Positions 1 through 64,000 of a stretch of DNA of 64,000 bases are shown one piece after another. The notes under the pieces are model-generated. The model worked only from the letters and a program-made list of their open reading frames with translations, ran no database searches and was not told the origin of the DNA. The stretch covers positions 124,001-188,000 of the forward strand of contig NZ_FWFK01000003.1 in the NCBI RefSeq assembly GCF_900172265.1. The letters run 5' to 3'. A program made the position numbers and the translations under genes. The stretch is from Roseivivax jejudonensis (GTDB lineage: Bacteria; Pseudomonadota; Alphaproteobacteria; Rhodobacterales; Rhodobacteraceae). Every line of letters starts with the position of its first letter. The first letter of the stretch is position 1.

Positions 1-411
1 GCCAGCCCGCACGTCGCCGTCCGCATCGGCTACGACGAGGCGCTGTCGCGCCGCATGATCGCCGGCGGCGACGCGATCCTCGTACCGTCCCGGTTCGAAC
101 CCTGCGGCCTGACCCAGCTCTACGGCCTGCGCTTCGGCACGGTGCCCGTCGTGGCGCGGACCGGCGGGCTCGCCGACACCGTGATCGACGCCAATCCCGC
201 GGCGATCTCGGCCGGGGTCGCCACCGGTCTGCACTTTCATCCGGTGACCGCGGACCGCCTCGCGCAAGCTCTGGTGAAGATGACGGCGCTCTGGCACGAC
301 CGCACGCTCTGGCAAAGGATGATGCGCAACGCTATGGCTCAGCCGGTGGGCTGGGATGTGTCGGCCCGCGCCTATGCCGATCTCTACCGGAGCCTCGCTA
401 CGCCCTCATGA
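1..411 (+). CDS. glgA: Glycogen synthase, C-terminal part (cut by window edge)
   Basis: The reading frame is open at the left edge, so only the last 136 residues are visible. They match the C-terminal half of bacterial ADP-glucose-type glycogen synthases (GT5), with the conserved stretch [17 protein letters not shown] and the nearby [10 protein letters not shown] that bind the nucleotide sugar. The enzyme extends alpha-1,4-glucan chains from ADP-glucose in the cytoplasm. The stop codon overlaps the start of glgX (ATGA), so the two are translationally coupled in one operon. glgB and glgC are not visible and may lie upstream of the window. Identity is firm; the N-terminus cannot be judged. Confidence 0.93.
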
Positions 412-2484
412 CGAATTCTCCGAGCCCCGGCCCCGGCCGCGCCCTTCCGCTGGGAGCGACCTTCGACGGCGCCGGCGTCAATTTCGCGGTCTTCTCGCAG
501 AACGCCACGCGCATGACGCTGTGCCTGTTCTCCGACGACGGACGCACCGAAACCGCGCGGATCCCGCTGCCCGAGCGCGACGGCGACGTGTGGCACGGCT
601 ACCTCTCGGGGATCCGCCCCGGCCAGCTCTACGGCTACCGGGCCGAGGGGCCCTACGCCCCCGAGGAGGGCCACCGCTTCAACCCCAACAAGCTCCTGAT
701 CGACCCGTATGCCAAGCGGCTGACCGGCCACCCGGCGTGGCACGACGCGCTCTACGGCTACACCGTCGGACACAAGAACGCCGATCTCAGCTTCGACACC
801 CGCGACAGCGCGCGCTTCATGCCCAAGTGCGTGGTCGAGGATCCGTGCTTTGACTGGGGGCGCTCGCGACGCCCCGAGACCGAGCTGCACGACAGCATCA
901 TCTACGAGGCCCACGTGACCGGCCTCACCCGGCGCTTTCCCGGCGCCGCGCCCGAGGGCGGGTTCCTCGCGCTCGCCTCGGACCGGATGCTCGATCACCT
1001 GACGGGGCTCGGCATCACCGCGGTCGAGCTTCTGCCGGTGCACGCCTTCATCAACGACCGCTTTCTCGTCGACAAAGGGCTGACCAACTACTGGGGCTAC
1101 CAGTCGATCGGCTTCTTCGCGCCGGACCCGCGCTACCTGCACAAAGACCGGCTGTGGGAGTTCCAGTACATGGTCGCCCGGCTGCACGCCGCCGGCATCG
1201 AGGTCATCCTCGACGTGGTCTACAACCACTCCGGCGAAGGCGACGAGACCGGCCCGACGCTGTGCTTCCGCGGGCTCGACAACGCGGCCTACTACCGGCT
1301 GGCCGACAATCCGCGTCACTGCATCAACGACACCGGCACCGGCAACACGATGAACATGAGCCACCCGATGGTGCTGCGCATGGTCACCGACAGCCTGCGC
1401 TACTGGGTCGAGACGATGGGCGTCGACGGGTTCCGCTTCGATCTCTGCGCCACGCTCGGGCGCACCGATCGCGGCTTCGATCCCGGCGCGGCCTTCTTCG
1501 ACGCGCTGCGGCAGGATCCCGTCCTCGCCGGCGTGAAGCTGATCGCCGAGCCGTGGGACATCGGGCCCGGCGGCTACCAGCTCGGCGCGTTTCCCCCGCC
1601 CTTCGCGGAGTGGAACGACCAGTTCCGCGACGACGTGCGCCGCTACTGGCGCGGCGAGGACGGCCTCGCCCCGTCCCTGGCCAGCCGGATCACCGGCTCG
1701 GCAATGCAGTTCGACCATTCCGGCCGGCCGGCGACGTCGTCGGTCAACCTTGTCACCGCGCATGACGGCTACACCCTCGCCGACGTGACGATGTACGAGG
1801 AGCGCCACAACGAGGCCAACGGCGAGGACAACCGCGACGGCCACGGCGCCAACCATTCCGACAATTTCGGCGTCGAGGGCCCGACCGACGACGCCGACAT
1901 CGCCGCCGCCCGCGCGCAGCGCCGCCGCAACATGCTCGCGACGCTGCTGCTGAGTCAGGGCACGCCGATGCTGCTGGCCGGGGACGAGTTCGGCAACAGC
2001 CAGGGCGGCAACAACAACGCCTATTGCCAGGACAACGACATCGGCTGGCTCGACTGGGACAACGCCGACGACGCGCTCGCCGACTTCACCCGGCGCCTGA
2101 TCGCGTTCCGTCGCGCCCACCCGATCCTGCGGCAGAAACGCTTCCTGCATTCGCGCGAACGCGTCGTCGACGGGATCGAGGATCTGTTCTGGTGGCGCGA
2201 GGACGGCGCCGAGATGGAGGACGGCGACTGGGAGGATCCCGGCCGCCGGCTCGTCTGCGCCGAGATGCGCATGGCGTCCGGAACGCCGCCCTACGCGCAG
2301 CGCGAAGAGGCGCTGCTCGTGGCGTTCAACGCCGGCGACGCGCTGACGCTGACCCTGCCCGATCCCCCCGACGGCTTCGCCTGGATCCGCCACATCGACA
2401 CCGCGACACCCGGGGCCGGACCCGCCCCGGCCGGCGCGGCGATCGAGATGGCGGCGGCCAGCGTGCTCGTCTGCGTGCTCGAGC

Positions 2485-2498
<14 letters not shown>
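408..2498 (+). CDS. glgX: Glycogen debranching enzyme GlgX
   Basis: This 696-residue GH13 protein matches isoamylase-type debranching enzymes, which cleave alpha-1,6 branches left after phosphorylase action. The N-terminus (about 10-110) looks like a CBM48 module ([18 protein letters not shown]), followed by the catalytic barrel. The GH13 regions are clear: DVVYNH near 268, nucleophile D345 in GFRFDL, acid/base E381 in IAEPWD, and D453 in TAHDGY. The start is set by the ATGA overlap with glgA, and the 3' end overlaps malQ by 14 bases, so glgA-glgX-malQ form one coupled unit. It is slightly longer than the E. coli enzyme (about 657 residues). Confidence 0.95.
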
Positions 2499-6606
<4,108 letters not shown>

Positions 6607-6820
6607 CCCCCGGCCCTGCCGCGTCGCGCGGCGCGCCGCAAGCCGGCCGGGGCCGGCGCTGCCCGTCCGGCGGGCATCCGCCGCGACCTCGCGGCCAAAG
6701 CGGCCGGCGGCCCCTTGCAGCCCGCGCGCCCCCGGACCACCCTCCGCCCGAGCCGAACGACGCCGCCGTCCTACATGGTCGCGGCAGCCGACAGACCGAA
6801 CCGACACGAGGACCAGCCCC

Positions 6821-9193
6821 ATGTCCCTTGCCGAGCGCATCATCTCCGAGGAAGACGCGGCCCGCGCCCGCGCCGACGCCTGCGAACGCATCCTGACCAC
6901 CGCGCCGTCGCGCTTCGAGGCCGAGCAGGAGATCGCCCGCGGCCTCGGCGGCCAGATCGACGCCGAGGGCATGGCGAGCTTCGGCTTCTGGGTGCCCGAG
7001 CTGCAGGATCTGCGCGTGCCCTCGGGCGATATCTTCCTCGAGGTGCTGTCGCCGGAAGAGCCGCTCGACCTCACCCGCGCGCACCAGGAGATCCGGTTCG
7101 AACGCGCCTACGTGCCCGTGGTCCGCCTCGAGAGCCACGCCTTTGCCTGCCTGCGCGGAATGAAGGCCGGCACGCGCGACGCGCTCGGCGACTTCTACGC
7201 GCTCGTCTGGCGCGACGCCGAGGACCGCTGGCACCGCATCCTCGATCCGCTCGCCATGTCGCTGCCGTTCGGCGCGATGGCCCCGGCCGAACTCTACGAC
7301 ACCGCCGCGATGTTCGCCGCGCGCGGCGACCGCGCCTACTGGGAGGCGCTGTCCGGCGGCCAGACGCCGCACAAGTTCGGGCCCGTCTCGAACATCCTGC
7401 AGATCCACGTGCCCACCGCCACGGCCGGCGGCACGCTCGCGTCCCTCACCCGACAGTTCGAGCGGCTGGCCGCGCGGGTCGAGGCCGGGCTGCCGATGGA
7501 CCCCGCCGACCAGATCTACCTCGGCTACGAGGCGGTGCAGCTCCTGCCGGTGGAACCCACCACCGTCTACGAGGCCGGCCCCGCCTTCTGGCAGGAAAGC
7601 GACAGCTCCGACACCGGCGTGACGGTGTCGCTCCTGCGTCCCGACACCACGAACTGGGGCTACGACAACGTCATCGCCGGCATGGCGACGGTCAATCCGG
7701 TCCTGCTCGAAAGCGGGCGCCCGGACGAGCTGGTGGATCTCGCCGCCGCGCTCCACAACTTCCCCGGCACGCCGAAACGGCTGATCTTCGATGTGGTCTA
7801 CGGCCATTCGGACAACCAGGGGCTCGATGCGCTCTCGAGCCACTTCTTCGCCGGGCCGAACATGTATGGCCAGAACCTCGCCTACCAGACGCCCGCGGTC
7901 CGGGCGATCCTGCTCGAGATGCAGCGTCGCAAGGTCGATTTCGGCGCCGACGGCGTGCGCGTCGACGGCGCGCAGGACTTCAAGTGGTGGGACCCCGGCG
8001 CGCAGGAGCTCAAGCACGACGACGACTACCTGCAATCGATGGCCGACGTGGTGCAGGAGGTCGCGGGCACGCGCTATCGGCCGTGGTTCATCTTCGAGGA
8101 CGGGCGCCCCTGGCCCAACGAGGACTGGGAGCTGTCCTCGACCTATCGCTGGGTGATCGAGCACCAGCGCGATCCCGACGTGTTCCAGTGGGGGCCGCTG
8201 TCCTTCGCCCACAACACGCCGTTTCTCTACACGTTCTGGCTGGGCAAGTACTGGCGCATCCGTGAATGCCTCGACTCGGGCGCGAACTGGATCTCCGGCA
8301 CCTCGAACCACGACACGCTGCGCCGCGGTACGCAGGTGTCGCCCAAGATGAACATCAACACCCGCCTCGGCACGACGCGGATGGAAATCCTCGACAAGGC
8401 CTACGACAACCCCGCCGCCCACACCCTGACCTACGTGGCGCTGCCGGGCGTGCCGATGGATTTCCTCAACGCGATGGCCCGCGCCTCGTGGGGCTTCGTG
8501 CGCAACCAGGACGACCGCTACGGCGTCAAGGTCGTGGCCGAGGAGGCGATCTCGCTGCGCTGGCAGGTGGACGAGTATTCCTACTCGATGCCGATGAACT
8601 TCACCCGGCTGAAGGCGCTGGGGTTCGAGACCCGCGCCGATCTGGCGCGGTTCTGCACCTTCCTGCCGGCGCTGGTCGAGGTCACCGACTACGATCTCGA
8701 GGATATCGCGCGGCTTCTGAACACCACCGAGCCCAAGCTCGCCGGCCCGTTCTACACCGTGGAGTCGCTCAAGGCGGTGGCGCGCGCGTGGATGGACGAC
8801 ATGCACGACTACTGCAACATCGGCCATTCGCTCGGCGCGCTCGACCCGGTGCAATCTTCCTTCGCCCTCGGCCTGCGCGACTTTCGCGCCGCGCGGCCTT
8901 GGCTGCGGGACAATTACGGACCCAAGGACCACTTCGGCTATGTCGAACCGATCGACGGGCGCACGCTCTTCACCTCGCTCCGGCACGGCCCGGACGGCGA
9001 ACAGGTGTTCTCGATCATCCACATGGAGGGCAAGGCGACGTCGGATTTCGACCCCTTGCGGCTCAAGATCCCGGGGCTCGAGGGTTTCAACTGGGAATGC
9101 GTGCTGCGCTCCCCGGGGATTGGCGCGGATTACGTCTCGGGTCCGCTGGTGATGCGCGACTCGATGGCGCTGGTGTTCACGCGCCGAAGCTGA
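6821..9193 (+). CDS. gghA: GH13-type glycosidase, probable glucosylglycerol hydrolase
   Basis: A 790-residue protein with a GH13 barrel after an atypical N-terminal region of about 300 residues. Family signatures are readable: region I FDVVYGHSDN (D324, H329), nucleophile D382 in GADGVRVDGAQDF, an acidic candidate E426 in IFEDGRPWPNEDW, and D498 in GTSNHDTLRR. The overall shape agrees with what I recall of glucosylglycerol hydrolases (GghA of Synechocystis), which split the compatible solute 2-O-alpha-glucosylglycerol into glucose and glycerol. A GAGGA-like ribosome site (acgaggacc) precedes the ATG. Its position next to glgX-malQ-pgm fits feeding released glucose into glycogen metabolism. 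No glucosylglycerol-phosphate synthase is in the window. GH13 membership is firm; the substrate is inferred. Confidence 0.65.
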   Translation: MSLAERIISEEDAARARADACERILTTAPSRFEAEQEIARGLGGQIDAEGMASFGFWVPELQDLRVPSGDIFLEVLSPEEPLDLTRAHQEIRFERAYVPVVRLESHAFACLRGMKAGTRDALGDFYALVWRDAEDRWHRILDPLAMSLPFGAMAPAELYDTAAMFAARGDRAYWEALSGGQTPHKFGPVSNILQIHVPTATAGGTLASLTRQFERLAARVEAGLPMDPADQIYLGYEAVQLLPVEPTTVYEAGPAFWQESDSSDTGVTVSLLRPDTTNWGYDNVIAGMATVNPVLLESGRPDELVDLAAALHNFPGTPKRLIFDVVYGHSDNQGLDALSSHFFAGPNMYGQNLAYQTPAVRAILLEMQRRKVDFGADGVRVDGAQDFKWWDPGAQELKHDDDYLQSMADVVQEVAGTRYRPWFIFEDGRPWPNEDWELSSTYRWVIEHQRDPDVFQWGPLSFAHNTPFLYTFWLGKYWRIRECLDSGANWISGTSNHDTLRRGTQVSPKMNINTRLGTTRMEILDKAYDNPAAHTLTYVALPGVPMDFLNAMARASWGFVRNQDDRYGVKVVAEEAISLRWQVDEYSYSMPMNFTRLKALGFETRADLARFCTFLPALVEVTDYDLEDIARLLNTTEPKLAGPFYTVESLKAVARAWMDDMHDYCNIGHSLGALDPVQSSFALGLRDFRAARPWLRDNYGPKDHFGYVEPIDGRTLFTSLRHGPDGEQVFSIIHMEGKATSDFDPLRLKIPGLEGFNWECVLRSPGIGADYVSGPLVMRDSMALVFTRRS

Positions 9194-9261
9194 GGGCGCG
9201 CGCCCCCGGTGGCGGCCCCCCCCCGCCCGGTGCGCGACTACCCTGCCCGGCGACTCGGCCC

Positions 9262-10368
9262 TCAGGCCGCGCGCAGGCGCCCGGGGTCGAGCGCGGCGAC
9301 CACCGCCTGCGGAAGCGCCGGCGTCCCGCCGGTCAGGAGCGCCCCGGCCAGCGCCGAAAGCGCCGGCGCCGTCTGGATGCCGTAGCCGCCCTGCCCGGCC
9401 AGCCAGACGAAGCCCTCCGCGGTCGGGTCGGCACCGACGACCGGCGTGCGGTCGGGGGCGAAGGTCCGCATCCCGGCCCAGCTCCGTTCCACCCGCGTCA
9501 CGGGCTCGGTGACCGCGCGGGCGTAGCGATCGAGCCCTTCGGCCAGAACCATGTCGTCGGGCCACACGTCGTGCGGCGCTACCGGGTCCTCGTCGGCGGG
9601 CGACACCATCAGGCGGCCCGCATCGGGCTTGGCGTACCACGTCTCGGACACCGTTCCGAACAGCGGCCAGCCGGTCACGTCACGCCCGCCCGGCGCCGGC
9701 AGGATCGCCGCCGAGCGGCGGCACGGCACCAACCCGATCGGCGTGATCCCGGCCAGCTCGGCCAGCGCGTCGGCCCAGCCGCCGGCCGCGTTCACCACCA
9801 CTGGCGCCTCGTAGACCGCCTTCTGCGTCTCCACGCGCCAGACGCCGCCGGTCCGCGCCAGCCCGGTCACCCGGGCGCCGGCGTCGATCCGCCCGCCGCG
9901 CGCCGTCAGCCGCCGCCGGTAGCCCTGAAGCAGGCGGTCCACGTCGATGTCGCGCGCGTCCGGCTCGTGCGCCGCCGCCGCGATCCGCTCGGGCCGCAGG
10001 ATCGGCACCAGCCGCGCGGCCTCGTCCGGCCCGATCCGGGCCAGCCCCGTCGCGCCGGCCTCGAACGCCTCGAGCGCCTGGATCTCGTTCGGTCCGGCCA
10101 GCATCAGGACACCGCGCGGGCTCAGCACCGGGCCGTCGCAGAACGTCTCCGCCGCCTCGAAAACCGGCGTCGACGCGGCCGTCAGCGCCCGCAGGGTCGC
10201 GTTGCCGTAATTGCCGAAGAGCAGCGCCGCCGACCGCCCGGTGGCGTGCAGCCCCGGCCGCGCCTCGGATTCCAGGACGACCACGTTCGCCGTCTCGGCC
10301 GCCTCGGCCGCCGCGCCGATCCCGGCCATGCCCGCGCCGATGACCAGTATGTCGGTGCGCTCGGTCAC
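9262..10368 (-). CDS. FAD-dependent oxidoreductase (DAO / D-amino-acid oxidase family)
   Basis: A 368-residue flavoprotein with an N-terminal dinucleotide fold (ILVIGAGMAGIGAAAEAAE) and the family's later motifs VVNAAGGWADAL and FVWLAGQGGYGIQTAPALSAL near the C-terminus. Such enzymes oxidise amino or imino acids such as D-amino acids, sarcosine or glycine. The chosen GTG start forms a GTGA overlap with the stop of the upstream lactonase gene, which supports it over the longer open frame. It is the last gene of a minus-strand run that includes transglutaminase and ATP-grasp genes; whether it works with them or only with the lactonase is unknown. Confidence 0.83.
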   Translation of the reverse strand: MTERTDILVIGAGMAGIGAAAEAAETANVVVLESEARPGLHATGRSAALLFGNYGNATLRALTAASTPVFEAAETFCDGPVLSPRGVLMLAGPNEIQALEAFEAGATGLARIGPDEAARLVPILRPERIAAAAHEPDARDIDVDRLLQGYRRRLTARGGRIDAGARVTGLARTGGVWRVETQKAVYEAPVVVNAAGGWADALAELAGITPIGLVPCRRSAAILPAPGGRDVTGWPLFGTVSETWYAKPDAGRLMVSPADEDPVAPHDVWPDDMVLAEGLDRYARAVTEPVTRVERSWAGMRTFAPDRTPVVGADPTAEGFVWLAGQGGYGIQTAPALSALAGALLTGGTPALPQAVVAALDPGRLRAA

Positions 10369-11213
10369 AGCTGGACCCGATGCTCGCGCTGCCCCGAAAA
10401 GCCCATCGGCACCGAAAACGTCACCCCCGCCAGCGGATCGTTCGCCGGCGCGTTGTCCGACGCCGAGGTGACGAACAGCGTGGCGTGATCCGGTCCGCCG
10501 AAGGCCGGACAGGTGATCTGCCCGGCGGCGAAGCCCGCAGCGGTCATGAACCGCCCCTCGGGGCTGTAGCAGGCGACCCGCCCCGATCCGAACTGCGCGT
10601 TCCACAGGTTGCCCTGCGTATCCACCACCGCGCCGTCCGGCCGCAGCCCCTCCTGCGACAGGTCGACGAAGAGTTTCGGACCCGCGGCCGGCCAGCCCTC
10701 GTCATCGAGTGCCACGCGCTCGATCCGCTGGCGGTCGGTGTCGCAGAAATAGGCATAGGCGCCACCTGGGGCGAAGCAGATCGCGTTGGGCGTGGTGAGG
10801 CCGTCGAACAGCCTCCGCAGCTCGCCGTTGTAGTACCGGTAGATCGCCCCGGCACCGTGCGCCTTGGTCTTGCTCATCGTGCCGATCCAGAATCCGCCCG
10901 ACGGATCGGCCCGCCCGTCGTTCGACCGGGTCCCCGCGTCGTCGGCCTCGAGCGCGATCACGCGCTCCTCGGTCTCGCGTTCGGTGTCGAACCGCACGAG
11001 GTCGGTCTCCGTCGCCACCAGAAGCTGGCCGGTGTCCACCCAGCCGAGCGCCGAGATGTGGCGGTCGAACTGCCAGTGCCGTTCGCCCTGCGCGTCCCGG
11101 CGATACAGCCGGCTGCGCAGGATATCGACCCAGTAGAGCGCCTCCTCCCACGGGTGCCAGAGCGGGCCCTCGCCAAGGGAACAGACGGTGTCGCTGTAGA
11201 TCAGGTGGGACAT
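10365..11213 (-). CDS. SMP-30/gluconolactonase/LRE family protein
   Basis: A 282-residue six-bladed beta-propeller of the SMP-30 type, a metal-dependent sugar lactonase. Metal ligands of the family are visible in order: E in SLGEGPLWHP near the N-terminus, N in RSNDGRADPSGGFWIGTM, N in LTTPNAICF and D in LRPDGAVVDTQGNLW. The start is the ATG of MSHLIYSDTVCSLGEGP; an ATG 36 bases upstream adds unrelated residues. The stop overlaps the GTG of the FAD oxidoreductase, so the two are coupled. A lactonase paired with a DAO-type oxidase suggests catabolism of a sugar acid or amino sugar, but the substrate is not evident. Confidence 0.85.
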   Translation of the reverse strand: MSHLIYSDTVCSLGEGPLWHPWEEALYWVDILRSRLYRRDAQGERHWQFDRHISALGWVDTGQLLVATETDLVRFDTERETEERVIALEADDAGTRSNDGRADPSGGFWIGTMSKTKAHGAGAIYRYYNGELRRLFDGLTTPNAICFAPGGAYAYFCDTDRQRIERVALDDEGWPAAGPKLFVDLSQEGLRPDGAVVDTQGNLWNAQFGSGRVACYSPEGRFMTAAGFAAGQITCPAFGGPDHATLFVTSASDNAPANDPLAGVTFSVPMGFSGQREHRVQL

Positions 11214-11291
11214 GCCCGGGCCTCCCGTTTTGACCCGACTGTGTCGCATGGCGCCGGGCTTGGCCAGTGCGCGCCCGGCCCGCGCCGCGCC

Positions 11292-12173
11292 TCAGGCGTC
11301 GAGCGGCACGAGATCGACGCTGTGCCGCGAGGCCTGCCCGCCCGAAAGGCGGACCGCGCCCCGCACCGGCGCCACGTCGGAATAGTCGCGGCCGACCGCG
11401 ACGACGATATGGTCGGTCCCGACCATCAGGTCGTTGGTCGGGTCGTATTCGATCCAGCCGAGCTCAGCGCCGCACCACGCCCGCACCCAGGCGTGCATCG
11501 CGTCGGCCCCCTGCAGGCGCTTCTGCCCCGGCGGCGGCGTCGTGCGCAGGAACCCCGAGACGTATCCTGCCGGCACGCCGACCGCGCGCAGCCCGGCGAT
11601 CATCACGTGGGTGAAATCCTGGCAGACGCCGTGCCCGGCGGCGAAGGCCTCGGGCGGTGGCGTGTTCACGTCCGTCGCGCCCGCGTCGAAGCGCATGTGC
11701 GCGTTGAGCGCGTGCCCCACCGCCCGGACCGCGCCGAGCGCGGTCATCCCCGGATCGAGACTGTCGCGGGTGAAGCGCTCGATCGCGTCGTCGGAAGGAA
11801 CCCGCGGCGAGTCGGCCAGGAAATGATGCGGCGCGTCGGCGGTCAGCCCGCGATGCCCCGCGACCTCGGCGGCCAGCCCCGACAGGCCCGGCGACAGATC
11901 CAGCTGCAGCGGCCGCGACAGCCGCTCGACCCGCGCGGTGATCCGCGCCGACAGCGCCGTGACCGGGACCTGAAATCCCATGTCCGTCACCGGGTTGCCG
12001 AAGAAATCCGCGCGGTGCGCGATCTCCTCGGGCTCGGGCGTCACCTGCAGATGCGCCGCCTCCACGTTCTGCTCGCCAGCCAGCTGGCGCGGCATCACCC
12101 GCAGCACGGTGCGCAGCGCCGGCGCCGGCGCGCCGTAGTCGTATCCGATCTCCAGCGTCAGGTCGTAGCGCAT
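11292..12173 (-). CDS. Transglutaminase-like cysteine peptidase/amidase
   Basis: A 293-residue protein with the N-terminal beta domain found in bacterial transglutaminase-like proteins and a C-terminal catalytic core. The triad is C184 in GHGVCQDFTH, H227 in DAMHAWVRAW and D244 in EYDPTND. No signal peptide is seen, so it probably acts in the cytoplasm. The ATG lies four bases after the ATP-grasp/alpha-E stop, which indicates coupling. In comparative-genomics work on amidoligases by Iyer, Aravind and colleagues, this type of transglutaminase is a regular partner of circularly permuted ATP-grasp and alpha-E proteins, where it was predicted to process or cross-link the amide product. Biochemical function is unproven. 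Confidence 0.87.
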   Translation of the reverse strand: MRYDLTLEIGYDYGAPAPALRTVLRVMPRQLAGEQNVEAAHLQVTPEPEEIAHRADFFGNPVTDMGFQVPVTALSARITARVERLSRPLQLDLSPGLSGLAAEVAGHRGLTADAPHHFLADSPRVPSDDAIERFTRDSLDPGMTALGAVRAVGHALNAHMRFDAGATDVNTPPPEAFAAGHGVCQDFTHVMIAGLRAVGVPAGYVSGFLRTTPPPGQKRLQGADAMHAWVRAWCGAELGWIEYDPTNDLMVGTDHIVVAVGRDYSDVAPVRGAVRLSGGQASRHSVDLVPLDA

Positions 12174-12177
12174 CGCG

Positions 12178-14574
12178 TCACACCAGCCACGTGGCGGTGA
12201 TCTTCTCGGACAGGTCGGTCAGGTCGCGCGCCAGCGCATCGAGCGCGCGCCCGTCCATCTCTGCCGGCTCCGCGGTGGCGAGCCGCGTGTCGATGCGCAT
12301 CGCCGCGCGCATCACCGGCGACAGCGCGCCGTTTTCCTCCGCGCCGGGCAGTTCCGCCGCCATCGCGTGGATCTGCGCCACCTGGAACCGCACCGACCGC
12401 GGGTTGCGGTTGTCGAGCGCGAGAAGGTCGATCACCGTGTTGCGGTTGGTCTCGATCTGGTAGCGGCGGCGGTGCGTCATCACGCTGTCGCCCATCTCGA
12501 TGGCGATGTCGTAGCAGCCCTCCGGCGCGTCGGGCGCGGCGAAGTCGCGCAGCGTTCGCACCATCGACAGCGCCCGCTCCAGCGCGCGGCCGATCGACAG
12601 AAAGCGCCAGCCGACGAAACGGTACATGTTGTCGTGCACGAGGCCGGCAAAGCCGGCGGAGCCGCGCAGGAACTGGCTCAGCGCGCGCGCCGCCTCGTCG
12701 CCGGCCTGCACCGCCTCGACCTCCTCGACGATGTCGTGGCGCAGCGTCTCGAGCGCGACCCACCCGTCGATCGAGAAGCGGTCGCGCACCTTCGACGCCG
12801 CCCGGATCGCCGCGTCGAGCGCCGTGGTCACCGCGCCCGGGGTCGACACGTCGCGCGGCACCCCCAGCCGGCGCAGATGCGCGTCGATCCGCGCCACCCG
12901 AAGGTCGTCCGTGCGCCCGGTCTCGGCCAGCCGCAGGTGATAGGCCCGCAACAGCCGCACCATCGTCTCGGCCCGTTCCACGTAACGGCCGAGCCACAAC
13001 AGGTTGTCGGCCGCGCGCGCCGGCAGCAGGCTGTCCTTGGCGCGGCGGAACGGCCCCGAGGAATCGGTCAGCGTCTCCCGCTCGAGTTCGCGGTCCGACA
13101 CGATCCACACATCGGCCACGCGCCCGCCCCGGCGCAGCGCCAGCGCGGTCGCGTCGGCGCTCCCGCCGATCCGGGCATAGCCCCCGGGCATGACCTTCCA
13201 GCCGGCATTGGTGCGGGCGGCGAAGACGCGCAGCATGACCGGCCGCGCGTGCAACGCGCCGTCGGCATAGACCGGCGTGGTCGACAGCGTGACCGCCTCC
13301 TGCCCGACCACGGCGCCCTTCTGCGCCTGCACCCACGCCGCCGGGTCCACGGTCCGCCCGTCGCGGAAGCGCCCGGCGATCAGCTGCGCGCCGTCGGCCT
13401 CAAAGGGCAGATCTTGGCTCATCGCGTCGCCGACCATCATCCGTTCCAGATTCGCGGCCACGTAGTCGCGCTCGCGCGCCTGTCCGCACCACCACGTCGC
13501 GAGGTTCGGCAGCTTCAGCGACTCGCCGGTCAGGTAGCGCGCGATCCGCGGCAGGAAGGCGAGGAACGCGCGGCTCTGCACCAGCCCCGCACCCAGCGCA
13601 TTGGCCATGCACACGTTGCCGTCGCGCAGCGCCCGCACCAGCCCCGGCGTGCCAAGCGCCGAGCGCTCGTCGAGCTCCAGCGGATCGGCGAAGGCCGAAT
13701 CGAGCCGCCGCCACAGCACCGACACCGGCTTCAGCCCGGCCACCGTGCGCACCATCACCCGCCCGTCCACCACCGTCAGGTCCTCGCCCTCGAGCAGCAT
13801 CAGCCCCAAATAGCGGGCGATGTAGGCGTGCTCGAAATAGGTCTCGGTGCCGAGGCCCGGCGTCAGGATCCCCATCCGCCCGTCGAGCGACGTCGCCGAG
13901 CGCTCGAGCGCCGAGCGGAACGCGCGGAAGAACCCGGCGAGGCGGTGGATCGACTGGTGCCCGAACGGCTCCGAGAACACCCGCATCGTCGCCACCCGGT
14001 TCTCGAGCGCGAAGCCCGCGCCCGACGGCGCCTCGGTCCGGTCGCCGAGGACGAACCACGACCCGTCCGGCGCGCGGCCGAGCTCGAACGCGACGAAGTG
14101 CAGGAACCGCCCCGAGGGCGGACGCTCGCCCACCAGCGGGCGCAGCCAGCCGGGATTTCCTGCCACCAGCTCGGGCGGCAGCATCCCCTCGCGCACCAGC
14201 CAGCCCGGCCCGTAGAGATCCGCCAGCACCTGCTCGAGCACCTCGCAGCGCTGGACGAGCCCGTCCGCGATGCCCAGCCACTCGGTCTCGTCGAGGATCA
14301 CCGGCAGGTGGCTCAGCGGCCAGTCGCGATCCGCCGGGCCATCACCGGTCGACTGGCGAAAGAACACCCCGGCATCGCGCAGGTAGCGGTCGCCGCGGGC
14401 GAAGCGCCGCGCGATGTCGTCCGGCGCAAGCTGCGCGAACCGCTCGATAAACGGCTGCCAGACCGGGCGCACGCGCCCGTCCGGTCCGATCATCTCGTCC
14501 GCGACGCCATCGGGCACGGTGTAGTTGCCGATCAGCCCGGCGACGGCGTCCCGCGCGTCGGCGGTCTGGTCCAT
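12178..14574 (-). CDS. Fused circularly permuted ATP-grasp and alpha-E domain protein
   Basis: A 798-residue protein joining two families that are often separate genes. Residues about 1-480 resemble the circularly permuted ATP-grasp family (formerly DUF404/DUF407), with LSHLPVILDETEWLGIADGL and the conserved ILTPGLGTETYFEHAYIARY. From about 500 the alpha-helical alpha-E domain (DUF403) begins with ARAADNLLWLGRYVERAETM. Family members are predicted to form amide bonds using ATP; the substrate is unknown. The start MDQTADARD is chosen because upstream residues are outside the family. It sits between the DUF2126 gene (60 bases upstream) and the small transglutaminase (4 bases downstream). Confidence 0.88.
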   Translation of the reverse strand: MDQTADARDAVAGLIGNYTVPDGVADEMIGPDGRVRPVWQPFIERFAQLAPDDIARRFARGDRYLRDAGVFFRQSTGDGPADRDWPLSHLPVILDETEWLGIADGLVQRCEVLEQVLADLYGPGWLVREGMLPPELVAGNPGWLRPLVGERPPSGRFLHFVAFELGRAPDGSWFVLGDRTEAPSGAGFALENRVATMRVFSEPFGHQSIHRLAGFFRAFRSALERSATSLDGRMGILTPGLGTETYFEHAYIARYLGLMLLEGEDLTVVDGRVMVRTVAGLKPVSVLWRRLDSAFADPLELDERSALGTPGLVRALRDGNVCMANALGAGLVQSRAFLAFLPRIARYLTGESLKLPNLATWWCGQARERDYVAANLERMMVGDAMSQDLPFEADGAQLIAGRFRDGRTVDPAAWVQAQKGAVVGQEAVTLSTTPVYADGALHARPVMLRVFAARTNAGWKVMPGGYARIGGSADATALALRRGGRVADVWIVSDRELERETLTDSSGPFRRAKDSLLPARAADNLLWLGRYVERAETMVRLLRAYHLRLAETGRTDDLRVARIDAHLRRLGVPRDVSTPGAVTTALDAAIRAASKVRDRFSIDGWVALETLRHDIVEEVEAVQAGDEAARALSQFLRGSAGFAGLVHDNMYRFVGWRFLSIGRALERALSMVRTLRDFAAPDAPEGCYDIAIEMGDSVMTHRRRYQIETNRNTVIDLLALDNRNPRSVRFQVAQIHAMAAELPGAEENGALSPVMRAAMRIDTRLATAEPAEMDGRALDALARDLTDLSEKITATWLV

Positions 14575-14634
14575 CCTGTCGTCCTCTGCCGGGCGCGCCG
14601 CGCGCATGCGGCGCTCCCGTTCGCCTTCGTCTTA

Positions 14635-17600
14635 TCACAGCCCGGGCGGGCGGCGCAGGTCCAGCGTGAAGGGAAACTCCGGATGCGGCATCTCGGTTTC
14701 GGGCACGTAGTCGCCGGGGCTGTGACCCATCGGCTCGAACCGCGCGAGCCGCCGCGCCTCCGCCTCGTTGCCGTTGACGGGGAACGTGTCGTAGTTGCGC
14801 CCGCCCGGATGCGCCACGTGATAGGTGCACCCGCCGAGCGCGCGGCCCGTCCACGTGTCGTAGACGTCGAAGGTCAGCGGCGCGTGGACCGGCACCGTGG
14901 GGTGCAGCGCCTCCGCCGGCTGCCACGCCTTGAACCGCACGCCCGCCACCGACACCCCCGAGGTCACGGTCCGGGTCAGCGGCACGCGCCGGCCGTTGCA
15001 GCAGACGGCGTAGCGCTCCGCGTTGGCTGTGGTCAGCTGCACCTGCAGACGCTCGACCGAGCTGTCGGTGTAGCGCACCGTCCCGCCGATGGCACCGCGC
15101 TCGCCCAGCACGTGCCACGGCTCCAGCGCCTGCCGCAGCTCGAGGTGCACGCCCTCGTAGTCGACCTGCCCGCAGAACGGGAAGCGGAACTCGGCCTGCG
15201 CCTCGAACCACACCGGATCGAGCGCGAAGCCGTGCGCCTTGAGATCCGCCAGAAGGTCGAGGAAATCCTGCCAGAGGAAATACGGCAGCATGTAGCGATC
15301 GTGCAGTTCCGTGCCCCAGCGCACCGGCCGCCCGCTCACCGGCGCCTGCCAGCACCGCGCCACGATCGCCCTGAGCAGCACCTGCTGGGCGAGGCTCATC
15401 TTCGGATCGGGCGGCATCTCGAAGCCGCGGAACTCCACCAGCCCCAGCCGACCGGTCGGCCCGTCGGGCGAATAGAGCTTGTCGATGCAGATCTCCGCGC
15501 GGTGGGTGTTGCCGGTCACGTCGATCAGGATGTTGCGCAGCAGCCGGTCCACGAGCCACGGCGGCGGCAAGGAGCCCTCGCCCGGATCGGGGATGTTGGC
15601 CAGCGCGATCTCGAGCTCGAACAGGCTGTCGTGGCGGGCCTCGTCGATCCGCGGCGCCTGGCTCGTCGGGCCGATGAACATCCCCGAGAACAGGTAGCTG
15701 AGCGAGGGATGCCGCTGCCATGTCAGGATCAGCGACCTGAGCAGGTCCGGTCGCCGCAGGAACGGCGAATCGTTCGGCGTCGCGCCGCCCACCACCACGT
15801 GGTTGCCGCCGCCGGTCCCGGTGTGCCGCCCGTCGATCATGAACTTGTCGGCCCCGAGCCGCGACTGCCGCGCCTCCTCGTAGATCGCCTCGGTCGTGGC
15901 CACGCACTCCGCCCAGTCATGCGCGGGATGGATGTTGACCTCGATCACGCCCGGGTCCGGCGCCACGCGGATCACGTTCATCCGCGGATCGTGCGGCGGC
16001 GCGTAGCCCTCGATATGCACCGGCATGTCCAGCCGCTTGGCGGTCCGCTCTGCCGCCGCCACGAGGTCGAGGTAATCCTCGAGGCTCTCCACCGGCGGCA
16101 TGAACACGCAAAGCGCACCGCCGCGCGGCTCCACCGACACCGCCGTCCGCACGGCGCCGCCGACGGCCGAGAGCTCCTGCGGAATCACGTCCTGGACCGG
16201 TCCGGTCGGCTGCGGCGCGCTCACCGGCTGCGCCCGGTCGCCCACCGGATCGGGGCCGTGGTCGTAGTCCGGCAGCGGACCGCGCGGCACCGTGGGATCG
16301 GTAACGTAGGTGTAGGGATACTGCGACGGCGGCACGTGCGGCAGCGACCCGAGCGGGATGCGGTAGCCGACCGGGCTGTCGCCCGGCACCAGGAACACCC
16401 TCCCCCGGCGCAGCCGCCACGTCTCGGACCGCCAGCGCCGCCCCGCCGCCTTCGAGTGCCACGCCTGGATCGGCAGCACGTGGCCCGTCGGTTCGGTCAG
16501 GCCCCGCTCGAAGACCTGCGCCATCCGGTGCCGCTCCTCGGCGTCCTTGAGCCGGTTGTTCTCCGGCGTCACGTTCTCGGGCAGGTTCGCCTCGCGCAGG
16601 AGCCACTCCGCCGGGTCCTCGTAGGCCGGCACCACGTAATCCGGCGCAACGCCCAGCTCCTCGGCCATCGTGGCGAGAAACGTTCCGGCCTCCGCGGCGC
16701 CCGCCGCGCCGCCCGATCCGCCTTCGCGCGCCACGAGATCGGGATCCGACCAGATCGGCGCACCGTCCCGCCGCCAGTAGAGCGAGAAGGTCCAGCGCGG
16801 CAGCGTCTCGCCCGGGTACCACTTGCCCTGGCCGTAATGCAGGAAACCCCCGGGCGCGAAGCGCCGGCGCAACCGGCGGATCAGCTCGTCCGCCCGCGCC
16901 CGTTTCGTCGGGCCGACCGCGGCGGTGTTCCACTCGTCGCTTTCGTAATCGTCGATCGACACGAAGGTCGGCTCGCCGCCCATCGTCAGCCGCACGTCGC
17001 CGGCCTCCAGCGCCGCGTCCACCTTGTGGCCGAGCGCGTTCAAGGCCTCCCACGCGTCGTCCGAGAACGGCTTGGTGATCCGGGGGTGCTCGGCGACCCG
17101 CGCCACGTCCATCTCGAAATGAAACGCGCTCTGCACCTCGCCCACGGCGGTGAACCCGCCGGCGATCGGCGCCGCCGTCCGGTAATGCGGCGTCGCGGCC
17201 AGCGGGATGTGGCTTTCCCCGGCCAGCAGCCCCGATGTCGGGTCGAGCCCGATCCATCCCGCCCCGGGCAGGTAGACCTCGACCCAGGCGTGCAGGTCGG
17301 TGAAGTCGTGGTCGGTGCCCGACGGACCGTCCAGCGCCTCGAGATCGGGTTTCAGCTGGATCAGGTAGCCCGACACGAACCGCGCCGCGAAACCCAGGTG
17401 ACGCAACAGGGTCACCAGCAGCCACGAGCTGTCGCGGCACGACCCCGACCCCCGCGCCAGCGTCTCCTCCGGCGTCTGCACGCCCGGCTCCATCCGGATC
17501 AGGTACTCGACGTCGCCCGACACCTTGGCGTTCAGGCCGACCAGCATGTCGACGGTGCGCGCCGCGTCGCGCGGGATGCCGGCGAGGTACTCGGCAAAGC

Positions 17601-17976
17601 GCGGGCCGGTCTCGGCCGGCGCGCGGTAGATCGACAGGTCCTCGGTCAGCTCGGCCGGATAGGCGAACGGCCAGGTCTCGGCGCTCTCCTCGACGAAGAA
17701 GTCGAACGGGTTGTAGACCGACATGTCGGCCACGAGGTCGACCTCGATCCGGAACTCCCGCACCGGCTCGGGAAAGACGAAGCGCGCCAGCCAGTTGCCG
17801 TAGGGGTCCTGCTGATGGTTCACGAAATGCGGCTCGGGCCCCACCTTCAGCGAATGCGAGATCACCCGCGTGCGCGAATGCGGCGCCGGGCGCAGCCGCA
17901 CGATCTGCGGCCCCATCGTGACGTTTCGGTCGTAGGTGTAGTGGGTGAGGTGGTGAATGCTCGCGTGGATCGCCAT
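14635..17976 (-). CDS. Large transglutaminase/DUF2126 predicted amidoligase
   Basis: A 1113-residue cytoplasmic protein. The N-terminal 270 residues are a transglutaminase module with beta-rich lead ([20 protein letters not shown]) and triad C180 in [11 protein letters not shown]229 in [10 protein letters not shown] and D245 in GLDPTSG. The remaining part matches DUF2126, listed as a putative amidoligase; characteristic stretches are [40 protein letters not shown] and [20 protein letters not shown]. It is the first large gene of the run that continues with the ATP-grasp/alpha-E fusion and the second transglutaminase. The combination suggests one domain makes an amide or isopeptide bond and another trims or transfers it. 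Known members lack a defined substrate. Confidence 0.88.
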
Positions 17977-18142
17977 GAATGCCCGGGCTCGTCTGGTCCT
18001 GTCGCCCGCAGAAGATCAGGGCCGCGCGGCATTGGCGAGATCAAACCGCGCAGAACGTCGGCATCGCCCGCGCAAGCCGCCCAAGTCTTGGGCATCCGCC
18101 CTGCCGTGCGCCTGTCCCCGCGGAGGCCGGGCGCCCCGGCCC

Positions 18143-18313
18143 TCAGACCGCCCGGGCGGCGTCGCAGCCGAACAGCGACGAGATCGAGAAACCCTCGCTC
18201 TCGTCGGTGCCGGCCCGCGCATCGAGCGCCAGCGTCAGGTGCCCGACGCCGATCAGCGCCGCCAGCAGCAGCGCCTTGCACATGGTGAAGTCCCGCATCG
18301 TGTGTGCTCGCAT
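18143..18313 (-). CDS. Small secreted protein, 56 residues, unknown
   Basis: A short frame giving a classic signal peptide: a charged start, hydrophobic MCKALLLAALIGVGHLTLAL and an ARA cleavage site, leaving a mature peptide of about 22 residues with one cysteine (GTDESEGFSISSLFGCDAAR). The start is fixed by a GGAGGG ribosome site seven bases before the ATG of MRAHTMRDF. It lies 166 bases upstream of the DUF2126 gene on the same strand and could be the first gene of that unit. I do not recognise a family. A role as substrate or reporter of the downstream ligase genes is speculation; it may also be an unrelated small envelope protein. Confidence 0.5.
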   Translation of the reverse strand: MRAHTMRDFTMCKALLLAALIGVGHLTLALDARAGTDESEGFSISSLFGCDAARAV

Positions 18314-18473
18314 GGCGCGTCCCTCCGCCTGAAGTGAACCGAACGGTTTAATCATGCCGCAGCGTCACGTTTCAGTCCACTCACATCGCGGTCACCGTCG
18401 GTGCATGCGCGCAGGTCCGCTGCGCTTTGCGCTTGAAGCGCGCGCGGCGGCGGTGCTAGATGCCGCAACGCGC

Positions 18474-18547
18474 GCGGGTGTAGCTCAATGGTAGAGCAGC
18501 AGCTTCCCAAGCTGACGACGAGGGTTCGATTCCCTTCACCCGCTCCA
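18474..18547 (+). tRNA. tRNA-Gly (anticodon CCC)
   Basis: A complete cloverleaf with encoded CCA: acceptor GCGGGTG pairs with CACCCGC, the D stem is GCTC/GAGC, the T arm holds GGTTCGATTCC, and the anticodon loop TTCCCAA gives anticodon CCC. The sequence closely follows the E. coli glyU gene. The outermost anticodon-stem pair (27-43) appears as G/A rather than a Watson-Crick pair. It stands alone; no integrase or duplicated 3' end is seen near it. Confidence 0.97.
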
Positions 18548-18613
18548 GCCGTTTCCCCAGCGTCTCGACCGCACCCCGTGCGCTCGGGTCCCCCCCACGG
18601 CCCGGACCCAGCG

Positions 18614-19729
18614 TCAGGCGGCCGCCATGGCGCGCCGTCCGCGCATGCCCCGGCCGAGCGCGCGCACCTCGTCGCGCACCGGCCCCTCGCGCGGCGCGTC
18701 GGCCAGCGTCGCGAGCAGGTCCGGCGCCGGCACGCCCTTGCGCCGCCAGCTCAGCCCGCGCAGCACCGCCGCGCCGGCCTCCGGCAGCCGGTCTGGCACC
18801 TCGTAGCCGGCCAGCGTCGCCCAGACGCCGGCCCAGAGACGCGCCACCGTCCACGGGTTGTAACCCCCGCCGCCCGACACGATCAGCCGCGGCGCCAGCG
18901 CGCGCAGCGCCGTCACCGTCCGCCAGTGACAGAGGTTCGACAGCGCCAGCCGCGCCAGCGGATCCTCCAGCACCGCGTCGGCCCCGCATTGCAGGAAGAT
19001 CGCGTCCGGCCGAAACGCCGCGACCGCCGGCAGGATCACCTCCTCCAGCAGCAGCGCGAACTCGCTGTCGTTGAAGCCGCGCGGCACCGGCAGGTTCACC
19101 GCCGCGCCCCCGGCATCGTCCTCGGCGTCGCCGGTGAACGGCCAGCGTCCGGCCTCGTGGACCGAGATCATCCGCACCCGCTCCGATCCCGCGAACGCCG
19201 CCGCGACCCCGTCGCAATGATGCGCGTCGATATCGACGTAGACCACCCGCTCCAGCCCGAGATCGAGCAACCGCGTGATCGTCAGAACCGGTTCGTTGAG
19301 ATAGCAGAACCCCGCGGCATGGTCGGGAAAGCCGTGATGCGTGCCGCCGCCCGGGTTGTGCACGACGCCGCCCCGGGCCACGAGGTCCGCCGCCAGGAGC
19401 CCGCCGCCCACCGCGGTGGCGGGCCGGCGATACATCTCCGGAAAGACCGGGTTCGACAGCGTGCCGAGCCCGTGGCGCCGGCGCACCTGCTCGCTCACCG
19501 CCTGCGTCGCCTCCGCGGTGCGCAGCGCCGCCACGTAGTCGGGGGTGTGAAACGCCTCGAGCACGCGCGGCTTGGCCATGGGCGAGGTCCGGTAGCGTGC
19601 GGCGGGCAGCCAGTCCATCGCCCGGGCGAGGTCGATGACCGCCGGCACCCGCTCGATCGACAGCGGGTGAAGCCGACCGTAGACCGATCCGCGGTAGACG
19701 TTCGATCCGATGAAGAGCGCGCGATCCAT
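18614..19729 (-). CDS. Histone deacetylase-family (AcuC/APAH-like) amidohydrolase
   Basis: A 371-residue zinc hydrolase of the arginase/deacetylase fold. The catalytic His pair is H131-H132 in GGGTHHGF, and the zinc ligands are D168 and H170 in VDIDAHHCDG and D251 in LQCGADAVLEDP. A glycine-rich loop SGGGGYNPWT near 315 completes the active site. Bacterial members remove acetyl groups from acetyl-CoA synthetase (AcuC), polyamines (APAH) or other amides. No acs, acuA or polyamine genes are close, so the substrate is open. It is convergent to the tRNA gene and upstream of nothing obvious, with a 115-base gap to lipA. Confidence 0.88.
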   Translation of the reverse strand: MDRALFIGSNVYRGSVYGRLHPLSIERVPAVIDLARAMDWLPAARYRTSPMAKPRVLEAFHTPDYVAALRTAEATQAVSEQVRRRHGLGTLSNPVFPEMYRRPATAVGGGLLAADLVARGGVVHNPGGGTHHGFPDHAAGFCYLNEPVLTITRLLDLGLERVVYVDIDAHHCDGVAAAFAGSERVRMISVHEAGRWPFTGDAEDDAGGAAVNLPVPRGFNDSEFALLLEEVILPAVAAFRPDAIFLQCGADAVLEDPLARLALSNLCHWRTVTALRALAPRLIVSGGGGYNPWTVARLWAGVWATLAGYEVPDRLPEAGAAVLRGLSWRRKGVPAPDLLATLADAPREGPVRDEVRALGRGMRGRRAMAAA

Positions 19730-19844
19730 GACCGCTCAAGCTAGGCGCGGCGAGGGGCGCGAACAGGGACGCGCCGCCGCATCCCGCCGGTCACCCCGCG
19801 CCCGGCGCCGCCGCAGCGAATCCGGCGGCGGCGCGGGCCGGCGC

Positions 19845-20795
19845 TCAGGCCGTCTCCAGACGCGCCTCGCGCGCGGCGCGCAGGCGCGCGAAATCGTCGC
19901 CGGCATGATAGGACGACCGCGTGAGCGGCGTCGCCGACACCATGAGAAAGCCCTTGCCGTAGGCGGATTTCTCGTATCCCGCGAACTCCTCGGGGGTGAT
20001 GAACCGCGCGACCGCATGGTGCTTCGGCGTCGGCTGCAGGTACTGGCCGATGGTCATGAAATCGACGTCCGCCGCCCGCAGGTCGTCCATCACCTGCAGC
20101 ACCTGCGGCCGCTCCTCGCCCAGCCCGACCATGATCCCGGACTTGGTGAAGACCGACGGGTCGATCTCCTTCACGCGCTGCAGGAGCCGCAGGGAGTGGA
20201 AGTAGCGCGCGCCGGGGCGGACCTCGGTGTAGAGCCCCGGCACCGTCTCGAGGTTGTGGTTGAACACGTCGGGCTTCGCCGCCACCACGGTCTCGAGGAC
20301 CTCGGGCGCGCATTTCAGGAAATCCGGCGTCAGGATCTCGATGGTGGTGCCCGGCGCGCGGTGCCGGATCGCCCGGATCGTCTGCGCGAAATGCTCCGCC
20401 CCGCCATCCTCGAGGTCGTCGCGGTCGACCGAGGTGATCACCACGTGGTTGAGACCGAGCTTCTGCACGGCGTCGGCGACGCGCCCGGGCTCGAACACGT
20501 CGAGCGTGTCTGGCCGCCCCGTCGCGACGTTGCAGAAGGTGCAGCCGCGGGTGCAGATCTCGCCCATGATCATCATCGTGGCGTGGCCGGCGCTCCAGCA
20601 CTCGCCCACGTTCGGACACCCCGCCTCCTCGCACACGGTGGTCAGGTTGTGCTCCCGCATGATCTTGCGCGTGTCGGCATAGCCCTGACCGCCCGGCGCC
20701 CGGACGCGGATCCAGTCGGGCTTCTTCAGACGGTCGGTGTCGGGGCGATGCGCCTTCTCGGGATGGCGCTGGCCGGGAATCTTCAGATCGCGCAT
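19845..20795 (-). CDS. lipA: Lipoyl synthase
   Basis: A 316-residue radical SAM enzyme that inserts two sulfurs into octanoyl groups bound to lipoyl domains. Both iron-sulfur motifs are present: the auxiliary cluster cysteines in [13 protein letters not shown] and the radical SAM triad in [10 protein letters not shown], followed by [17 protein letters not shown]. The C-terminal RSSYHAG supplies the conserved arginine-serine-serine of the family. A GGCAGGAG ribosome site precedes the ATG closely. It appears monocistronic in this window; the gap upstream carries two hairpin repeats. Confidence 0.97.
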
Positions 20796-20963
20796 GAACT
20801 CCTGCCCTGCTCAATTCGGGTTGCGGATGAGTGTATGTCCTTGCCGGACGCCTTTCCAGCCCCGCCCGCCGCCGCATGGCGGACATGTCGCGCCCGCCAC
20901 CCCGCACATCCGCGCCGCGCGCCCGCCGCCACCAGCCGACGCCACCATCGCACACGCGCCACT

Positions 20964-21122
20964 CCCCCACCTTCTTCTTGGTCCCAAGTACTCCGGGGAG
21001 CGCGAGGGGCAGCGCCCCTCGCCGGCCCCCACCGACACCCGGCGCCGCCCAAGCGCGCGCCACGCCCCCACCTTCTTCTTGGTCCAAATACTCCGGGGAG
21101 CGCGAGGGGCAGCGCCCCTCGC
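20964..21122. repeat. Two copies of a hairpin-bearing intergenic repeat
   Basis: The 358-base gap between lipA and oxyR has no gene. It contains two near-identical 58-59 base copies, at 20964-21022 and 21065-21122, differing by one substitution and one indel. Each ends in a perfect 9-bp hairpin (GCGAGGGGC, loop AGC). Read on the minus strand, the hairpin is followed by CCCCGGAGTATTT, four variable bases and CAAGAAGAAG. A third, inverted member lies at 51439-51486. No T-run follows the hairpin, so it is not a standard terminator, although it could stop oxyR transcripts. The flanks hold nothing else I can name. Confidence 0.85.
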
Positions 21123-21153
21123 CCGTCGCTGCCGCGCGCCCCCACGCCGGGCT

Positions 21154-22083
21154 TCAGCGACATACCGCCCGCGCATCCTCCAGCAGCGGCGCCGCCGCCG
21201 CGCGGAAGAGCTCGGCCAGTTCCTCCACCCATTCCCCGTCCCCGGCCGTGGCCCGGCGCACGAGGGCGAGATGACGCGCGGGTTCGGGCGCCGAGAAGCG
21301 GCGCAGCGTGAGCCGGTCGGACGATGCGGTCTCCACCAGGACGGCGATCTCGGGCAGCAGCGTCAGCCCGAAGCCCTCGCTCACGAGCCCGCACAGCGTG
21401 GAGAGCGAGGAGGCGCCGAGGTCGACGCCGCCGCGGCGCGACAGGCCGCACACCTCGAGCGCCTGGTCGGCGAGGCAGTGCCCCTCGTCGAGCAGGAGCA
21501 GCTGGTCCGGCGACAGCTCGGTCGGCCGAAGGCGGTCCACGGTCTCGGCCCAGGCGGCGATGCGGCGTTCCGATCCGGCGAGCACGAAGCGATCCTCGAA
21601 GAGCGGGTGCGCCGCCAGGCCTGCGTCCGGCACCGGCAGCGCCACCAGCGCGGCGTCGAGCCGGCCGGCGCGCAGCTCGGCGACGAGGGTCCCGGTCTGC
21701 GCCTCGCGCACGCGCAGTTCCAGCGTCAGGTCGCGCGCCCGCAGCCGGGTCAGCGCCGCCGGCAGCAGGTAGGGCGCGACGGTGGGGATCACGCCCAGGT
21801 GCAGTTGGCCGGAGAGCCCGGCGCGCCGGCGCACCGCGCCGCGCAGGTCCTGCACCTCCGACAGGATCCGGTGCGCCCGGCTCAGCACCTCGTGGCCGGC
21901 GCGGGTCAGCCGCACCTCGCGCGGCAGGCGCTCGACCAGCGGCACGCCGAGCTGGGTCTCCAGCTCCTTGATCTGCAGCGACAGCGCCGGCTGCGAGATG
22001 TTGGCCCGGGCCGCGGCGCGGCCGAAATGCCGCGCCTCGGCGAGCGCGGCGAAATAGGACAACTGGCGCAGGGTCACATCCAT
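21154..22083 (-). CDS. oxyR: LysR-type peroxide regulator OxyR
   Basis: A 309-residue LysR-family regulator with N-terminal winged helix-turn-helix (FGRAAARANISQPALSLQIK) and a substrate-binding domain. The redox segment LDEGHCLADQALEVCG carries C203 and C212, the same nine-residue spacing as C199 and C208 of E. coli OxyR, which form the peroxide-sensing disulfide. It would activate catalase and peroxiredoxin genes; none lies beside it here. The ATG is the first codon after a short gap from the DUF6456 gene stop, so cotranscription with that gene is possible. Confidence 0.93.
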   Translation of the reverse strand: MDVTLRQLSYFAALAEARHFGRAAARANISQPALSLQIKELETQLGVPLVERLPREVRLTRAGHEVLSRAHRILSEVQDLRGAVRRRAGLSGQLHLGVIPTVAPYLLPAALTRLRARDLTLELRVREAQTGTLVAELRAGRLDAALVALPVPDAGLAAHPLFEDRFVLAGSERRIAAWAETVDRLRPTELSPDQLLLLDEGHCLADQALEVCGLSRRGGVDLGASSLSTLCGLVSEGFGLTLLPEIAVLVETASSDRLTLRRFSAPEPARHLALVRRATAGDGEWVEELAELFRAAAAPLLEDARAVCR

Positions 22084-22141
22084 AAGCCGATCCTATTGCC
22101 AGCGCCTCGCAGCGCCCGCAACCCTTATGGCGACACGGCAT

Positions 22142-23242
22142 TCAGCCGATCAGGCCCTGCCCGTTCCGGCCGCGTGCCGCGTAGTGCTCGGACAGCCGCT
22201 GCAAGGCGATCCGCAGCACGATCTTGCCCGAACGCGCGGACCATCCGAGGGCCTGTTCCGCGGTTTCGAGCCCCTCGAGCCGGCAGCAGCAGCGGAACGC
22301 CATGTCGGCAAGGCCGGGGCCGAGATCCGCGAGCGCGTCGGCCAGCCGCCGGCGCGCGGCGGCCGGCTTGTCGCCGGGGGCCGGTGCGGCGGGCGCCACG
22401 TCGAGCAGGTCCGGCAGGTCCGGCGCCGGCCCGTGGGCGAGACGGGCGAGCTCGTAATCCTCGTAGAGTCGCTCGGCGGCGGACAGCGCAATGCGATCGA
22501 GGAACGGGCGCCCGGTGCGGTCGCGCCGCCGGGCCAGCCCCGCCACCGGCGTTTCGGCGTGGGCCGCGCGCAACGGCGCCGGCGCCGCGCGCGGCCGGTC
22601 GGGCCGCGCCCCGTCGAACGGGACGGCCGCCTCGGCCAGCCCCGCCTGCGCCGCGCGGTCGGTCTCGACGATCATCCGGGCATAGGCGGCGCGGCCCTCC
22701 GCCGTGATCCGGTAGCGCGACACTCGGCCGGGCGCGTCGCAGGCGATCCAGCCCTTGAGCGCCATCGCCTGCGCGATCGTGCTGTCCACCGCGAGGTGCC
22801 GGTCCGCCGTCCCGCCGTCCCCGACCACCACCGCCTTGTCCATGTCCTGCGCCACTGCCAGCAGCATGCCCGGCCGCCCCAGATGCTTCAGCACGCGCCG
22901 CGCCTCGGCGCTCAGGGTGACGGCATCGACCGGATCGGCGGCATTCGTGTCGGTGCGGGTCTCGATGTCTGGGATCATGGCGGCGTCCTTCGATGACTGG
23001 GCTGCGGTGGCCGCGGCGATCCGCGCGCCGAGGCGCTTCAGCGCGGCGTCGACGAGCGGGTCCTCCCGGCGTCCCTCGATCTTGCGCACCTGGCGCATCA
23101 CCGTTGAGGCGTGGCAGCCCGCCGCCCGCGCGAGCGCCCGCAGGGACCGGCCGGCCTCGGTATGCGCGATGTAGTTCCGCGCCTCGTCCGGCACCCAATC
23201 CGGAAAGGTGCAGAACGTCGTGTATCCTTCTGAAGTCAGCAT
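22142..23242 (-). CDS. DUF6456 helix-turn-helix protein
   Basis: A 366-residue protein restricted to alphaproteobacteria. The N-terminus contains an HTH-like stretch (SLRALARAAGCHASTVMRQV) and the centre a winged-helix-like part (VSRYRITAEGRAAYARMI). The C-terminal DUF6456 block (RRDRTGRPFLDRIALSAAERL and LSEHYAARG) is the defining region. A regulatory role is likely from the HTH but no target is known. The start MLTSEGYTTF was preferred over an upstream ATG whose residues are cysteine-rich and unlike the family. It diverges from the DUF6477 gene, its usual neighbour in Rhodobacteraceae, across a gap with candidate operator sites. Confidence 0.75.
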   Translation of the reverse strand: MLTSEGYTTFCTFPDWVPDEARNYIAHTEAGRSLRALARAAGCHASTVMRQVRKIEGRREDPLVDAALKRLGARIAAATAAQSSKDAAMIPDIETRTDTNAADPVDAVTLSAEARRVLKHLGRPGMLLAVAQDMDKAVVVGDGGTADRHLAVDSTIAQAMALKGWIACDAPGRVSRYRITAEGRAAYARMIVETDRAAQAGLAEAAVPFDGARPDRPRAAPAPLRAAHAETPVAGLARRRDRTGRPFLDRIALSAAERLYEDYELARLAHGPAPDLPDLLDVAPAAPAPGDKPAAARRRLADALADLGPGLADMAFRCCCRLEGLETAEQALGWSARSGKIVLRIALQRLSEHYAARGRNGQGLIG

Positions 23243-23316
23243 GTTTTTCCCAAGCTCTCCGCAACTTGTCCCCAGGTTTCTCCACAGACACGGCGCGCAG
23301 CTTTGGGGTGGCATCG

Positions 23317-23332
23317 TTACCCAAAAGTTAAC
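23317..23332 (+). promoter_or_regulatory. Candidate CtrA box
   Basis: TTAC, seven bases, then TTAAC matches the CtrA consensus TTAA-N7-TTAAC with one deviation. It lies in the divergent gap between the DUF6456 and DUF6477 genes, in a locally AT-rich patch that stands out from the GC-rich surroundings. CtrA sites in Rhodobacterales control motility and gene-transfer functions. This is pattern matching only. Confidence 0.35.
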
Positions 23333-23351
23333 AAACCGGTCCGCCTGGCCA

Positions 23352-23372
23352 GTTTGCTTTCAATTTGCAAAC
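23352..23372. promoter_or_regulatory. 21-bp inverted repeat, candidate operator
   Basis: A perfect GTTTGC, nine bases, GCAAAC inverted repeat. It is interleaved with further short palindromes (CAATT-N7-AATTG at 23361-23377 and CAATT-GGA-AATTG at 23372-23384). The symmetry and position between two divergent start codons suit a dimeric regulator, possibly the adjacent DUF6456 protein. Confidence 0.4.
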
Positions 23373-23467
23373 AATTGGAAATTGTGCGTGCGCCGCGAAC
23401 CTCGCGTCCGCAACACACGCCAGAGCTGTGTGATTATGGGTGCCGGAACCACGATCACGGGAACATC

Positions 23468-23980
23468 ATGCACGAGTCCTCGCACATTCTCCGCCAGATG
23501 CGCCGCCCGCGCCTCCTGGTGCGCGCCGCCCGGATCGGCGCGGCCGACTACAGCCGCGACCGCCACCTGCGCCGCCTCGTCGGGCCCGCGCCGGTTGCCG
23601 GCACGCGCGCTGCGCTCGATCGTCTCGTGGCGGTGGAGGCGCCGCTCGACGCCGCCCGCCGCTCGGGCGACGCCGCCTATTCGCCGGCGCGGCACGTGGC
23701 GGTCCTGTCGGCGATCATCGCCGAGCTTGCCCCGACCGGCGCCGCCAGCACCGGGCCGGCCGCCGCGATGGACGCGGCGCACCCCACAGCCGCGCCGGAC
23801 GCGGCGCTCACCACCGCCGCGCCGGACGCGACACCGCCAACCGCACTGGCCGCGGCGCCCGCAGGCGCCGGCCCGCAGGCTCGGGCTCAGGCAAAGGCGT
23901 CGGGCATCGACTCGCGCTTTTGCGCGACATACGCGTCGAGCGCCTCGCCCACCGCCGGGTCGAGCGTCGGCGGGGTGTAG
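23468..23980 (+). CDS. DUF6477 family protein with Ala/Pro-rich tail
   Basis: A 170-residue protein. Residues 1-105 match the small Rhodobacterales family DUF6477 (LRQMRRPRLLVRAARIGAAD, YSPARHVAVLSAIIAEL). The remaining 65 residues are alanine, threonine and proline-rich and the frame runs 94 bases into the 3' end of the convergent MttB-like gene before stopping. Family members usually end soon after the core, so the tail may be an extension created by loss of a stop codon. The ATG of MHESSHILRQM is chosen because the core begins there. Function is unknown. Confidence 0.6.
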   Translation: MHESSHILRQMRRPRLLVRAARIGAADYSRDRHLRRLVGPAPVAGTRAALDRLVAVEAPLDAARRSGDAAYSPARHVAVLSAIIAELAPTGAASTGPAAAMDAAHPTAAPDAALTTAAPDATPPTALAAAPAGAGPQARAQAKASGIDSRFCATYASSASPTAGSSVGGV

Positions 23981-25431
23981 GAGTCGAGCAGCCGCCGTGC
24001 CCGCGCCGCGGCCAGCGTCGCGGTGTCGCGGCCGCCCTCCTCGGCCCAGGTCTCGAACGGCTTGTAGTCGAGGACGTCGGAGCGCCAGAACGCCGACTTG
24101 AAATGCGCCTGCGTGTGCGCGCAGCCGAGGTAGTGCCCGCCCGGGCCGACCTCGCGGATCGCGTCCATCGCCTGCGCCGCCTCGTCCACCGACACGCCCG
24201 CGGCCATCCGGTGCAGAAAGCCCAGCTGGTCGGCGTCCATCACGAACTTCTCGTAGGATGCGACGAGCCCGCCCTCCAGCCAGCCGCAGGCGTGCAGCAT
24301 GAAGTTGACGCCCGCCAGCAGGCCGGTGTTGAGCGTGTTCGCCGTCTCGTAGGCCGCCTGCGCGTCCGGCAGCTTCGAGCCGCAGAACGACCCGGCCGAG
24401 CGATACGGCAGGCCGAGCCGCCGCGCGAGCTGGCCCGCGCCGTAGGTGATCTGCGACGCCTCCGGCGTGCCGAAGGTCGGCGCGCCCGAGTTCATGTCGA
24501 TCGAGGTGACGAAGGCGCCCATGATGACCGGCGCGCCGGGCCGGATCAGCTGGGAATAGGCCACGCCCGCCATCGTCTCGGCCAGGACCTGCGTCAGCGT
24601 GCCGGCCACCGACACCGGCGCCATCGCGCCGCCGACGATGAACGGCGAGATGATGCAGGCCTGCCCGGCCGCCGCATAGACCTCGAGCGCGCCCATCATC
24701 GTGTCGTCGAACGTCAGCGGCGAGTTGATGTTGATCAGCGATGTCAGAACGCAGTTCTCGGACACGAAGTCGCGGCCGAAGATGACCTCGCACATCTCCA
24801 CGCTGTCCTGCGCGCGCGACGGCTCGGTCACCGCGCCCATGAACGGCTTGTCGGTCAGCGTGGCATGCGCGCGGATCATCTCGAGGTGACGCTTGTTCAC
24901 CGGCACGTCGGTCGGCTCGCAGACCGTGCCGCCCGAATGCTGCAGCCATGGCGACATGTGGCCGAGCTTCACGAAGTTGCGGAAATCGTCGAGCGTCGCG
25001 TAGCGCCGCCCGCCCTCGAGATCGCGCACGAAGGGCGGCCCGTAGACCGGCGCGAGCACGAGGTCGCGCCCGCCGATCGACACCGATTTCTCCGGGTTGC
25101 GGGCGTGCTGCACGAATTGGCCCGGCGCGGTCGAGATGAGCTTGCGCGCCAGCCCGCGCGGCAGCCGCACGCGCTCGCCCGTCACGTCCGCACCGGCATC
25201 GCGCCAGCGCTGCAACGCGCCAGGATTGTTGACGAAATTGACGCCGACTTCCTCGAGCACCGTCTCGGCGTTCCACTCGATGATCTCGAGCGCCTCCTCG
25301 GTCAGCACCTCGAAATCCGGGATGGCGCGGGTGATCGTCCGGGCGGTCTCGACCGTGGTGGCGCCCTGCGCGGCCCGGCGCGCAGCGCCGCCGCCGCGGC
25401 CGCGCCGCCGTCCGGCGGTGATGTCCTGCAT
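23887..25431 (-). CDS. Trimethylamine methyltransferase (MttB) family protein, non-pyrrolysine type
   Basis: A 514-residue member of the MttB superfamily (COG5598). Conserved blocks include VNKRHLEMIRAHATLTDKPF, DTMMGALEVYAAAGQACIIS and RSAGSFCGSKLPDAQAAYET. There is no in-frame TAG codon read through within the gene, so it is not the pyrrolysine enzyme; characterised non-pyrrolysine relatives demethylate glycine betaine and other quaternary amines with a corrinoid protein. No corrinoid protein or reductive activase gene is nearby. The start MQDITAG gives the normal family length; a longer open frame upstream is compositional. It overlaps the DUF6477 gene end to end. Confidence 0.85.
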   Translation of the reverse strand: MQDITAGRRRGRGGGAARRAAQGATTVETARTITRAIPDFEVLTEEALEIIEWNAETVLEEVGVNFVNNPGALQRWRDAGADVTGERVRLPRGLARKLISTAPGQFVQHARNPEKSVSIGGRDLVLAPVYGPPFVRDLEGGRRYATLDDFRNFVKLGHMSPWLQHSGGTVCEPTDVPVNKRHLEMIRAHATLTDKPFMGAVTEPSRAQDSVEMCEVIFGRDFVSENCVLTSLININSPLTFDDTMMGALEVYAAAGQACIISPFIVGGAMAPVSVAGTLTQVLAETMAGVAYSQLIRPGAPVIMGAFVTSIDMNSGAPTFGTPEASQITYGAGQLARRLGLPYRSAGSFCGSKLPDAQAAYETANTLNTGLLAGVNFMLHACGWLEGGLVASYEKFVMDADQLGFLHRMAAGVSVDEAAQAMDAIREVGPGGHYLGCAHTQAHFKSAFWRSDVLDYKPFETWAEEGGRDTATLAAARARRLLDSYTPPTLDPAVGEALDAYVAQKRESMPDAFA

Positions 25432-25532
25432 GGATCGGCTCCGATTGTCCTGTCGTCCGGCCGGTCTAGCCGTCCGCGGCGCGGCGCCGCCGTCCGTTTG
25501 CGCCGCCTGCGTCCCGAATGCGACATCCAGGC

Positions 25533-25577
25533 CACCGCACGCGACGTCGCGGCGAACCTCACCGCACGCGACGTCGC
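25533..25577. repeat. Short direct repeat upstream of guaA
   Basis: An 18-base sequence (CACCGCACGCGACGTCGC) occurs twice with a 27-base period in the 284-base gap between the MttB-like gene and guaA. The rest of the gap is GC-rich with no recognisable gene or riboswitch. Confidence 0.6.
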
Positions 25578-25715
25578 CGCGCACGATACCGCAGGCGTCG
25601 CCGCCGCGCCCGGCACCATCGGCACCGCACGCGCCACCCCGCCCCGGCGCACGGGCCCACGGCCGCGCCCGCCGAGGCTTGCGCGGCCGCAAGCGGGCCG
25701 CTATCGGCTCGGGAC

Positions 25716-27284
25716 ATGGACCAGACCCAGCACGACCGCCTTCTCATCGTCGATTTCGGCTCGCAGGTAACGCAGCTGATCGCGCGGCGCCTGCGCGAGC
25801 TCAGCGTCTATTGCGAGATCCATCCCTTCCAGCAGGTCACCGACGGGTTTCTCGACGAGTTCGCCCCGAAGGCGGTGATCCTGTCGGGCGGTCCCGCCTC
25901 GGTGATCGATGCCGACAGCCCGCGACCGCCGCAGAAGGTGTTCGAGCTCGGCGTTCCGGTGCTGGGCATCTGCTACGGCCAGCAGGTGATGACCCAGATG
26001 CTCGGCGGCGAGGTGGAGCGCGGCGACGGCACCGCCGAGTTCGGCCGCGCCTGGGTCGTGCCCACCGAGGAGCGGATCGATCTGCTCACCGGCTGGTTCA
26101 TGGACGGCACCGGCCGCGAACAGGTCTGGATGAGCCACGGCGACCACGTCGCCCGCCTCGCGCCCGGCTTCGCGGTCTACGGCACCTCGCCCGGCGCGCC
26201 CTTCGCGATCACCGCGGACCTCGAGCGGCGCTTCTACGCGGTGCAGTTCCACCCCGAGGTGCACCACACGCCGAACGGCCGGACGCTCTACGAGAACTTC
26301 GTGAAGGATGCCGGCTTCACCGGCGACTGGACCATGGGCGCCTACCGCGAGGAGGCGATCCGCCGCATCCGCGAGGAGGTCGGCGACGCCAAGGTGATCT
26401 GCGGCCTCTCCGGCGGGGTCGACAGCTCGGTCGCGGCGGTGCTGATCCACGAGGCGATCGGCGATCAGCTGACCTGCGTCTTCGTCGATCACGGCCTTCT
26501 GCGGCAGGGCGAGGCCGACGAGGTCGTCACCATGTTCCGCGACCATTACAACATCCCGCTCGTCCACGCCGACGAACGCGAGCTGTTCCTCGGCGAGCTG
26601 ACCGGCGTCAGCGACCCCGAGCAGAAGCGCAAGACCATCGGCCGCCTCTTCATCGACGTCTTCCAGAAACACGCCGACCGGATCGAGGGCGCGGCCTTCC
26701 TCGCGCAGGGCACGCTCTATCCCGACGTGATCGAAAGCGTCAGCTTCTCCGGCGGCCCGTCGGTGACGATCAAGTCGCACCACAACGTCGGCGGCCTGCC
26801 CGAGAAGATGGGCCTGAAGCTCGTCGAGCCGCTGCGCGAGCTCTTCAAGGACGAGGTCCGCGCGCTCGGCCGCGAACTGGGCCTGCCCGAGAGCTTCATC
26901 GGCCGACATCCCTTCCCCGGGCCCGGCCTCGCCATCCGCTGCCCCGGCGAGATCACGCCCGAAAAGCTCGAGATCCTGCGCCGCGCCGACGCCGTCTTCA
27001 TCGACCAGATCCGCAAGCACGGCCTCTACGACGAGATCTGGCAGGCGTTCGTGGCGCTCCTGCCGGTGCGCACGGTCGGCGTGATGGGCGACGGGCGCAC
27101 CTACGACTACGCCTGCGCCATGCGCGCCGTCACCAGCGTCGACGGGATGACCGCCGACTACTACCCGTTCAGCCACGATTTCCTCGGCGAGACCGCGACC
27201 CGCATCATCAACGAGGTGCGCGGCATCAACCGGGTGACCTACGACGTCACCTCGAAACCGCCGGGCACGATCGAGTGGGAGTGA
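25716..27284 (+). CDS. guaA: GMP synthase (glutamine-hydrolysing)
   Basis: A 522-residue enzyme converting XMP to GMP. The N-terminal class I glutamine amidotransferase has C86 in GICYGQQ and the downstream HPEVHHT; the ATP pyrophosphatase loop is [10 protein letters not shown] near 228; the C-terminal dimerisation domain includes [13 protein letters not shown] and ends in [10 protein letters not shown], the invariant GuaA terminus. The ATG of [17 protein letters not shown] is the only start consistent with the family. No terminator or partner gene is visible. Confidence 0.97.
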
Positions 27285-27552
27285 TCCCGCGGCCGGATTT
27301 CCCGACCGCCTGACGTCGTGCACGCGGCACTAGGCGCGCGGTCCGGTCCACGCCCTTGCCGAATCTCCCGCCCGATCGCGGCCGCCGCCCCGGCGGCGGC
27401 GCGCCGCGCGCCGGCGCCAATCGGCCTGAACGCGCCGGACTGTCGCCGCGGCGGGCGCGATTGCGTGGCCGACACGACACCGTGACCGTCCGAACCGCCG
27501 CCACGTGCGATTGTAACGGAAATGTAAACGCAAGATGTGGTACGGCTTGACG

Positions 27553-27903
27553 ATGCGTAACCTCGTCCTGTCCACCGCTCTTGCCCTCGCCGCCGCGCCC
27601 GCCGCGGCCGAGACGCTCTTGTGCCTCGGCATGCAGCCGGGCTTCATGCTGACGATCGAGGGCGACACCGTCGCCTTCGACTATGCCGGCGACGGGCAGT
27701 TCGAACTGGATCCGCCGCTGCCCGCCCGCGGCCTGTCCTATTCGCGCCATACCCTCGTGACCGCGCGGCAGCGCTGGCCGCTCTATCTCGAGGGCCGCGA
27801 CTGCGCCGCGCTCGGCGCCACCTTCCCCGTCTCGGTCGAGATCGGCGTGCCGGTGCGCAGCCGGGTCGAGCCGTTCTCGGGCTGCTGCACCTGGCGCGAC
27901 TGA
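27553..27903 (+). CDS. Small secreted protein, COG3650-like
   Basis: A 116-residue exported protein with signal peptide MRNLVLSTALALAAAPAAAE. The mature part has four cysteines, with GRDCAALGATFPVSVEIG and a C-terminal GCC. The pattern (short beta-rich domain, RDC...P.V...GCC) recalls the COG3650 envelope family, but similarity is weak and I would not assign a function. An in-frame ATG 18 bases upstream is also possible. The preceding 250 bases hold no gene. Confidence 0.6.
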   Translation: MRNLVLSTALALAAAPAAAETLLCLGMQPGFMLTIEGDTVAFDYAGDGQFELDPPLPARGLSYSRHTLVTARQRWPLYLEGRDCAALGATFPVSVEIGVPVRSRVEPFSGCCTWRD

Positions 27904-27924
27904 TCCGGGCCGGCTGATCCCGGT

Positions 27925-27946
27925 CGGGTGCCGCGCGCGGCACCCG
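27925..27946 (+). terminator. Candidate terminator hairpin
   Basis: A perfect 22-base palindrome (arms CGGGTGCCGCG) lies 22 bases after the stop of the small secreted protein and before the EamA transporter. It lacks a T-run, so efficiency as an intrinsic terminator is doubtful. Confidence 0.45.
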
Positions 27947-27989
27947 CCTGCCCCTTGCCTTCGGCCCGCGCTTGCCGGCAGATGCCGCC

Positions 27990-28904
27990 ATGCGCTTCTC
28001 CGCCCCGCCCTCCGCCGGACCGGCCGCGACATCGGCCGCCGACACGCTTCGCGCGTGCCTCTGGATGACGGGCGCGATCGTGTCGTTCAGCTCCATGGCC
28101 GTCGCGGGGCGCGAGCTGTCGGTCGATCTCGACACCTTCGAGATCATGCTCTGGCGCAGCCTCATCGGCATCGCCATCGTGCTCGTGGTCTGCCGCGCCA
28201 CCGGCCGTCACCGCGACATCCGCGCCCGCCGGATGCGCCTGCACCTCGTGCGCAATGTCAGCCACTTCGCCGGGCAGAACTGCTGGTTCTACGCGGTCGC
28301 CACACTGCCGCTCGCGCAGGTCTTCGCGGTCGAGTTCACCTCGCCGCTCTGGGTGATGCTGCTGGCGACGTTCGTGCTGGGCGAGCGGCTCACCCGCTTC
28401 CGCATCGGGGCCGGCATCGCCGGGTTCATCGGCATCCTCATCGTCGCCCGCCCCGCCACCGGCGGGATCGATCCGAACCTCCTCGCCGCGGCCGGCGCGG
28501 CGCTCGGCTTCGCCGGCTCGGCGGTGTTCACACGCCGCCTCACGTCGACCGAAAGCGTCGCCTCGATCCTGTTCTGGCTCACCGTGACACAGGCGATCTT
28601 CGGCCTGGTCTGCGCCGGCCTCGACGGCGACATCGCCGCGCCGAGCGCGTCAGGCTGGCCGCTCGTCATGCTGGTGGGCGCGGCCGGGCTGTTCGCGCAT
28701 TTCTGCCTCACCTCGGCGCTCGCCCTCGCCCCGGCGAGCGTGGTGATGCCGCTCGACTTCGCGCGGCTGCCCCTGATCGCCATCGTCGGCGCCGCGCTCT
28801 ACGCCGAGCCGCTCGACCCCTACGTCTTTCTGGGCGCGGCGCTCATCTTCTGCGCGAATTACGCCAATATCCGGCACGAGACGCAGGTTGTGACAAATCG
28901 GTGA
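27990..28904 (+). CDS. EamA/DMT-family transporter
   Basis: A 304-residue integral membrane protein with about ten hydrophobic segments arranged as two EamA repeats. Repeat-type motifs such as FEIMLWRSLIGIAIVLVVCR, LPLAQVFAVEFTSPLWVMLL and GFIGILIVARP are typical of drug/metabolite transporters related to the RhaT/YdcZ groups. It would export or import small metabolites across the inner membrane; the substrate is unknown. A TTG six codons upstream is an alternative start. No strong ribosome site is visible. Confidence 0.88.
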   Translation: MRFSAPPSAGPAATSAADTLRACLWMTGAIVSFSSMAVAGRELSVDLDTFEIMLWRSLIGIAIVLVVCRATGRHRDIRARRMRLHLVRNVSHFAGQNCWFYAVATLPLAQVFAVEFTSPLWVMLLATFVLGERLTRFRIGAGIAGFIGILIVARPATGGIDPNLLAAAGAALGFAGSAVFTRRLTSTESVASILFWLTVTQAIFGLVCAGLDGDIAAPSASGWPLVMLVGAAGLFAHFCLTSALALAPASVVMPLDFARLPLIAIVGAALYAEPLDPYVFLGAALIFCANYANIRHETQVVTNR

Positions 28905-28936
28905 CGTTGCGTCGCACTCCCGCAACCGTGACGCCG

Positions 28937-28950
28937 GGTCAAAATTGACC
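28937..28950. promoter_or_regulatory. Inverted repeat upstream of the FadL-like gene
   Basis: GGTCAA, two bases, TTGACC forms a perfect inverted repeat 65 bases upstream of the porin start. The right arm could also serve as a -35 element. It may be an operator for a lipid-responsive repressor; that is an inference. Confidence 0.35.
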
Positions 28951-29014
28951 AAATTGCATGCATCTTCCTAACGTCCGGCGACGCGGAGACATCTTCGGGA
29001 TGAGGGAGACAACC

Positions 29015-30319
29015 ATGAAATTTCTGCTGACCGGCGCCTCGACGCTGGCACTCGCCCTTGCAGCGCAGGGCGCGAGCGCAGCCGGACTCGACCGCTCGGG
29101 CCAGAGCGTGCTGCCGATCTTCGCCGACGACAACACCGCCGGCCTGTCCTTCGGCTTCGTCAACCCGACGCTCGAAGGTGAGGATATCGGCGGCGCCGGC
29201 GGCGATTACAGCGCGGGCGAGAGCTACACCCAGACCGGGCTGTTCTACACCAACCGGATCAACCCGCAGCTCAACTACTCGCTGATCTTCGACGAGCCCT
29301 ACGGCGTCGACATCGACTACGACACCGATCCGCTGACCTCGAACCTCGGCGGCACCTTCGCCGATCTCGACAGCCAGGCGCTGACCTTCGTCATGCGCTA
29401 CCAGATCAACGACCGCTTCAGCGTCTACGGCGGCGTGAAGGCCGAGCGTGTGAACGCCGATGTCGGCCTCAACGGTGTCGCCTACCGCGACGCGATCTCC
29501 GGCGCAGCGACCGTCTCCGGCTTCAACGAGCAGGTCCAGGCCGTCGCCCCCGGCGCACCGCTCCTGACCACCGACCAGCTCGGTGCGGCGCTCGGCGGCG
29601 ATCCGGCCACGCAGGCCCAGCTCGAACAGACCTTCGGCGCCGGCACCGTCGCCGGCCTCGGCCAGAGCCTGCAGGGCCTGCAGGGCGCATTCGAGGCGAC
29701 CGGCGGCTACGATTTCGAGATGGAGCAGGACACCAAGGCCGGCTACGTCCTCGGCTTCGCCTACGAGATCCCGGACATCGCGCTGCGCTTCGCGGCGACC
29801 TACTCGCCCGAGATCGAGCACGAGGGCGAGACCACCGAAGAGCTGTTCGGCATGACCGAGACCAGCACCACCGACTACGTCACGCCGCAGTCGCTGAACC
29901 TCGACTTCCAGACCGGCATCGCGCCGGGCACGCTGCTGACGGCGAGCTACCGCTGGACCGAGTTCTCCGAGGTGGACGTGATCCCCGAGCTGCTGGGCTC
30001 CGACCTCGTCAACCTCGAGGACGGCCACCGCTACACGGTCGGCCTCGGCCGCGCCTTCACCAAGGAATTCGCAGGCTCCGCGACCTTCATCTACGAGCCC
30101 GAGAACGACAGCGAAACCGTCTCGCCGCTCGGCCCGACGGACGGCCTCTACGGCATCACGCTCGGCGGCCGCTACACCTCCGGCGCGCTGAACATCTCGG
30201 GTGGCGTGAACTATTCGTGGCTCGGCGATGCCGACGCGGGCGTGGCCGACCAGGCCGTCGCCAGCTTCGAGGACAACCACGCCGTGGGCATCGGCCTGCG
30301 CGCGGAATTCACGTTCTGA
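29015..30319 (+). CDS. FadL/OmpP1/TodX-family outer membrane protein
   Basis: A 434-residue outer membrane beta-barrel. The signal peptide is MKFLLTGASTLALALAAQGASA. Hallmarks include the N-terminal SVLPIFADDNTAGLSFGFVNP, many amphipathic strands such as ALTFVMRYQINDRFSVYGG and a C-terminal phenylalanine (LRAEFTF) required for barrel assembly. FadL proteins pass long-chain fatty acids or other hydrophobic molecules through the outer membrane. A GAGGGAGA ribosome site precedes the ATG. It is followed by a strong terminator, so it is monocistronic. Exact ligand is unknown. Confidence 0.88.
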   Translation: MKFLLTGASTLALALAAQGASAAGLDRSGQSVLPIFADDNTAGLSFGFVNPTLEGEDIGGAGGDYSAGESYTQTGLFYTNRINPQLNYSLIFDEPYGVDIDYDTDPLTSNLGGTFADLDSQALTFVMRYQINDRFSVYGGVKAERVNADVGLNGVAYRDAISGAATVSGFNEQVQAVAPGAPLLTTDQLGAALGGDPATQAQLEQTFGAGTVAGLGQSLQGLQGAFEATGGYDFEMEQDTKAGYVLGFAYEIPDIALRFAATYSPEIEHEGETTEELFGMTETSTTDYVTPQSLNLDFQTGIAPGTLLTASYRWTEFSEVDVIPELLGSDLVNLEDGHRYTVGLGRAFTKEFAGSATFIYEPENDSETVSPLGPTDGLYGITLGGRYTSGALNISGGVNYSWLGDADAGVADQAVASFEDNHAVGIGLRAEFTF

Positions 30320-30350
30320 TCGGCGCACCGACGCACTGACACGACCCGAT

Positions 30351-30378
30351 CGAAGGGCGCCCCGCGGGGCGCCCTTCG
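30351..30378 (+). terminator. Terminator after the FadL-like gene
   Basis: A perfect 28-base palindrome (arms CGAAGGGCGCCCCG) followed by TCATT, 31 bases downstream of the porin stop. Its strength suggests efficient termination even with a weak T-tract. Confidence 0.75.
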
Positions 30379-30472
30379 TCATTCCTGCGCCCCCGCGCCG
30401 CCTGGCCCGCACCGCGACCGCTTGCGCAACTTCCGGGTCGCGCGCGCGGTCGCTTCGGCGCATGGTCCGCGC

Positions 30473-31390
30473 ATGACCGCCGCTCCCGCCCTCACCCCGC
30501 GCGCCTGGACGCTGCTCGCGCTGCTCGCGCTCATCTGGGGTGCATCGTTCCTCGCGATCCGCACCGCGCTCGACGAGATCCCGCCGCTGGCCTCCGTCGT
30601 CTACCGCACGACGCCCGCGGCGCTGGCGCTGTGGCTCTGGGTGGCGCTGCGGCGTCTGCCGGTGCCGCGCGATCCGCGGCTCTGGGCGGCATTCCTCGTC
30701 ATGGGCGTCCTCAACAACGCCGTGCCTTTCTCGCTCATGGCATGGGGCCAGCTGCACATCGCGACCGGCCTGACCTCGATCCTCAATGCCACGACGGCGG
30801 TCTGGGGCGTGCTCGTCGCCGCGCTCGTCTTCTCCGACGAACGGCTCACCCCGCGCCGGGCGCTCGGCGTGACGCTGGGCTTCGCCGGGGTCGCGACGGC
30901 CATCGGCTGGCGCGCGCTCGCCGCGTTCGACATCACCAGCCTCGCGCAGCTCGCCGTCATCGGCGGCACGCTGTCCTACGCACTCGCCGGCGCGTGGGGC
31001 CGCGCGGTCCTGCGCGGTGCCTCGCCCGAGGTCGCGGCGGCGGGCATGCTGACGGGCGCGAGCCTCGTGATGGTGCCGCTCACCCTCGCGGTCGAGGGGC
31101 CGCCGCCGGTCGATCTCGCCCCGCGCACGCTCATCGCCATCGGCTACTACGCACTGATCGCGACCGCCTGCGCCTACCTGCTCTACTACCGCATCCTCGC
31201 GGTCGCCGGCTCGGGCAACCTCATGCTGGTGACACTGATGATCCCGCCGGTGGCGATCACGCTCGGCGCTCTCGTCCGCGACGAGGTCATCGCCGCCAGC
31301 GCCTACGCGGGCTTCGCGCTCATCGCCTGCGGGCTCGTGGCCATGGACGGCCGCCTGCTGCGCCGCCCGCGCCAGCCGCGCCGCGGCTGA
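30473..31390 (+). CDS. EamA/DMT-family transporter
   Basis: A 305-residue membrane protein with two EamA repeats and about ten transmembrane helices. Recognisable stretches are LALIWGASFLAIRTALDEIP at the start, TGLTSILNATTAVWGVLVAA and the second-repeat CAYLLYYRILAVAGSGNLML. It is similar in type to, but not a close copy of, the other EamA gene 2.5 kb upstream. The C-terminus (RRPRQPRRG) is encoded by the first unit of a 27-base tandem repeat. Substrate unknown. Confidence 0.88.
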   Translation: MTAAPALTPRAWTLLALLALIWGASFLAIRTALDEIPPLASVVYRTTPAALALWLWVALRRLPVPRDPRLWAAFLVMGVLNNAVPFSLMAWGQLHIATGLTSILNATTAVWGVLVAALVFSDERLTPRRALGVTLGFAGVATAIGWRALAAFDITSLAQLAVIGGTLSYALAGAWGRAVLRGASPEVAAAGMLTGASLVMVPLTLAVEGPPPVDLAPRTLIAIGYYALIATACAYLLYYRILAVAGSGNLMLVTLMIPPVAITLGALVRDEVIAASAYAGFALIACGLVAMDGRLLRRPRQPRRG

Positions 31391-31454
31391 TCCCCGCGCC
31401 AGCCGCGCCGCGCCCGAGCCCCGCGCCAGCCGCGCCGGGCCTGATCCCCGCGCC
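31367..31454. repeat. 27-base tandem repeat at a gene end
   Basis: About 3.3 copies of a 27-base unit beginning CCGCGCCAGCCGCGCC start at 31367, 31394, 31421 and 31448. The first copy encodes the last residues and stop codon of the EamA transporter; the rest is intergenic. The period equals nine codons, so copy-number change would not shift the frame. The remaining bases up to the next gene contain nothing recognisable. Confidence 0.85.
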
Positions 31455-31589
31455 TGACCCCCACGCCCGGTCGGCGCGCGCGCCACGCTCGGTCGCCCTC
31501 GGGACCACGCCACCGGCACGGGCGTTTGACGCGGACGCGCGGCCTCGCTACGCCAGCGGGCGGAGCCGCGCAGACGCACGAGGGCCGGG

Positions 31590-32462
31590 ATGATCTACGA
31601 CACCGCAGAGGCCTGGCGCCGCGCCCCGAAAAAGCGCGTGCTTCTCTTCGCCATGTCGGGCCTCGGCAAGACCCATGTCTCCGCGCTCCTGCGCGAGAGC
31701 CGCAACTGGTTCCACTACTCGATCGATTACCGGATCGGCACCCACTACATGGGTGAATACATCACCGACAACGCCAAGGCCGAGGCGATGCAGGTGCCGT
31801 TCCTGCGCGAGCTGCTGCTCAGCGACTCGATCTACATCGGCTCGAACGTGACCTTCCACAATCTCGGCGCGGTCTCGGCCTACCTGGGCAAGCCGGGCGA
31901 TCCCGCGAAGGGCGGGCTCGACATCGACACCTACCGCCAGCGCCAGTCGCGCTTCGCCCGGGCCGAGACGCAGGCACTGCTCGACACGCCCTATTTCATC
32001 GAACGGGCCGAGGCGCTCTACGGCTACCCGCATTTCGTCTGCGACACCGGCGGATCGTTCTGCGAATGGGTCGACCCCGAAGATCCCGAGGATCCGATCC
32101 TGTCGGTGCTCGACCGCAATTGCCTGATGATCTGGATCGAAGGCTCCGACGCCCATACCGAGGAACTGGTGCGCCGCTTCGATCGCGACCCCAAGCCGAT
32201 GGCCTACAGCCCCGACTTCCTCGACCGCGAGTGGAACGACTACCTCGTGCAGATGCAGGTGGCGCCGGACAAGGTCGATCCGGACGCCTTCATCCGCTGG
32301 ACCTACGCGCAGGCGCTGTCGCACCGCCAGCCGCTCTACGCGGCGATCGCGCGCAACTGGGGCGTGACCGTCGCGGCCGAGGACATGGCCCGCGTCCGCG
32401 ACGCGGCCGATTTCGACGACGTGGTCGCCGCCGCTATCGACAGCGCGCCATCGCGGCGCTGA
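31590..32462 (+). CDS. P-loop protein of unknown function
   Basis: A 290-residue soluble protein with a Walker A-like motif AMSGLGKTH (residues 21-29) preceded by the strand RVLLF. It then has YSIDYRIGTHYMGEYITDN and a later VCDTGGSFCEWVDPEDPEDP that could supply a Walker B-type acidic cluster. The fold suggests a nucleoside/nucleotide kinase-like or other P-loop NTPase. Similar orphan proteins are seen in Rhodobacteraceae and are annotated only as ATPase. It converges with the next gene with a 29-base overlap. Confidence 0.72.
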   Translation: MIYDTAEAWRRAPKKRVLLFAMSGLGKTHVSALLRESRNWFHYSIDYRIGTHYMGEYITDNAKAEAMQVPFLRELLLSDSIYIGSNVTFHNLGAVSAYLGKPGDPAKGGLDIDTYRQRQSRFARAETQALLDTPYFIERAEALYGYPHFVCDTGGSFCEWVDPEDPEDPILSVLDRNCLMIWIEGSDAHTEELVRRFDRDPKPMAYSPDFLDREWNDYLVQMQVAPDKVDPDAFIRWTYAQALSHRQPLYAAIARNWGVTVAAEDMARVRDAADFDDVVAAAIDSAPSRR

Positions 32463-33009
32463 GCGCGCGGCCCGACCCCGATAGGCCCATCACCGTCCGC
32501 CCCGGCGTGCCTTCGACCGACACCTCGTCGAACCGCCGCAGCACCCCGAACACGGCGTTGTCCGGCGGCACCGGGGCATAGAGCCCGTTCGGCCCGGGGC
32601 TGAAGCGGAACGTGTGCGTCTCCGCGTTCACCACCAGCGCCCAGACATCGGTGCCCGAGAAGCCCGCCAGCATCAGGTCGCTCCGCCCCGATCGGTCGCA
32701 GAAATAGTAGAGTCCGCGCGCCCCGTCGGCGGTGTCGACCCCGGCATAGGCGGTGCGTCCGCCGTCGATCGTTCCGGTCGTCCAGGTCGTGCTCGGCCCG
32801 CGCGCCGGCGCCGGATCGGGCGCGGCGCTCTCCGCGCAGTGATCCGCGACGCATTGCTGGTACTCCGGGCTGTCCGCCGGGCCGAAGGCCGACAGGCACG
32901 ACCAGATGCAGCGCTGCACCGCCATCGCGTCGTCGTCGGCCTGCGCCCCCGCCGACGCGGCGACCAGACATGCGAGGACCGCTCCGCACCCCGTTGAAAT
33001 CAATCTCAT
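32434..33009 (-). CDS. Secreted protein of unknown function
   Basis: A 191-residue exported protein with signal peptide MRLISTGCGAVLACLVAASAGAQA. The mature N-terminus has a four-cysteine segment (RCIWSCLSAFGPADSPEYQQ then CVADHC), likely two disulfides. It is followed by a beta-rich domain (GLYYFCDRSGRSDLMLAGFS). No family is recognised. The ATG of MRLISTG starts the signal peptide; an upstream ATG would bury it. It diverges from metA. Confidence 0.65.
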   Translation of the reverse strand: MRLISTGCGAVLACLVAASAGAQADDDAMAVQRCIWSCLSAFGPADSPEYQQCVADHCAESAAPDPAPARGPSTTWTTGTIDGGRTAYAGVDTADGARGLYYFCDRSGRSDLMLAGFSGTDVWALVVNAETHTFRFSPGPNGLYAPVPPDNAVFGVLRRFDEVSVEGTPGRTVMGLSGSGRALSAAMARCR

Positions 33010-33178
33010 TTCCAGAAATCCCCTGAAATAATTCGCAGCTCCGGCCATGCCGGCGCGCAGCCCGGAGTGTTGCCGCGCCGCCCCGTTCCGTCAATGCGCG
33101 CTGCGGCCCGGCCGCCGCACGCGACGGGGCGCGGCGCGACGCCGGGTTGAGGCTCGGGCCCCCGTGGCCTATCTCTGC

Positions 33179-33219
33179 CGCTTCGAGGGCGCCCGCGTGC
33201 GTCCCGTCTCCTCGAAGCG
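33179..33219 (+). promoter_or_regulatory. Leader hairpin before metA
   Basis: A perfect 10-bp inverted repeat (CGCTTCGAGG / CCTCGAAGCG) with a 21-base loop ends 23 bases before the metA start codon. It could form in the mRNA leader and affect translation. It does not match SAM-I, SAM-II or SAM/SAH riboswitch consensus as I know them. Confidence 0.45.
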
Positions 33220-33242
33220 TCGCCCCGAAAGCCCGCGTCTCC

Positions 33243-34196
33243 ATGCCGATCCGCCTGCCCGCCGACCTGCCCGCCTACGACGTCCTCCGCCGCGAGGGCG
33301 TCATGGTCATGTCCGAGGAGCTCGCCGAGAGCCAGGACATCCGCCCGCTCCGGATCGGCCTGCTCAACCTCATGCCCAAGAAGATCGCGACCGAGAACCA
33401 GTTCGCGCGGCTGATCGGCGCGACACCCTTGCAGATCGAGTTCTCGCTGATCCGCATGACGAGCCACGAGACCCGCAACACCGCCGCCGAACACATGGAG
33501 AGCTTCTACCGCCCCTTCGAGGAGGTGGAGGCGAGCGGCGAGAAGTTCGACGGTCTCATCATCACCGGCGCCCCGATCGAGCATCTGCCCTACCACGACG
33601 TCACCTATTGGGACGAGCTGACGCGCGTCTTCGACTGGACGCAGGACAACGTGCACTCCACCTTCGGCGTCTGCTGGGGCGGCATGGCGATGATCCACCA
33701 CTTCCACGGCATCGAGAAGCACCCGCTCGACGCCAAGGCCTTCGGCTGCGTGCGCCATCACAACTGCGATCCCGCCTCGCCCTACCTGCGCGGCTTCTCC
33801 GACGACATGGTGATCCCGGTGTCCCGCTGGACCGAGCTGCGCCGCGCCGAGATCGAGGCCGCCGGCCTGCCGATCCTGATCGACAGCGACGAGACCGGAC
33901 CCTGCCTCGTCGAGGATACCGACCACCGCGCGCTCTACATCTTCAACCACCTCGAATACGATTCCGGCACGCTGAAGGAAGAGTACGACCGCGACGTCGC
34001 CGCCGGAAAGCCGATCAACGTGCCCGCCAACTACTATCCCGGCGACGATCCCGGGTGCCCGCCGCAGAACCGCTGGCGCAGCCACGCGCACCTGCTCTAT
34101 GGCAACTGGCTCAGCCAGGTCTACCTGACGACCCCGTACGACATCGGCCGCGTCGGGATCGACCTCGTGGCCCCGCAGGGATTGTCCATGAGATGA
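33243..34196 (+). CDS. metAA: MetA-family homoserine O-acyltransferase, predicted acetyl-CoA specific
   Basis: A 317-residue enzyme of methionine synthesis that acylates L-homoserine. The catalytic cysteine is C144 in GVCWGGM, with the His and Glu of the triad in [11 protein letters not shown]. Position 113 ([10 protein letters not shown]) is glutamate. In E. coli the matching residue is G111 (TGAPLG), which allows succinyl-CoA; glutamate there was shown in Bacillus MetA to give acetyl-CoA specificity. So this is probably homoserine O-acetyltransferase despite the family name. The start [15 protein letters not shown] is typical. The stop overlaps the next gene (ATGA). Confidence 0.93.
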
Positions 34197-35170
34197 CGCT
34201 CAAGGCCGCGCTCACGCCCATCGTTCTCGCCCTCGTGCTGGCCGGATGCGCCGCCGCGGTCGATCAGCGCGCCGACAGCCGTGTCGCCCGCGCCGAGGAC
34301 CGCTGGCCGCCGATCGGCCGCTTCGTCGAGATCGACGGCACCCGTGTCCACGCCACCGTGCAGGGCTCCGGCCCCGACCTCGTGCTGGTCCACGGCGCCA
34401 GCGGCAACCTGCGCGACTGGACCTTCGCCTTCGCCGATCGCATGTCCGACCGCTTCCGCGTCATCGCGCTCGACCGCCCCGGCCTCGGCTACACCGACCG
34501 CCTGCCCGGCTACGGCGGCGCGTTCCAGCGCGATGCCGAAAGCCCGGCCGAACAGGCGCGGCTGCTCTCGGCGGCGGCCGCGGAACTGGGCGCCGAGGCA
34601 CCGATCGTCGTCGGCCACAGCTACGGCGGCGCCGTCGCGATGGCCTGGGGCCTCGATCACCCGGCCGCGGGTCTCGTCGTGGTGTCGGGCGCCACGATGC
34701 CCTGGCCCGGCGGCCTCGGGCCGCAATACGCCGTGCTCGGCTCCTCGATCGGCGGCGCCGTGCTCGCCCCGATCGTCGCCGCCACCGCCGGCGAAGGCCG
34801 CGTCGACGGCGCCGTCCGCTCGATCTTCGAGCCGCAGGACGCGCCCTCGGGCTATCTCGACTATGTCGGCCCCGGCCTCACGCTGCGGCCGGGCTCGCTG
34901 CGCGCCAATTTCCGGCAGGTCAACACGCTGCGCCCGCACGTCGTCGAGATGGAGCCGCGCTATTCCGGCCTCGATCTCCCGGTGGAACTCGTGCACGGCG
35001 ACGTGGACGAGATCGTGCCGCTCGACATCCACTCGCGGCCGCTGTCACAGCAGCTTCCCGACGCGAACCTGACCGTGCTCGATGGCATCGGCCACATGCC
35101 GCACCACGCCGCGCCCGCGGCCGTCGCCGACGCGATCGACCGCGTCGCGCGCCGCGCCGGGCTGCGCTGA
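34193..35170 (+). CDS. Lipoprotein alpha/beta hydrolase
   Basis: A 325-residue alpha/beta hydrolase with an N-terminal lipoprotein signal (VLALVLAGC, lipid on C19), so it is likely anchored in the periplasm. The triad is S143 in VGHSYGG, D272 in [10 protein letters not shown] and H301 in GIGHMPHH; the oxyanion loop is LVHGAS. Its ATG overlaps the metA stop, which means translational coupling, but a functional link to methionine synthesis is not obvious. Substrate unknown. Confidence 0.85.
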
Positions 35171-35239
35171 TCTCCGTTTGCGTTAATCGCCTTTACATCC
35201 TAGACCGGGCGGACGTCGCGATCCCGGGGCCCGGCCACA

Positions 35240-36112
35240 GTGAGCATGCTTCCCTTCGACGGCGCGATCAGCGCCTACCACGAGACACAGGCCCCCGAGG
35301 CCGTGCGCGCCGCCATCGCCGGCGCCGACAAGGACGCCATTCTCGCGCCCGACTTTCCCTATGACGAGGAACTCGGCCGCAAGACCTACGAGCGCGATCT
35401 CGAGGCGCTGCAGATCGAACTGGTCAAGATGCAGGCCTGGGCCAAGCGCTCCGGCGCCCGTGTCGCGGTCGTGTTCGAGGGCCGCGACGCCGCCGGAAAA
35501 GGCGGCACGATCAAGCGCTTCCGCGAATATCTCAATCCACGCGGCGCGCGCATCGTGGCGCTGCCCAAGCCGACCGAGACCGAGGCCGGCCAGTGGTATT
35601 TCCAGCGCTACGTCGCGCATCTGCCCGGCCCGGGCGAAATCGCCTTCTTCGACCGCTCCTGGTACAACCGCGCGGTGGTGGAGCATGTCTTCGGCTTCTG
35701 CACGCGGGCGCAACGCGCGCACTTCTTCGCCCAGGCCCCCGATTTCGAGAAGATGCTGGTCGAGGACGGCATCCACCTCGTGAAGATCTGGCTGGCCGTC
35801 GGGCGCGCCGAACAGTTGCGCCGCTTCCTCAAGCGCGAACGCGACCCCCTCAAGCAGTGGAAGCTCTCGCGCATCGACGTCGAGGGCCTCGCGCTCTGGG
35901 ACGAATATACCGAGGCCATCGCCGAGACCTTCGCGCTGACCCACACCGCGCATGCCCCGTGGACGGTGATCCGCTCGGACGACAAGCGCCGCTGCCGGAT
36001 CGAGGCGATCCGCGCCGTGCTGTCGGGGCTGTCCTACGACGCGCGGTCCGAAGAGGCCCTCGGCACCCGCGATCCCGCCATATGCGGCGGGCCGGAGTTC
36101 TGGCATGGCTGA
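35240..36112 (+). CDS. ppk2: Polyphosphate kinase 2
   Basis: A 290-residue PPK2-family enzyme transferring phosphate between polyphosphate and nucleotides. The Walker A loop is [10 protein letters not shown] (80-89), the Walker B-type motif DRSWYNR begins at D138, and the lid segment [14 protein letters not shown] follows. It is a single-domain form, usual for class I members that make GTP or ATP from diphosphates; the exact class cannot be settled by eye. The first codon is GTG; an ATG two codons later is an alternative. It is 38 bases upstream of the TetR gene. Confidence 0.93.
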
Positions 36113-36150
36113 CCGCGCCGCGCGTCCCGCCGCCGCACCGGACCACGCCC

Positions 36151-36771
36151 ATGCCTAAACGCGGCTACCATCACGGAAACCTGCGGCAGGCGCTCGTCGA
36201 GGCCGCGCTCGAGCTGATCGAGGCAAAGGGCCCGGCCGGCTTCACCCTGTCGGAAACCGCCAAGGCCGCAGGCGTCACCCCCGCCGCGGTCTACCGCCAT
36301 TTCGACGGTCGCGAGGCGCTGATCGCCGAGGCCGCGCGTCAGGGCTACGAGATGTTCTGCGACGTGATGGAAACCGCCTACGCGTCGGGCCAGCCCTCGG
36401 CGCTCGCGGCGTTCGAGGCGACGGGCCGCGCCTATCTGGCCTTCGCGCGCGAGCATCCCGGCCATTACATCGCGATGTTCGAATCCGGCGTGTCGGTGAA
36501 CCGCTCGGCCGATCTCGCCGCCGTGGCGGGCCGCGCGTGGTCGGTCCTCGAGCGCGCCGCCGCGGACCTGTCCGAGCATATCCCGGCCGACCGCCGCCCG
36601 CCGGCCGCGATGTTCTCGGCGCATATCTGGGCGATGAGCCACGGCGTGGTCGAGCTCTTCGCGCGGAACTCGCCGGGCAACAAGTCGCCCTTCCCGCCCG
36701 AGGACCTGCTCGAGACCGGGATCGGCGTCTACCTCCGCGGTCTCGGCCTCATCCCGCCGGACAGGACCTGA
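36151..36771 (+). CDS. TetR/AcrR-family transcriptional regulator
   Basis: A 206-residue repressor with N-terminal HTH (LSETAKAAGVTPAAVYRHFD) and a C-terminal ligand domain of the WHG type (HIWAMSHGVVELFARNSPG). The opening MPKRGYHHGNLRQALVEAAL is characteristic of this subgroup. It follows ppk2 closely and precedes the sulfotransferase by only five bases, so it may be cotranscribed with both. No matching operator is evident. Confidence 0.88.
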   Translation: MPKRGYHHGNLRQALVEAALELIEAKGPAGFTLSETAKAAGVTPAAVYRHFDGREALIAEAARQGYEMFCDVMETAYASGQPSALAAFEATGRAYLAFAREHPGHYIAMFESGVSVNRSADLAAVAGRAWSVLERAAADLSEHIPADRRPPAAMFSAHIWAMSHGVVELFARNSPGNKSPFPPEDLLETGIGVYLRGLGLIPPDRT

Positions 36772-36776
36772 CGCCG

Positions 36777-37505
36777 ATGCGCCGGATCCAGCGGTGGATG
36801 CTCTCCGGGCGCGGCTACGCGCCGGACATGCTCGCGAGCCACTCCGCGGTGGCGGTGTTCCCGCGCCTCGGCATCGTCTTCAACCGCATCAAGAAGTCCG
36901 GCAACACCTCGATCGCCGCCTTCCTGCACGAGGTGGAGGGCCACGCCGTCCCGCCGACGCCGCAAGCGCTCAAGGCCGAGCTGCGCTCGATCCGGACGCT
37001 GTCGCTGGCCGAGACATGGGCCTTTCCGCGGCTGCGCAGCCTCGCCGTGGTGCGCGAGCCCGGCGCCCGCGCGCTGTCGGGCTTCCTGCACCACGTCGCA
37101 CCCGGCACCAACGAACGCCATGCCGCCGCGCCCGGCTACGGCGACCGCTCGCCCGAAGGCTTCGCCGCCTTCCTCGCGTGGCTGGAGGCGGGCAATCTCG
37201 ACTACAACGCGCACTTCCGGCCGCAGACCGCGCTGATGTTCCAGCCGCCCGGCCGCTTCACCTGGATCCTCCGGCTGGAACGGCTCTCCGAGGGGATGCG
37301 CGGCGTGCTGCGCGACATCGGCGAAGATCCCGCCGCGGCCGACTGTCTCGCCGCCCCGCACGAGATGGAACGCGCCCAGCCCGGCAAGCTGACCGGATCG
37401 CGCGCCGCGGGCGCGGACTTCCTGTCGCCCTCGTCACGCGCCGCCGTGGCCCGCCTCTACGCGGCCGACTACGCCGCCTTCGATTACCCGAGGCCGGACC
37501 CGTGA
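36777..37505 (+). CDS. Sulfotransferase family 2-type protein
   Basis: A 242-residue protein resembling carbohydrate sulfotransferases that use PAPS. The 5'-phosphosulfate loop appears as NRIKKSGNTSIAAFL (residues 36-50), and the 3'-phosphate site as VVREPGARALSGFLHH. It lacks a signal or membrane segment. The stop overlaps the GTG start of a glycosyltransferase (GTGA), which points to a joint role in making a sulfated glycan. The target sugar is unknown. Confidence 0.78.
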   Translation: MRRIQRWMLSGRGYAPDMLASHSAVAVFPRLGIVFNRIKKSGNTSIAAFLHEVEGHAVPPTPQALKAELRSIRTLSLAETWAFPRLRSLAVVREPGARALSGFLHHVAPGTNERHAAAPGYGDRSPEGFAAFLAWLEAGNLDYNAHFRPQTALMFQPPGRFTWILRLERLSEGMRGVLRDIGEDPAAADCLAAPHEMERAQPGKLTGSRAAGADFLSPSSRAAVARLYAADYAAFDYPRPDP

Positions 37506-38653
37506 CCCGGCCGCTGCGCATTCTCTTTCCCTACCCGGGCGATACCGTCGGCGGCTCGCACGTCTCCTCGCTGATGCTGGCGCGGATGCTCGATCCCGCG
37601 CGGCACCAGCCCGTCGTCGCTGTTCACGGACCGGGCCTGCTGACCGACTACCTCGCGCGGCTCGGCATCGAACCGATGCCCGCCCCGCGCGTGGTGCCGC
37701 CCAGGATGCGGCCGCGCTGGCGCCAGCCCCTGCGCGTGCGCGCCGCCGCCGCGGCGCTCGCGCCCTACCTGCGCGCACAGGACATCGACATCGTGCACAC
37801 CCACGACATGCGCATGCACCTGGCCTGGGGCGGCGCGGCGGCGGCCGCCGGCCGACCCCACATCTGGCATCAGCGGACCCCCGCGCCGGGGCGGCACCTG
37901 CCCGCCTTCGCCGGCCGCGCCGACCGGCTCATCGCGGTGTCCGACTTCGTGCGCGACAGCTTCGCGCCGCCCCTGCGCGACCGGGCCGAGGTCATCTACA
38001 ATCCCTTCGACACGCCCCGGCCGCACGACCGCGCCGCCGCCCGCGCGCGCATCCTGTCGGACCTGGGCCGGCCCGACGCCGGCCCGATCGTCGCCTATGT
38101 CTCGAACTTCTCGGACCGCAAGCGCCCCGAGATCTTCGTCGAGATCGCGCGCCGCCTCGCCGCCCGGCCCGAGGGCGCGGACGCGGTCTTCCCGATGTTC
38201 GGCACACCCCACGCGCCGTGGGACGACGCGGTGCGCCGCGCCGCCGCGGCGGCGGGCCTGGGCGAGCGGCTGCAGATCATGGGCACGCGGTTTCCCTTCG
38301 ACCCCTGGCTCGCGGGGGTCGACCTGCTGATCGCGCCCGCGCGGGACGAGGCGCTCGGCCGCACGCTGATCGAGGCGGCGATGGCGGGCATCCCGCTTGT
38401 CGCCACGGACGAGGGCGGCAACCGCGAGATCGTGCTCGATCGCGAAACCGGCCGCCTCGTCCCGCCCGAGGATCCCGAAGGCTACGCCGCCGCCGCGGCG
38501 GACCTCCTCGCCCGGCCGGAGGCCACCCGCGCGATGACCGACGCGGCGCGCGCCCGCGCGGCGCGCCTGTTCTCCGCCGACGCCCACCTCGCCGCGATGA
38601 CCGAGATCTACGACTCGCTGCCGCCGCGACCCAGCCGCGCCCAAAGCTCGTAG
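37502..38653 (+). CDS. Family 4 glycosyltransferase
   Basis: A 383-residue GT-B fold enzyme. The N-terminal domain opens with LRILFPYPGDTVGGSHVSSL, and the C-terminal domain has the donor-binding E-x7-E motif in DEALGRTLIEAAMAGIPLVA followed by TDEGGNREIV. The GTG start overlaps the upstream sulfotransferase stop. It probably adds a sugar to a surface glycan or lipid carrier. The 3' end overlaps a convergent sulfotransferase gene by 46 bases. Confidence 0.88.
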   Translation: MTRPLRILFPYPGDTVGGSHVSSLMLARMLDPARHQPVVAVHGPGLLTDYLARLGIEPMPAPRVVPPRMRPRWRQPLRVRAAAAALAPYLRAQDIDIVHTHDMRMHLAWGGAAAAAGRPHIWHQRTPAPGRHLPAFAGRADRLIAVSDFVRDSFAPPLRDRAEVIYNPFDTPRPHDRAAARARILSDLGRPDAGPIVAYVSNFSDRKRPEIFVEIARRLAARPEGADAVFPMFGTPHAPWDDAVRRAAAAAGLGERLQIMGTRFPFDPWLAGVDLLIAPARDEALGRTLIEAAMAGIPLVATDEGGNREIVLDRETGRLVPPEDPEGYAAAAADLLARPEATRAMTDAARARAARLFSADAHLAAMTEIYDSLPPRPSRAQSS

Positions 38654-39285
38654 TCGGCGGCGTAGAACGCGCGCACGCGGGCGCGGGTCGTCTCGGACGG
38701 CGTGATCTCCAGCCGCCCTTCGGTCTTCTTGAACCAGAACGTGCCCTCGGCCGGGTCCGTCGCGGTCGCCCCGTCGATCCAGCGATAGACCGGCTCCAGC
38801 CCGTCCTCGAACCGGAAGAGCGTGTCGCCCTCGGCGACGAACTCCGTCTGCGGCCGGATGTGGTTGTCGTAGATCCACGGGTCGCGCCCGTACCCGTCGA
38901 GCGTCAGGGCCACCCACTCGTCGAAGACCAGCCGCTTGCGGCCCAGCCGCTTCGACACCTTGCGCAGCATCTTCGTCACCCGCGGAGGATCGCGCTGGAT
39001 CACGTAGCCCCGCCGCGACGCGCGCCAGCGGTACTCGCTCATGAGCCGTGCCATCGGGTCGCGCAGGATCGCGAAGGACGCGTCGAAGAACCCCTCGGGC
39101 ACCATCGCGTCGATCACCGCGCGGTGGAGGTGCTGCGGCGTCGCGCGCAGGCCCTCGGCGGCCCGGTTCTCGGTGTAGAGCGCCACCGGCCCCTTCGCCC
39201 GCATGTAGGCCTCGACGCTGGTGCCGCCGGTCTTGGGCACGTGCGAGAAGAAGACGACCCGCCCGTTGGCGCGCAGCACAGGCAT
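38608..39285 (-). CDS. Sulfotransferase
   Basis: A 225-residue PAPS-dependent sulfotransferase-like protein. The phosphosulfate loop is SHVPKTGGTSVEAY (14-27) and the 3'-phosphate strand is FAILRDPMARLMSEYRW, both strong matches to the Sulfotransfer_2 family. The start is the ATG one base after the stop of the upstream glycosyltransferase, so the two are cotranscribed on the minus strand. Together with the plus-strand pair it forms a four-gene glycan-modification patch. Confidence 0.85.
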   Translation of the reverse strand: MPVLRANGRVVFFSHVPKTGGTSVEAYMRAKGPVALYTENRAAEGLRATPQHLHRAVIDAMVPEGFFDASFAILRDPMARLMSEYRWRASRRGYVIQRDPPRVTKMLRKVSKRLGRKRLVFDEWVALTLDGYGRDPWIYDNHIRPQTEFVAEGDTLFRFEDGLEPVYRWIDGATATDPAEGTFWFKKTEGRLEITPSETTRARVRAFYAADYELWARLGRGGSES

Positions 39286-39286
39286 C

Positions 39287-39985
39287 TCAGCGCCCGAAGA
39301 GTCGCCCGAGGACGCCCTGCTTCTTCTTGGCCTTCCGCTTCTGCGCGCTCATCTGGTTGTACTCGGCGAAGTGCTTGATCTTCGGCTGCGCCTCCTCGGG
39401 ATCCCAGACATCGAGGTATTTGGCATACCGGATGTTGTATTCCGGCGGCAGCACGAACCAGCGCAGGTCGGTGTGCCAGAACAGCTCGCGCAGCGTCACC
39501 TGGTCCTTGCCGAAGCCCGCCTCCGCAAAGGTGCTGGCCCAGTCCTGCAGGAAGGCATCCACCTCCGGCGACCGGCGATAGAGCAGAACGCCGCCGTTCA
39601 GCTGCGGAAAGGCCGAGGGGATGTCGGTCTTCCAGATCGCGTTGGTCTTCTTCCGCTCGCGCGCGTGGGCGTGGCAGACCGCGAGGTCGAACCGCTCCAG
39701 CACGCGGAAGAGATCGCTCAGATCCGTCACCACGCGCGTGTCGCTGTCGAGATAGAGCGTGCGGTCGAACCGCGACAGGTGCAGGCAGTCGACCTTGGAC
39801 CGGCGATGCGGGGTCTCGATCCGGTGCACCTTGTCGAACAGCCCCTCGGGCACGATCGACGGGTCGTCGCAGAACAGGTCGATCCCGAGCCCGGGATTCG
39901 CCGCCCGCGCGCTTTCGGCGGCGTGGCAGGCATCCTCGGTATAGGTCTTGCCCGCGGTGATGTAGATGATGCCCGATGTGGTCAT
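39287..39985 (-). CDS. GT-A fold glycosyltransferase (GT8-like)
   Basis: A 232-residue protein with a Rossmann-type start (GIIYITAGKTYTEDA) and the metal-binding DxD motif in RTLYLDSDTRV (D80, D82). A later QLNGGVLLYRRSPEVDAFLQ resembles the GT8 acceptor region. It lacks membrane segments. The basic C-terminus (KRKAKKKQGVLGRLFGR) may contact phospholipid. The ATG of MTTSGIIYITAG is chosen because it begins the fold. It is the first gene of the two-gene minus-strand unit. Confidence 0.78.
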   Translation of the reverse strand: MTTSGIIYITAGKTYTEDACHAAESARAANPGLGIDLFCDDPSIVPEGLFDKVHRIETPHRRSKVDCLHLSRFDRTLYLDSDTRVVTDLSDLFRVLERFDLAVCHAHARERKKTNAIWKTDIPSAFPQLNGGVLLYRRSPEVDAFLQDWASTFAEAGFGKDQVTLRELFWHTDLRWFVLPPEYNIRYAKYLDVWDPEEAQPKIKHFAEYNQMSAQKRKAKKKQGVLGRLFGR

Positions 39986-40016
39986 GGCGTGCCCCGCGGG
40001 TCGGTGACGCAAACGG

Positions 40017-40042
40017 AAAAAGAGCGGCCCGGGGGCCGCTCT
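40017..40042 (-). terminator. Intrinsic terminator of rplM-rpsI
   Basis: Read on the minus strand, AGAGCGGCCC and GGGCCGCTCT pair around a two-base loop and are followed by five T residues, 20 bases after the rpsI stop. This is a textbook rho-independent terminator. Confidence 0.92.
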
Positions 40043-40061
40043 CCACATTCGTCCGGTCGTC

Positions 40062-40550
40062 TCAGCGCTTCGAGAACTGGAAGGACCGGCGCGCCTTCGC
40101 GCGGCCGTACTTCTTGCGCTCGACGGTCCGGCTGTCCCGGGTCAGGAAGCCCGCGGCCTTCAGCGCCGGGCGCAGGCTCGGATCGTAAAGCTGCAGCGCC
40201 TGGCTGATGCCGTGCTTCACGGCGCCCGCCTGGCCCGACAGGCCGCCGCCCTTGACGGTCGCCATCACGTCGAACTGGTCCTCGACACCGGCCACGGTGA
40301 AGGCCTGGTTGAGGATCATCTGCAGCACGGGGCGCGCGAAGTATTCGTTCAGCGGCTTGCCGTTGACGGTCACCTTGCCCGAGCCCGGCTTGATCCAGAC
40401 GCGCGCGGTGGCGTCCTTGCGGCGGCCGGTCGCGTAGGAGCGGCCGAACTCGTCGCGCTTCGGCTCGCGGGTGATCTGGGGCGCCTCGGCGACGGTCTCG
40501 ACGCCTGCGGCTTCGCCCAGCTCTTCGAGGGAGTTGATCTGGTCTGCCAT
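40062..40550 (-). CDS. rpsI: 30S ribosomal protein S9
   Basis: A 162-residue S9 protein with the conserved core [32 protein letters not shown] and the basic C-terminal tail [18 protein letters not shown] that reaches the ribosomal P site. The N-terminal 30 residues are the acidic extension usual in alphaproteobacteria. It follows rplM by three bases. Confidence 0.98.
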
Positions 40551-40553
40551 GGT

Positions 40554-41018
40554 TTACTTCGCCACCCGGGTGTTCTTGGAGTTCATCGCCTTGACGTTCA
40601 GCACTTCCGGCGCCTGCGCCTCGTGCGGGTGATCGCCGCCGGCGTAGATGCGCAGGTTGGTCAGCTGCTGCTTGGCGAGCTTGTTGCCCGGCAGCATCCG
40701 CTTGACCGCCTGGAACACGACGCGCTCGGGGTGCGCGCCCTCGAGGATCTGCTCGTTGGTGCGCGACTTGATGCCGCCCGGATAGCCGGTGTGCCAGTAG
40801 AAGTGCTCCTGGCGCTTCTTGCCGGTCAGCTGCACCTTGTCGGCGTTGATGACGATGACGTTGTCACCGATATCCATGTGCGGGGTGAATTGCGGCTTGT
40901 GCTTGCCGCGCAGCCGCGTGGCGACGATCGAGGCAAGACGGCCGAGAACGATGCCTTCGGCATCGATCACGATCCACTTCTTGTCGATGTCCGCGGGCGT
41001 CGCAGAGTAGGTTTTCAT
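40554..41018 (-). CDS. rplM: 50S ribosomal protein L13
   Basis: A 154-residue L13 with [35 protein letters not shown] and [20 protein letters not shown]. The start [15 protein letters not shown] is the family N-terminus; a longer open frame upstream is not used. It leads the rplM-rpsI operon, with a good sigma-70 promoter 82 bases upstream. Confidence 0.98.
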
Positions 41019-41099
41019 GACGGGGGATCCCCTGGGGTTGCTGGTGTTGCCTGCCGCGGTCACCCGGCGCTGCCGGGGCCCGCGAAATCCGATGCGCGG

Positions 41100-41127
41100 G
41101 TTATAAGCATCCCGCGTGCACGGTCAA
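41100..41127 (-). promoter_or_regulatory. Promoter of rplM-rpsI
   Basis: On the minus strand, TTGACC and TATAAC are separated by 16 bases, close to the sigma-70 consensus, and upstream of rplM. A separate palindrome, GGTATC-CA-GATACC, lies at 41176-41189 between this promoter and the MocR gene end and has no known role. Confidence 0.7.
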
Positions 41128-41220
41128 GCGGCCATGCGCGGGATTAACACAGTGAAAACAGAGGCTTGAAAATTAGGTATCCAGATACCCCACAATCCGG
41201 GGCCGTCCGGCGCTCCCGCG

Positions 41221-42630
41221 TCAGACCGCGATCCGCTCCGGCGGCTCGTCCAGCAGCCGCCGCAGCCGGCCCATCGCCGCCTCGAAGCTCGCCAGCGTCA
41301 CCTGCGCGTTGATCGCGATGCGGATCGCGTGCGGCGGAGCACCGTCGCGCAGCACGAACTCGTCCGCCGACCGCACCTGCACGCCCTCGGCCTCCGCCGC
41401 CTGGCAGAACGCGCCCGCCCGCCAGCCCGACGGCAGGGTGAGCCACAGGTAGGGCCGGTCCTCCGCCCAGGTCATCTCGAACCCGCCCAGAGCGTTGACC
41501 GCCGCGCGGACGTAGCGCGAGAACTCCGCGCGCACCGCCGCCGCGATCTCGCGCGTCTCGGGCCGGCCCAGCACGTCGGCGGCCAGGTCGGCGAGCGGTG
41601 TGGCGAGGCCGAAGAATCCGTGCTCGGCCACCCGCCGCAGGTCGGCCACCCGCCCCTGCGGCGCCACCGCGAACCCGATCCGCAGCGCCGGCGTCAGGGA
41701 TTTCGAGATCGACGACACGTACCAGCCGTGCTCGGGCAGCAGCGCGCGATAGCTCTGCTCCTGCGCCGCCCCGACGCGGTAGCAATCGTCCTCGAGGATC
41801 TGCAGCCCGGTGCGCCGCGCCACCTCCGCGATCTCCTGCCGGCGGGCCAGCGGCGTGAAGAGCCCGGTCGGATTGTGCACCTCGGGCGACGTGCACAGAA
41901 GCTGCGCCCCGTGCTGGCGCGTCAGCCGCTCCAGCGCCTCGGGCACGATGCCGTCGCCGTCCATCGGCACCGCGACCACCTCCGCGCGGAGCAGCTCCGC
42001 CATGCGCCGGAACCCGGGATAGGTCAGCTCCTCCAGGAGCACCACCGGCCGCGTCCCGCGCAGCACCGCCTGCATCACCAGCCCGATGCCGTTCTGCCCG
42101 CCGTGGCTCAGCACCATGTCGTCGGCATCGAGCGGCCCCAGCGCCGTGTCCGACAGCCACGCCACCACCGCCTCGCGGGCCGGGCGGAACGCCGCGCGCG
42201 AGGGATAGTTCAGGAGCCGCGCCGGCGCCCCCTCGCCCAGCCGCGCCAGCGCGTCGTGGATCAGCGCCACCTGTCCGCAATCGGGCACCTTCGGCGAAAA
42301 CAGGCTGACCGTCTCGGTCTCTTCCGGCGCCGTGTGCTGCTGCCAGCGGATCTCGCGCGGGGCCTCGGCCACCGGCGCGGCGCGGTCGCGCACGAAGGTG
42401 CCGCGCCCGACCTCGCCAGATGCCGTGCCGTCCTCGGTCAGCAGCGCGTAGGCGCGCGCCACCGTGCCCGGCGTGATCCCCAGCGCCCAGGCCAGGTCGC
42501 GCACCGGCGGCAGCCGGTCGCCCGGCCCCAGCGCGCCGGTGTCCACCGCCTCGCGGATCGCGCCCGCGACCGCCCGGTATTTCGGCCCCGGGACGCCGCC
42601 GCGCTCATAAGCGGAGAGAATTGTATCCAT
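41221..42630 (-). CDS. MocR-type regulator (GntR HTH fused to aminotransferase)
   Basis: A 469-residue fusion of an N-terminal GntR winged helix (LPPVRDLAWALGITPGTVARAY) with a fold-type I aminotransferase domain. The PLP lysine is in SSISKSLTPALRIGFA, and CTSPEVHNPTG is the usual substrate loop. MocR proteins sense PLP or amino compounds and commonly control a divergent gene. Here the divergent gene encodes a DUF1127 protein. A GTG one codon before the ATG is an alternative start. Operator-like ATTGT repeats surround its own start codon. Confidence 0.9.
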   Translation of the reverse strand: MDTILSAYERGGVPGPKYRAVAGAIREAVDTGALGPGDRLPPVRDLAWALGITPGTVARAYALLTEDGTASGEVGRGTFVRDRAAPVAEAPREIRWQQHTAPEETETVSLFSPKVPDCGQVALIHDALARLGEGAPARLLNYPSRAAFRPAREAVVAWLSDTALGPLDADDMVLSHGGQNGIGLVMQAVLRGTRPVVLLEELTYPGFRRMAELLRAEVVAVPMDGDGIVPEALERLTRQHGAQLLCTSPEVHNPTGLFTPLARRQEIAEVARRTGLQILEDDCYRVGAAQEQSYRALLPEHGWYVSSISKSLTPALRIGFAVAPQGRVADLRRVAEHGFFGLATPLADLAADVLGRPETREIAAAVRAEFSRYVRAAVNALGGFEMTWAEDRPYLWLTLPSGWRAGAFCQAAEAEGVQVRSADEFVLRDGAPPHAIRIAINAQVTLASFEAAMGRLRRLLDEPPERIAV

Positions 42631-42710
42631 CACAATAAATCCGTCGCCCCGGGTACGATTCGATTGTATTTATATATTGTGGCAAACACGCTGCATTGTG
42701 TCAATACAAT
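42620..42710. promoter_or_regulatory. ATTGT operator cluster between MocR gene and DUF1127 gene
   Basis: Six ATTGT/ACAAT half-sites lie within 91 bases of an AT-rich gap. They form two inverted pairs, ATTGT-N7-ACAAT at 42620-42636 and ATTGT-N6-ACAAT at 42695-42710, with two direct copies at 42663 and 42676. The first pair straddles the regulator's own start codon, which suits autoregulation; the second sits just upstream of the DUF1127 gene. Confidence 0.6.
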
Positions 42711-42728
42711 TTGGGAAAGGATAATCCG

Positions 42729-42956
42729 ATGTCCGCAGCACCCCATCGCCTGAAGGCCGCATTCATCGGCCGCCAGACGCATCTCGCGCCCCCCGCCGCG
42801 CTTGCGCTGACGGTGGCGGTGACGCTGGTGAAATGGTCCGAACGCCGCCGCACCCGCCGTGCGCTCGCGGATCTCGACGACCATCTGCTCGACGATATCG
42901 GTCTGGATCGGTGGACCGCCCACGCGGAGGCCCGCCGTGCGTTCTGGCAGGACTGA
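42729..42956 (+). CDS. DUF1127 domain protein
   Basis: A 75-residue protein with a hydrophobic stretch in the first half (PPAALALTVAVTLV) and the C-terminal DUF1127 signature RALADLDDHLLDDIGLDR. The short arginine-rich family is linked in alphaproteobacteria to phosphate and carbon metabolism and RNA-related effects. An AAAGGA ribosome site precedes the ATG. It is followed by a strong terminator, so it is a single-gene unit probably controlled by the divergent MocR protein. Confidence 0.85.
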   Translation: MSAAPHRLKAAFIGRQTHLAPPAALALTVAVTLVKWSERRRTRRALADLDDHLLDDIGLDRWTAHAEARRAFWQD

Positions 42957-42984
42957 TCCCTGATCTGCCGGAACCTCTTCTCCT

Positions 42985-43012
42985 GAGCCGCCTGCGGGCG
43001 GCTCCTTTTTTT
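42985..43012 (+). terminator. Intrinsic terminator of the DUF1127 gene
   Basis: GAGCCGCC and GGCGGCTC pair around TGCG and are followed, after one C, by seven T residues. Confidence 0.93.
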
Positions 43013-43085
43013 GTCGCGCGCCCGCACGACACCCCGTCGCGCCCCGTGCTAGGCTTCGCGGGCGAACCACCCGGACGGCCCGGCG

Positions 43086-43706
43086 ATGATCACCGACATC
43101 GAGGATTATGTCCGCGACGGATGCGGACGCTGCGCGCGCTTCGCCACGCCGGACTGTTCCGTGCGCCATTGGCAGGAGGCCGTGCTCGCGCTCCGGGCGC
43201 TCTGCCGCGACGCCGGCCTCGGCGAGACCGTGAAATGGGGCCATCCCTGCTATGTCCATGCCGGCCGCAACATCGCGATCATCGGCGCGGTGCGCGGCGG
43301 GGCGCGCCTGGGGTTCTTCAACGCCGCGCTCCTGTCCGATCCCGCCGGCCTGCTCGAACGGCAGGGGCCGAACACCCGGCATCCCGACACCGTGCGCGTC
43401 ACCTCCGCCGCGCGCGTCCACGCCATCGCGCCCGACCTGCGCGCCTGCCTCGACGAGGCGATGCGCCACGCCGAAGCCGGGACCAGGCCGCCGCCCGCCA
43501 CCGCCGAGCCCGACCTGCCCGACGATCTCGTCGAAGCCCTCGCCGCCGATTCGGATCTCGCGGCCGCCTTCGACGCGCTCACCCCCGGGCGCCGCCGCAG
43601 CTACGCGATCGCGCTGGCCTCCGCCAAGCGGGCGGAGACGCGCCAGCGCCGGATCGCGGCCTTCCGCGACCGCATTCTCGCCGGCAAGGGCGCCACCGAA
43701 CGCTGA
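43086..43706 (+). CDS. YdeI/OmdA-like DUF1801 protein
   Basis: A 206-residue protein with a DUF1801-type N-terminal domain (VKWGHPCYVHAGRNIAIIGA) and the C-terminal YdeI motif PGRRRSYAIALASAKRAETR. Members are conserved cytoplasmic proteins; in some bacteria they are associated with OmpD or peptide resistance. No direct function is known. It stands alone between the DUF1127 terminator and purL. Confidence 0.8.
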   Translation: MITDIEDYVRDGCGRCARFATPDCSVRHWQEAVLALRALCRDAGLGETVKWGHPCYVHAGRNIAIIGAVRGGARLGFFNAALLSDPAGLLERQGPNTRHPDTVRVTSAARVHAIAPDLRACLDEAMRHAEAGTRPPPATAEPDLPDDLVEALAADSDLAAAFDALTPGRRRSYAIALASAKRAETRQRRIAAFRDRILAGKGATER

Positions 43707-43802
43707 GGCCGGCCCGCGCCGTCGGCCACCCCTTCCCCCTTGCCCGCCTTGCTCGTAAAGAGCCCCGGACCACAGCGAGCAGCCACTAGACGGAGACCCG
43801 GG

Positions 43803-45965
<2,163 letters not shown>

Positions 45966-45993
45966 TCCTCACCGGGGCGCCCGGCCCGACCGC

Positions 45994-46155
45994 CTGCGCC
46001 GGGCCCCGGACGGCCCGCGCGCCTGCCGCGCCTGCCGCACCTTGCGCTCTCGTATGACGTCGAAGCGGGATGCGCCCGGCGATCTCACCGGGGTCGCCCT
46101 CCATCACCCGACCTCCGGGCCTTCGGCCGGCTGCGCCGGGCCCCGGACGGCCCGC
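45994..46155. repeat. 25-base direct repeat after purL
   Basis: A 25-base sequence beginning CTGCGCCGGGCCCCGG occurs at 45994-46018 and 46131-46155 in the 248-base convergent gap between purL and the MFS gene. Nothing else is recognised there. Confidence 0.65.
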
Positions 46156-46213
46156 ACACGGCCCCGGTCGCGATGACGCCCGCGGGCGCGCCGCGCCGGC
46201 ACCGGACCGCCGC

Positions 46214-47548
46214 TCAGGTCGCGCGCTCCGACTCCCCGGCCGCCCCGGTGTCGTCGTCCGCCGCCGCCGCCGCCTCCTCGGCCTCCTCGGCCGCGCGCTC
46301 TTCGGCCGCTTCCTCGGCGCGGTCGGCGGCCCATTCGCCGGCCGCCTCGACCGCCACGGGCGACGCGGTCGGCACCACGCCGAGATAGCTCTCGGTGTCG
46401 CTCGCCGGCGCGCTCATGCGCTGCGTCATCCGGTAGAGCGCATAAAGCGCCATCGCCGCGAAGGTCGCCCCGAGCGTCATCCAGAACCCGCCCGGCCCCG
46501 CCGCCTGCATCGCGTAGCCGGTCAGGAGCGGCCCGGCGATCGCCCCGAGCCCGAAGGTGAACACGAGCCCGCCCGAGGCCGCCGGCATGTCCTCGGAGGA
46601 CAGGAAATCGTTGGTATAGGCCAGAAGCAGCGCGTAGAGCGGCGTCGTCACGCCCCCCGCGAGGAACGCCGCCGCCATCAGCGGCACGAGCGCGTCGCCG
46701 GTCAGCCAGCCGAGCCCGCAGGCCACGCCGCCCAGCACCGCCGCCCCGAAGATCAGCTTGCGCCGGTCGAGCCGGTCGGACAGCCAGCCGATCGGGTATT
46801 GCAGCACGAGCGCCCCGGCGAACAGCATCGCGACGAAAAGCGCGATCTCGTCCGCCGTCATCCCGATCTGCGTGCCGAACACGGCGCCCATGCCCGATTG
46901 CGTGGCGTAGACGCTGCCCAGCAGGAAGATCCCGATCGTGCCGAGGGGCGAGCTGACGAAGAGCTGGCCGAGCGACATCGGCCGCGTCACCTCCACCGAC
47001 GGCGTGCGTCCCGCCGACAGCAGGATCGGCGCGAACGACACCGACACGAGAATCGACGCCCCGATGAACAGCACCGACGTGGCCGCGTCGCCCAGCGTCA
47101 GAAGCCCCTGCGCCCCGATGATCCCCAGGGTCTGCGCGAGCATGTAGGCCGACAGCACCTTGCCGCGCGTCTCGTTGGTCGAGGCGTCGTTGAGCCAGCT
47201 CTCCGCGGCGACGTAGACGCCCGACATGCAGAACCCGAGCAGCACCCGCAGGAGCGTCCACGCCCACGGCTCGGTCAGCAGCGGCAGCGAGATCAGCCCC
47301 GCCGACATGAAGCTGCCGAGCGCCGCGAACACCCGCACGTGACCCACCCGGCGAATCATCCGCGGCGTCAGCCGCGCGCCCGACAGGAAGCCCAGGAAGT
47401 AACCGGAGGTGACGACGGCGAGCTCGCCCGCCGAGAAGCCCTCGATCCCGCCGCGCAGACCGATCAGCGTGAAGTGCATGCCGTTGCCCAGCATGATGAG
47501 CACGATGCCGAGAAGAAGCGCCCAGACGCCGGACAGGACCTGAAACAC
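46214..47548 (-). CDS. MFS transporter (YcaD-type) with acidic tail
   Basis: A 444-residue major facilitator with 12 predicted helices and the N-terminal signature VLSGVWALLLGIVLIMLGNG. A GTG start is favoured because TGGAGG lies six bases upstream on the same strand and the residues match YcaD-like proteins; longer open frame upstream is compositional. The last 50 residues are Ala/Glu-rich (AEEAAEERAAEEAEEAAAAA) and probably disordered in the cytoplasm. The substrate is unknown. Confidence 0.85.
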   Translation of the reverse strand: MFQVLSGVWALLLGIVLIMLGNGMHFTLIGLRGGIEGFSAGELAVVTSGYFLGFLSGARLTPRMIRRVGHVRVFAALGSFMSAGLISLPLLTEPWAWTLLRVLLGFCMSGVYVAAESWLNDASTNETRGKVLSAYMLAQTLGIIGAQGLLTLGDAATSVLFIGASILVSVSFAPILLSAGRTPSVEVTRPMSLGQLFVSSPLGTIGIFLLGSVYATQSGMGAVFGTQIGMTADEIALFVAMLFAGALVLQYPIGWLSDRLDRRKLIFGAAVLGGVACGLGWLTGDALVPLMAAAFLAGGVTTPLYALLLAYTNDFLSSEDMPAASGGLVFTFGLGAIAGPLLTGYAMQAAGPGGFWMTLGATFAAMALYALYRMTQRMSAPASDTESYLGVVPTASPVAVEAAGEWAADRAEEAAEERAAEEAEEAAAAADDDTGAAGESERAT

Positions 47549-47750
47549 CGCACGCCTCCACGTCACTGCCGGACGACGCCGTGCCGCGCCGCCGGACCAT
47601 GCCACAGGGCCGCACAATGGCGGTCATGGCGCGTGCGTCAAGCGCACCGGCCGTCGCACCCCCGGCGCGGCGGGCGCGGCGCGGGGATGTGCCGCGGTGC
47701 TGCACATCCCCGCGCCAGACGGCGCCGCCCCGACACGGAAACCCGGCACG

Positions 47751-47784
47751 AAAAAAGGGAGCGCGCGGTCGCCCGCGCGCTCCC
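47751..47784 (-). terminator. Intrinsic terminator of the OmpA-family gene
   Basis: On the minus strand GGGAGCGCGCGG pairs with CCGCGCGCTCCC around a four-base loop and is followed by six T residues. Confidence 0.93.
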
Positions 47785-47812
47785 CCGGTCCGGTCCAGTC
47801 CCCGGTCCCGGT

Positions 47813-50059
47813 TCAGTTCGAAGCGGTCAGGAGCGGGGTGATCCGGCGCACCGCCGCCCGGCGGTTTGCGCGCTCGGACTCCTCGGTCCGCACCAGAAGG
47901 TCGGATTCGCCGTAGCCCTGCACGACCATGTTCTCGGTCGGCACGTCGAAGTACTCGCTGAGCGCCAGCGCCACCGATTCCGCCCGGCGGTCCGACAGCG
48001 CGAGGTTCATCGAGGCCGAGCCGGTCGCGTCGGTGTGGCCCTCGATCAGGAAGACTTCGCCCGGGCGCTCGTCGATGATGTCGCGCATCGCGTTGCCCAG
48101 CGCCGACAGCGCCTCGGCCTCCTCGGGCCGGATGACGGCCGAGCCGGTCTCGAAGTTGATCGTGTCGACGTTGATCTCGGGCACCTGCTTGCGCACCTCG
48201 GCGATGTTGCGCACCTGGTTGAGCGAGAACGACCGGTCGAGCTGGACGCCGGCATTGGCCAGCGCGGTCGCGAGCGCCTGTTCGTCGTCCTGCTGGTACT
48301 CGATCACCTGGCGTTGGTCCGACACCCGCGGCAGCTCGCTCACGCTCACCTCCTGGAAGGACCGCGTGTCGTCGAACAGGACCACCTGGTCGCCGCCCGG
48401 CAGGTTGCGCACGCGGCGCAGGACGCGGCCGTCGGCGGCACGCACCGTCTCGATCTCGGTGCCGTCCTCGCGGATGACGACCGAACGGGTGGAACCGTCG
48501 TCGTAGCGGTAGGTGGTGACGTTCGAGCCCGGCTGGCGCAGCAGCGCGTCGTCGTTGCGCAGCACGCGGTACTGTCCGTCACGCTCGACGACGATCCGGT
48601 CGCCGGTGTCGGTCACGACCCGTTCGTTCGGGCGCAGCAACTGCTGCACCGCGACGGTGCCCAACGCGCCGAGCGCGGCACCGCCGAGGATCGAGCGCAG
48701 GCGCTCGGCCTCCTCGCCGTCGTCCTCGTCATCGTCGTCATCGCGCCGTGCCCGCTCGACATCCTCGCCGACCTCGGTGGCGAATTCCTCGTTGGAGCTG
48801 CGCGCGGTCTCCTCGGTCACGGTCTCCTCGACCACCTCGGCGTCGCCGTCACCGCCCTGAACCGCGGCAGCGCTCTGCGCGGCGCGATCTTCCTCGGCGA
48901 TCGCCTCGGCATCGGCGGCCGCCTGCTCCTCGGTGCGCTCGGGCGCCTCGCCCTCGGTCTCGGCGGTCGTTTCGGTGTCCGACTCGGCCTCGGTATCCGC
49001 ACCGGGGGTCTCGGCGGTGTCGCCGCCCTCGGTGCCGGTCTCGGCCTCGGTCTCGGCGGTCGCATCCGCATCCGCGCCGCCCTGCTCGGCTTCCAGCGCC
49101 TCGCGCAGGGACTCCTCGTCGGTGCGGCCGTCCTCGGGCGCGTCCTCGGCCGTCTCGGGGGCCTCCTCGGTCTCGGCCGGCGCCTCCTCGGCGGTCTCCG
49201 GTGCCTCCTCGGTCGCCTCCGGCGCCTCCTCGGCGGTGTCGGGCGCCTCCTCGGTCGCCTCCGGCGCCTCCTCGGCGGTCTCGGGCGCCTCCTCGGTCAC
49301 CGCGGGCGCGTCCTCGGCGGCCTGCGGCACCTCTTCGGCCTCGGGAGCCGCCTCTTCCGCGAGCGGCGCGTCGGGCGTGCCGGTTTCGGAGTCGGCCGCC
49401 TCGGCCTCTTCGGCGGTCTCGTTCTGCTGCTGTTCCAGCGCCTCGCGCAGCTGGTCGGCGCCGTCCGGCGCCGCCTCGCCCTCGGCCTCGGTCTCGACCT
49501 GAGGCGTCGCCGGCGCGTCCTCGGCGGTTTCGGGGGCCGCCTGAGTTTCCGGCTCTGCCGGCGCCTCGGCCTGTGCCGGCGCCTCGGTCTCGGCGGGCGC
49601 TTCGGCTGGCGCCGCGTTCTCGGCGGCCGGCGTGTCGGCAGGCGCAGCGTCCTGCGCTGCTTCGGCAGGCGCAGCGTCCTGCGCTGCGGCGGCAGGCGCA
49701 TCGCTCGCCTCGGGCGCGGCCTCGACCGCTTCGGGTTCGGCCGCGGCGGCGGGCGCCTCTGGCGCGTCCTCTTGTGCGGAGGCGGCAGGCGCATCCCCGG
49801 CGTCGTCGGAAGCACCGGCCGGGGTGCCGCCGTCGGCAGCCTCACCGCCCTCGGCCGGGGTGCCGCCCTCGGCCGGTTCGGCGGCGGGGGCCTCGGCCGC
49901 GTCGTCCTGTTGCTGTTCTTCCTGCTGGCGGCGCAGCAGCTCCTCTTCCGTCTCCGCCGCGCCGTTGCCCTCGGCATCCTGCGCGAGGATCGGGGCGGGG
50001 GCGGACAGGCTCAGCACGAGGGCGAGCGCGGTGGTGGTCTTCAGGATGCCTGACGTCAT
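47813..50059 (-). CDS. OmpA-family protein with long acidic repeat region
   Basis: A 748-residue exported protein: signal peptide (MTSGILKTTTALALVLSLSA), about 400 residues of Ala/Glu/Pro/Thr-rich low-complexity sequence including eight heptads of the type EAPETAE, a middle domain with RYDDGSTRSVVIREDGTEIE, and a C-terminal OmpA peptidoglycan-binding domain (INFETGSAVIRPEEAEALSA, IEGHTDATGSASMNLALSDR). The Asp and Arg that bind diaminopimelate are in the latter. GGAAGGA precedes the ATG. The protein could anchor to peptidoglycan while its extended region spans the periplasm or outer surface. Confidence 0.88.
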   Translation of the reverse strand: MTSGILKTTTALALVLSLSAPAPILAQDAEGNGAAETEEELLRRQQEEQQQDDAAEAPAAEPAEGGTPAEGGEAADGGTPAGASDDAGDAPAASAQEDAPEAPAAAAEPEAVEAAPEASDAPAAAAQDAAPAEAAQDAAPADTPAAENAAPAEAPAETEAPAQAEAPAEPETQAAPETAEDAPATPQVETEAEGEAAPDGADQLREALEQQQNETAEEAEAADSETGTPDAPLAEEAAPEAEEVPQAAEDAPAVTEEAPETAEEAPEATEEAPDTAEEAPEATEEAPETAEEAPAETEEAPETAEDAPEDGRTDEESLREALEAEQGGADADATAETEAETGTEGGDTAETPGADTEAESDTETTAETEGEAPERTEEQAAADAEAIAEEDRAAQSAAAVQGGDGDAEVVEETVTEETARSSNEEFATEVGEDVERARRDDDDDEDDGEEAERLRSILGGAALGALGTVAVQQLLRPNERVVTDTGDRIVVERDGQYRVLRNDDALLRQPGSNVTTYRYDDGSTRSVVIREDGTEIETVRAADGRVLRRVRNLPGGDQVVLFDDTRSFQEVSVSELPRVSDQRQVIEYQQDDEQALATALANAGVQLDRSFSLNQVRNIAEVRKQVPEINVDTINFETGSAVIRPEEAEALSALGNAMRDIIDERPGEVFLIEGHTDATGSASMNLALSDRRAESVALALSEYFDVPTENMVVQGYGESDLLVRTEESERANRRAAVRRITPLLTASN

Positions 50060-50171
50060 GTTCGTATCCTTCCAAATCTGCCAAGAGCAGGATCGGAAAG
50101 GTAACGCCCGGGGGCATCGGACGGGTTCCGCCGCCGCGCCGTCCCGACCGGCGGCGCACCGCCGATCGCGA

Positions 50172-51428
50172 TCACATCATGTCAATGAGCCGCGCCTTCT
50201 CGCCGGCGTCGTCGTCGCGCGAGATCGCCGCGGCCAGATCGCTCAGCGACTGGATCGAATGGCCGGCGCGAAAGCTGTCGACATGCGGCAGCATGGCGCG
50301 GATCCCGGTGGCCTTCGGCGCGAATTCCCCCCAGCGAAGCAGCGGGTTGAGCCAGATCAGCCGCCGCGCCGACAGGTGCAGGCGCTCCATCTCGTGGGCG
50401 AGCGCGCCGGCATCGTCGCGGTCGAGCCCGTCGGTGATCAGAAGGACCACCGCCCCCTGCCCCATGACGCGCCGCGACCAGTCGCGGTTGAACGCGTGCA
50501 GGCAGGCCCCGATCCGGGTGCCGCCCTCCCAGTCCTGCGCCTCGGCGCCGGCGGCCTTGAGCGCCTGGTCGACATCGCGCGTGGCGAGATGGCGGGTGAT
50601 GTTGGTGAGCCGGGTGCCGAAGGTGAAGGCGTGCACCCGCGCCCAGCCGGCGCCCTTCTGGTTGGCCACGGCGTGCAGGAAATGCAGCACCATCCGGCTG
50701 TAATGCGACATCGACCCGGAGATGTCGCACAGCACCACGAGGTTCGGCCAGCGCAGCCGCGGACGCTGCCGCGCGAGGGTCTGGATCTCGCCGCCGGTGC
50801 GCATCGAGGCGCGGATCGTGCGCCGCCAGTCCGGCCGCCGCCCGTGCGTCGCGGGCATGCCCCGGCGCGAGGCGATCGGCTTCACCGGCAGGGTCAGCGT
50901 GGCCAGCATACGCTTGGCCGCGGCGATCTCGGCGGTGGACATCTGCTCGAAGTCGAGGCTGCGCAGCTTCTCCTCGGCCGACATCGTCTGCGAGGCGTCG
51001 ATCTCGATCGGCAGCTCGTCCTCGCTCTCGCCCTCCGGCGGCTCGGGCAGATCGGGCGCGGTGCCGTCGAGCAGCGCCTCGGCGGCGCGCTTCTCGGCGG
51101 CGTCGGCGGCACGCTCCTCCTGCACGCCGCGCACCGCCGGCAGCATCATCGACATCATGTGCTCGAGATAGCGCGGATCGCGCCAGTAGAGGCGGAAGAC
51201 CTGGTCGAACACCGCGCGGTGCTCGGGGCGCGACACGAAGCAGGCGTGCAGCGTCCAGTAGAAGTCGGTGCGCGAGGTGAAGCCCGCCGCCTCGACCGCG
51301 CGCACCGCGTCGACCACCCGCCCCGGCCCCACCGGCAGCCCCGCCTTGCGCAGCGCGCGGGCGAAGTGGGTGATGTTGTGCGCGAGCTTGGGGTGCTCGG
51401 GGATCTCGATCGGGGCGTATTCGGGCAT
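50172..51428 (-). CDS. VWA domain (CoxE-like) protein
   Basis: A 418-residue protein whose C-terminal von Willebrand A domain has a complete MIDAS start, D235-x-S237-x-S239 (CDISGSMS), followed by GTRLTNITRHL and LLITDGLDRDD. The N-terminal 230 residues are helical with an acidic linker. CoxE-like proteins act with MoxR ATPases in metal or cofactor maturation. The GGAGG site five bases before the ATG sets the start. It lies downstream of the MoxR gene across a 93-base gap holding a hairpin repeat. No carbon monoxide dehydrogenase genes are present. Confidence 0.88.
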   Translation of the reverse strand: MPEYAPIEIPEHPKLAHNITHFARALRKAGLPVGPGRVVDAVRAVEAAGFTSRTDFYWTLHACFVSRPEHRAVFDQVFRLYWRDPRYLEHMMSMMLPAVRGVQEERAADAAEKRAAEALLDGTAPDLPEPPEGESEDELPIEIDASQTMSAEEKLRSLDFEQMSTAEIAAAKRMLATLTLPVKPIASRRGMPATHGRRPDWRRTIRASMRTGGEIQTLARQRPRLRWPNLVVLCDISGSMSHYSRMVLHFLHAVANQKGAGWARVHAFTFGTRLTNITRHLATRDVDQALKAAGAEAQDWEGGTRIGACLHAFNRDWSRRVMGQGAVVLLITDGLDRDDAGALAHEMERLHLSARRLIWLNPLLRWGEFAPKATGIRAMLPHVDSFRAGHSIQSLSDLAAAISRDDDAGEKARLIDMM

Positions 51429-51438
51429 GTCAGCCTCC

Positions 51439-51486
51439 GCGGGGGCGCCGCCCCCGCACCCCCGGAGTATTTCCGCCAAGAAGAAG
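51439..51486. repeat. Third copy of the hairpin-bearing repeat
   Basis: A hairpin GCGGGGGC-GCC-GCCCCCGC followed by CCCCGGAGTATTT, four bases and CAAGAAGAAG matches the two elements near 21 kb but lies the other way round relative to its genes. It abuts the ribosome site of the VWA gene. Confidence 0.8.
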
Positions 51487-51521
51487 ACGGCGGACGGGAC
51501 GCGCGGGACGACGGGAGCCGG

Positions 51522-52427
51522 TCACGAGGCGAGCCGCTGGCGGGCCTCGTCGAGCAGGCGCTTGGCCTCCGAGCCCTGCAGTTTCTGGATGTCGTCCTGG
51601 TATTTTAGGATCGCGCCGAGCGTGTCGGAGATCACCTCGGGCGAGAGGTCCATGACGTCGAGCGCGAGCAGGCACTTGGCCCAGTCGATCGTCTCGGCGA
51701 CGCCGGGGCGCTTGAAGATGTCCTCGGTCCGCAGGCGCTGGACGAAGGCCACGACCTCGCGCGAGAGCGTCTCGGACGCCTCGGGGGCGCGCGCGGCGAG
51801 GATCTCGATCTCGCGCGCGAAGGTCGGGTAGTCCACCCAGTGGTAGAGGCAGCGCCGCTTGAGCGCGTCGTGCACCTCGCGGGTGCGGTTCGAGGTCAGG
51901 ATCACGATCGGCGGTTCGGGGGCGACGATGGGGCCGAGTTCGGGGATCGTCACCTGGAAGTCCGACAGCGCCTCGAGCAGGAACGCCTCGAAGGGTTCGT
52001 CGGTGCGGTCGAGCTCGTCGATCAGGAGCACCGGAGCGCCGCCGGGCTGGGGCCGCATCGCCTCGAGCAGCGGACGCTCGATCAGGTAGTCCTCGGAGAA
52101 GAGCTCGGCGCGCAGCGCCTGGCGGTCGGCGCCGCCGGCGGCCTCGGCGGTGCGGATCGCCACCATCTGCGCGGCGAAGTTCCACTCGTAGACCGCGGAG
52201 GCCGCGTCGAGCCCCTCGTAGCATTGCAGCCGGATCAGCCGGCGGCCCAGCGACTGCGCCAGCGCCTTGGCGATCTCGGTCTTGCCGACGCCGGCCTCGC
52301 CCTCGAGAAAGAGCGGCCGGCCGAGCCGGAGCGCGAGAAACACGACCGTGGCCAGCGACCGGCCGCAGACATAGCCCGCCTCGCCCAGCCGTGCCTGCAC
52401 CGCGTCGATGGATGTGACCTCGCTCAT
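51522..52427 (-). CDS. MoxR-type AAA+ ATPase
   Basis: A 301-residue ATPase with Walker A GEAGVGKT (43-50), Walker B VLLIDELDR, sensor 1 ILTSNRTREVHDALKRR and an arginine-rich end to the AAA+ module. It belongs to the MoxR group related to CoxD, which partners VWA proteins to assemble or activate enzyme complexes. The downstream VWA gene is its probable partner. A client enzyme is not visible nearby. Confidence 0.9.
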   Translation of the reverse strand: MSEVTSIDAVQARLGEAGYVCGRSLATVVFLALRLGRPLFLEGEAGVGKTEIAKALAQSLGRRLIRLQCYEGLDAASAVYEWNFAAQMVAIRTAEAAGGADRQALRAELFSEDYLIERPLLEAMRPQPGGAPVLLIDELDRTDEPFEAFLLEALSDFQVTIPELGPIVAPEPPIVILTSNRTREVHDALKRRCLYHWVDYPTFAREIEILAARAPEASETLSREVVAFVQRLRTEDIFKRPGVAETIDWAKCLLALDVMDLSPEVISDTLGAILKYQDDIQKLQGSEAKRLLDEARQRLAS

Positions 52428-52510
52428 GCGCTCCTCCCGTCTGGCCGTCCCCGTTGCTCGCGCGCGATCCGGGACGGGTCAAGTGGGCTTAGGTCGCACG
52501 CGCGGGCCAC

Positions 52511-52747
52511 GACGTCGCCGGCGCGGGGCGGGGACGTCGCCGGCGCGGGGCGGGACGGCAGCGCCACGCCACCGTGGCGGGACCACAGCGCCACGCCGCA
52601 GCCGTGGCGGGACGGCAGCGCCACGAGGCCGTGGCGGGACTGCAGCGCCACGCCGCAGCCGTGGCCGGGCGGCAGCGCCACGCCACCGTGGCGGGACCAA
52701 AGCGCCCCGCCGCGGCCGTGGCCGGGCGGCAGCGCCCCGCGCCCGGG
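52511..52747. repeat. GC-rich minisatellite upstream of glycan genes
   Basis: This lies in a 466-base gap between the divergent MoxR and GT2 genes that holds no credible gene. Two 22-base units (GACGTCGCCGGCGCGGGG...) begin at 52511 and 52533. Then units starting GTGGCGGGAC or GTGGCCGGGC alternate 30 and 27 bases, at 52574, 52604, 52631, 52661, 52688 and 52718, giving a 57-base higher-order period. All unit lengths except 22 are multiples of three, so frames across it stay open. The rest of the gap is unremarkable. Confidence 0.9.
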
Positions 52748-52893
52748 TCCCGGCGCGGCGATTGACGGCGCACCCGCGCGCTCCGTATCCTCGCGTCGAG
52801 GCAGCGGCGGGGCGGCGGACGGGTGCCGCACGTCCCGGATCCGAAAGAGGCACAGGGCATGACAGGCCGGACCGACCGGGCGCGGGGCGCGAC

Positions 52894-53922
52894 ATGCGCG
52901 TGACCGCCGTCACATGCGTCAAGAACGAGGGACCGTTCCTGCTGGAATGGATCGCCTGGAACCGGCTGATCGGGGTGACCGACCACCTGATCTATTCCAA
53001 CGATTGCGACGACGGCACCGACACGCTGCTCGATGCGCTCGCCGCCGCCGGGCTGGTGGCGCACCACGCCAACCCCGCGCGCGGGCGCGCCTATCAGATG
53101 GAGGCGCTCAAGGACGCGCGCCGCCACCGGATCGTGCGGCGCGCCGACTGGCTGTGGATCGCCGACGTGGACGAGTTCCTCAACATCCGCGCCGGCGCGG
53201 GCGACATCGCGTCGCTGGTCGCCGCCTGCGGCGATCCGCACGCGATCTCGGTGAGCTTCCAGTTCTTCGCCAATGGCGGGGTGGAGCGCTTCGTCGACGC
53301 GCCGGTGATCGGCCAGTTCGACCGCTCGCACAATCCCGACATCTGGTGCGGCGACACCGCGATCGAGGTCAAGAGCCTGGTGCGCGCGGATTTCCCCTTC
53401 GGCTACCTGGGCGCGCACCGCCCGTTCCACGACCCCGACGGACCGGCCGACCGCTCCCTGGTCTGGACCGACGGGTCGGGCCGCAAGGTGCCGCGCGCCT
53501 TCCGCCGGCACGCGCGCAAGCGGCGCATCCGCGCCTTCCCGGCGCAGGGTGCGCGCGTGCACGCGACGCTCAACCACTACGCGCTGCGCTCGCTCGAGAG
53601 CTACCTCGTCAAGACCGACCGCGGCGACGTCAACCGCGAGAACCGCGCCTTCGACGACACCTACTGGCGCGAGCGCAACGACGCGGCCTGGACCGACCGG
53701 TCGATCCAGGCGCGGCTGCCGGCGCTCGAGGCGGCGATCGCCGAGCTGAAGGCGCTGCCCGACGTGGCGCGGCTGCACGATGCGGCCGTGGCCGCGCACC
53801 GCGCCAAGGCGGCACGGCTGATGGCGGCCCCGGCGGGCCGCGCGATGGCCGAGGCGCTGCGCCGCGCCGACCCGCTGCCGCCGGCGGAGGCCGCGCTGCG
53901 CGCCGAGCTGGAGGGGCCATGA
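52894..53922 (+). CDS. Family 2 glycosyltransferase (Glyco_tranf_2_4 type)
   Basis: A 342-residue GT-A enzyme with N-terminal VTAVTCVKNEGPFLLEWIAW, the DxD metal motif in IADVDEFLN (D91, D93), and NHYALRSLESYLVKTDRGDV toward the C-terminus. It is the first of three related GT2 modules in this operon. No transmembrane segment is seen. The ATG shares its last bases with no upstream gene; the 3' end overlaps the next gene as ATGA. Confidence 0.88.
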   Translation: MRVTAVTCVKNEGPFLLEWIAWNRLIGVTDHLIYSNDCDDGTDTLLDALAAAGLVAHHANPARGRAYQMEALKDARRHRIVRRADWLWIADVDEFLNIRAGAGDIASLVAACGDPHAISVSFQFFANGGVERFVDAPVIGQFDRSHNPDIWCGDTAIEVKSLVRADFPFGYLGAHRPFHDPDGPADRSLVWTDGSGRKVPRAFRRHARKRRIRAFPAQGARVHATLNHYALRSLESYLVKTDRGDVNRENRAFDDTYWRERNDAAWTDRSIQARLPALEAAIAELKALPDVARLHDAAVAAHRAKAARLMAAPAGRAMAEALRRADPLPPAEAALRAELEGP

Positions 53923-54566
53923 TCCTCAATCTCGGCCTGCCCAAGACCGGCACGACCACGCTGTCGCACGCGCTGCGCAGCGCCGGGCTGCGCACCGCCG
54001 ACTGGAAGCTCCGGCCGGCGCAGACCGACGATCCGGACCTGCGCGACGTCTTCGTGGGCGAGATCCTCTACGGCGACTATTTCGCGCATGGGGATCCGCT
54101 GCGGCGGCTGTCGGGGTTCGACGCGATCACCGAGATGAACGCGCTCGGTCCGCACGGCAATTACTGGCCGCAGACCGACTGGGCGCTGCTCGACGCGATC
54201 CGCACGCGGCACCCGGACACCCTGTTCGTGCTGTCGCGGCGCGACCCGGCCAGCGCGGCCGACAGCATGATGCGCTGGCGCTCGCTCGGCACCCGCCGCA
54301 TGCCGCGCCACACCGTACCGGGGCTGCCGAAGGGCTGGGGCGGCACCACCGCCGAGCTCGCGCGGTGGGTCGACGGGCACCAGCGCTTCTGCGACGCGAT
54401 CTTCGCGGGCTCGGACCGCTATCTCGCCTACGACATCGAGGATCCCGAAGCGCCGCAGCGGATCGCGGCGTTCATCGGCCGGCCCCTGCCGTGGTGGGGC
54501 GTTGCGAACGCCAACCCGGCGCCGGACGCGGCCGTGGCGTCGGATGCGCCGAGCGACGGGGACTGA
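53919..54566 (+). CDS. Sulfotransferase
   Basis: A 215-residue PAPS-dependent sulfotransferase-like protein. The P-loop-type sulfate motif is at the very start, MILNLGLPKTGTTTLSHAL, and VLSRRDPASAADSMMRWRSL supplies the 3'-phosphate site. It overlaps the upstream GT2 gene by ATGA and the next gene begins one base after its stop, so all are coupled. Confidence 0.88.
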   Translation: MILNLGLPKTGTTTLSHALRSAGLRTADWKLRPAQTDDPDLRDVFVGEILYGDYFAHGDPLRRLSGFDAITEMNALGPHGNYWPQTDWALLDAIRTRHPDTLFVLSRRDPASAADSMMRWRSLGTRRMPRHTVPGLPKGWGGTTAELARWVDGHQRFCDAIFAGSDRYLAYDIEDPEAPQRIAAFIGRPLPWWGVANANPAPDAAVASDAPSDGD

Positions 54567-54567
54567 G

Positions 54568-56910
54568 ATGCGCGTTCACCTGTTCATCGGCCCCTCGGAG
54601 CGCGCGATCGCGCGGCTGCGCGCGGTGGCCAGGGACTGTGCCCAGCCGCTGCGCCGCGCCGGCGTCGCGCTGCCCGACTGGAACCCGATCCGCCTCTACC
54701 TCGGCTGCTCGGACCCCGAGCGTACCGGCGTGCTGCGCTTCGCCCGCGGGTATCGCAGCGCCGGGGCGCAGGCGCGGCTTCTGGCCGAACTCACGGGCGA
54801 GATCGACGCGCTCCGCGCCAGCGGCGCCGACGCCGTCCTGATCGCCTCGGCGCATCTTGGCCGGCTCCTGCCCGGCCGCGAGGAACTGGAGCGGGTGCGC
54901 ACGCTGCTGTCGCGACTGGGCGACGACATCCGTGTCACCGCGCACGTGGAGGAGCAGGCCCGCCACCTCGCCCGGCTCTATCCCGACCGGGTGGCCGAGG
55001 GACGCATCACCCCGCTCGGGCGGGAGCTGGCGCTGGCGCGCTCGGGGGCGCCGTGGTGGGAGGGCGCGCTCGGGTCGCTGCCGGACGGGCGGCCCTACCT
55101 GGGGCACCACCCGCTGCTCGACGGGGCGCCGCACTGGCTCGACTACGCCGCGCTGCTCGCGCAGTGGGAAGAGGTGTTCGGCACCGGCGCGGTGACCCTC
55201 GCGCCGCTCGATCCCGACCGCCTCTTCGGACCAGAGGCGCCCGCCGTCCTGTCCGGGGCGCTGGGGCTCGACGCGGATCTCGGACGGGCCGATCCGGCGC
55301 GCATGCCGGAGACACCGGGCGCGGCCACGACCACGCGGCTGCGGCGCTTCAACGAGGTGCTTCTCGCGTACCAGGCACGCCGCGGGCTGCACGTGCCGCG
55401 CGACCTGCGCCGGCGCATGGCCGGGCAGATGGCGGTGGCGGGCCCGCCGATCGCGGCCGGCAGCCTGTCGCCCGTGTCCGGGCGGTTCGCCGAGATGAAC
55501 GCGGCGCTCGCCGCGCGTTTTCCCGCGCTCGCCGGTCACCTCGACCCCGATCCGCCCGCGCCGGACTGGACCGAGGCGGATCCGCTCTTCGGGTTCCGCG
55601 CGACGCAGTACCTCACCGCCTTCCGCTCGCAGATCGATCGCAACGCCCAGCCGATCGCCGAGATGAAGGCCGCCGACCGGGCCGAGGACGACGCGCTCGC
55701 CGCCGCCCGCGCTCCCGCGACGGCCGATCCGGACCGGTCCAATCCGGCGTTGCCGCCGCTCGCGCAGCTCAACCTGGCCAAGATCGCGGGCTCGCCTTAC
55801 GCGCCGCACAACCGCCTCGGCTCGGTCAACGAGGAAGAGCTGGCGGCCGCCTTTCCCGAGCGGGCGCCGCGGCCCCTGCCCGCGGGCTCTTCGGGCCGGG
55901 TCATCGTCGGCTGCATGAAGAACGAGGCGCCCTACATCGTCGAGTGGGTCGCCTATCACCGCGCGATCGGGGTCGACCGGTTCCTGATCTACACCAACGG
56001 CTGCACCGACGGGACCGACGCGATCCTGCAACGGCTCGATGCGCTGGGCGTCGTCGAACACCGCGACAACGACGACTGGAAAGGCAACTCGCCCCAGCAG
56101 CACGCGCTCAACAGCGCGCTGAAAGAGCCGGTCATCCGCGACGCCGAGTGGATCCTGCACATCGACGTGGACGAGTTCGTCAACGTGCGCTGCGGCGACG
56201 GCACGCTCGACGCCTTCCTCGATCGCGTGCCCGACGCCACCAACGTCGCGATGACGTGGCGGCTCTTCGGCCACAACGGCGTCACCCGGCTCGAGGACCG
56301 CTTCGTGATCGATCAGTTCGACAGCTGCGCCCCGCGCTTCTGCCCCAAGCCGCACACGGTCTGGGGCTACAAGACGATGTTCCGCAACATCGGCGCCTAC
56401 GCCAAGATCTCGTGCCACCGCCCGAACAAGCTCGATCCCGCGCTCGAGGACCGCGTGCGCTGGGTCAACGGCTCGGGCGAGGACATCACCCGCCATGCCG
56501 CGCGCAACGGCTGGCGCTCGTCGAAGGCGTCGATCGGCTACGACCTGATCCAGCTCAACCACTACGCGCTGCGCTCGGCCGAGAGCTTTCTGATCAAGCG
56601 CCAGCGCGGGCGCGCCCTGCATGTGGACCGGTCCATCGGCCTGAATTACTGGATCCGCATGGACTGGTCGGGCAACCGCGACATCACCATCAAGCGCAAC
56701 CTGCCGCGCCTGCGCGCCGAGTACGACCGCCTCATGGCCGACCCCGAGCTCGCGCGGCTCCATGCCGAGGGGCTCGCCTGGCACCGCGCCAAGGCCGACG
56801 AGCTGCACGCGATGCCCGAGTTCGAGGAGCTCTACCAGCAGGCGCTCGCGCTCGAGCTGACCGAGACCGAGCGCGTGGCCTACGCGCTCGCCCTCGATAT
56901 GGAGAGCTGA
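54568..56910 (+). CDS. Two-domain protein: degenerate sulfotransferase-like domain plus GT2
   Basis: A 780-residue protein. Residues 1-330 look like the sulfotransferase group that opens with an IGPxKTGTT loop, but here the loop reads LFIGPSERAIARLRAVARDC, without the lysine and threonines needed for PAPS. A later DYAALLAQWEEVFGTG agrees with that group. After a linker, residues about 442-780 form a GT2 domain (VIVGCMKNEAPYIVEWVAYH, DxD at D533/D535 in HIDVDEFVNV). The N-terminal domain may bind an acceptor rather than catalyse. It is the third gene of the operon. Confidence 0.78.
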   Translation: MRVHLFIGPSERAIARLRAVARDCAQPLRRAGVALPDWNPIRLYLGCSDPERTGVLRFARGYRSAGAQARLLAELTGEIDALRASGADAVLIASAHLGRLLPGREELERVRTLLSRLGDDIRVTAHVEEQARHLARLYPDRVAEGRITPLGRELALARSGAPWWEGALGSLPDGRPYLGHHPLLDGAPHWLDYAALLAQWEEVFGTGAVTLAPLDPDRLFGPEAPAVLSGALGLDADLGRADPARMPETPGAATTTRLRRFNEVLLAYQARRGLHVPRDLRRRMAGQMAVAGPPIAAGSLSPVSGRFAEMNAALAARFPALAGHLDPDPPAPDWTEADPLFGFRATQYLTAFRSQIDRNAQPIAEMKAADRAEDDALAAARAPATADPDRSNPALPPLAQLNLAKIAGSPYAPHNRLGSVNEEELAAAFPERAPRPLPAGSSGRVIVGCMKNEAPYIVEWVAYHRAIGVDRFLIYTNGCTDGTDAILQRLDALGVVEHRDNDDWKGNSPQQHALNSALKEPVIRDAEWILHIDVDEFVNVRCGDGTLDAFLDRVPDATNVAMTWRLFGHNGVTRLEDRFVIDQFDSCAPRFCPKPHTVWGYKTMFRNIGAYAKISCHRPNKLDPALEDRVRWVNGSGEDITRHAARNGWRSSKASIGYDLIQLNHYALRSAESFLIKRQRGRALHVDRSIGLNYWIRMDWSGNRDITIKRNLPRLRAEYDRLMADPELARLHAEGLAWHRAKADELHAMPEFEELYQQALALELTETERVAYALALDMES

Positions 56911-56918
56911 GAGCGCCC

Positions 56919-57989
56919 ATGGCGGAGCCGCCGCGCATCCTCGCCATTCTCTGCGTGCGCAACGAGGGCGCGTTCCTGCTCGACTGGATCGCCCATCACC
57001 TCGCCTGCGGCGTCAGCCACGTGCTCGCGTACTCGAATGCCTGCGACGACGGCACCGACGCGATGCTCGACGCGCTCGCCCGGCAGGGCCGCGTCACCCA
57101 TGTGCGCAACGACGGCCCGCACGACTCGCAGGGCATCCAGTTCACCGCGCTGAACCATGCCGCAGGCACCGACGCCGTCGCCGGCGCCGACTGGATCCTT
57201 GCGCTCGACATCGACGAGTTCGTCAACGTCCATGTCGGCGACCGCACCTTGCCCGCGCTTCTGGACGCGCTGCCCGACGCGGACGCGATCACGCTCACCT
57301 GGCGGCTCTTCGGCAATGCCGGCGCGGCGCGGTTCGAGGACGTGCCGGTGCCCCGGCGCTTCACCGCCGCCGCGCCCGAGATCCTGCACTGGCCGTGGCG
57401 CGCGTCGATGTTCAAGACGCTCTACCGCAACGACGGCACCTACCGGAAACCGGGCGTGCACCGCCCGCGCCGCCCCGATCCCGCCCGGGTCGACGCCGCG
57501 CGCTGGGCCGACGGGCACGGCCGCACCCTCGGGCCCGCGTTCCGGCGCGGGCGCATCTTCTCGGATTTCGGCCGCCCGAATTTCGGCCTCGCGCAACTCA
57601 ACCATTACCCGCTCGGCGACGCCGAGAGCTTCGTGCTCAAGTCCGATCGCGGCCGCGCGGTGCACGACGCCGACCGCCTCGGCCTCGATTACTGGACCGA
57701 GCGCAACTTTTGCGCCGTCCGCGACGACAGCATCCTGGCGCTCGCGCCGCGGGTCGACGCGATCCGCGCGGAGCTTGCCGCGGCCCCCGATCTCGCGGCG
57801 CTGCACGCGGCCGCCGTCGCATGGCGCCGCACCCGCTTCGACGCGCTGATGGACCACGAGGAGATGCGCGCGCTTTACGGCCGATTGCTCATGTCGCAGC
57901 CCAGTATTCCCCTCTCGCGCGAAGCCGCTGCGCCGCTTCTCGCGCATGCGCTGCGCGCGCGCCGCTTGCATCGTTCGGACACCTCCTAA
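56919..57989 (+). CDS. Family 2 glycosyltransferase (Glyco_tranf_2_4 type)
   Basis: A 356-residue GT-A enzyme paralogous to the two preceding GT2 modules: ILAILCVRNEGAFLLDWIAH, metal motif LALDIDEFVN (D97, D99) and LNHYPLGDAESFVLKSDRGR. It starts nine bases after the previous stop and ends the coupled four-gene group. The Cys/His content is low and there is no membrane anchor. Confidence 0.86.
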   Translation: MAEPPRILAILCVRNEGAFLLDWIAHHLACGVSHVLAYSNACDDGTDAMLDALARQGRVTHVRNDGPHDSQGIQFTALNHAAGTDAVAGADWILALDIDEFVNVHVGDRTLPALLDALPDADAITLTWRLFGNAGAARFEDVPVPRRFTAAAPEILHWPWRASMFKTLYRNDGTYRKPGVHRPRRPDPARVDAARWADGHGRTLGPAFRRGRIFSDFGRPNFGLAQLNHYPLGDAESFVLKSDRGRAVHDADRLGLDYWTERNFCAVRDDSILALAPRVDAIRAELAAAPDLAALHAAAVAWRRTRFDALMDHEEMRALYGRLLMSQPSIPLSREAAAPLLAHALRARRLHRSDTS

Positions 57990-58090
57990 ATACCAAGACG
58001 GAGGCGCATTTTTGCCCGAAACCGGCGCCATGTTCACCAACCGAAAAGGCGCCCATCCGACCATCCCGGGCGCAAGCAAGGACGAGTGAA

Positions 58091-59119
58091 ATGCAGGACT
58101 CCGCGCCCGATCCCGACAGCGCGCCAGAGCCGCGGCAAACGCCCGACTACCCCGAGTGGCGCACCGCGATGAAGGCCCGCGCCGAGGAGGCGGGATTCTT
58201 CGAACCGCTCGGCCCCGACCATCACGCCCATTTCCTCGAAACCGACGGCGACGCGCTGCTGGTCACGTTCGAAAGCCACCCGGCGATCAGCATGCTGTCG
58301 CCCGACGACCGCCCGCTGGGCGAGGCGGTGGCCGAGGCGCATGGCTGGTCGCACCTCGCCGTGATCGCGCGCGGCGACACGTGGTTCCGGGAGGGGCGGG
58401 TCTACGGCTTCTTCGATCAGCTCAACGACGACGGATTCTTCGACGAGTTCGAAACGATCCTGTTCTACGGCGCCGGCCCCTGCGGCTATGCCGCCTGCGC
58501 ATTCTCGGTCTCCGCGCCCGGCGCACGCGTCCTTGCGCTGCAGCCGCAGGCCACGCTCGATCCGCGCATCACCGAATGGGACGACCGCTTCGTCGGCATG
58601 CGCCGGCGCTCCTTCACCGATCGCTACGGTTTTGCCCCCGACATGCTCGACGCGGCGCAGGCGGCGTGGATCGTCTACGACCCGCGCGAGCCGCTGGACG
58701 CGATGCACGCCGCGCTCTTCGCGCGCCGCAACGTGACCCGCTTCCGCCTGCCCTCGATGGGCAACGCGCTGCAGGCGGACCTTCTGGGGCTCGACATCCA
58801 CGACCCGCTCATGGCCGCGGCGATGGACGGCACGCTCGACACCGAAACCTTCGCGCGCCTGGCACGCCGGCGGCGCGACTACGTGCCCTACCTGCGCCGC
58901 CTGCTCTCGCGGCTCGAAGCCGACGAACGGCTCGACCTCGTGCGCCTGCTGTGCCGCAACGTGACCGGCCGGATGCGCGCGCCGCGCTTCCGGCGGCGTC
59001 TCAAGGCGCTCGAGGCTGCCGACGCGACGGGCGCCACCGCCGACACGGCATCGGACGGGGCCCCCGACAGCGACGATCCCTCCGACAACGCCGAACCGCG
59101 CCGCGCGACCGGCCTCTAG
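58091..59119 (+). CDS. Rhodobacteraceae-specific protein often labelled PAPS reductase
   Basis: A 342-residue cytoplasmic protein. Its core FYGAGPCGYAACAFSVSAPG (residues 125-144) aligns by eye with the nucleophile elbow of certain alpha/beta hydrolases (G-S-S-M-G-G-Y-A), but the nucleophile serine position is glycine. The CysH active-site ECGIH and the PAPS loop of true reductases are absent, so that label looks wrong. Other stable blocks are TEWDDRFVGMRRRSFTDRYG and VPYLRRLLSRLE. It follows the glycan operon by 101 bases and may or may not belong to it. Function unknown. Confidence 0.7.
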   Translation: MQDSAPDPDSAPEPRQTPDYPEWRTAMKARAEEAGFFEPLGPDHHAHFLETDGDALLVTFESHPAISMLSPDDRPLGEAVAEAHGWSHLAVIARGDTWFREGRVYGFFDQLNDDGFFDEFETILFYGAGPCGYAACAFSVSAPGARVLALQPQATLDPRITEWDDRFVGMRRRSFTDRYGFAPDMLDAAQAAWIVYDPREPLDAMHAALFARRNVTRFRLPSMGNALQADLLGLDIHDPLMAAAMDGTLDTETFARLARRRRDYVPYLRRLLSRLEADERLDLVRLLCRNVTGRMRAPRFRRRLKALEAADATGATADTASDGAPDSDDPSDNAEPRRATGL

Positions 59120-59257
59120 CGCCGCCCCTGCAGTCCGCCCCGCGCTCGCGCCGGCTCACCGCCGCAAGCACCGCGACACGCGGCACCGAACACGCGGCCA
59201 CCCGCGCGCCGCTCAGGCCTCTGGCGCGCTTCTCGCGGCTCTGCTAACGCCGCCGGC

Positions 59258-60298
59258 ATGACCACGCGCCTGACCCTCCGCCGGCCCGACGACTGGCACC
59301 TGCATCTGCGCGACGGCGCCATGCTGCGCGCCGTCCTGCCGGAAAGCGCGCGCCACTTCGCGCGCGCCATCATCATGCCGAACCTCGTGCCCCCGGTGGT
59401 GACGGCCGACGACGCGGCCGCCTACCGCGACCGCATCCGGGCCGCCCTGCCCGAGGACGCGGATTTCACGCCGCTGATGACCCTCTACCTGACCGAAGAG
59501 TCCGACCCCGAGGATGTCGCGCGCGCTGCCGAAACCGGCCTCGTGACCGCGGTCAAGCTCTACCCGGCGGGCGCCACCACCAATTCCGCCTCTGGCGTGC
59601 GCGACATGGATCGCGTGCGCCCGGTGCTCGAACGCATGGCCGCGATCGGCCTGCCGCTCTGCGTGCACGGCGAAGTCACCGATCCCGAGGTCGACATCTT
59701 TGACCGCGAGGCCGTGTTCATCGACCGCGTTCTCGATCCGCTGCGTCGCGCGGTGCCCGGCCTGCGCGTGGTGATGGAGCACCTGACCACGTCCGACGGC
59801 GTCGACTATGTCCGCGAGGGCGGCGAGGATCTCGGCGCGACGATCACGACGCACCACCTCGTCATCAACCGCAACCACCTGCTCGTGGGCGGCATCCGGC
59901 CGCATTACTATTGCCTGCCGGTGGCCAAGCGCGAACGCCACCGGCTCGCGCTGCGCGCCGCTGCGACCTCGGGCGCCGGGCGGTTCTTTCTGGGCACCGA
60001 CAGCGCGCCCCATCCCGACCACGCCAAGGAGACCGCCTGCGGCTGCGCCGGCTGCTTCACCGCGACGAACACCCTGTCGATTCTCGCCGAGGTATTCGAG
60101 GCCGAGGGCGCCCTCGACCGGCTGGAAGCCTTCACCTCCCTGAACGGACCGGACTTCTACCGGCTGCCGCGCAACACCGGGACGATCGCGCTCGAAAAGG
60201 GCGACGCCGTGGAGTATCCGGCGGCGATCCAGGCCGGCGACGATCGGGTCACCGTGTTCGATCCGGGCATGCCGGTGCACTGGCGCGTGGTATCCTGA
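59258..60298 (+). CDS. pyrC: Dihydroorotase (class II)
   Basis: A 346-residue enzyme of pyrimidine synthesis cyclising carbamoyl-aspartate. Zinc ligands are in [13 protein letters not shown] (H14, H16), the carbamylated lysine is K100 in [10 protein letters not shown], and LGTDSAPHP holds the catalytic aspartate. The length and motifs fit the E. coli-type class. It precedes pyrE by 88 bases that contain a repeated GTACGA motif. Confidence 0.96.
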
Positions 60299-60315
60299 GA
60301 CAGCGCCGCCGGATC

Positions 60316-60383
60316 GTACGATTTCGCGGGCAAAGCGTAATTTCGGCGTACGAAAGATCGCCGCGATTGGAAGAAAGGTACGA
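60316..60383. promoter_or_regulatory. Three GTACGA motifs between pyrC and pyrE
   Basis: GTACGA occurs at 60316, 60348 and 60378, with spacings of 32 and 30 bases, about three helical turns. The first is within a palindrome ATCGTACGAT. This could be a regulator's array; none is known to me. Confidence 0.35.
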
Positions 60384-60386
60384 ACC

Positions 60387-61067
60387 ATGATCCCCACCGC
60401 CTACCCGTCGCGCGACGAGATCGCCCGCCTGACCGCCCGCTCCCTGCTCGAGGTCGGGGCCGTCCACTTCAACGCCGAGACCCCGTTCACGCTCGCCTCG
60501 GGCCTGCCCTCGCCCACCTACGTCGATTGCCGGCGGCTCATCTCGTTTCCGCGAATCCGCGCCACGCTGATGGACTTTCTCACCCTCACCGTGATGCGCG
60601 ACGCCGGTCTCGAGGCCTTCGACAACGTCGCCGGCGGCGAGACCGCGGGCATCCCCTTCGCCGCGCTCGTGGCCGAGCGCATGGCCCTCCCGATGACATA
60701 TGTTCGCAAGAAACCAAAGGGTTACGGACGGAACGCCCGGATCGAAGGAGTCATGTCCGAAGGCGATCGCGTGCTGCTCGTCGAAGACCTGACCACCGAT
60801 GGCGGCTCCAAGCTCTCCTTCGTCGACGCGATCCGCGAAACCGGGGCGAGCTGCGCCCATACCGGTGTCATCTTCTACTACGGCATCTACCCCGAGACGA
60901 TCGAAAAGCTGCGCGACCACGGCGTCACCCTGCACCACCTCTGCACGTGGTGGGACGTTCTCGCCGAGGCCCACGCCCAGGGCGCGTTCGCCCCTGACAC
61001 GCTCGCAGAGGTTGAACGCTTCCTGAATGACCCGCGCGCTTGGCAGGCCGCCCGCGCACACGGCTGA
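60387..61067 (+). CDS. pyrE: Orotate phosphoribosyltransferase
   Basis: A 226-residue enzyme joining orotate to PRPP. The PRPP-binding motif is [17 protein letters not shown], preceded by [20 protein letters not shown] and the flexible loop [17 protein letters not shown]. An AAAGG site lies upstream of the ATG. The next gene, dnaB, is 214 bases downstream with its own AT-rich leader. Confidence 0.96.
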
Positions 61068-61146
61068 GCAGAAATAAGCTGCCGCGACGTCAAGCAGCGC
61101 ACGAATCAGGTCTGCATGTAGGTTCCTTTTCGCGCTCGGGCGCCAG

Positions 61147-61215
61147 ATATAGGTATTATTGTACCAAATATCGGTTATACAAAGGTATCCACAGAAAGAT
61201 ACATTTTGCCATTCC
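61147..61215 (+). promoter_or_regulatory. AT-rich promoter region of dnaB
   Basis: This patch is much richer in A and T than its surroundings and includes TTGTA-N14-TACAA at 61159-61182 and repeated GGTAT. It is the probable promoter region for dnaB, but -35 and -10 boxes cannot be assigned with confidence. Confidence 0.4.
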
Positions 61216-61281
61216 GCGGAGGTTAACGGTATCTCCACGACCCAAGCAGACAGCAGCGGAATCGACGGGAGGGGGCAGATC

Positions 61282-62796
61282 ATGTCGCAGGTCACTGCGT
61301 TCGATCCCACGGGCGGAAAACAGGCCGAGGACTCCGCAGACACCAGCGTCGACGCCCTGCCGCATTCCATCGAGGCCGAACAGCAGCTGCTCGGCGCGAT
61401 CCTGACGAACAACGACGTCTACGACCGCGTCGCCTCGATCCTCGCCGCGCGCCACTTCTACGATCCCGTGCACGCCCGCATCTACGAGGTCGCGGCCGCG
61501 CGGATCGCCAAGAATCAGCTCGCCTCCCCCGTCACGCTCAAGGCGTTCATGGAGGAAGAGCCCGGCCTGAAGGAACTCGGCGGCGGCGCCTACCTCGTGC
61601 GCCTTGCCGGTGCGGCGGTTTCGTCCTTCGCGGTGCGCGACTATGCCCAGATGATCTACGACCTCGCCGTCCGGCGCGAGCTGATCTCGCTCGGGCGCGA
61701 CATCTCGGCCAAGGCGGCCAAGGTCGACGTCGCCTCCGAACCGCGCGAACAGATCGTGGAGGCGGAACAGGCGCTCTACACGATGGCCGAACAGGGCCAG
61801 GGGGAAAAGGGCTTCGTCAGCTTCCTCAGGGCGGTCACGGACGCGGTGAACGTCGCCAACGCCGCCTACCAGCGCGAGGGGCAGCTCTCGGGAATATCCA
61901 CAGGCCTCGTGGACATGGACAAGAAGCTCGGCGGCCTGCATCCGTCCGACCTTCTCATCCTCGCCGGGCGACCCTCGATGGGGAAGACCTCGCTCGCCAC
62001 GAACATCGCCTTCAACATCGCCAAGGCCTACCGCAGGGGCACGCGCCCGGACGGCACCGATGGCGCGGTCGAGGGCGGCGTCGTCGGGTTCTACTCGCTC
62101 GAGATGTCGGCCGAGCAGCTTGCCGCGCGGATCCTGTCCGAAGCGTCGGAGGTGCCCAGCGAACAGATCCGCCGCGGCGACATGACCGAAGAGGAGTTCC
62201 GCCGCTTCGTCGAGGCGGCGAAGTCGCTCGAGGCGTGCCCGCTCTACATCGACGACACGCCGGCCCTGCCGATCGCGCAACTCGCCGCCCGCGCGCGGCG
62301 TCTCAAGCGGACGCACGGGCTCGACGTTCTGATGGTCGACTACCTTCAGCTGGTCCGGGGATCGGGCAAGTCGGGCGAGAGCCGGGTCAACGAGATCGCG
62401 GAAATCTCCATGGGACTCAAGGCCATAGCCAAGGAACTGAACATACCGGTGATCGCGCTGTCGCAGCTGTCGCGGCAGGTCGAGAGCCGCGACGACAAAC
62501 GCCCGCAACTGTCGGACCTGCGCGAATCGGGCTCGATCGAGCAGGACGCCGACGTCGTGATGTTCGTGTTCCGCGAGGAATACTACGTGGAACGCGAGAA
62601 GCCGTCCGACGACCGGCTGGAGGAAATGGCCGCTTGGCAGGAGCGGATGGAGCGCCTGCACGGCAAGGCAGAGGTCATCATCGGCAAGCAGCGCCACGGT
62701 CCGATCGGCACGGTGGAACTGAGCTTCGAAGGCCGCTTCACCCGCTTCGGCAACCTCGTGAAACCGTGGCAGAACACGCAGGTCGAGCAATTCTGA
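61282..62796 (+). CDS. dnaB: Replicative DNA helicase DnaB
   Basis: A 504-residue hexameric helicase that opens DNA at the replication fork. The N-terminal domain begins LPHSIEAEQQLLGAILTNND; the RecA-like motor has Walker A GRPSMGKT (229-236), GVVGFYSLEMSAEQLAARI and LDVLMVDYLQLVRG as Walker B. The ATG of MSQVTAFDP follows a GGAGGGGG ribosome site; the longer open frame lacks support. It is followed by alr, as in many alphaproteobacteria. Confidence 0.97.
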   Translation: MSQVTAFDPTGGKQAEDSADTSVDALPHSIEAEQQLLGAILTNNDVYDRVASILAARHFYDPVHARIYEVAAARIAKNQLASPVTLKAFMEEEPGLKELGGGAYLVRLAGAAVSSFAVRDYAQMIYDLAVRRELISLGRDISAKAAKVDVASEPREQIVEAEQALYTMAEQGQGEKGFVSFLRAVTDAVNVANAAYQREGQLSGISTGLVDMDKKLGGLHPSDLLILAGRPSMGKTSLATNIAFNIAKAYRRGTRPDGTDGAVEGGVVGFYSLEMSAEQLAARILSEASEVPSEQIRRGDMTEEEFRRFVEAAKSLEACPLYIDDTPALPIAQLAARARRLKRTHGLDVLMVDYLQLVRGSGKSGESRVNEIAEISMGLKAIAKELNIPVIALSQLSRQVESRDDKRPQLSDLRESGSIEQDADVVMFVFREEYYVEREKPSDDRLEEMAAWQERMERLHGKAEVIIGKQRHGPIGTVELSFEGRFTRFGNLVKPWQNTQVEQF

Positions 62797-62825
62797 GAGA
62801 CAAGAAGCCCGAGCAGGCCCGACGG

Positions 62826-62901
62826 GGCCGGAGCCCGGGCCGGACCGCGCGCAGCACACGACCCCCGACACGGCTGCACCGATCCGGCCCGGGCTCCGGC
62901 C
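62826..62901. repeat. 19-base inverted repeat between dnaB and alr
   Basis: Perfect 19-base arms (GGCCGGAGCCCGGGCCGGA and its complement) at 62826-62844 and 62883-62901 enclose a 38-base loop. It may form a cruciform or terminate dnaB transcripts, though no T-run follows. The rest of the 263-base gap shows no gene. Confidence 0.75.
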
Positions 62902-63059
62902 TCATATTGGATGGACGCGAAGATCGCTCCCCCGAGTTGTCCACAAGCCCGCGACGCGCGTGAGGCGCTGCGCGCCCCCAGACTTGTCCACAGCCCGCAG
63001 AGCGGGACCCGAGGGCGAAAACGGCTTGACCCGGCCGGTCGCCATGCCAAACAGCGCGC

Positions 63060-64000
63060 ATGGCTCGACCGCTGCTAACCATCGACCTCGACGCGCTGAA
63101 GACGAACTGGCGCAACCTCGACCGCCAGATGAGCGGGGAGACCGGCGCCGTCGTCAAGGCGGACGCCTACGGGCTCGGCGTGGATCGCGTCGCGTTGGTG
63201 CTCGCCCAGGAAGGCGCGCGGACCTTTTTCGTCGCCACAGCGGAGGAAGGCGCGGATCTGCGCGAAATCCTTGGCGCAGGCGTGGAAATCTGCGTCTTCA
63301 ATGGCCATATGGATGGCGACGCCCGACTGATTTCCGGGGCGCGCCTCGTGCCGATGCTCAATTCGATCGACCAGATGGTGATGCACGTCGAAGCGCTGCC
63401 CGACCATCCGTTCGGCATACAGCTCGATACCGGGATGAACCGGCTGGGCATGGAAGAGGCCGAGTGGTCCGCCCTGCGCGACATCGCCATGGCGCAGACC
63501 CCGCGTCTCATCATGAGCCACCTCGCCTGCTCCGACACCCCGGCGCACGAGATGAACCTCGCGCAGCTGCGCCGGTTTCACGAGATGACCGACGGGCTTT
63601 CGGCGCGGCGGTCGCTCTCGGCCACGGGCGGCATCCTGCTCGGGCGCGAGTACCAGTTCGACGTGGCGCGGCCCGGGATCGGTCTCTACGGCGGCATGCC
63701 CTTCATCGACGCACAGCCGGTGGTGCATCTCGACGTGCCGGTCATCCAGACCCGGGACGTCGCGCCCGGCGAAAGCGTCGGCTACGGCAACGCCTGGATC
63801 GCCGAGCGTCCGTCCCGCATCGCGACGATCGCCGCCGGCTATGCCGATGGCATCCACCGCATCATGGCGCCGGACGCCTGGGTCTATGCCGGCGAGACGC
63901 GGTGCAAGGTCGTCGGGCGGATCTCGATGGATCTGATCGGCGTGGACGTGACCGACGCACCGGCGCCGCCGCCGAGCATCGAGGTCCTCGGGCGCCACCA
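63060..64000 (+). CDS. alr: Alanine racemase (cut by window edge)
   Basis: The frame runs off the right edge after 313 codons. The protein begins [20 protein letters not shown] and has the PLP lysine K33 in [10 protein letters not shown], the conserved GLYGGMPF, and [10 protein letters not shown] with the second catalytic tyrosine. It provides D-alanine for peptidoglycan. The C-terminal end of the beta domain is missing. Conserved order with dnaB supports the call. Confidence 0.95.

Follow-up and report, generated by a model that had tools for sequence, protein, structure and literature searches.

Five successive genes in the window, a stretch of 64,000 nucleotides of Roseivivax jejudonensis DNA, are best read as a conserved cassette of roseobacters for the cytoplasmic assembly of a short sulfated glycan, a reading to which we assign a probability of roughly 60%: An N-terminal sulfotransferase-fold domain without PAPS-binding motifs, fused to a glycosyltransferase, would bind the acceptor, and an α/β-hydrolase-fold protein would probably act as a non-catalytic partner. 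The parts are of known kinds, while their fixed combination and the retired sulfotransferase on a glycosyltransferase make up a new variant. No description of the cassette was found in the open-access literature, searched by titles and the beginnings of abstracts.

Layout, conservation, and occurrence of the cassette

All five genes lie on the + strand. Gene A (52894–53922, 342 aa), which encodes glycosyltransferase module 1 (PF13704), is followed by the sulfotransferase gene ST (53919–54566, 215 aa; PF17784) and by gene B (54568–56910, 780 aa), in which a pseudo-sulfotransferase domain without PAPS-binding motifs (BN, 54568–55740) is fused to glycosyltransferase module 2 (the GT half of B, PF13704, 55876–56910). 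Gene C (56919–57989, 356 aa) encodes glycosyltransferase module 3 (PF13704), and gene D (58091–59119) an α/β-hydrolase-fold protein with a glycine at the nucleophile position. The junctions measure −4 nt for A/ST (an ATGA overlap), +1 nt for ST/B, +8 nt for B/C, and +101 nt for C/D, which bears out the claim of the sequence-only reading that the first four genes overlap or nearly touch on the same strand. That reading had passed over the pseudo-sulfotransferase domain of B, gene D, and the behavior of the set as a cassette. Gene D lies beyond 52894–57989 and belongs with the A-ST-B-C unit; given the 101 nt that separate it from C and the 138 nt to the gene on its right, its transcription may be separate from that of the rest of the unit.

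Two border genes outside the pathway enclose the set: on the left a gene for a MoxR-type AAA ATPase (51522–52427, − strand), on the right a gene of the amidohydrolase family (59258–60298, + strand), which we take to be pyrC. The left neighbors, all on the − strand, encode the MoxR-type ATPase, a VWA/CoxE protein, an OmpA-family protein, and an MFS protein, the last at 46214–47617 and thus farther out than the OmpA, coxE, and moxR genes. To the right, the amidohydrolase gene is joined by genes for a phosphoribosyltransferase (presumably PyrE), DnaB, and alanine racemase. Leaving this MFS protein aside, we found no flippase, polymerase, or exporter within A to D and the eight flanking genes scanned, and the cassette and flanking genes scanned likewise held no priming transferase, nucleotide-sugar, or lipid-carrier gene. 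A search against a defence-system library gave no match. The closest matches of the window's gene B come from R. sediminis (73%) and R. isoporae (69%).

We followed the set across genomes by searching a collection of genomes with an alignment of 19 B proteins, two of the 21 B orthologues with one joined frame having been left out of the alignment for a frame break (L062) and an over-long start (L080). The scan returned 319 relatives; the 80 with the best matches were retained and form a selected set in which one contig is counted twice (as L110 and L111). Of these best 80 loci, 77 contain A, 75 contain ST, all 80 contain B, 55 have a methyltransferase gene (MT) between B and C, 78 contain C, and 73 contain D, and the order A-ST-B-(MT)-C-D is constant wherever the genes are present. 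This constancy of content and order argues that the arrangement is not due to chance. Of the same 80 loci, 70 have moxR as the left flank and 72 have pyrC as the right flank, with some of the loci truncated; one locus carries a second moxR match after C. A overlaps ST in 55 of 72 loci, and ST overlaps B in 58 of 75. The methyltransferase gene is absent from the window. Its product is weakly FkbM-like: one member scores below the cut-off for PF05050 and just above that for PF02475, another member below the cut-off for PF02475.

The genes also occur together. In a set of 101 genomes, the 21 that contain A are also those that contain the N-terminal part of B; ST is present in 20 of these 21 carriers versus 1 of the 80 others (Fisher 6.5e-19). 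In a family-wide sample with one genome for each of 248 genera, in which only the 7 or 13 best candidates per genome were scored, 65 genomes contain BN, 63 contain ST, 60 contain both, and 180 neither (p 1.3e-47; both sets of counts are uncorrected for phylogeny). ST directly precedes BN in 55 of the 60 genomes with both. In four genomes ST lies away from the cassette and is nevertheless present, which indicates that ST accompanies the cassette even without linkage: near a gene for a class A penicillin-binding protein in G052, beside an amidase gene and a gene resembling that penicillin-binding protein in G013, about 2 kb from YjbH, YjbF, and Wza-type genes in G049, and, judged by coordinates only, in G480. 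In G412, ST and BN are found on different contigs, with BN at a contig end. Five of the 65 BN genomes (G035, G401, G452, G554, and G560) have no ST at E ≤ 1e-40; BN is thus not strictly dependent on ST. Three genomes carry ST only, and as ST lies 580 nt from a contig end in one of them (G460), BN may there lie off the contig.

Empty sites complete this picture. Our survey covered eight genomes that have neither a B match at 1e-20 nor one of the weaker kind; six of the eight have a moxR match at 1e-80. Four genomes without A and BN were inspected: moxR and pyrC are less than 200 nt apart in G008, which belongs to the same genus, and in G059; G014 has D alone between moxR and pyrC; and G009 has a neighbor other than pyrC. 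A class-wide sample of 337 genomes, with the best 5 candidates scored per genome, yielded two genomes with BN, each belonging to this same family, and none of 72,556 plasmid records spanned 80% of B. Content, order, and co-occurrence, all computed directly, define the set as a cassette that lies between moxR/coxE and pyrC and is present or absent mostly as one block.

These observations bear on an alternative in which an ordinary capsule or exopolysaccharide locus, variable between strains, would be present here as a fragment. Glycosyltransferases, a sulfotransferase, and a methyltransferase commonly stand together in such loci, as in the Cobetia capsule (PMC11766843). However, no export, polymerase, carrier, or sugar-nucleotide gene appears among the genes scanned, and whereas capsule loci vary, the cassette is fixed in content, order, and place across many genera. 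This reading is thereby already weakened, and we consider it decidedly unlikely.

Three glycosyltransferase modules of one family

The three transferase modules score well above the curated PF13704 cut-off of 27.5 bits, namely A with 72, the C-terminal half of B with 86.5, and C with 78.4 bits; PF01697/GT92 matches all three as well, more weakly. Pairwise, they are 34–42% identical over about 340 aa. The acidic motif is retained throughout: In A (DxDEF), D91 and D93 are present in 78 of 78 rows; the GT half of B reads H-[IV]-D-V-D-E-F, with D533, D535, and the glutamate in 81 of 81 rows; and C keeps D97, D99, and E100 in 77 of 77. By score and DxD motif, A, the C-terminal half of B, and C thus classify as PF13704 glycosyltransferases, and the earlier description of three related GT2 modules is upheld, provided that the label ‘GT2’ is understood as the Pfam name of PF13704 only. 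PF00535, the classic model for GT2, matches at 19 places in the genome, none of them within the cassette genes. Beside the three modules, the genome holds nine further PF13704 places (L009, L010, and L014–L020), none of which reaches 200 bits against the module profile, on which the three modules score 490–550.

The sequence-only reading had attributed the pathway to local duplication and had proposed a phylogeny of the three domains as a check. Our tree comprises 71 of 93 domains, the omitted 22 being additional orthologues of A (8), B (7), and C (7). A, B1, and C1 each form a single clade that spans many genera, with support values of 100/100, 100/100, and 100/99, respectively. B1 is sister to 11 of the 12 rows of B2, the same transferase as the GT half of B carrying a different N-terminal domain (support 95/86), whereas C1 is nested with 6 of the 7 copies of C found at other types of locus. 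The N-terminus of B2 may be a degenerate glycosyltransferase: The motifs are co-linear, yet hhalign gives a probability of 2.1 and an E of 0.023. Relatives from outside the cluster are placed between the modules on long and partly weak branches, and owing to the program's long-branch warning for them the deepest branching order is unsure.

The modules do not fall into unrelated clades, all being members of one homologous family. As each of them forms its own clade across many genera, any duplication would be ancient, and by the tree the modules A, B1, and C1 are old; the first duplications may have taken place at this locus. That duplication of a GT2 gene in this very lineage created the pathway, a thought invited by three modules of one family lying side by side, is hardly credible: Each module is an orthologous clade across genera, a duplication in this genome is not supported, and the tree refutes the recent form of this explanation.

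An intact sulfotransferase, a retired one, and gene D

The predicted sulfotransferase in the operon was confirmed. ST matches PF17784 (Sulfotransfer_4) with a score of 32.7, the curated cut-off being 22.8, and retains the residues at what we take to be the positions of the 5′-phosphosulfate loop and the 3′-phosphate Arg/Ser motif: The PSB-loop lysine K9 is found in 74 of 76 rows, the other two lacking this end of the protein, and the arginine and serine of the 3′-phosphate motif in 75 of 76 (R108) and 74 of 76 (S116). Judged by score and motifs, ST is a PAPS-type sulfotransferase with intact motifs. An APS kinase encoded in the genome would provide the PAPS supply.

BN comprises the approximately 390 N-terminal residues of B. 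By sequence it belongs to no Pfam or NCBIfam family and has no relative in the PDB, and a comparison with Pfam over 50 members gave scattered weak matches only (best E 0.025). A model built from 50 sequences reached a pLDDT of 96.1 and a pTM of 0.91. The sole Foldseek match of this model in the PDB at E ≤ 0.001 is the bacterial sulfotransferase 3rnl (E 4.3e-4), after which 3-OST and NDST enzymes follow, with P-loop NTPases intermixed from rank 6. In the alignment with VIA-align, 3rnl (Z 14.6, rmsd 4.0, 234 residues aligned), 3-OST-3 (14.5), and NDST1 (14.3) lead, the carbohydrate sulfotransferases 3rnl, 3-OST, and NDST share the fold at Z 13.1–14.6, and the top entry of another kind has a Z of 8.7. 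The BN profile moreover matches open frames of 339–450 aa in other loci, which are stand-alone sulfotransferases; against nine of them, hhalign yields a probability of 99.84% and an E of 2e-30. By profile and modelled fold, BN is homologous to sulfotransferases. We rejected its derivation as a copy of the operon's own ST, to which hhalign gives a probability of 0.7 versus 99.84 to the stand-alone type; the lack of detectable closeness to ST points to an origin in another sulfotransferase branch.

While BN shares the fold of the carbohydrate sulfotransferases, it lacks both PAPS-contact motifs, which the operon's ST possesses. The nine stand-alone relatives all carry the loop lysine (HIGxxK, 9/9). 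The aligned stretch of BN mostly reads LHIG-x7-R over 81 rows, with an arginine at column 16 in 81 of 81; the PSB lysine occurs in none of the 81 rows at the aligned column and in 7 of 81 one position later. In the columns of the LRRQ arginines, BN has D or E, namely in 72 of 81 rows at 128 and in 73 of 81 at 129. Fold and motif loss were computed directly, and by these alignments BN is without the usual PAPS-binding motifs, with neither of the two motif tests for an active sulfotransferase finding its residues.

Over 50 rows of BN, eight arginines (R16, R42, R60, R146, R257, R259, R278, and R344) and N39, G61, Y138, D192, W200, and N262 are invariant, and the arginines would suit an anionic ligand. 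Most likely, BN is an acceptor-binding domain, either a reader or a docking domain. A more specific and quite tentative version is that BN reads the sulfated or to-be-sulfated acceptor, so that sugar addition by B would depend on ST and a retired enzyme would perform a quality-control step. Alternatively, BN could be a living enzyme with a changed donor or chemistry, which would make B bifunctional. Such a role would account for the many invariant residues and the pLDDT of 96.1, both beyond the needs of a spacer, but both PAPS-contact motifs are gone although the stand-alone relatives keep them, and BN is the fastest-evolving part of the cassette, with a mean pairwise identity of 45% versus 79% for the GT half of B, 72% for A, 66% for C, 57% for D, and 50% for ST. 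We regard a living BN as unlikely and retain acceptor binding as its most likely function.

By sequence, the product of gene D has neither a Pfam or NCBIfam family nor a PDB relative, and a comparison with Pfam over 50 members gave scattered weak matches only (best E 0.0037). A model from 50 sequences (pLDDT 89.5) adopts the α/β-hydrolase fold, with 329 PDB chains at E ≤ 0.001 and a best Z of 13.6. The elbow lies in GAGPCGYAA in the protein of the window, where Gly129 sits between strand 122–128 and helix 130–141; glycine occupies the expected nucleophile site in 73 of 73 rows, this site being placed from the predicted strand–helix elbow without superposition. As for a catalytic histidine after the last strand, none is found in columns 223–228 over the 73 rows, and column 222 has a histidine in 12 of 73. 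D is probably a non-catalytic partner with an α/β-hydrolase fold; Cys131, two residues past Gly129 and kept in 66 of 73 rows, makes an unusual activity possible. MPT51, a protein of this fold, is not known to be catalytic. The best structural matches of D include glycan- and envelope-related proteins, namely the Gap123 complex 6oyc (Z 13.6), the capsule O-acetyltransferase 6yuo (12.8), and MPT51 itself (1r88, 12.7), but Z differences below 1 count as ties, and several hundred esterases have similar scores; the identity to these three is 8–12%, and D differs from them by the glycine at its nucleophile position.

Proposed pathway and comparison with known systems

The components suggest the following course. 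A, B, and C would add sugars one after another, and ST would transfer sulfate from PAPS to the growing chain, which in many relatives would also be methylated by the methyltransferase encoded between B and C. BN would present the chain to the transferase of B, D would act as a non-catalytic partner, and the resulting short, conserved glycan would be carried to the envelope by other loci. Sulfation itself, an envelope glycan as the product, this order of steps, and the roles given to BN and D are the most likely interpretation of the gene set. The sulfated multi-sugar glycan of the sequence-only reading, which may be a surface glycan, is in this respect a fair prediction from the packed operon, the glycosyltransferases, the intact ST, and the APS kinase. 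The local duplication that it had placed at the origin of the pathway did not survive the tree in its recent form.

A different target is also conceivable: The cassette could add its sugars and sulfate to a protein, such as one that is secreted or belongs to the flagellum, instead of making a lipid-linked or LPS glycan. The unit is without a lipid-carrier or export gene, and the five proteins look soluble and cytoplasmic, as no 19-residue stretch in any of them exceeds a mean hydropathy of 1.44; both features would fit such a target. Yet no gene for an acceptor protein accompanies the cassette in the gene orders that we observed, and we judge a protein target rather improbable compared with the short envelope glycan. 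A possible link to the gene-transfer-agent receptor glycosyltransferases of Rhodobacter capsulatus was dropped after a literature search had given nothing usable.

Known systems resemble the cassette in parts. A, the C-terminal half of B, and C share the DxDE motif and an above-cut-off PF13704 match with PF13704/GT92-like enzymes, from which B differs by its pseudo-sulfotransferase N-terminus, and plasmid-borne homologues of the GT half of B are annotated as ‘glycosyltransferase family 2 protein’ in roseobacter plasmid records. According to two reports, vertebrate dermatan sulfate epimerase 2 (Dsel/DS-epi2) combines an epimerase with a sulfotransferase-like domain of unproven activity (PMC5784981, PMC4920151). 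Like B, it is a glycan-modifying enzyme fused to a sulfotransferase-like domain; in these sources, however, the fused enzyme is an epimerase and a short PAPS signature has been described, whereas B has a glycosyltransferase in this position and no longer carries the signature. The sulfated capsule cluster of Cobetia marina KMM 1449 unites glycosyltransferase and sulfotransferase genes as the cassette does, but comprises about 70 genes, including ABC export, a lipid carrier, and PAPS synthesis (PMC11766843), none of which is found among the five or six genes of the cassette.

For the marine family to which Roseivivax belongs, these findings concern about a quarter of the sampled genera (65 of 248 with BN), and the inspected loci share one chromosomal place, while the homologues are annotated merely as ‘glycosyltransferase family 2’. 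In BN, a sulfotransferase has become part of a glycosyltransferase and is apparently no longer catalytic, which makes it a well-defined example of such a conversion, and the cassette as a whole is a small, testable system for bacterial glycan sulfation. Moreover, natural pairs with and without the cassette in one genus make its possible roles in attachment, phage reception, and contact with algae accessible to experiment.

Flanks of the cassette within the window

The 466 nt that separate moxR from gene A, the first PF13704 glycosyltransferase gene of the cassette, exceed the spacing typical of 70 relatives of the locus drawn from the best 80 of 319, where the median is 229 nt. Between the two genes lie GC-rich tandem repeats (52493-52742), whose periods are 21-22 nt at first and 30/57 nt thereafter. 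Further upstream, on the minus strand, a gene at 47813-50059 encodes an OmpA-family protein, in which a long, acidic low-complexity stretch with repeated Glu/Ala/Pro-rich units precedes the OmpA domain on its N-terminal side.

Cassette variants and the sister transferase of B

Gene C is missing from the cassette in L057 (genome G006) and in L092 (R. sediminis), both of which retain A, the sulfotransferase gene ST, B and D; this order was encountered once among the best 80 of 319 loci. At L062 (genome G017), a frame break splits gene B and pyrC is likewise split, which may point to sequencing errors.

B2, the sister transferase of B, is encoded at L060, L063, L064, L067, L075, L079 and other loci. 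Its N-terminal domain of about 380 residues differs from that of B, may weakly resemble glycosyltransferases and, in the one member scanned, matched no Pfam family. Genes similar to B2 in size and match range occur on Phaeobacter and Paracoccus plasmids.

Sulfotransferases outside the cassette

Elsewhere in the organism's own genome (L172, 3339-15985; C9:556000-572000), a 1273-residue protein combines a Capsule_synth and a GT2 domain in one chain. Its sequence and a weak match to the profile of BN, the N-terminal pseudo-sulfotransferase domain of B, suggest an additional sulfotransferase part that contains a KTGTT loop. Its gene is followed by a stand-alone sulfotransferase gene and by putative type I secretion and RTX-like genes, the latter two assigned by sequence likeness alone.

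At L182 (378-7249) of G049, roughly 2 kb separate the relocated ST from export genes of the YjbH, YjbF and Wza types, a proximity that possibly hints at an export route.
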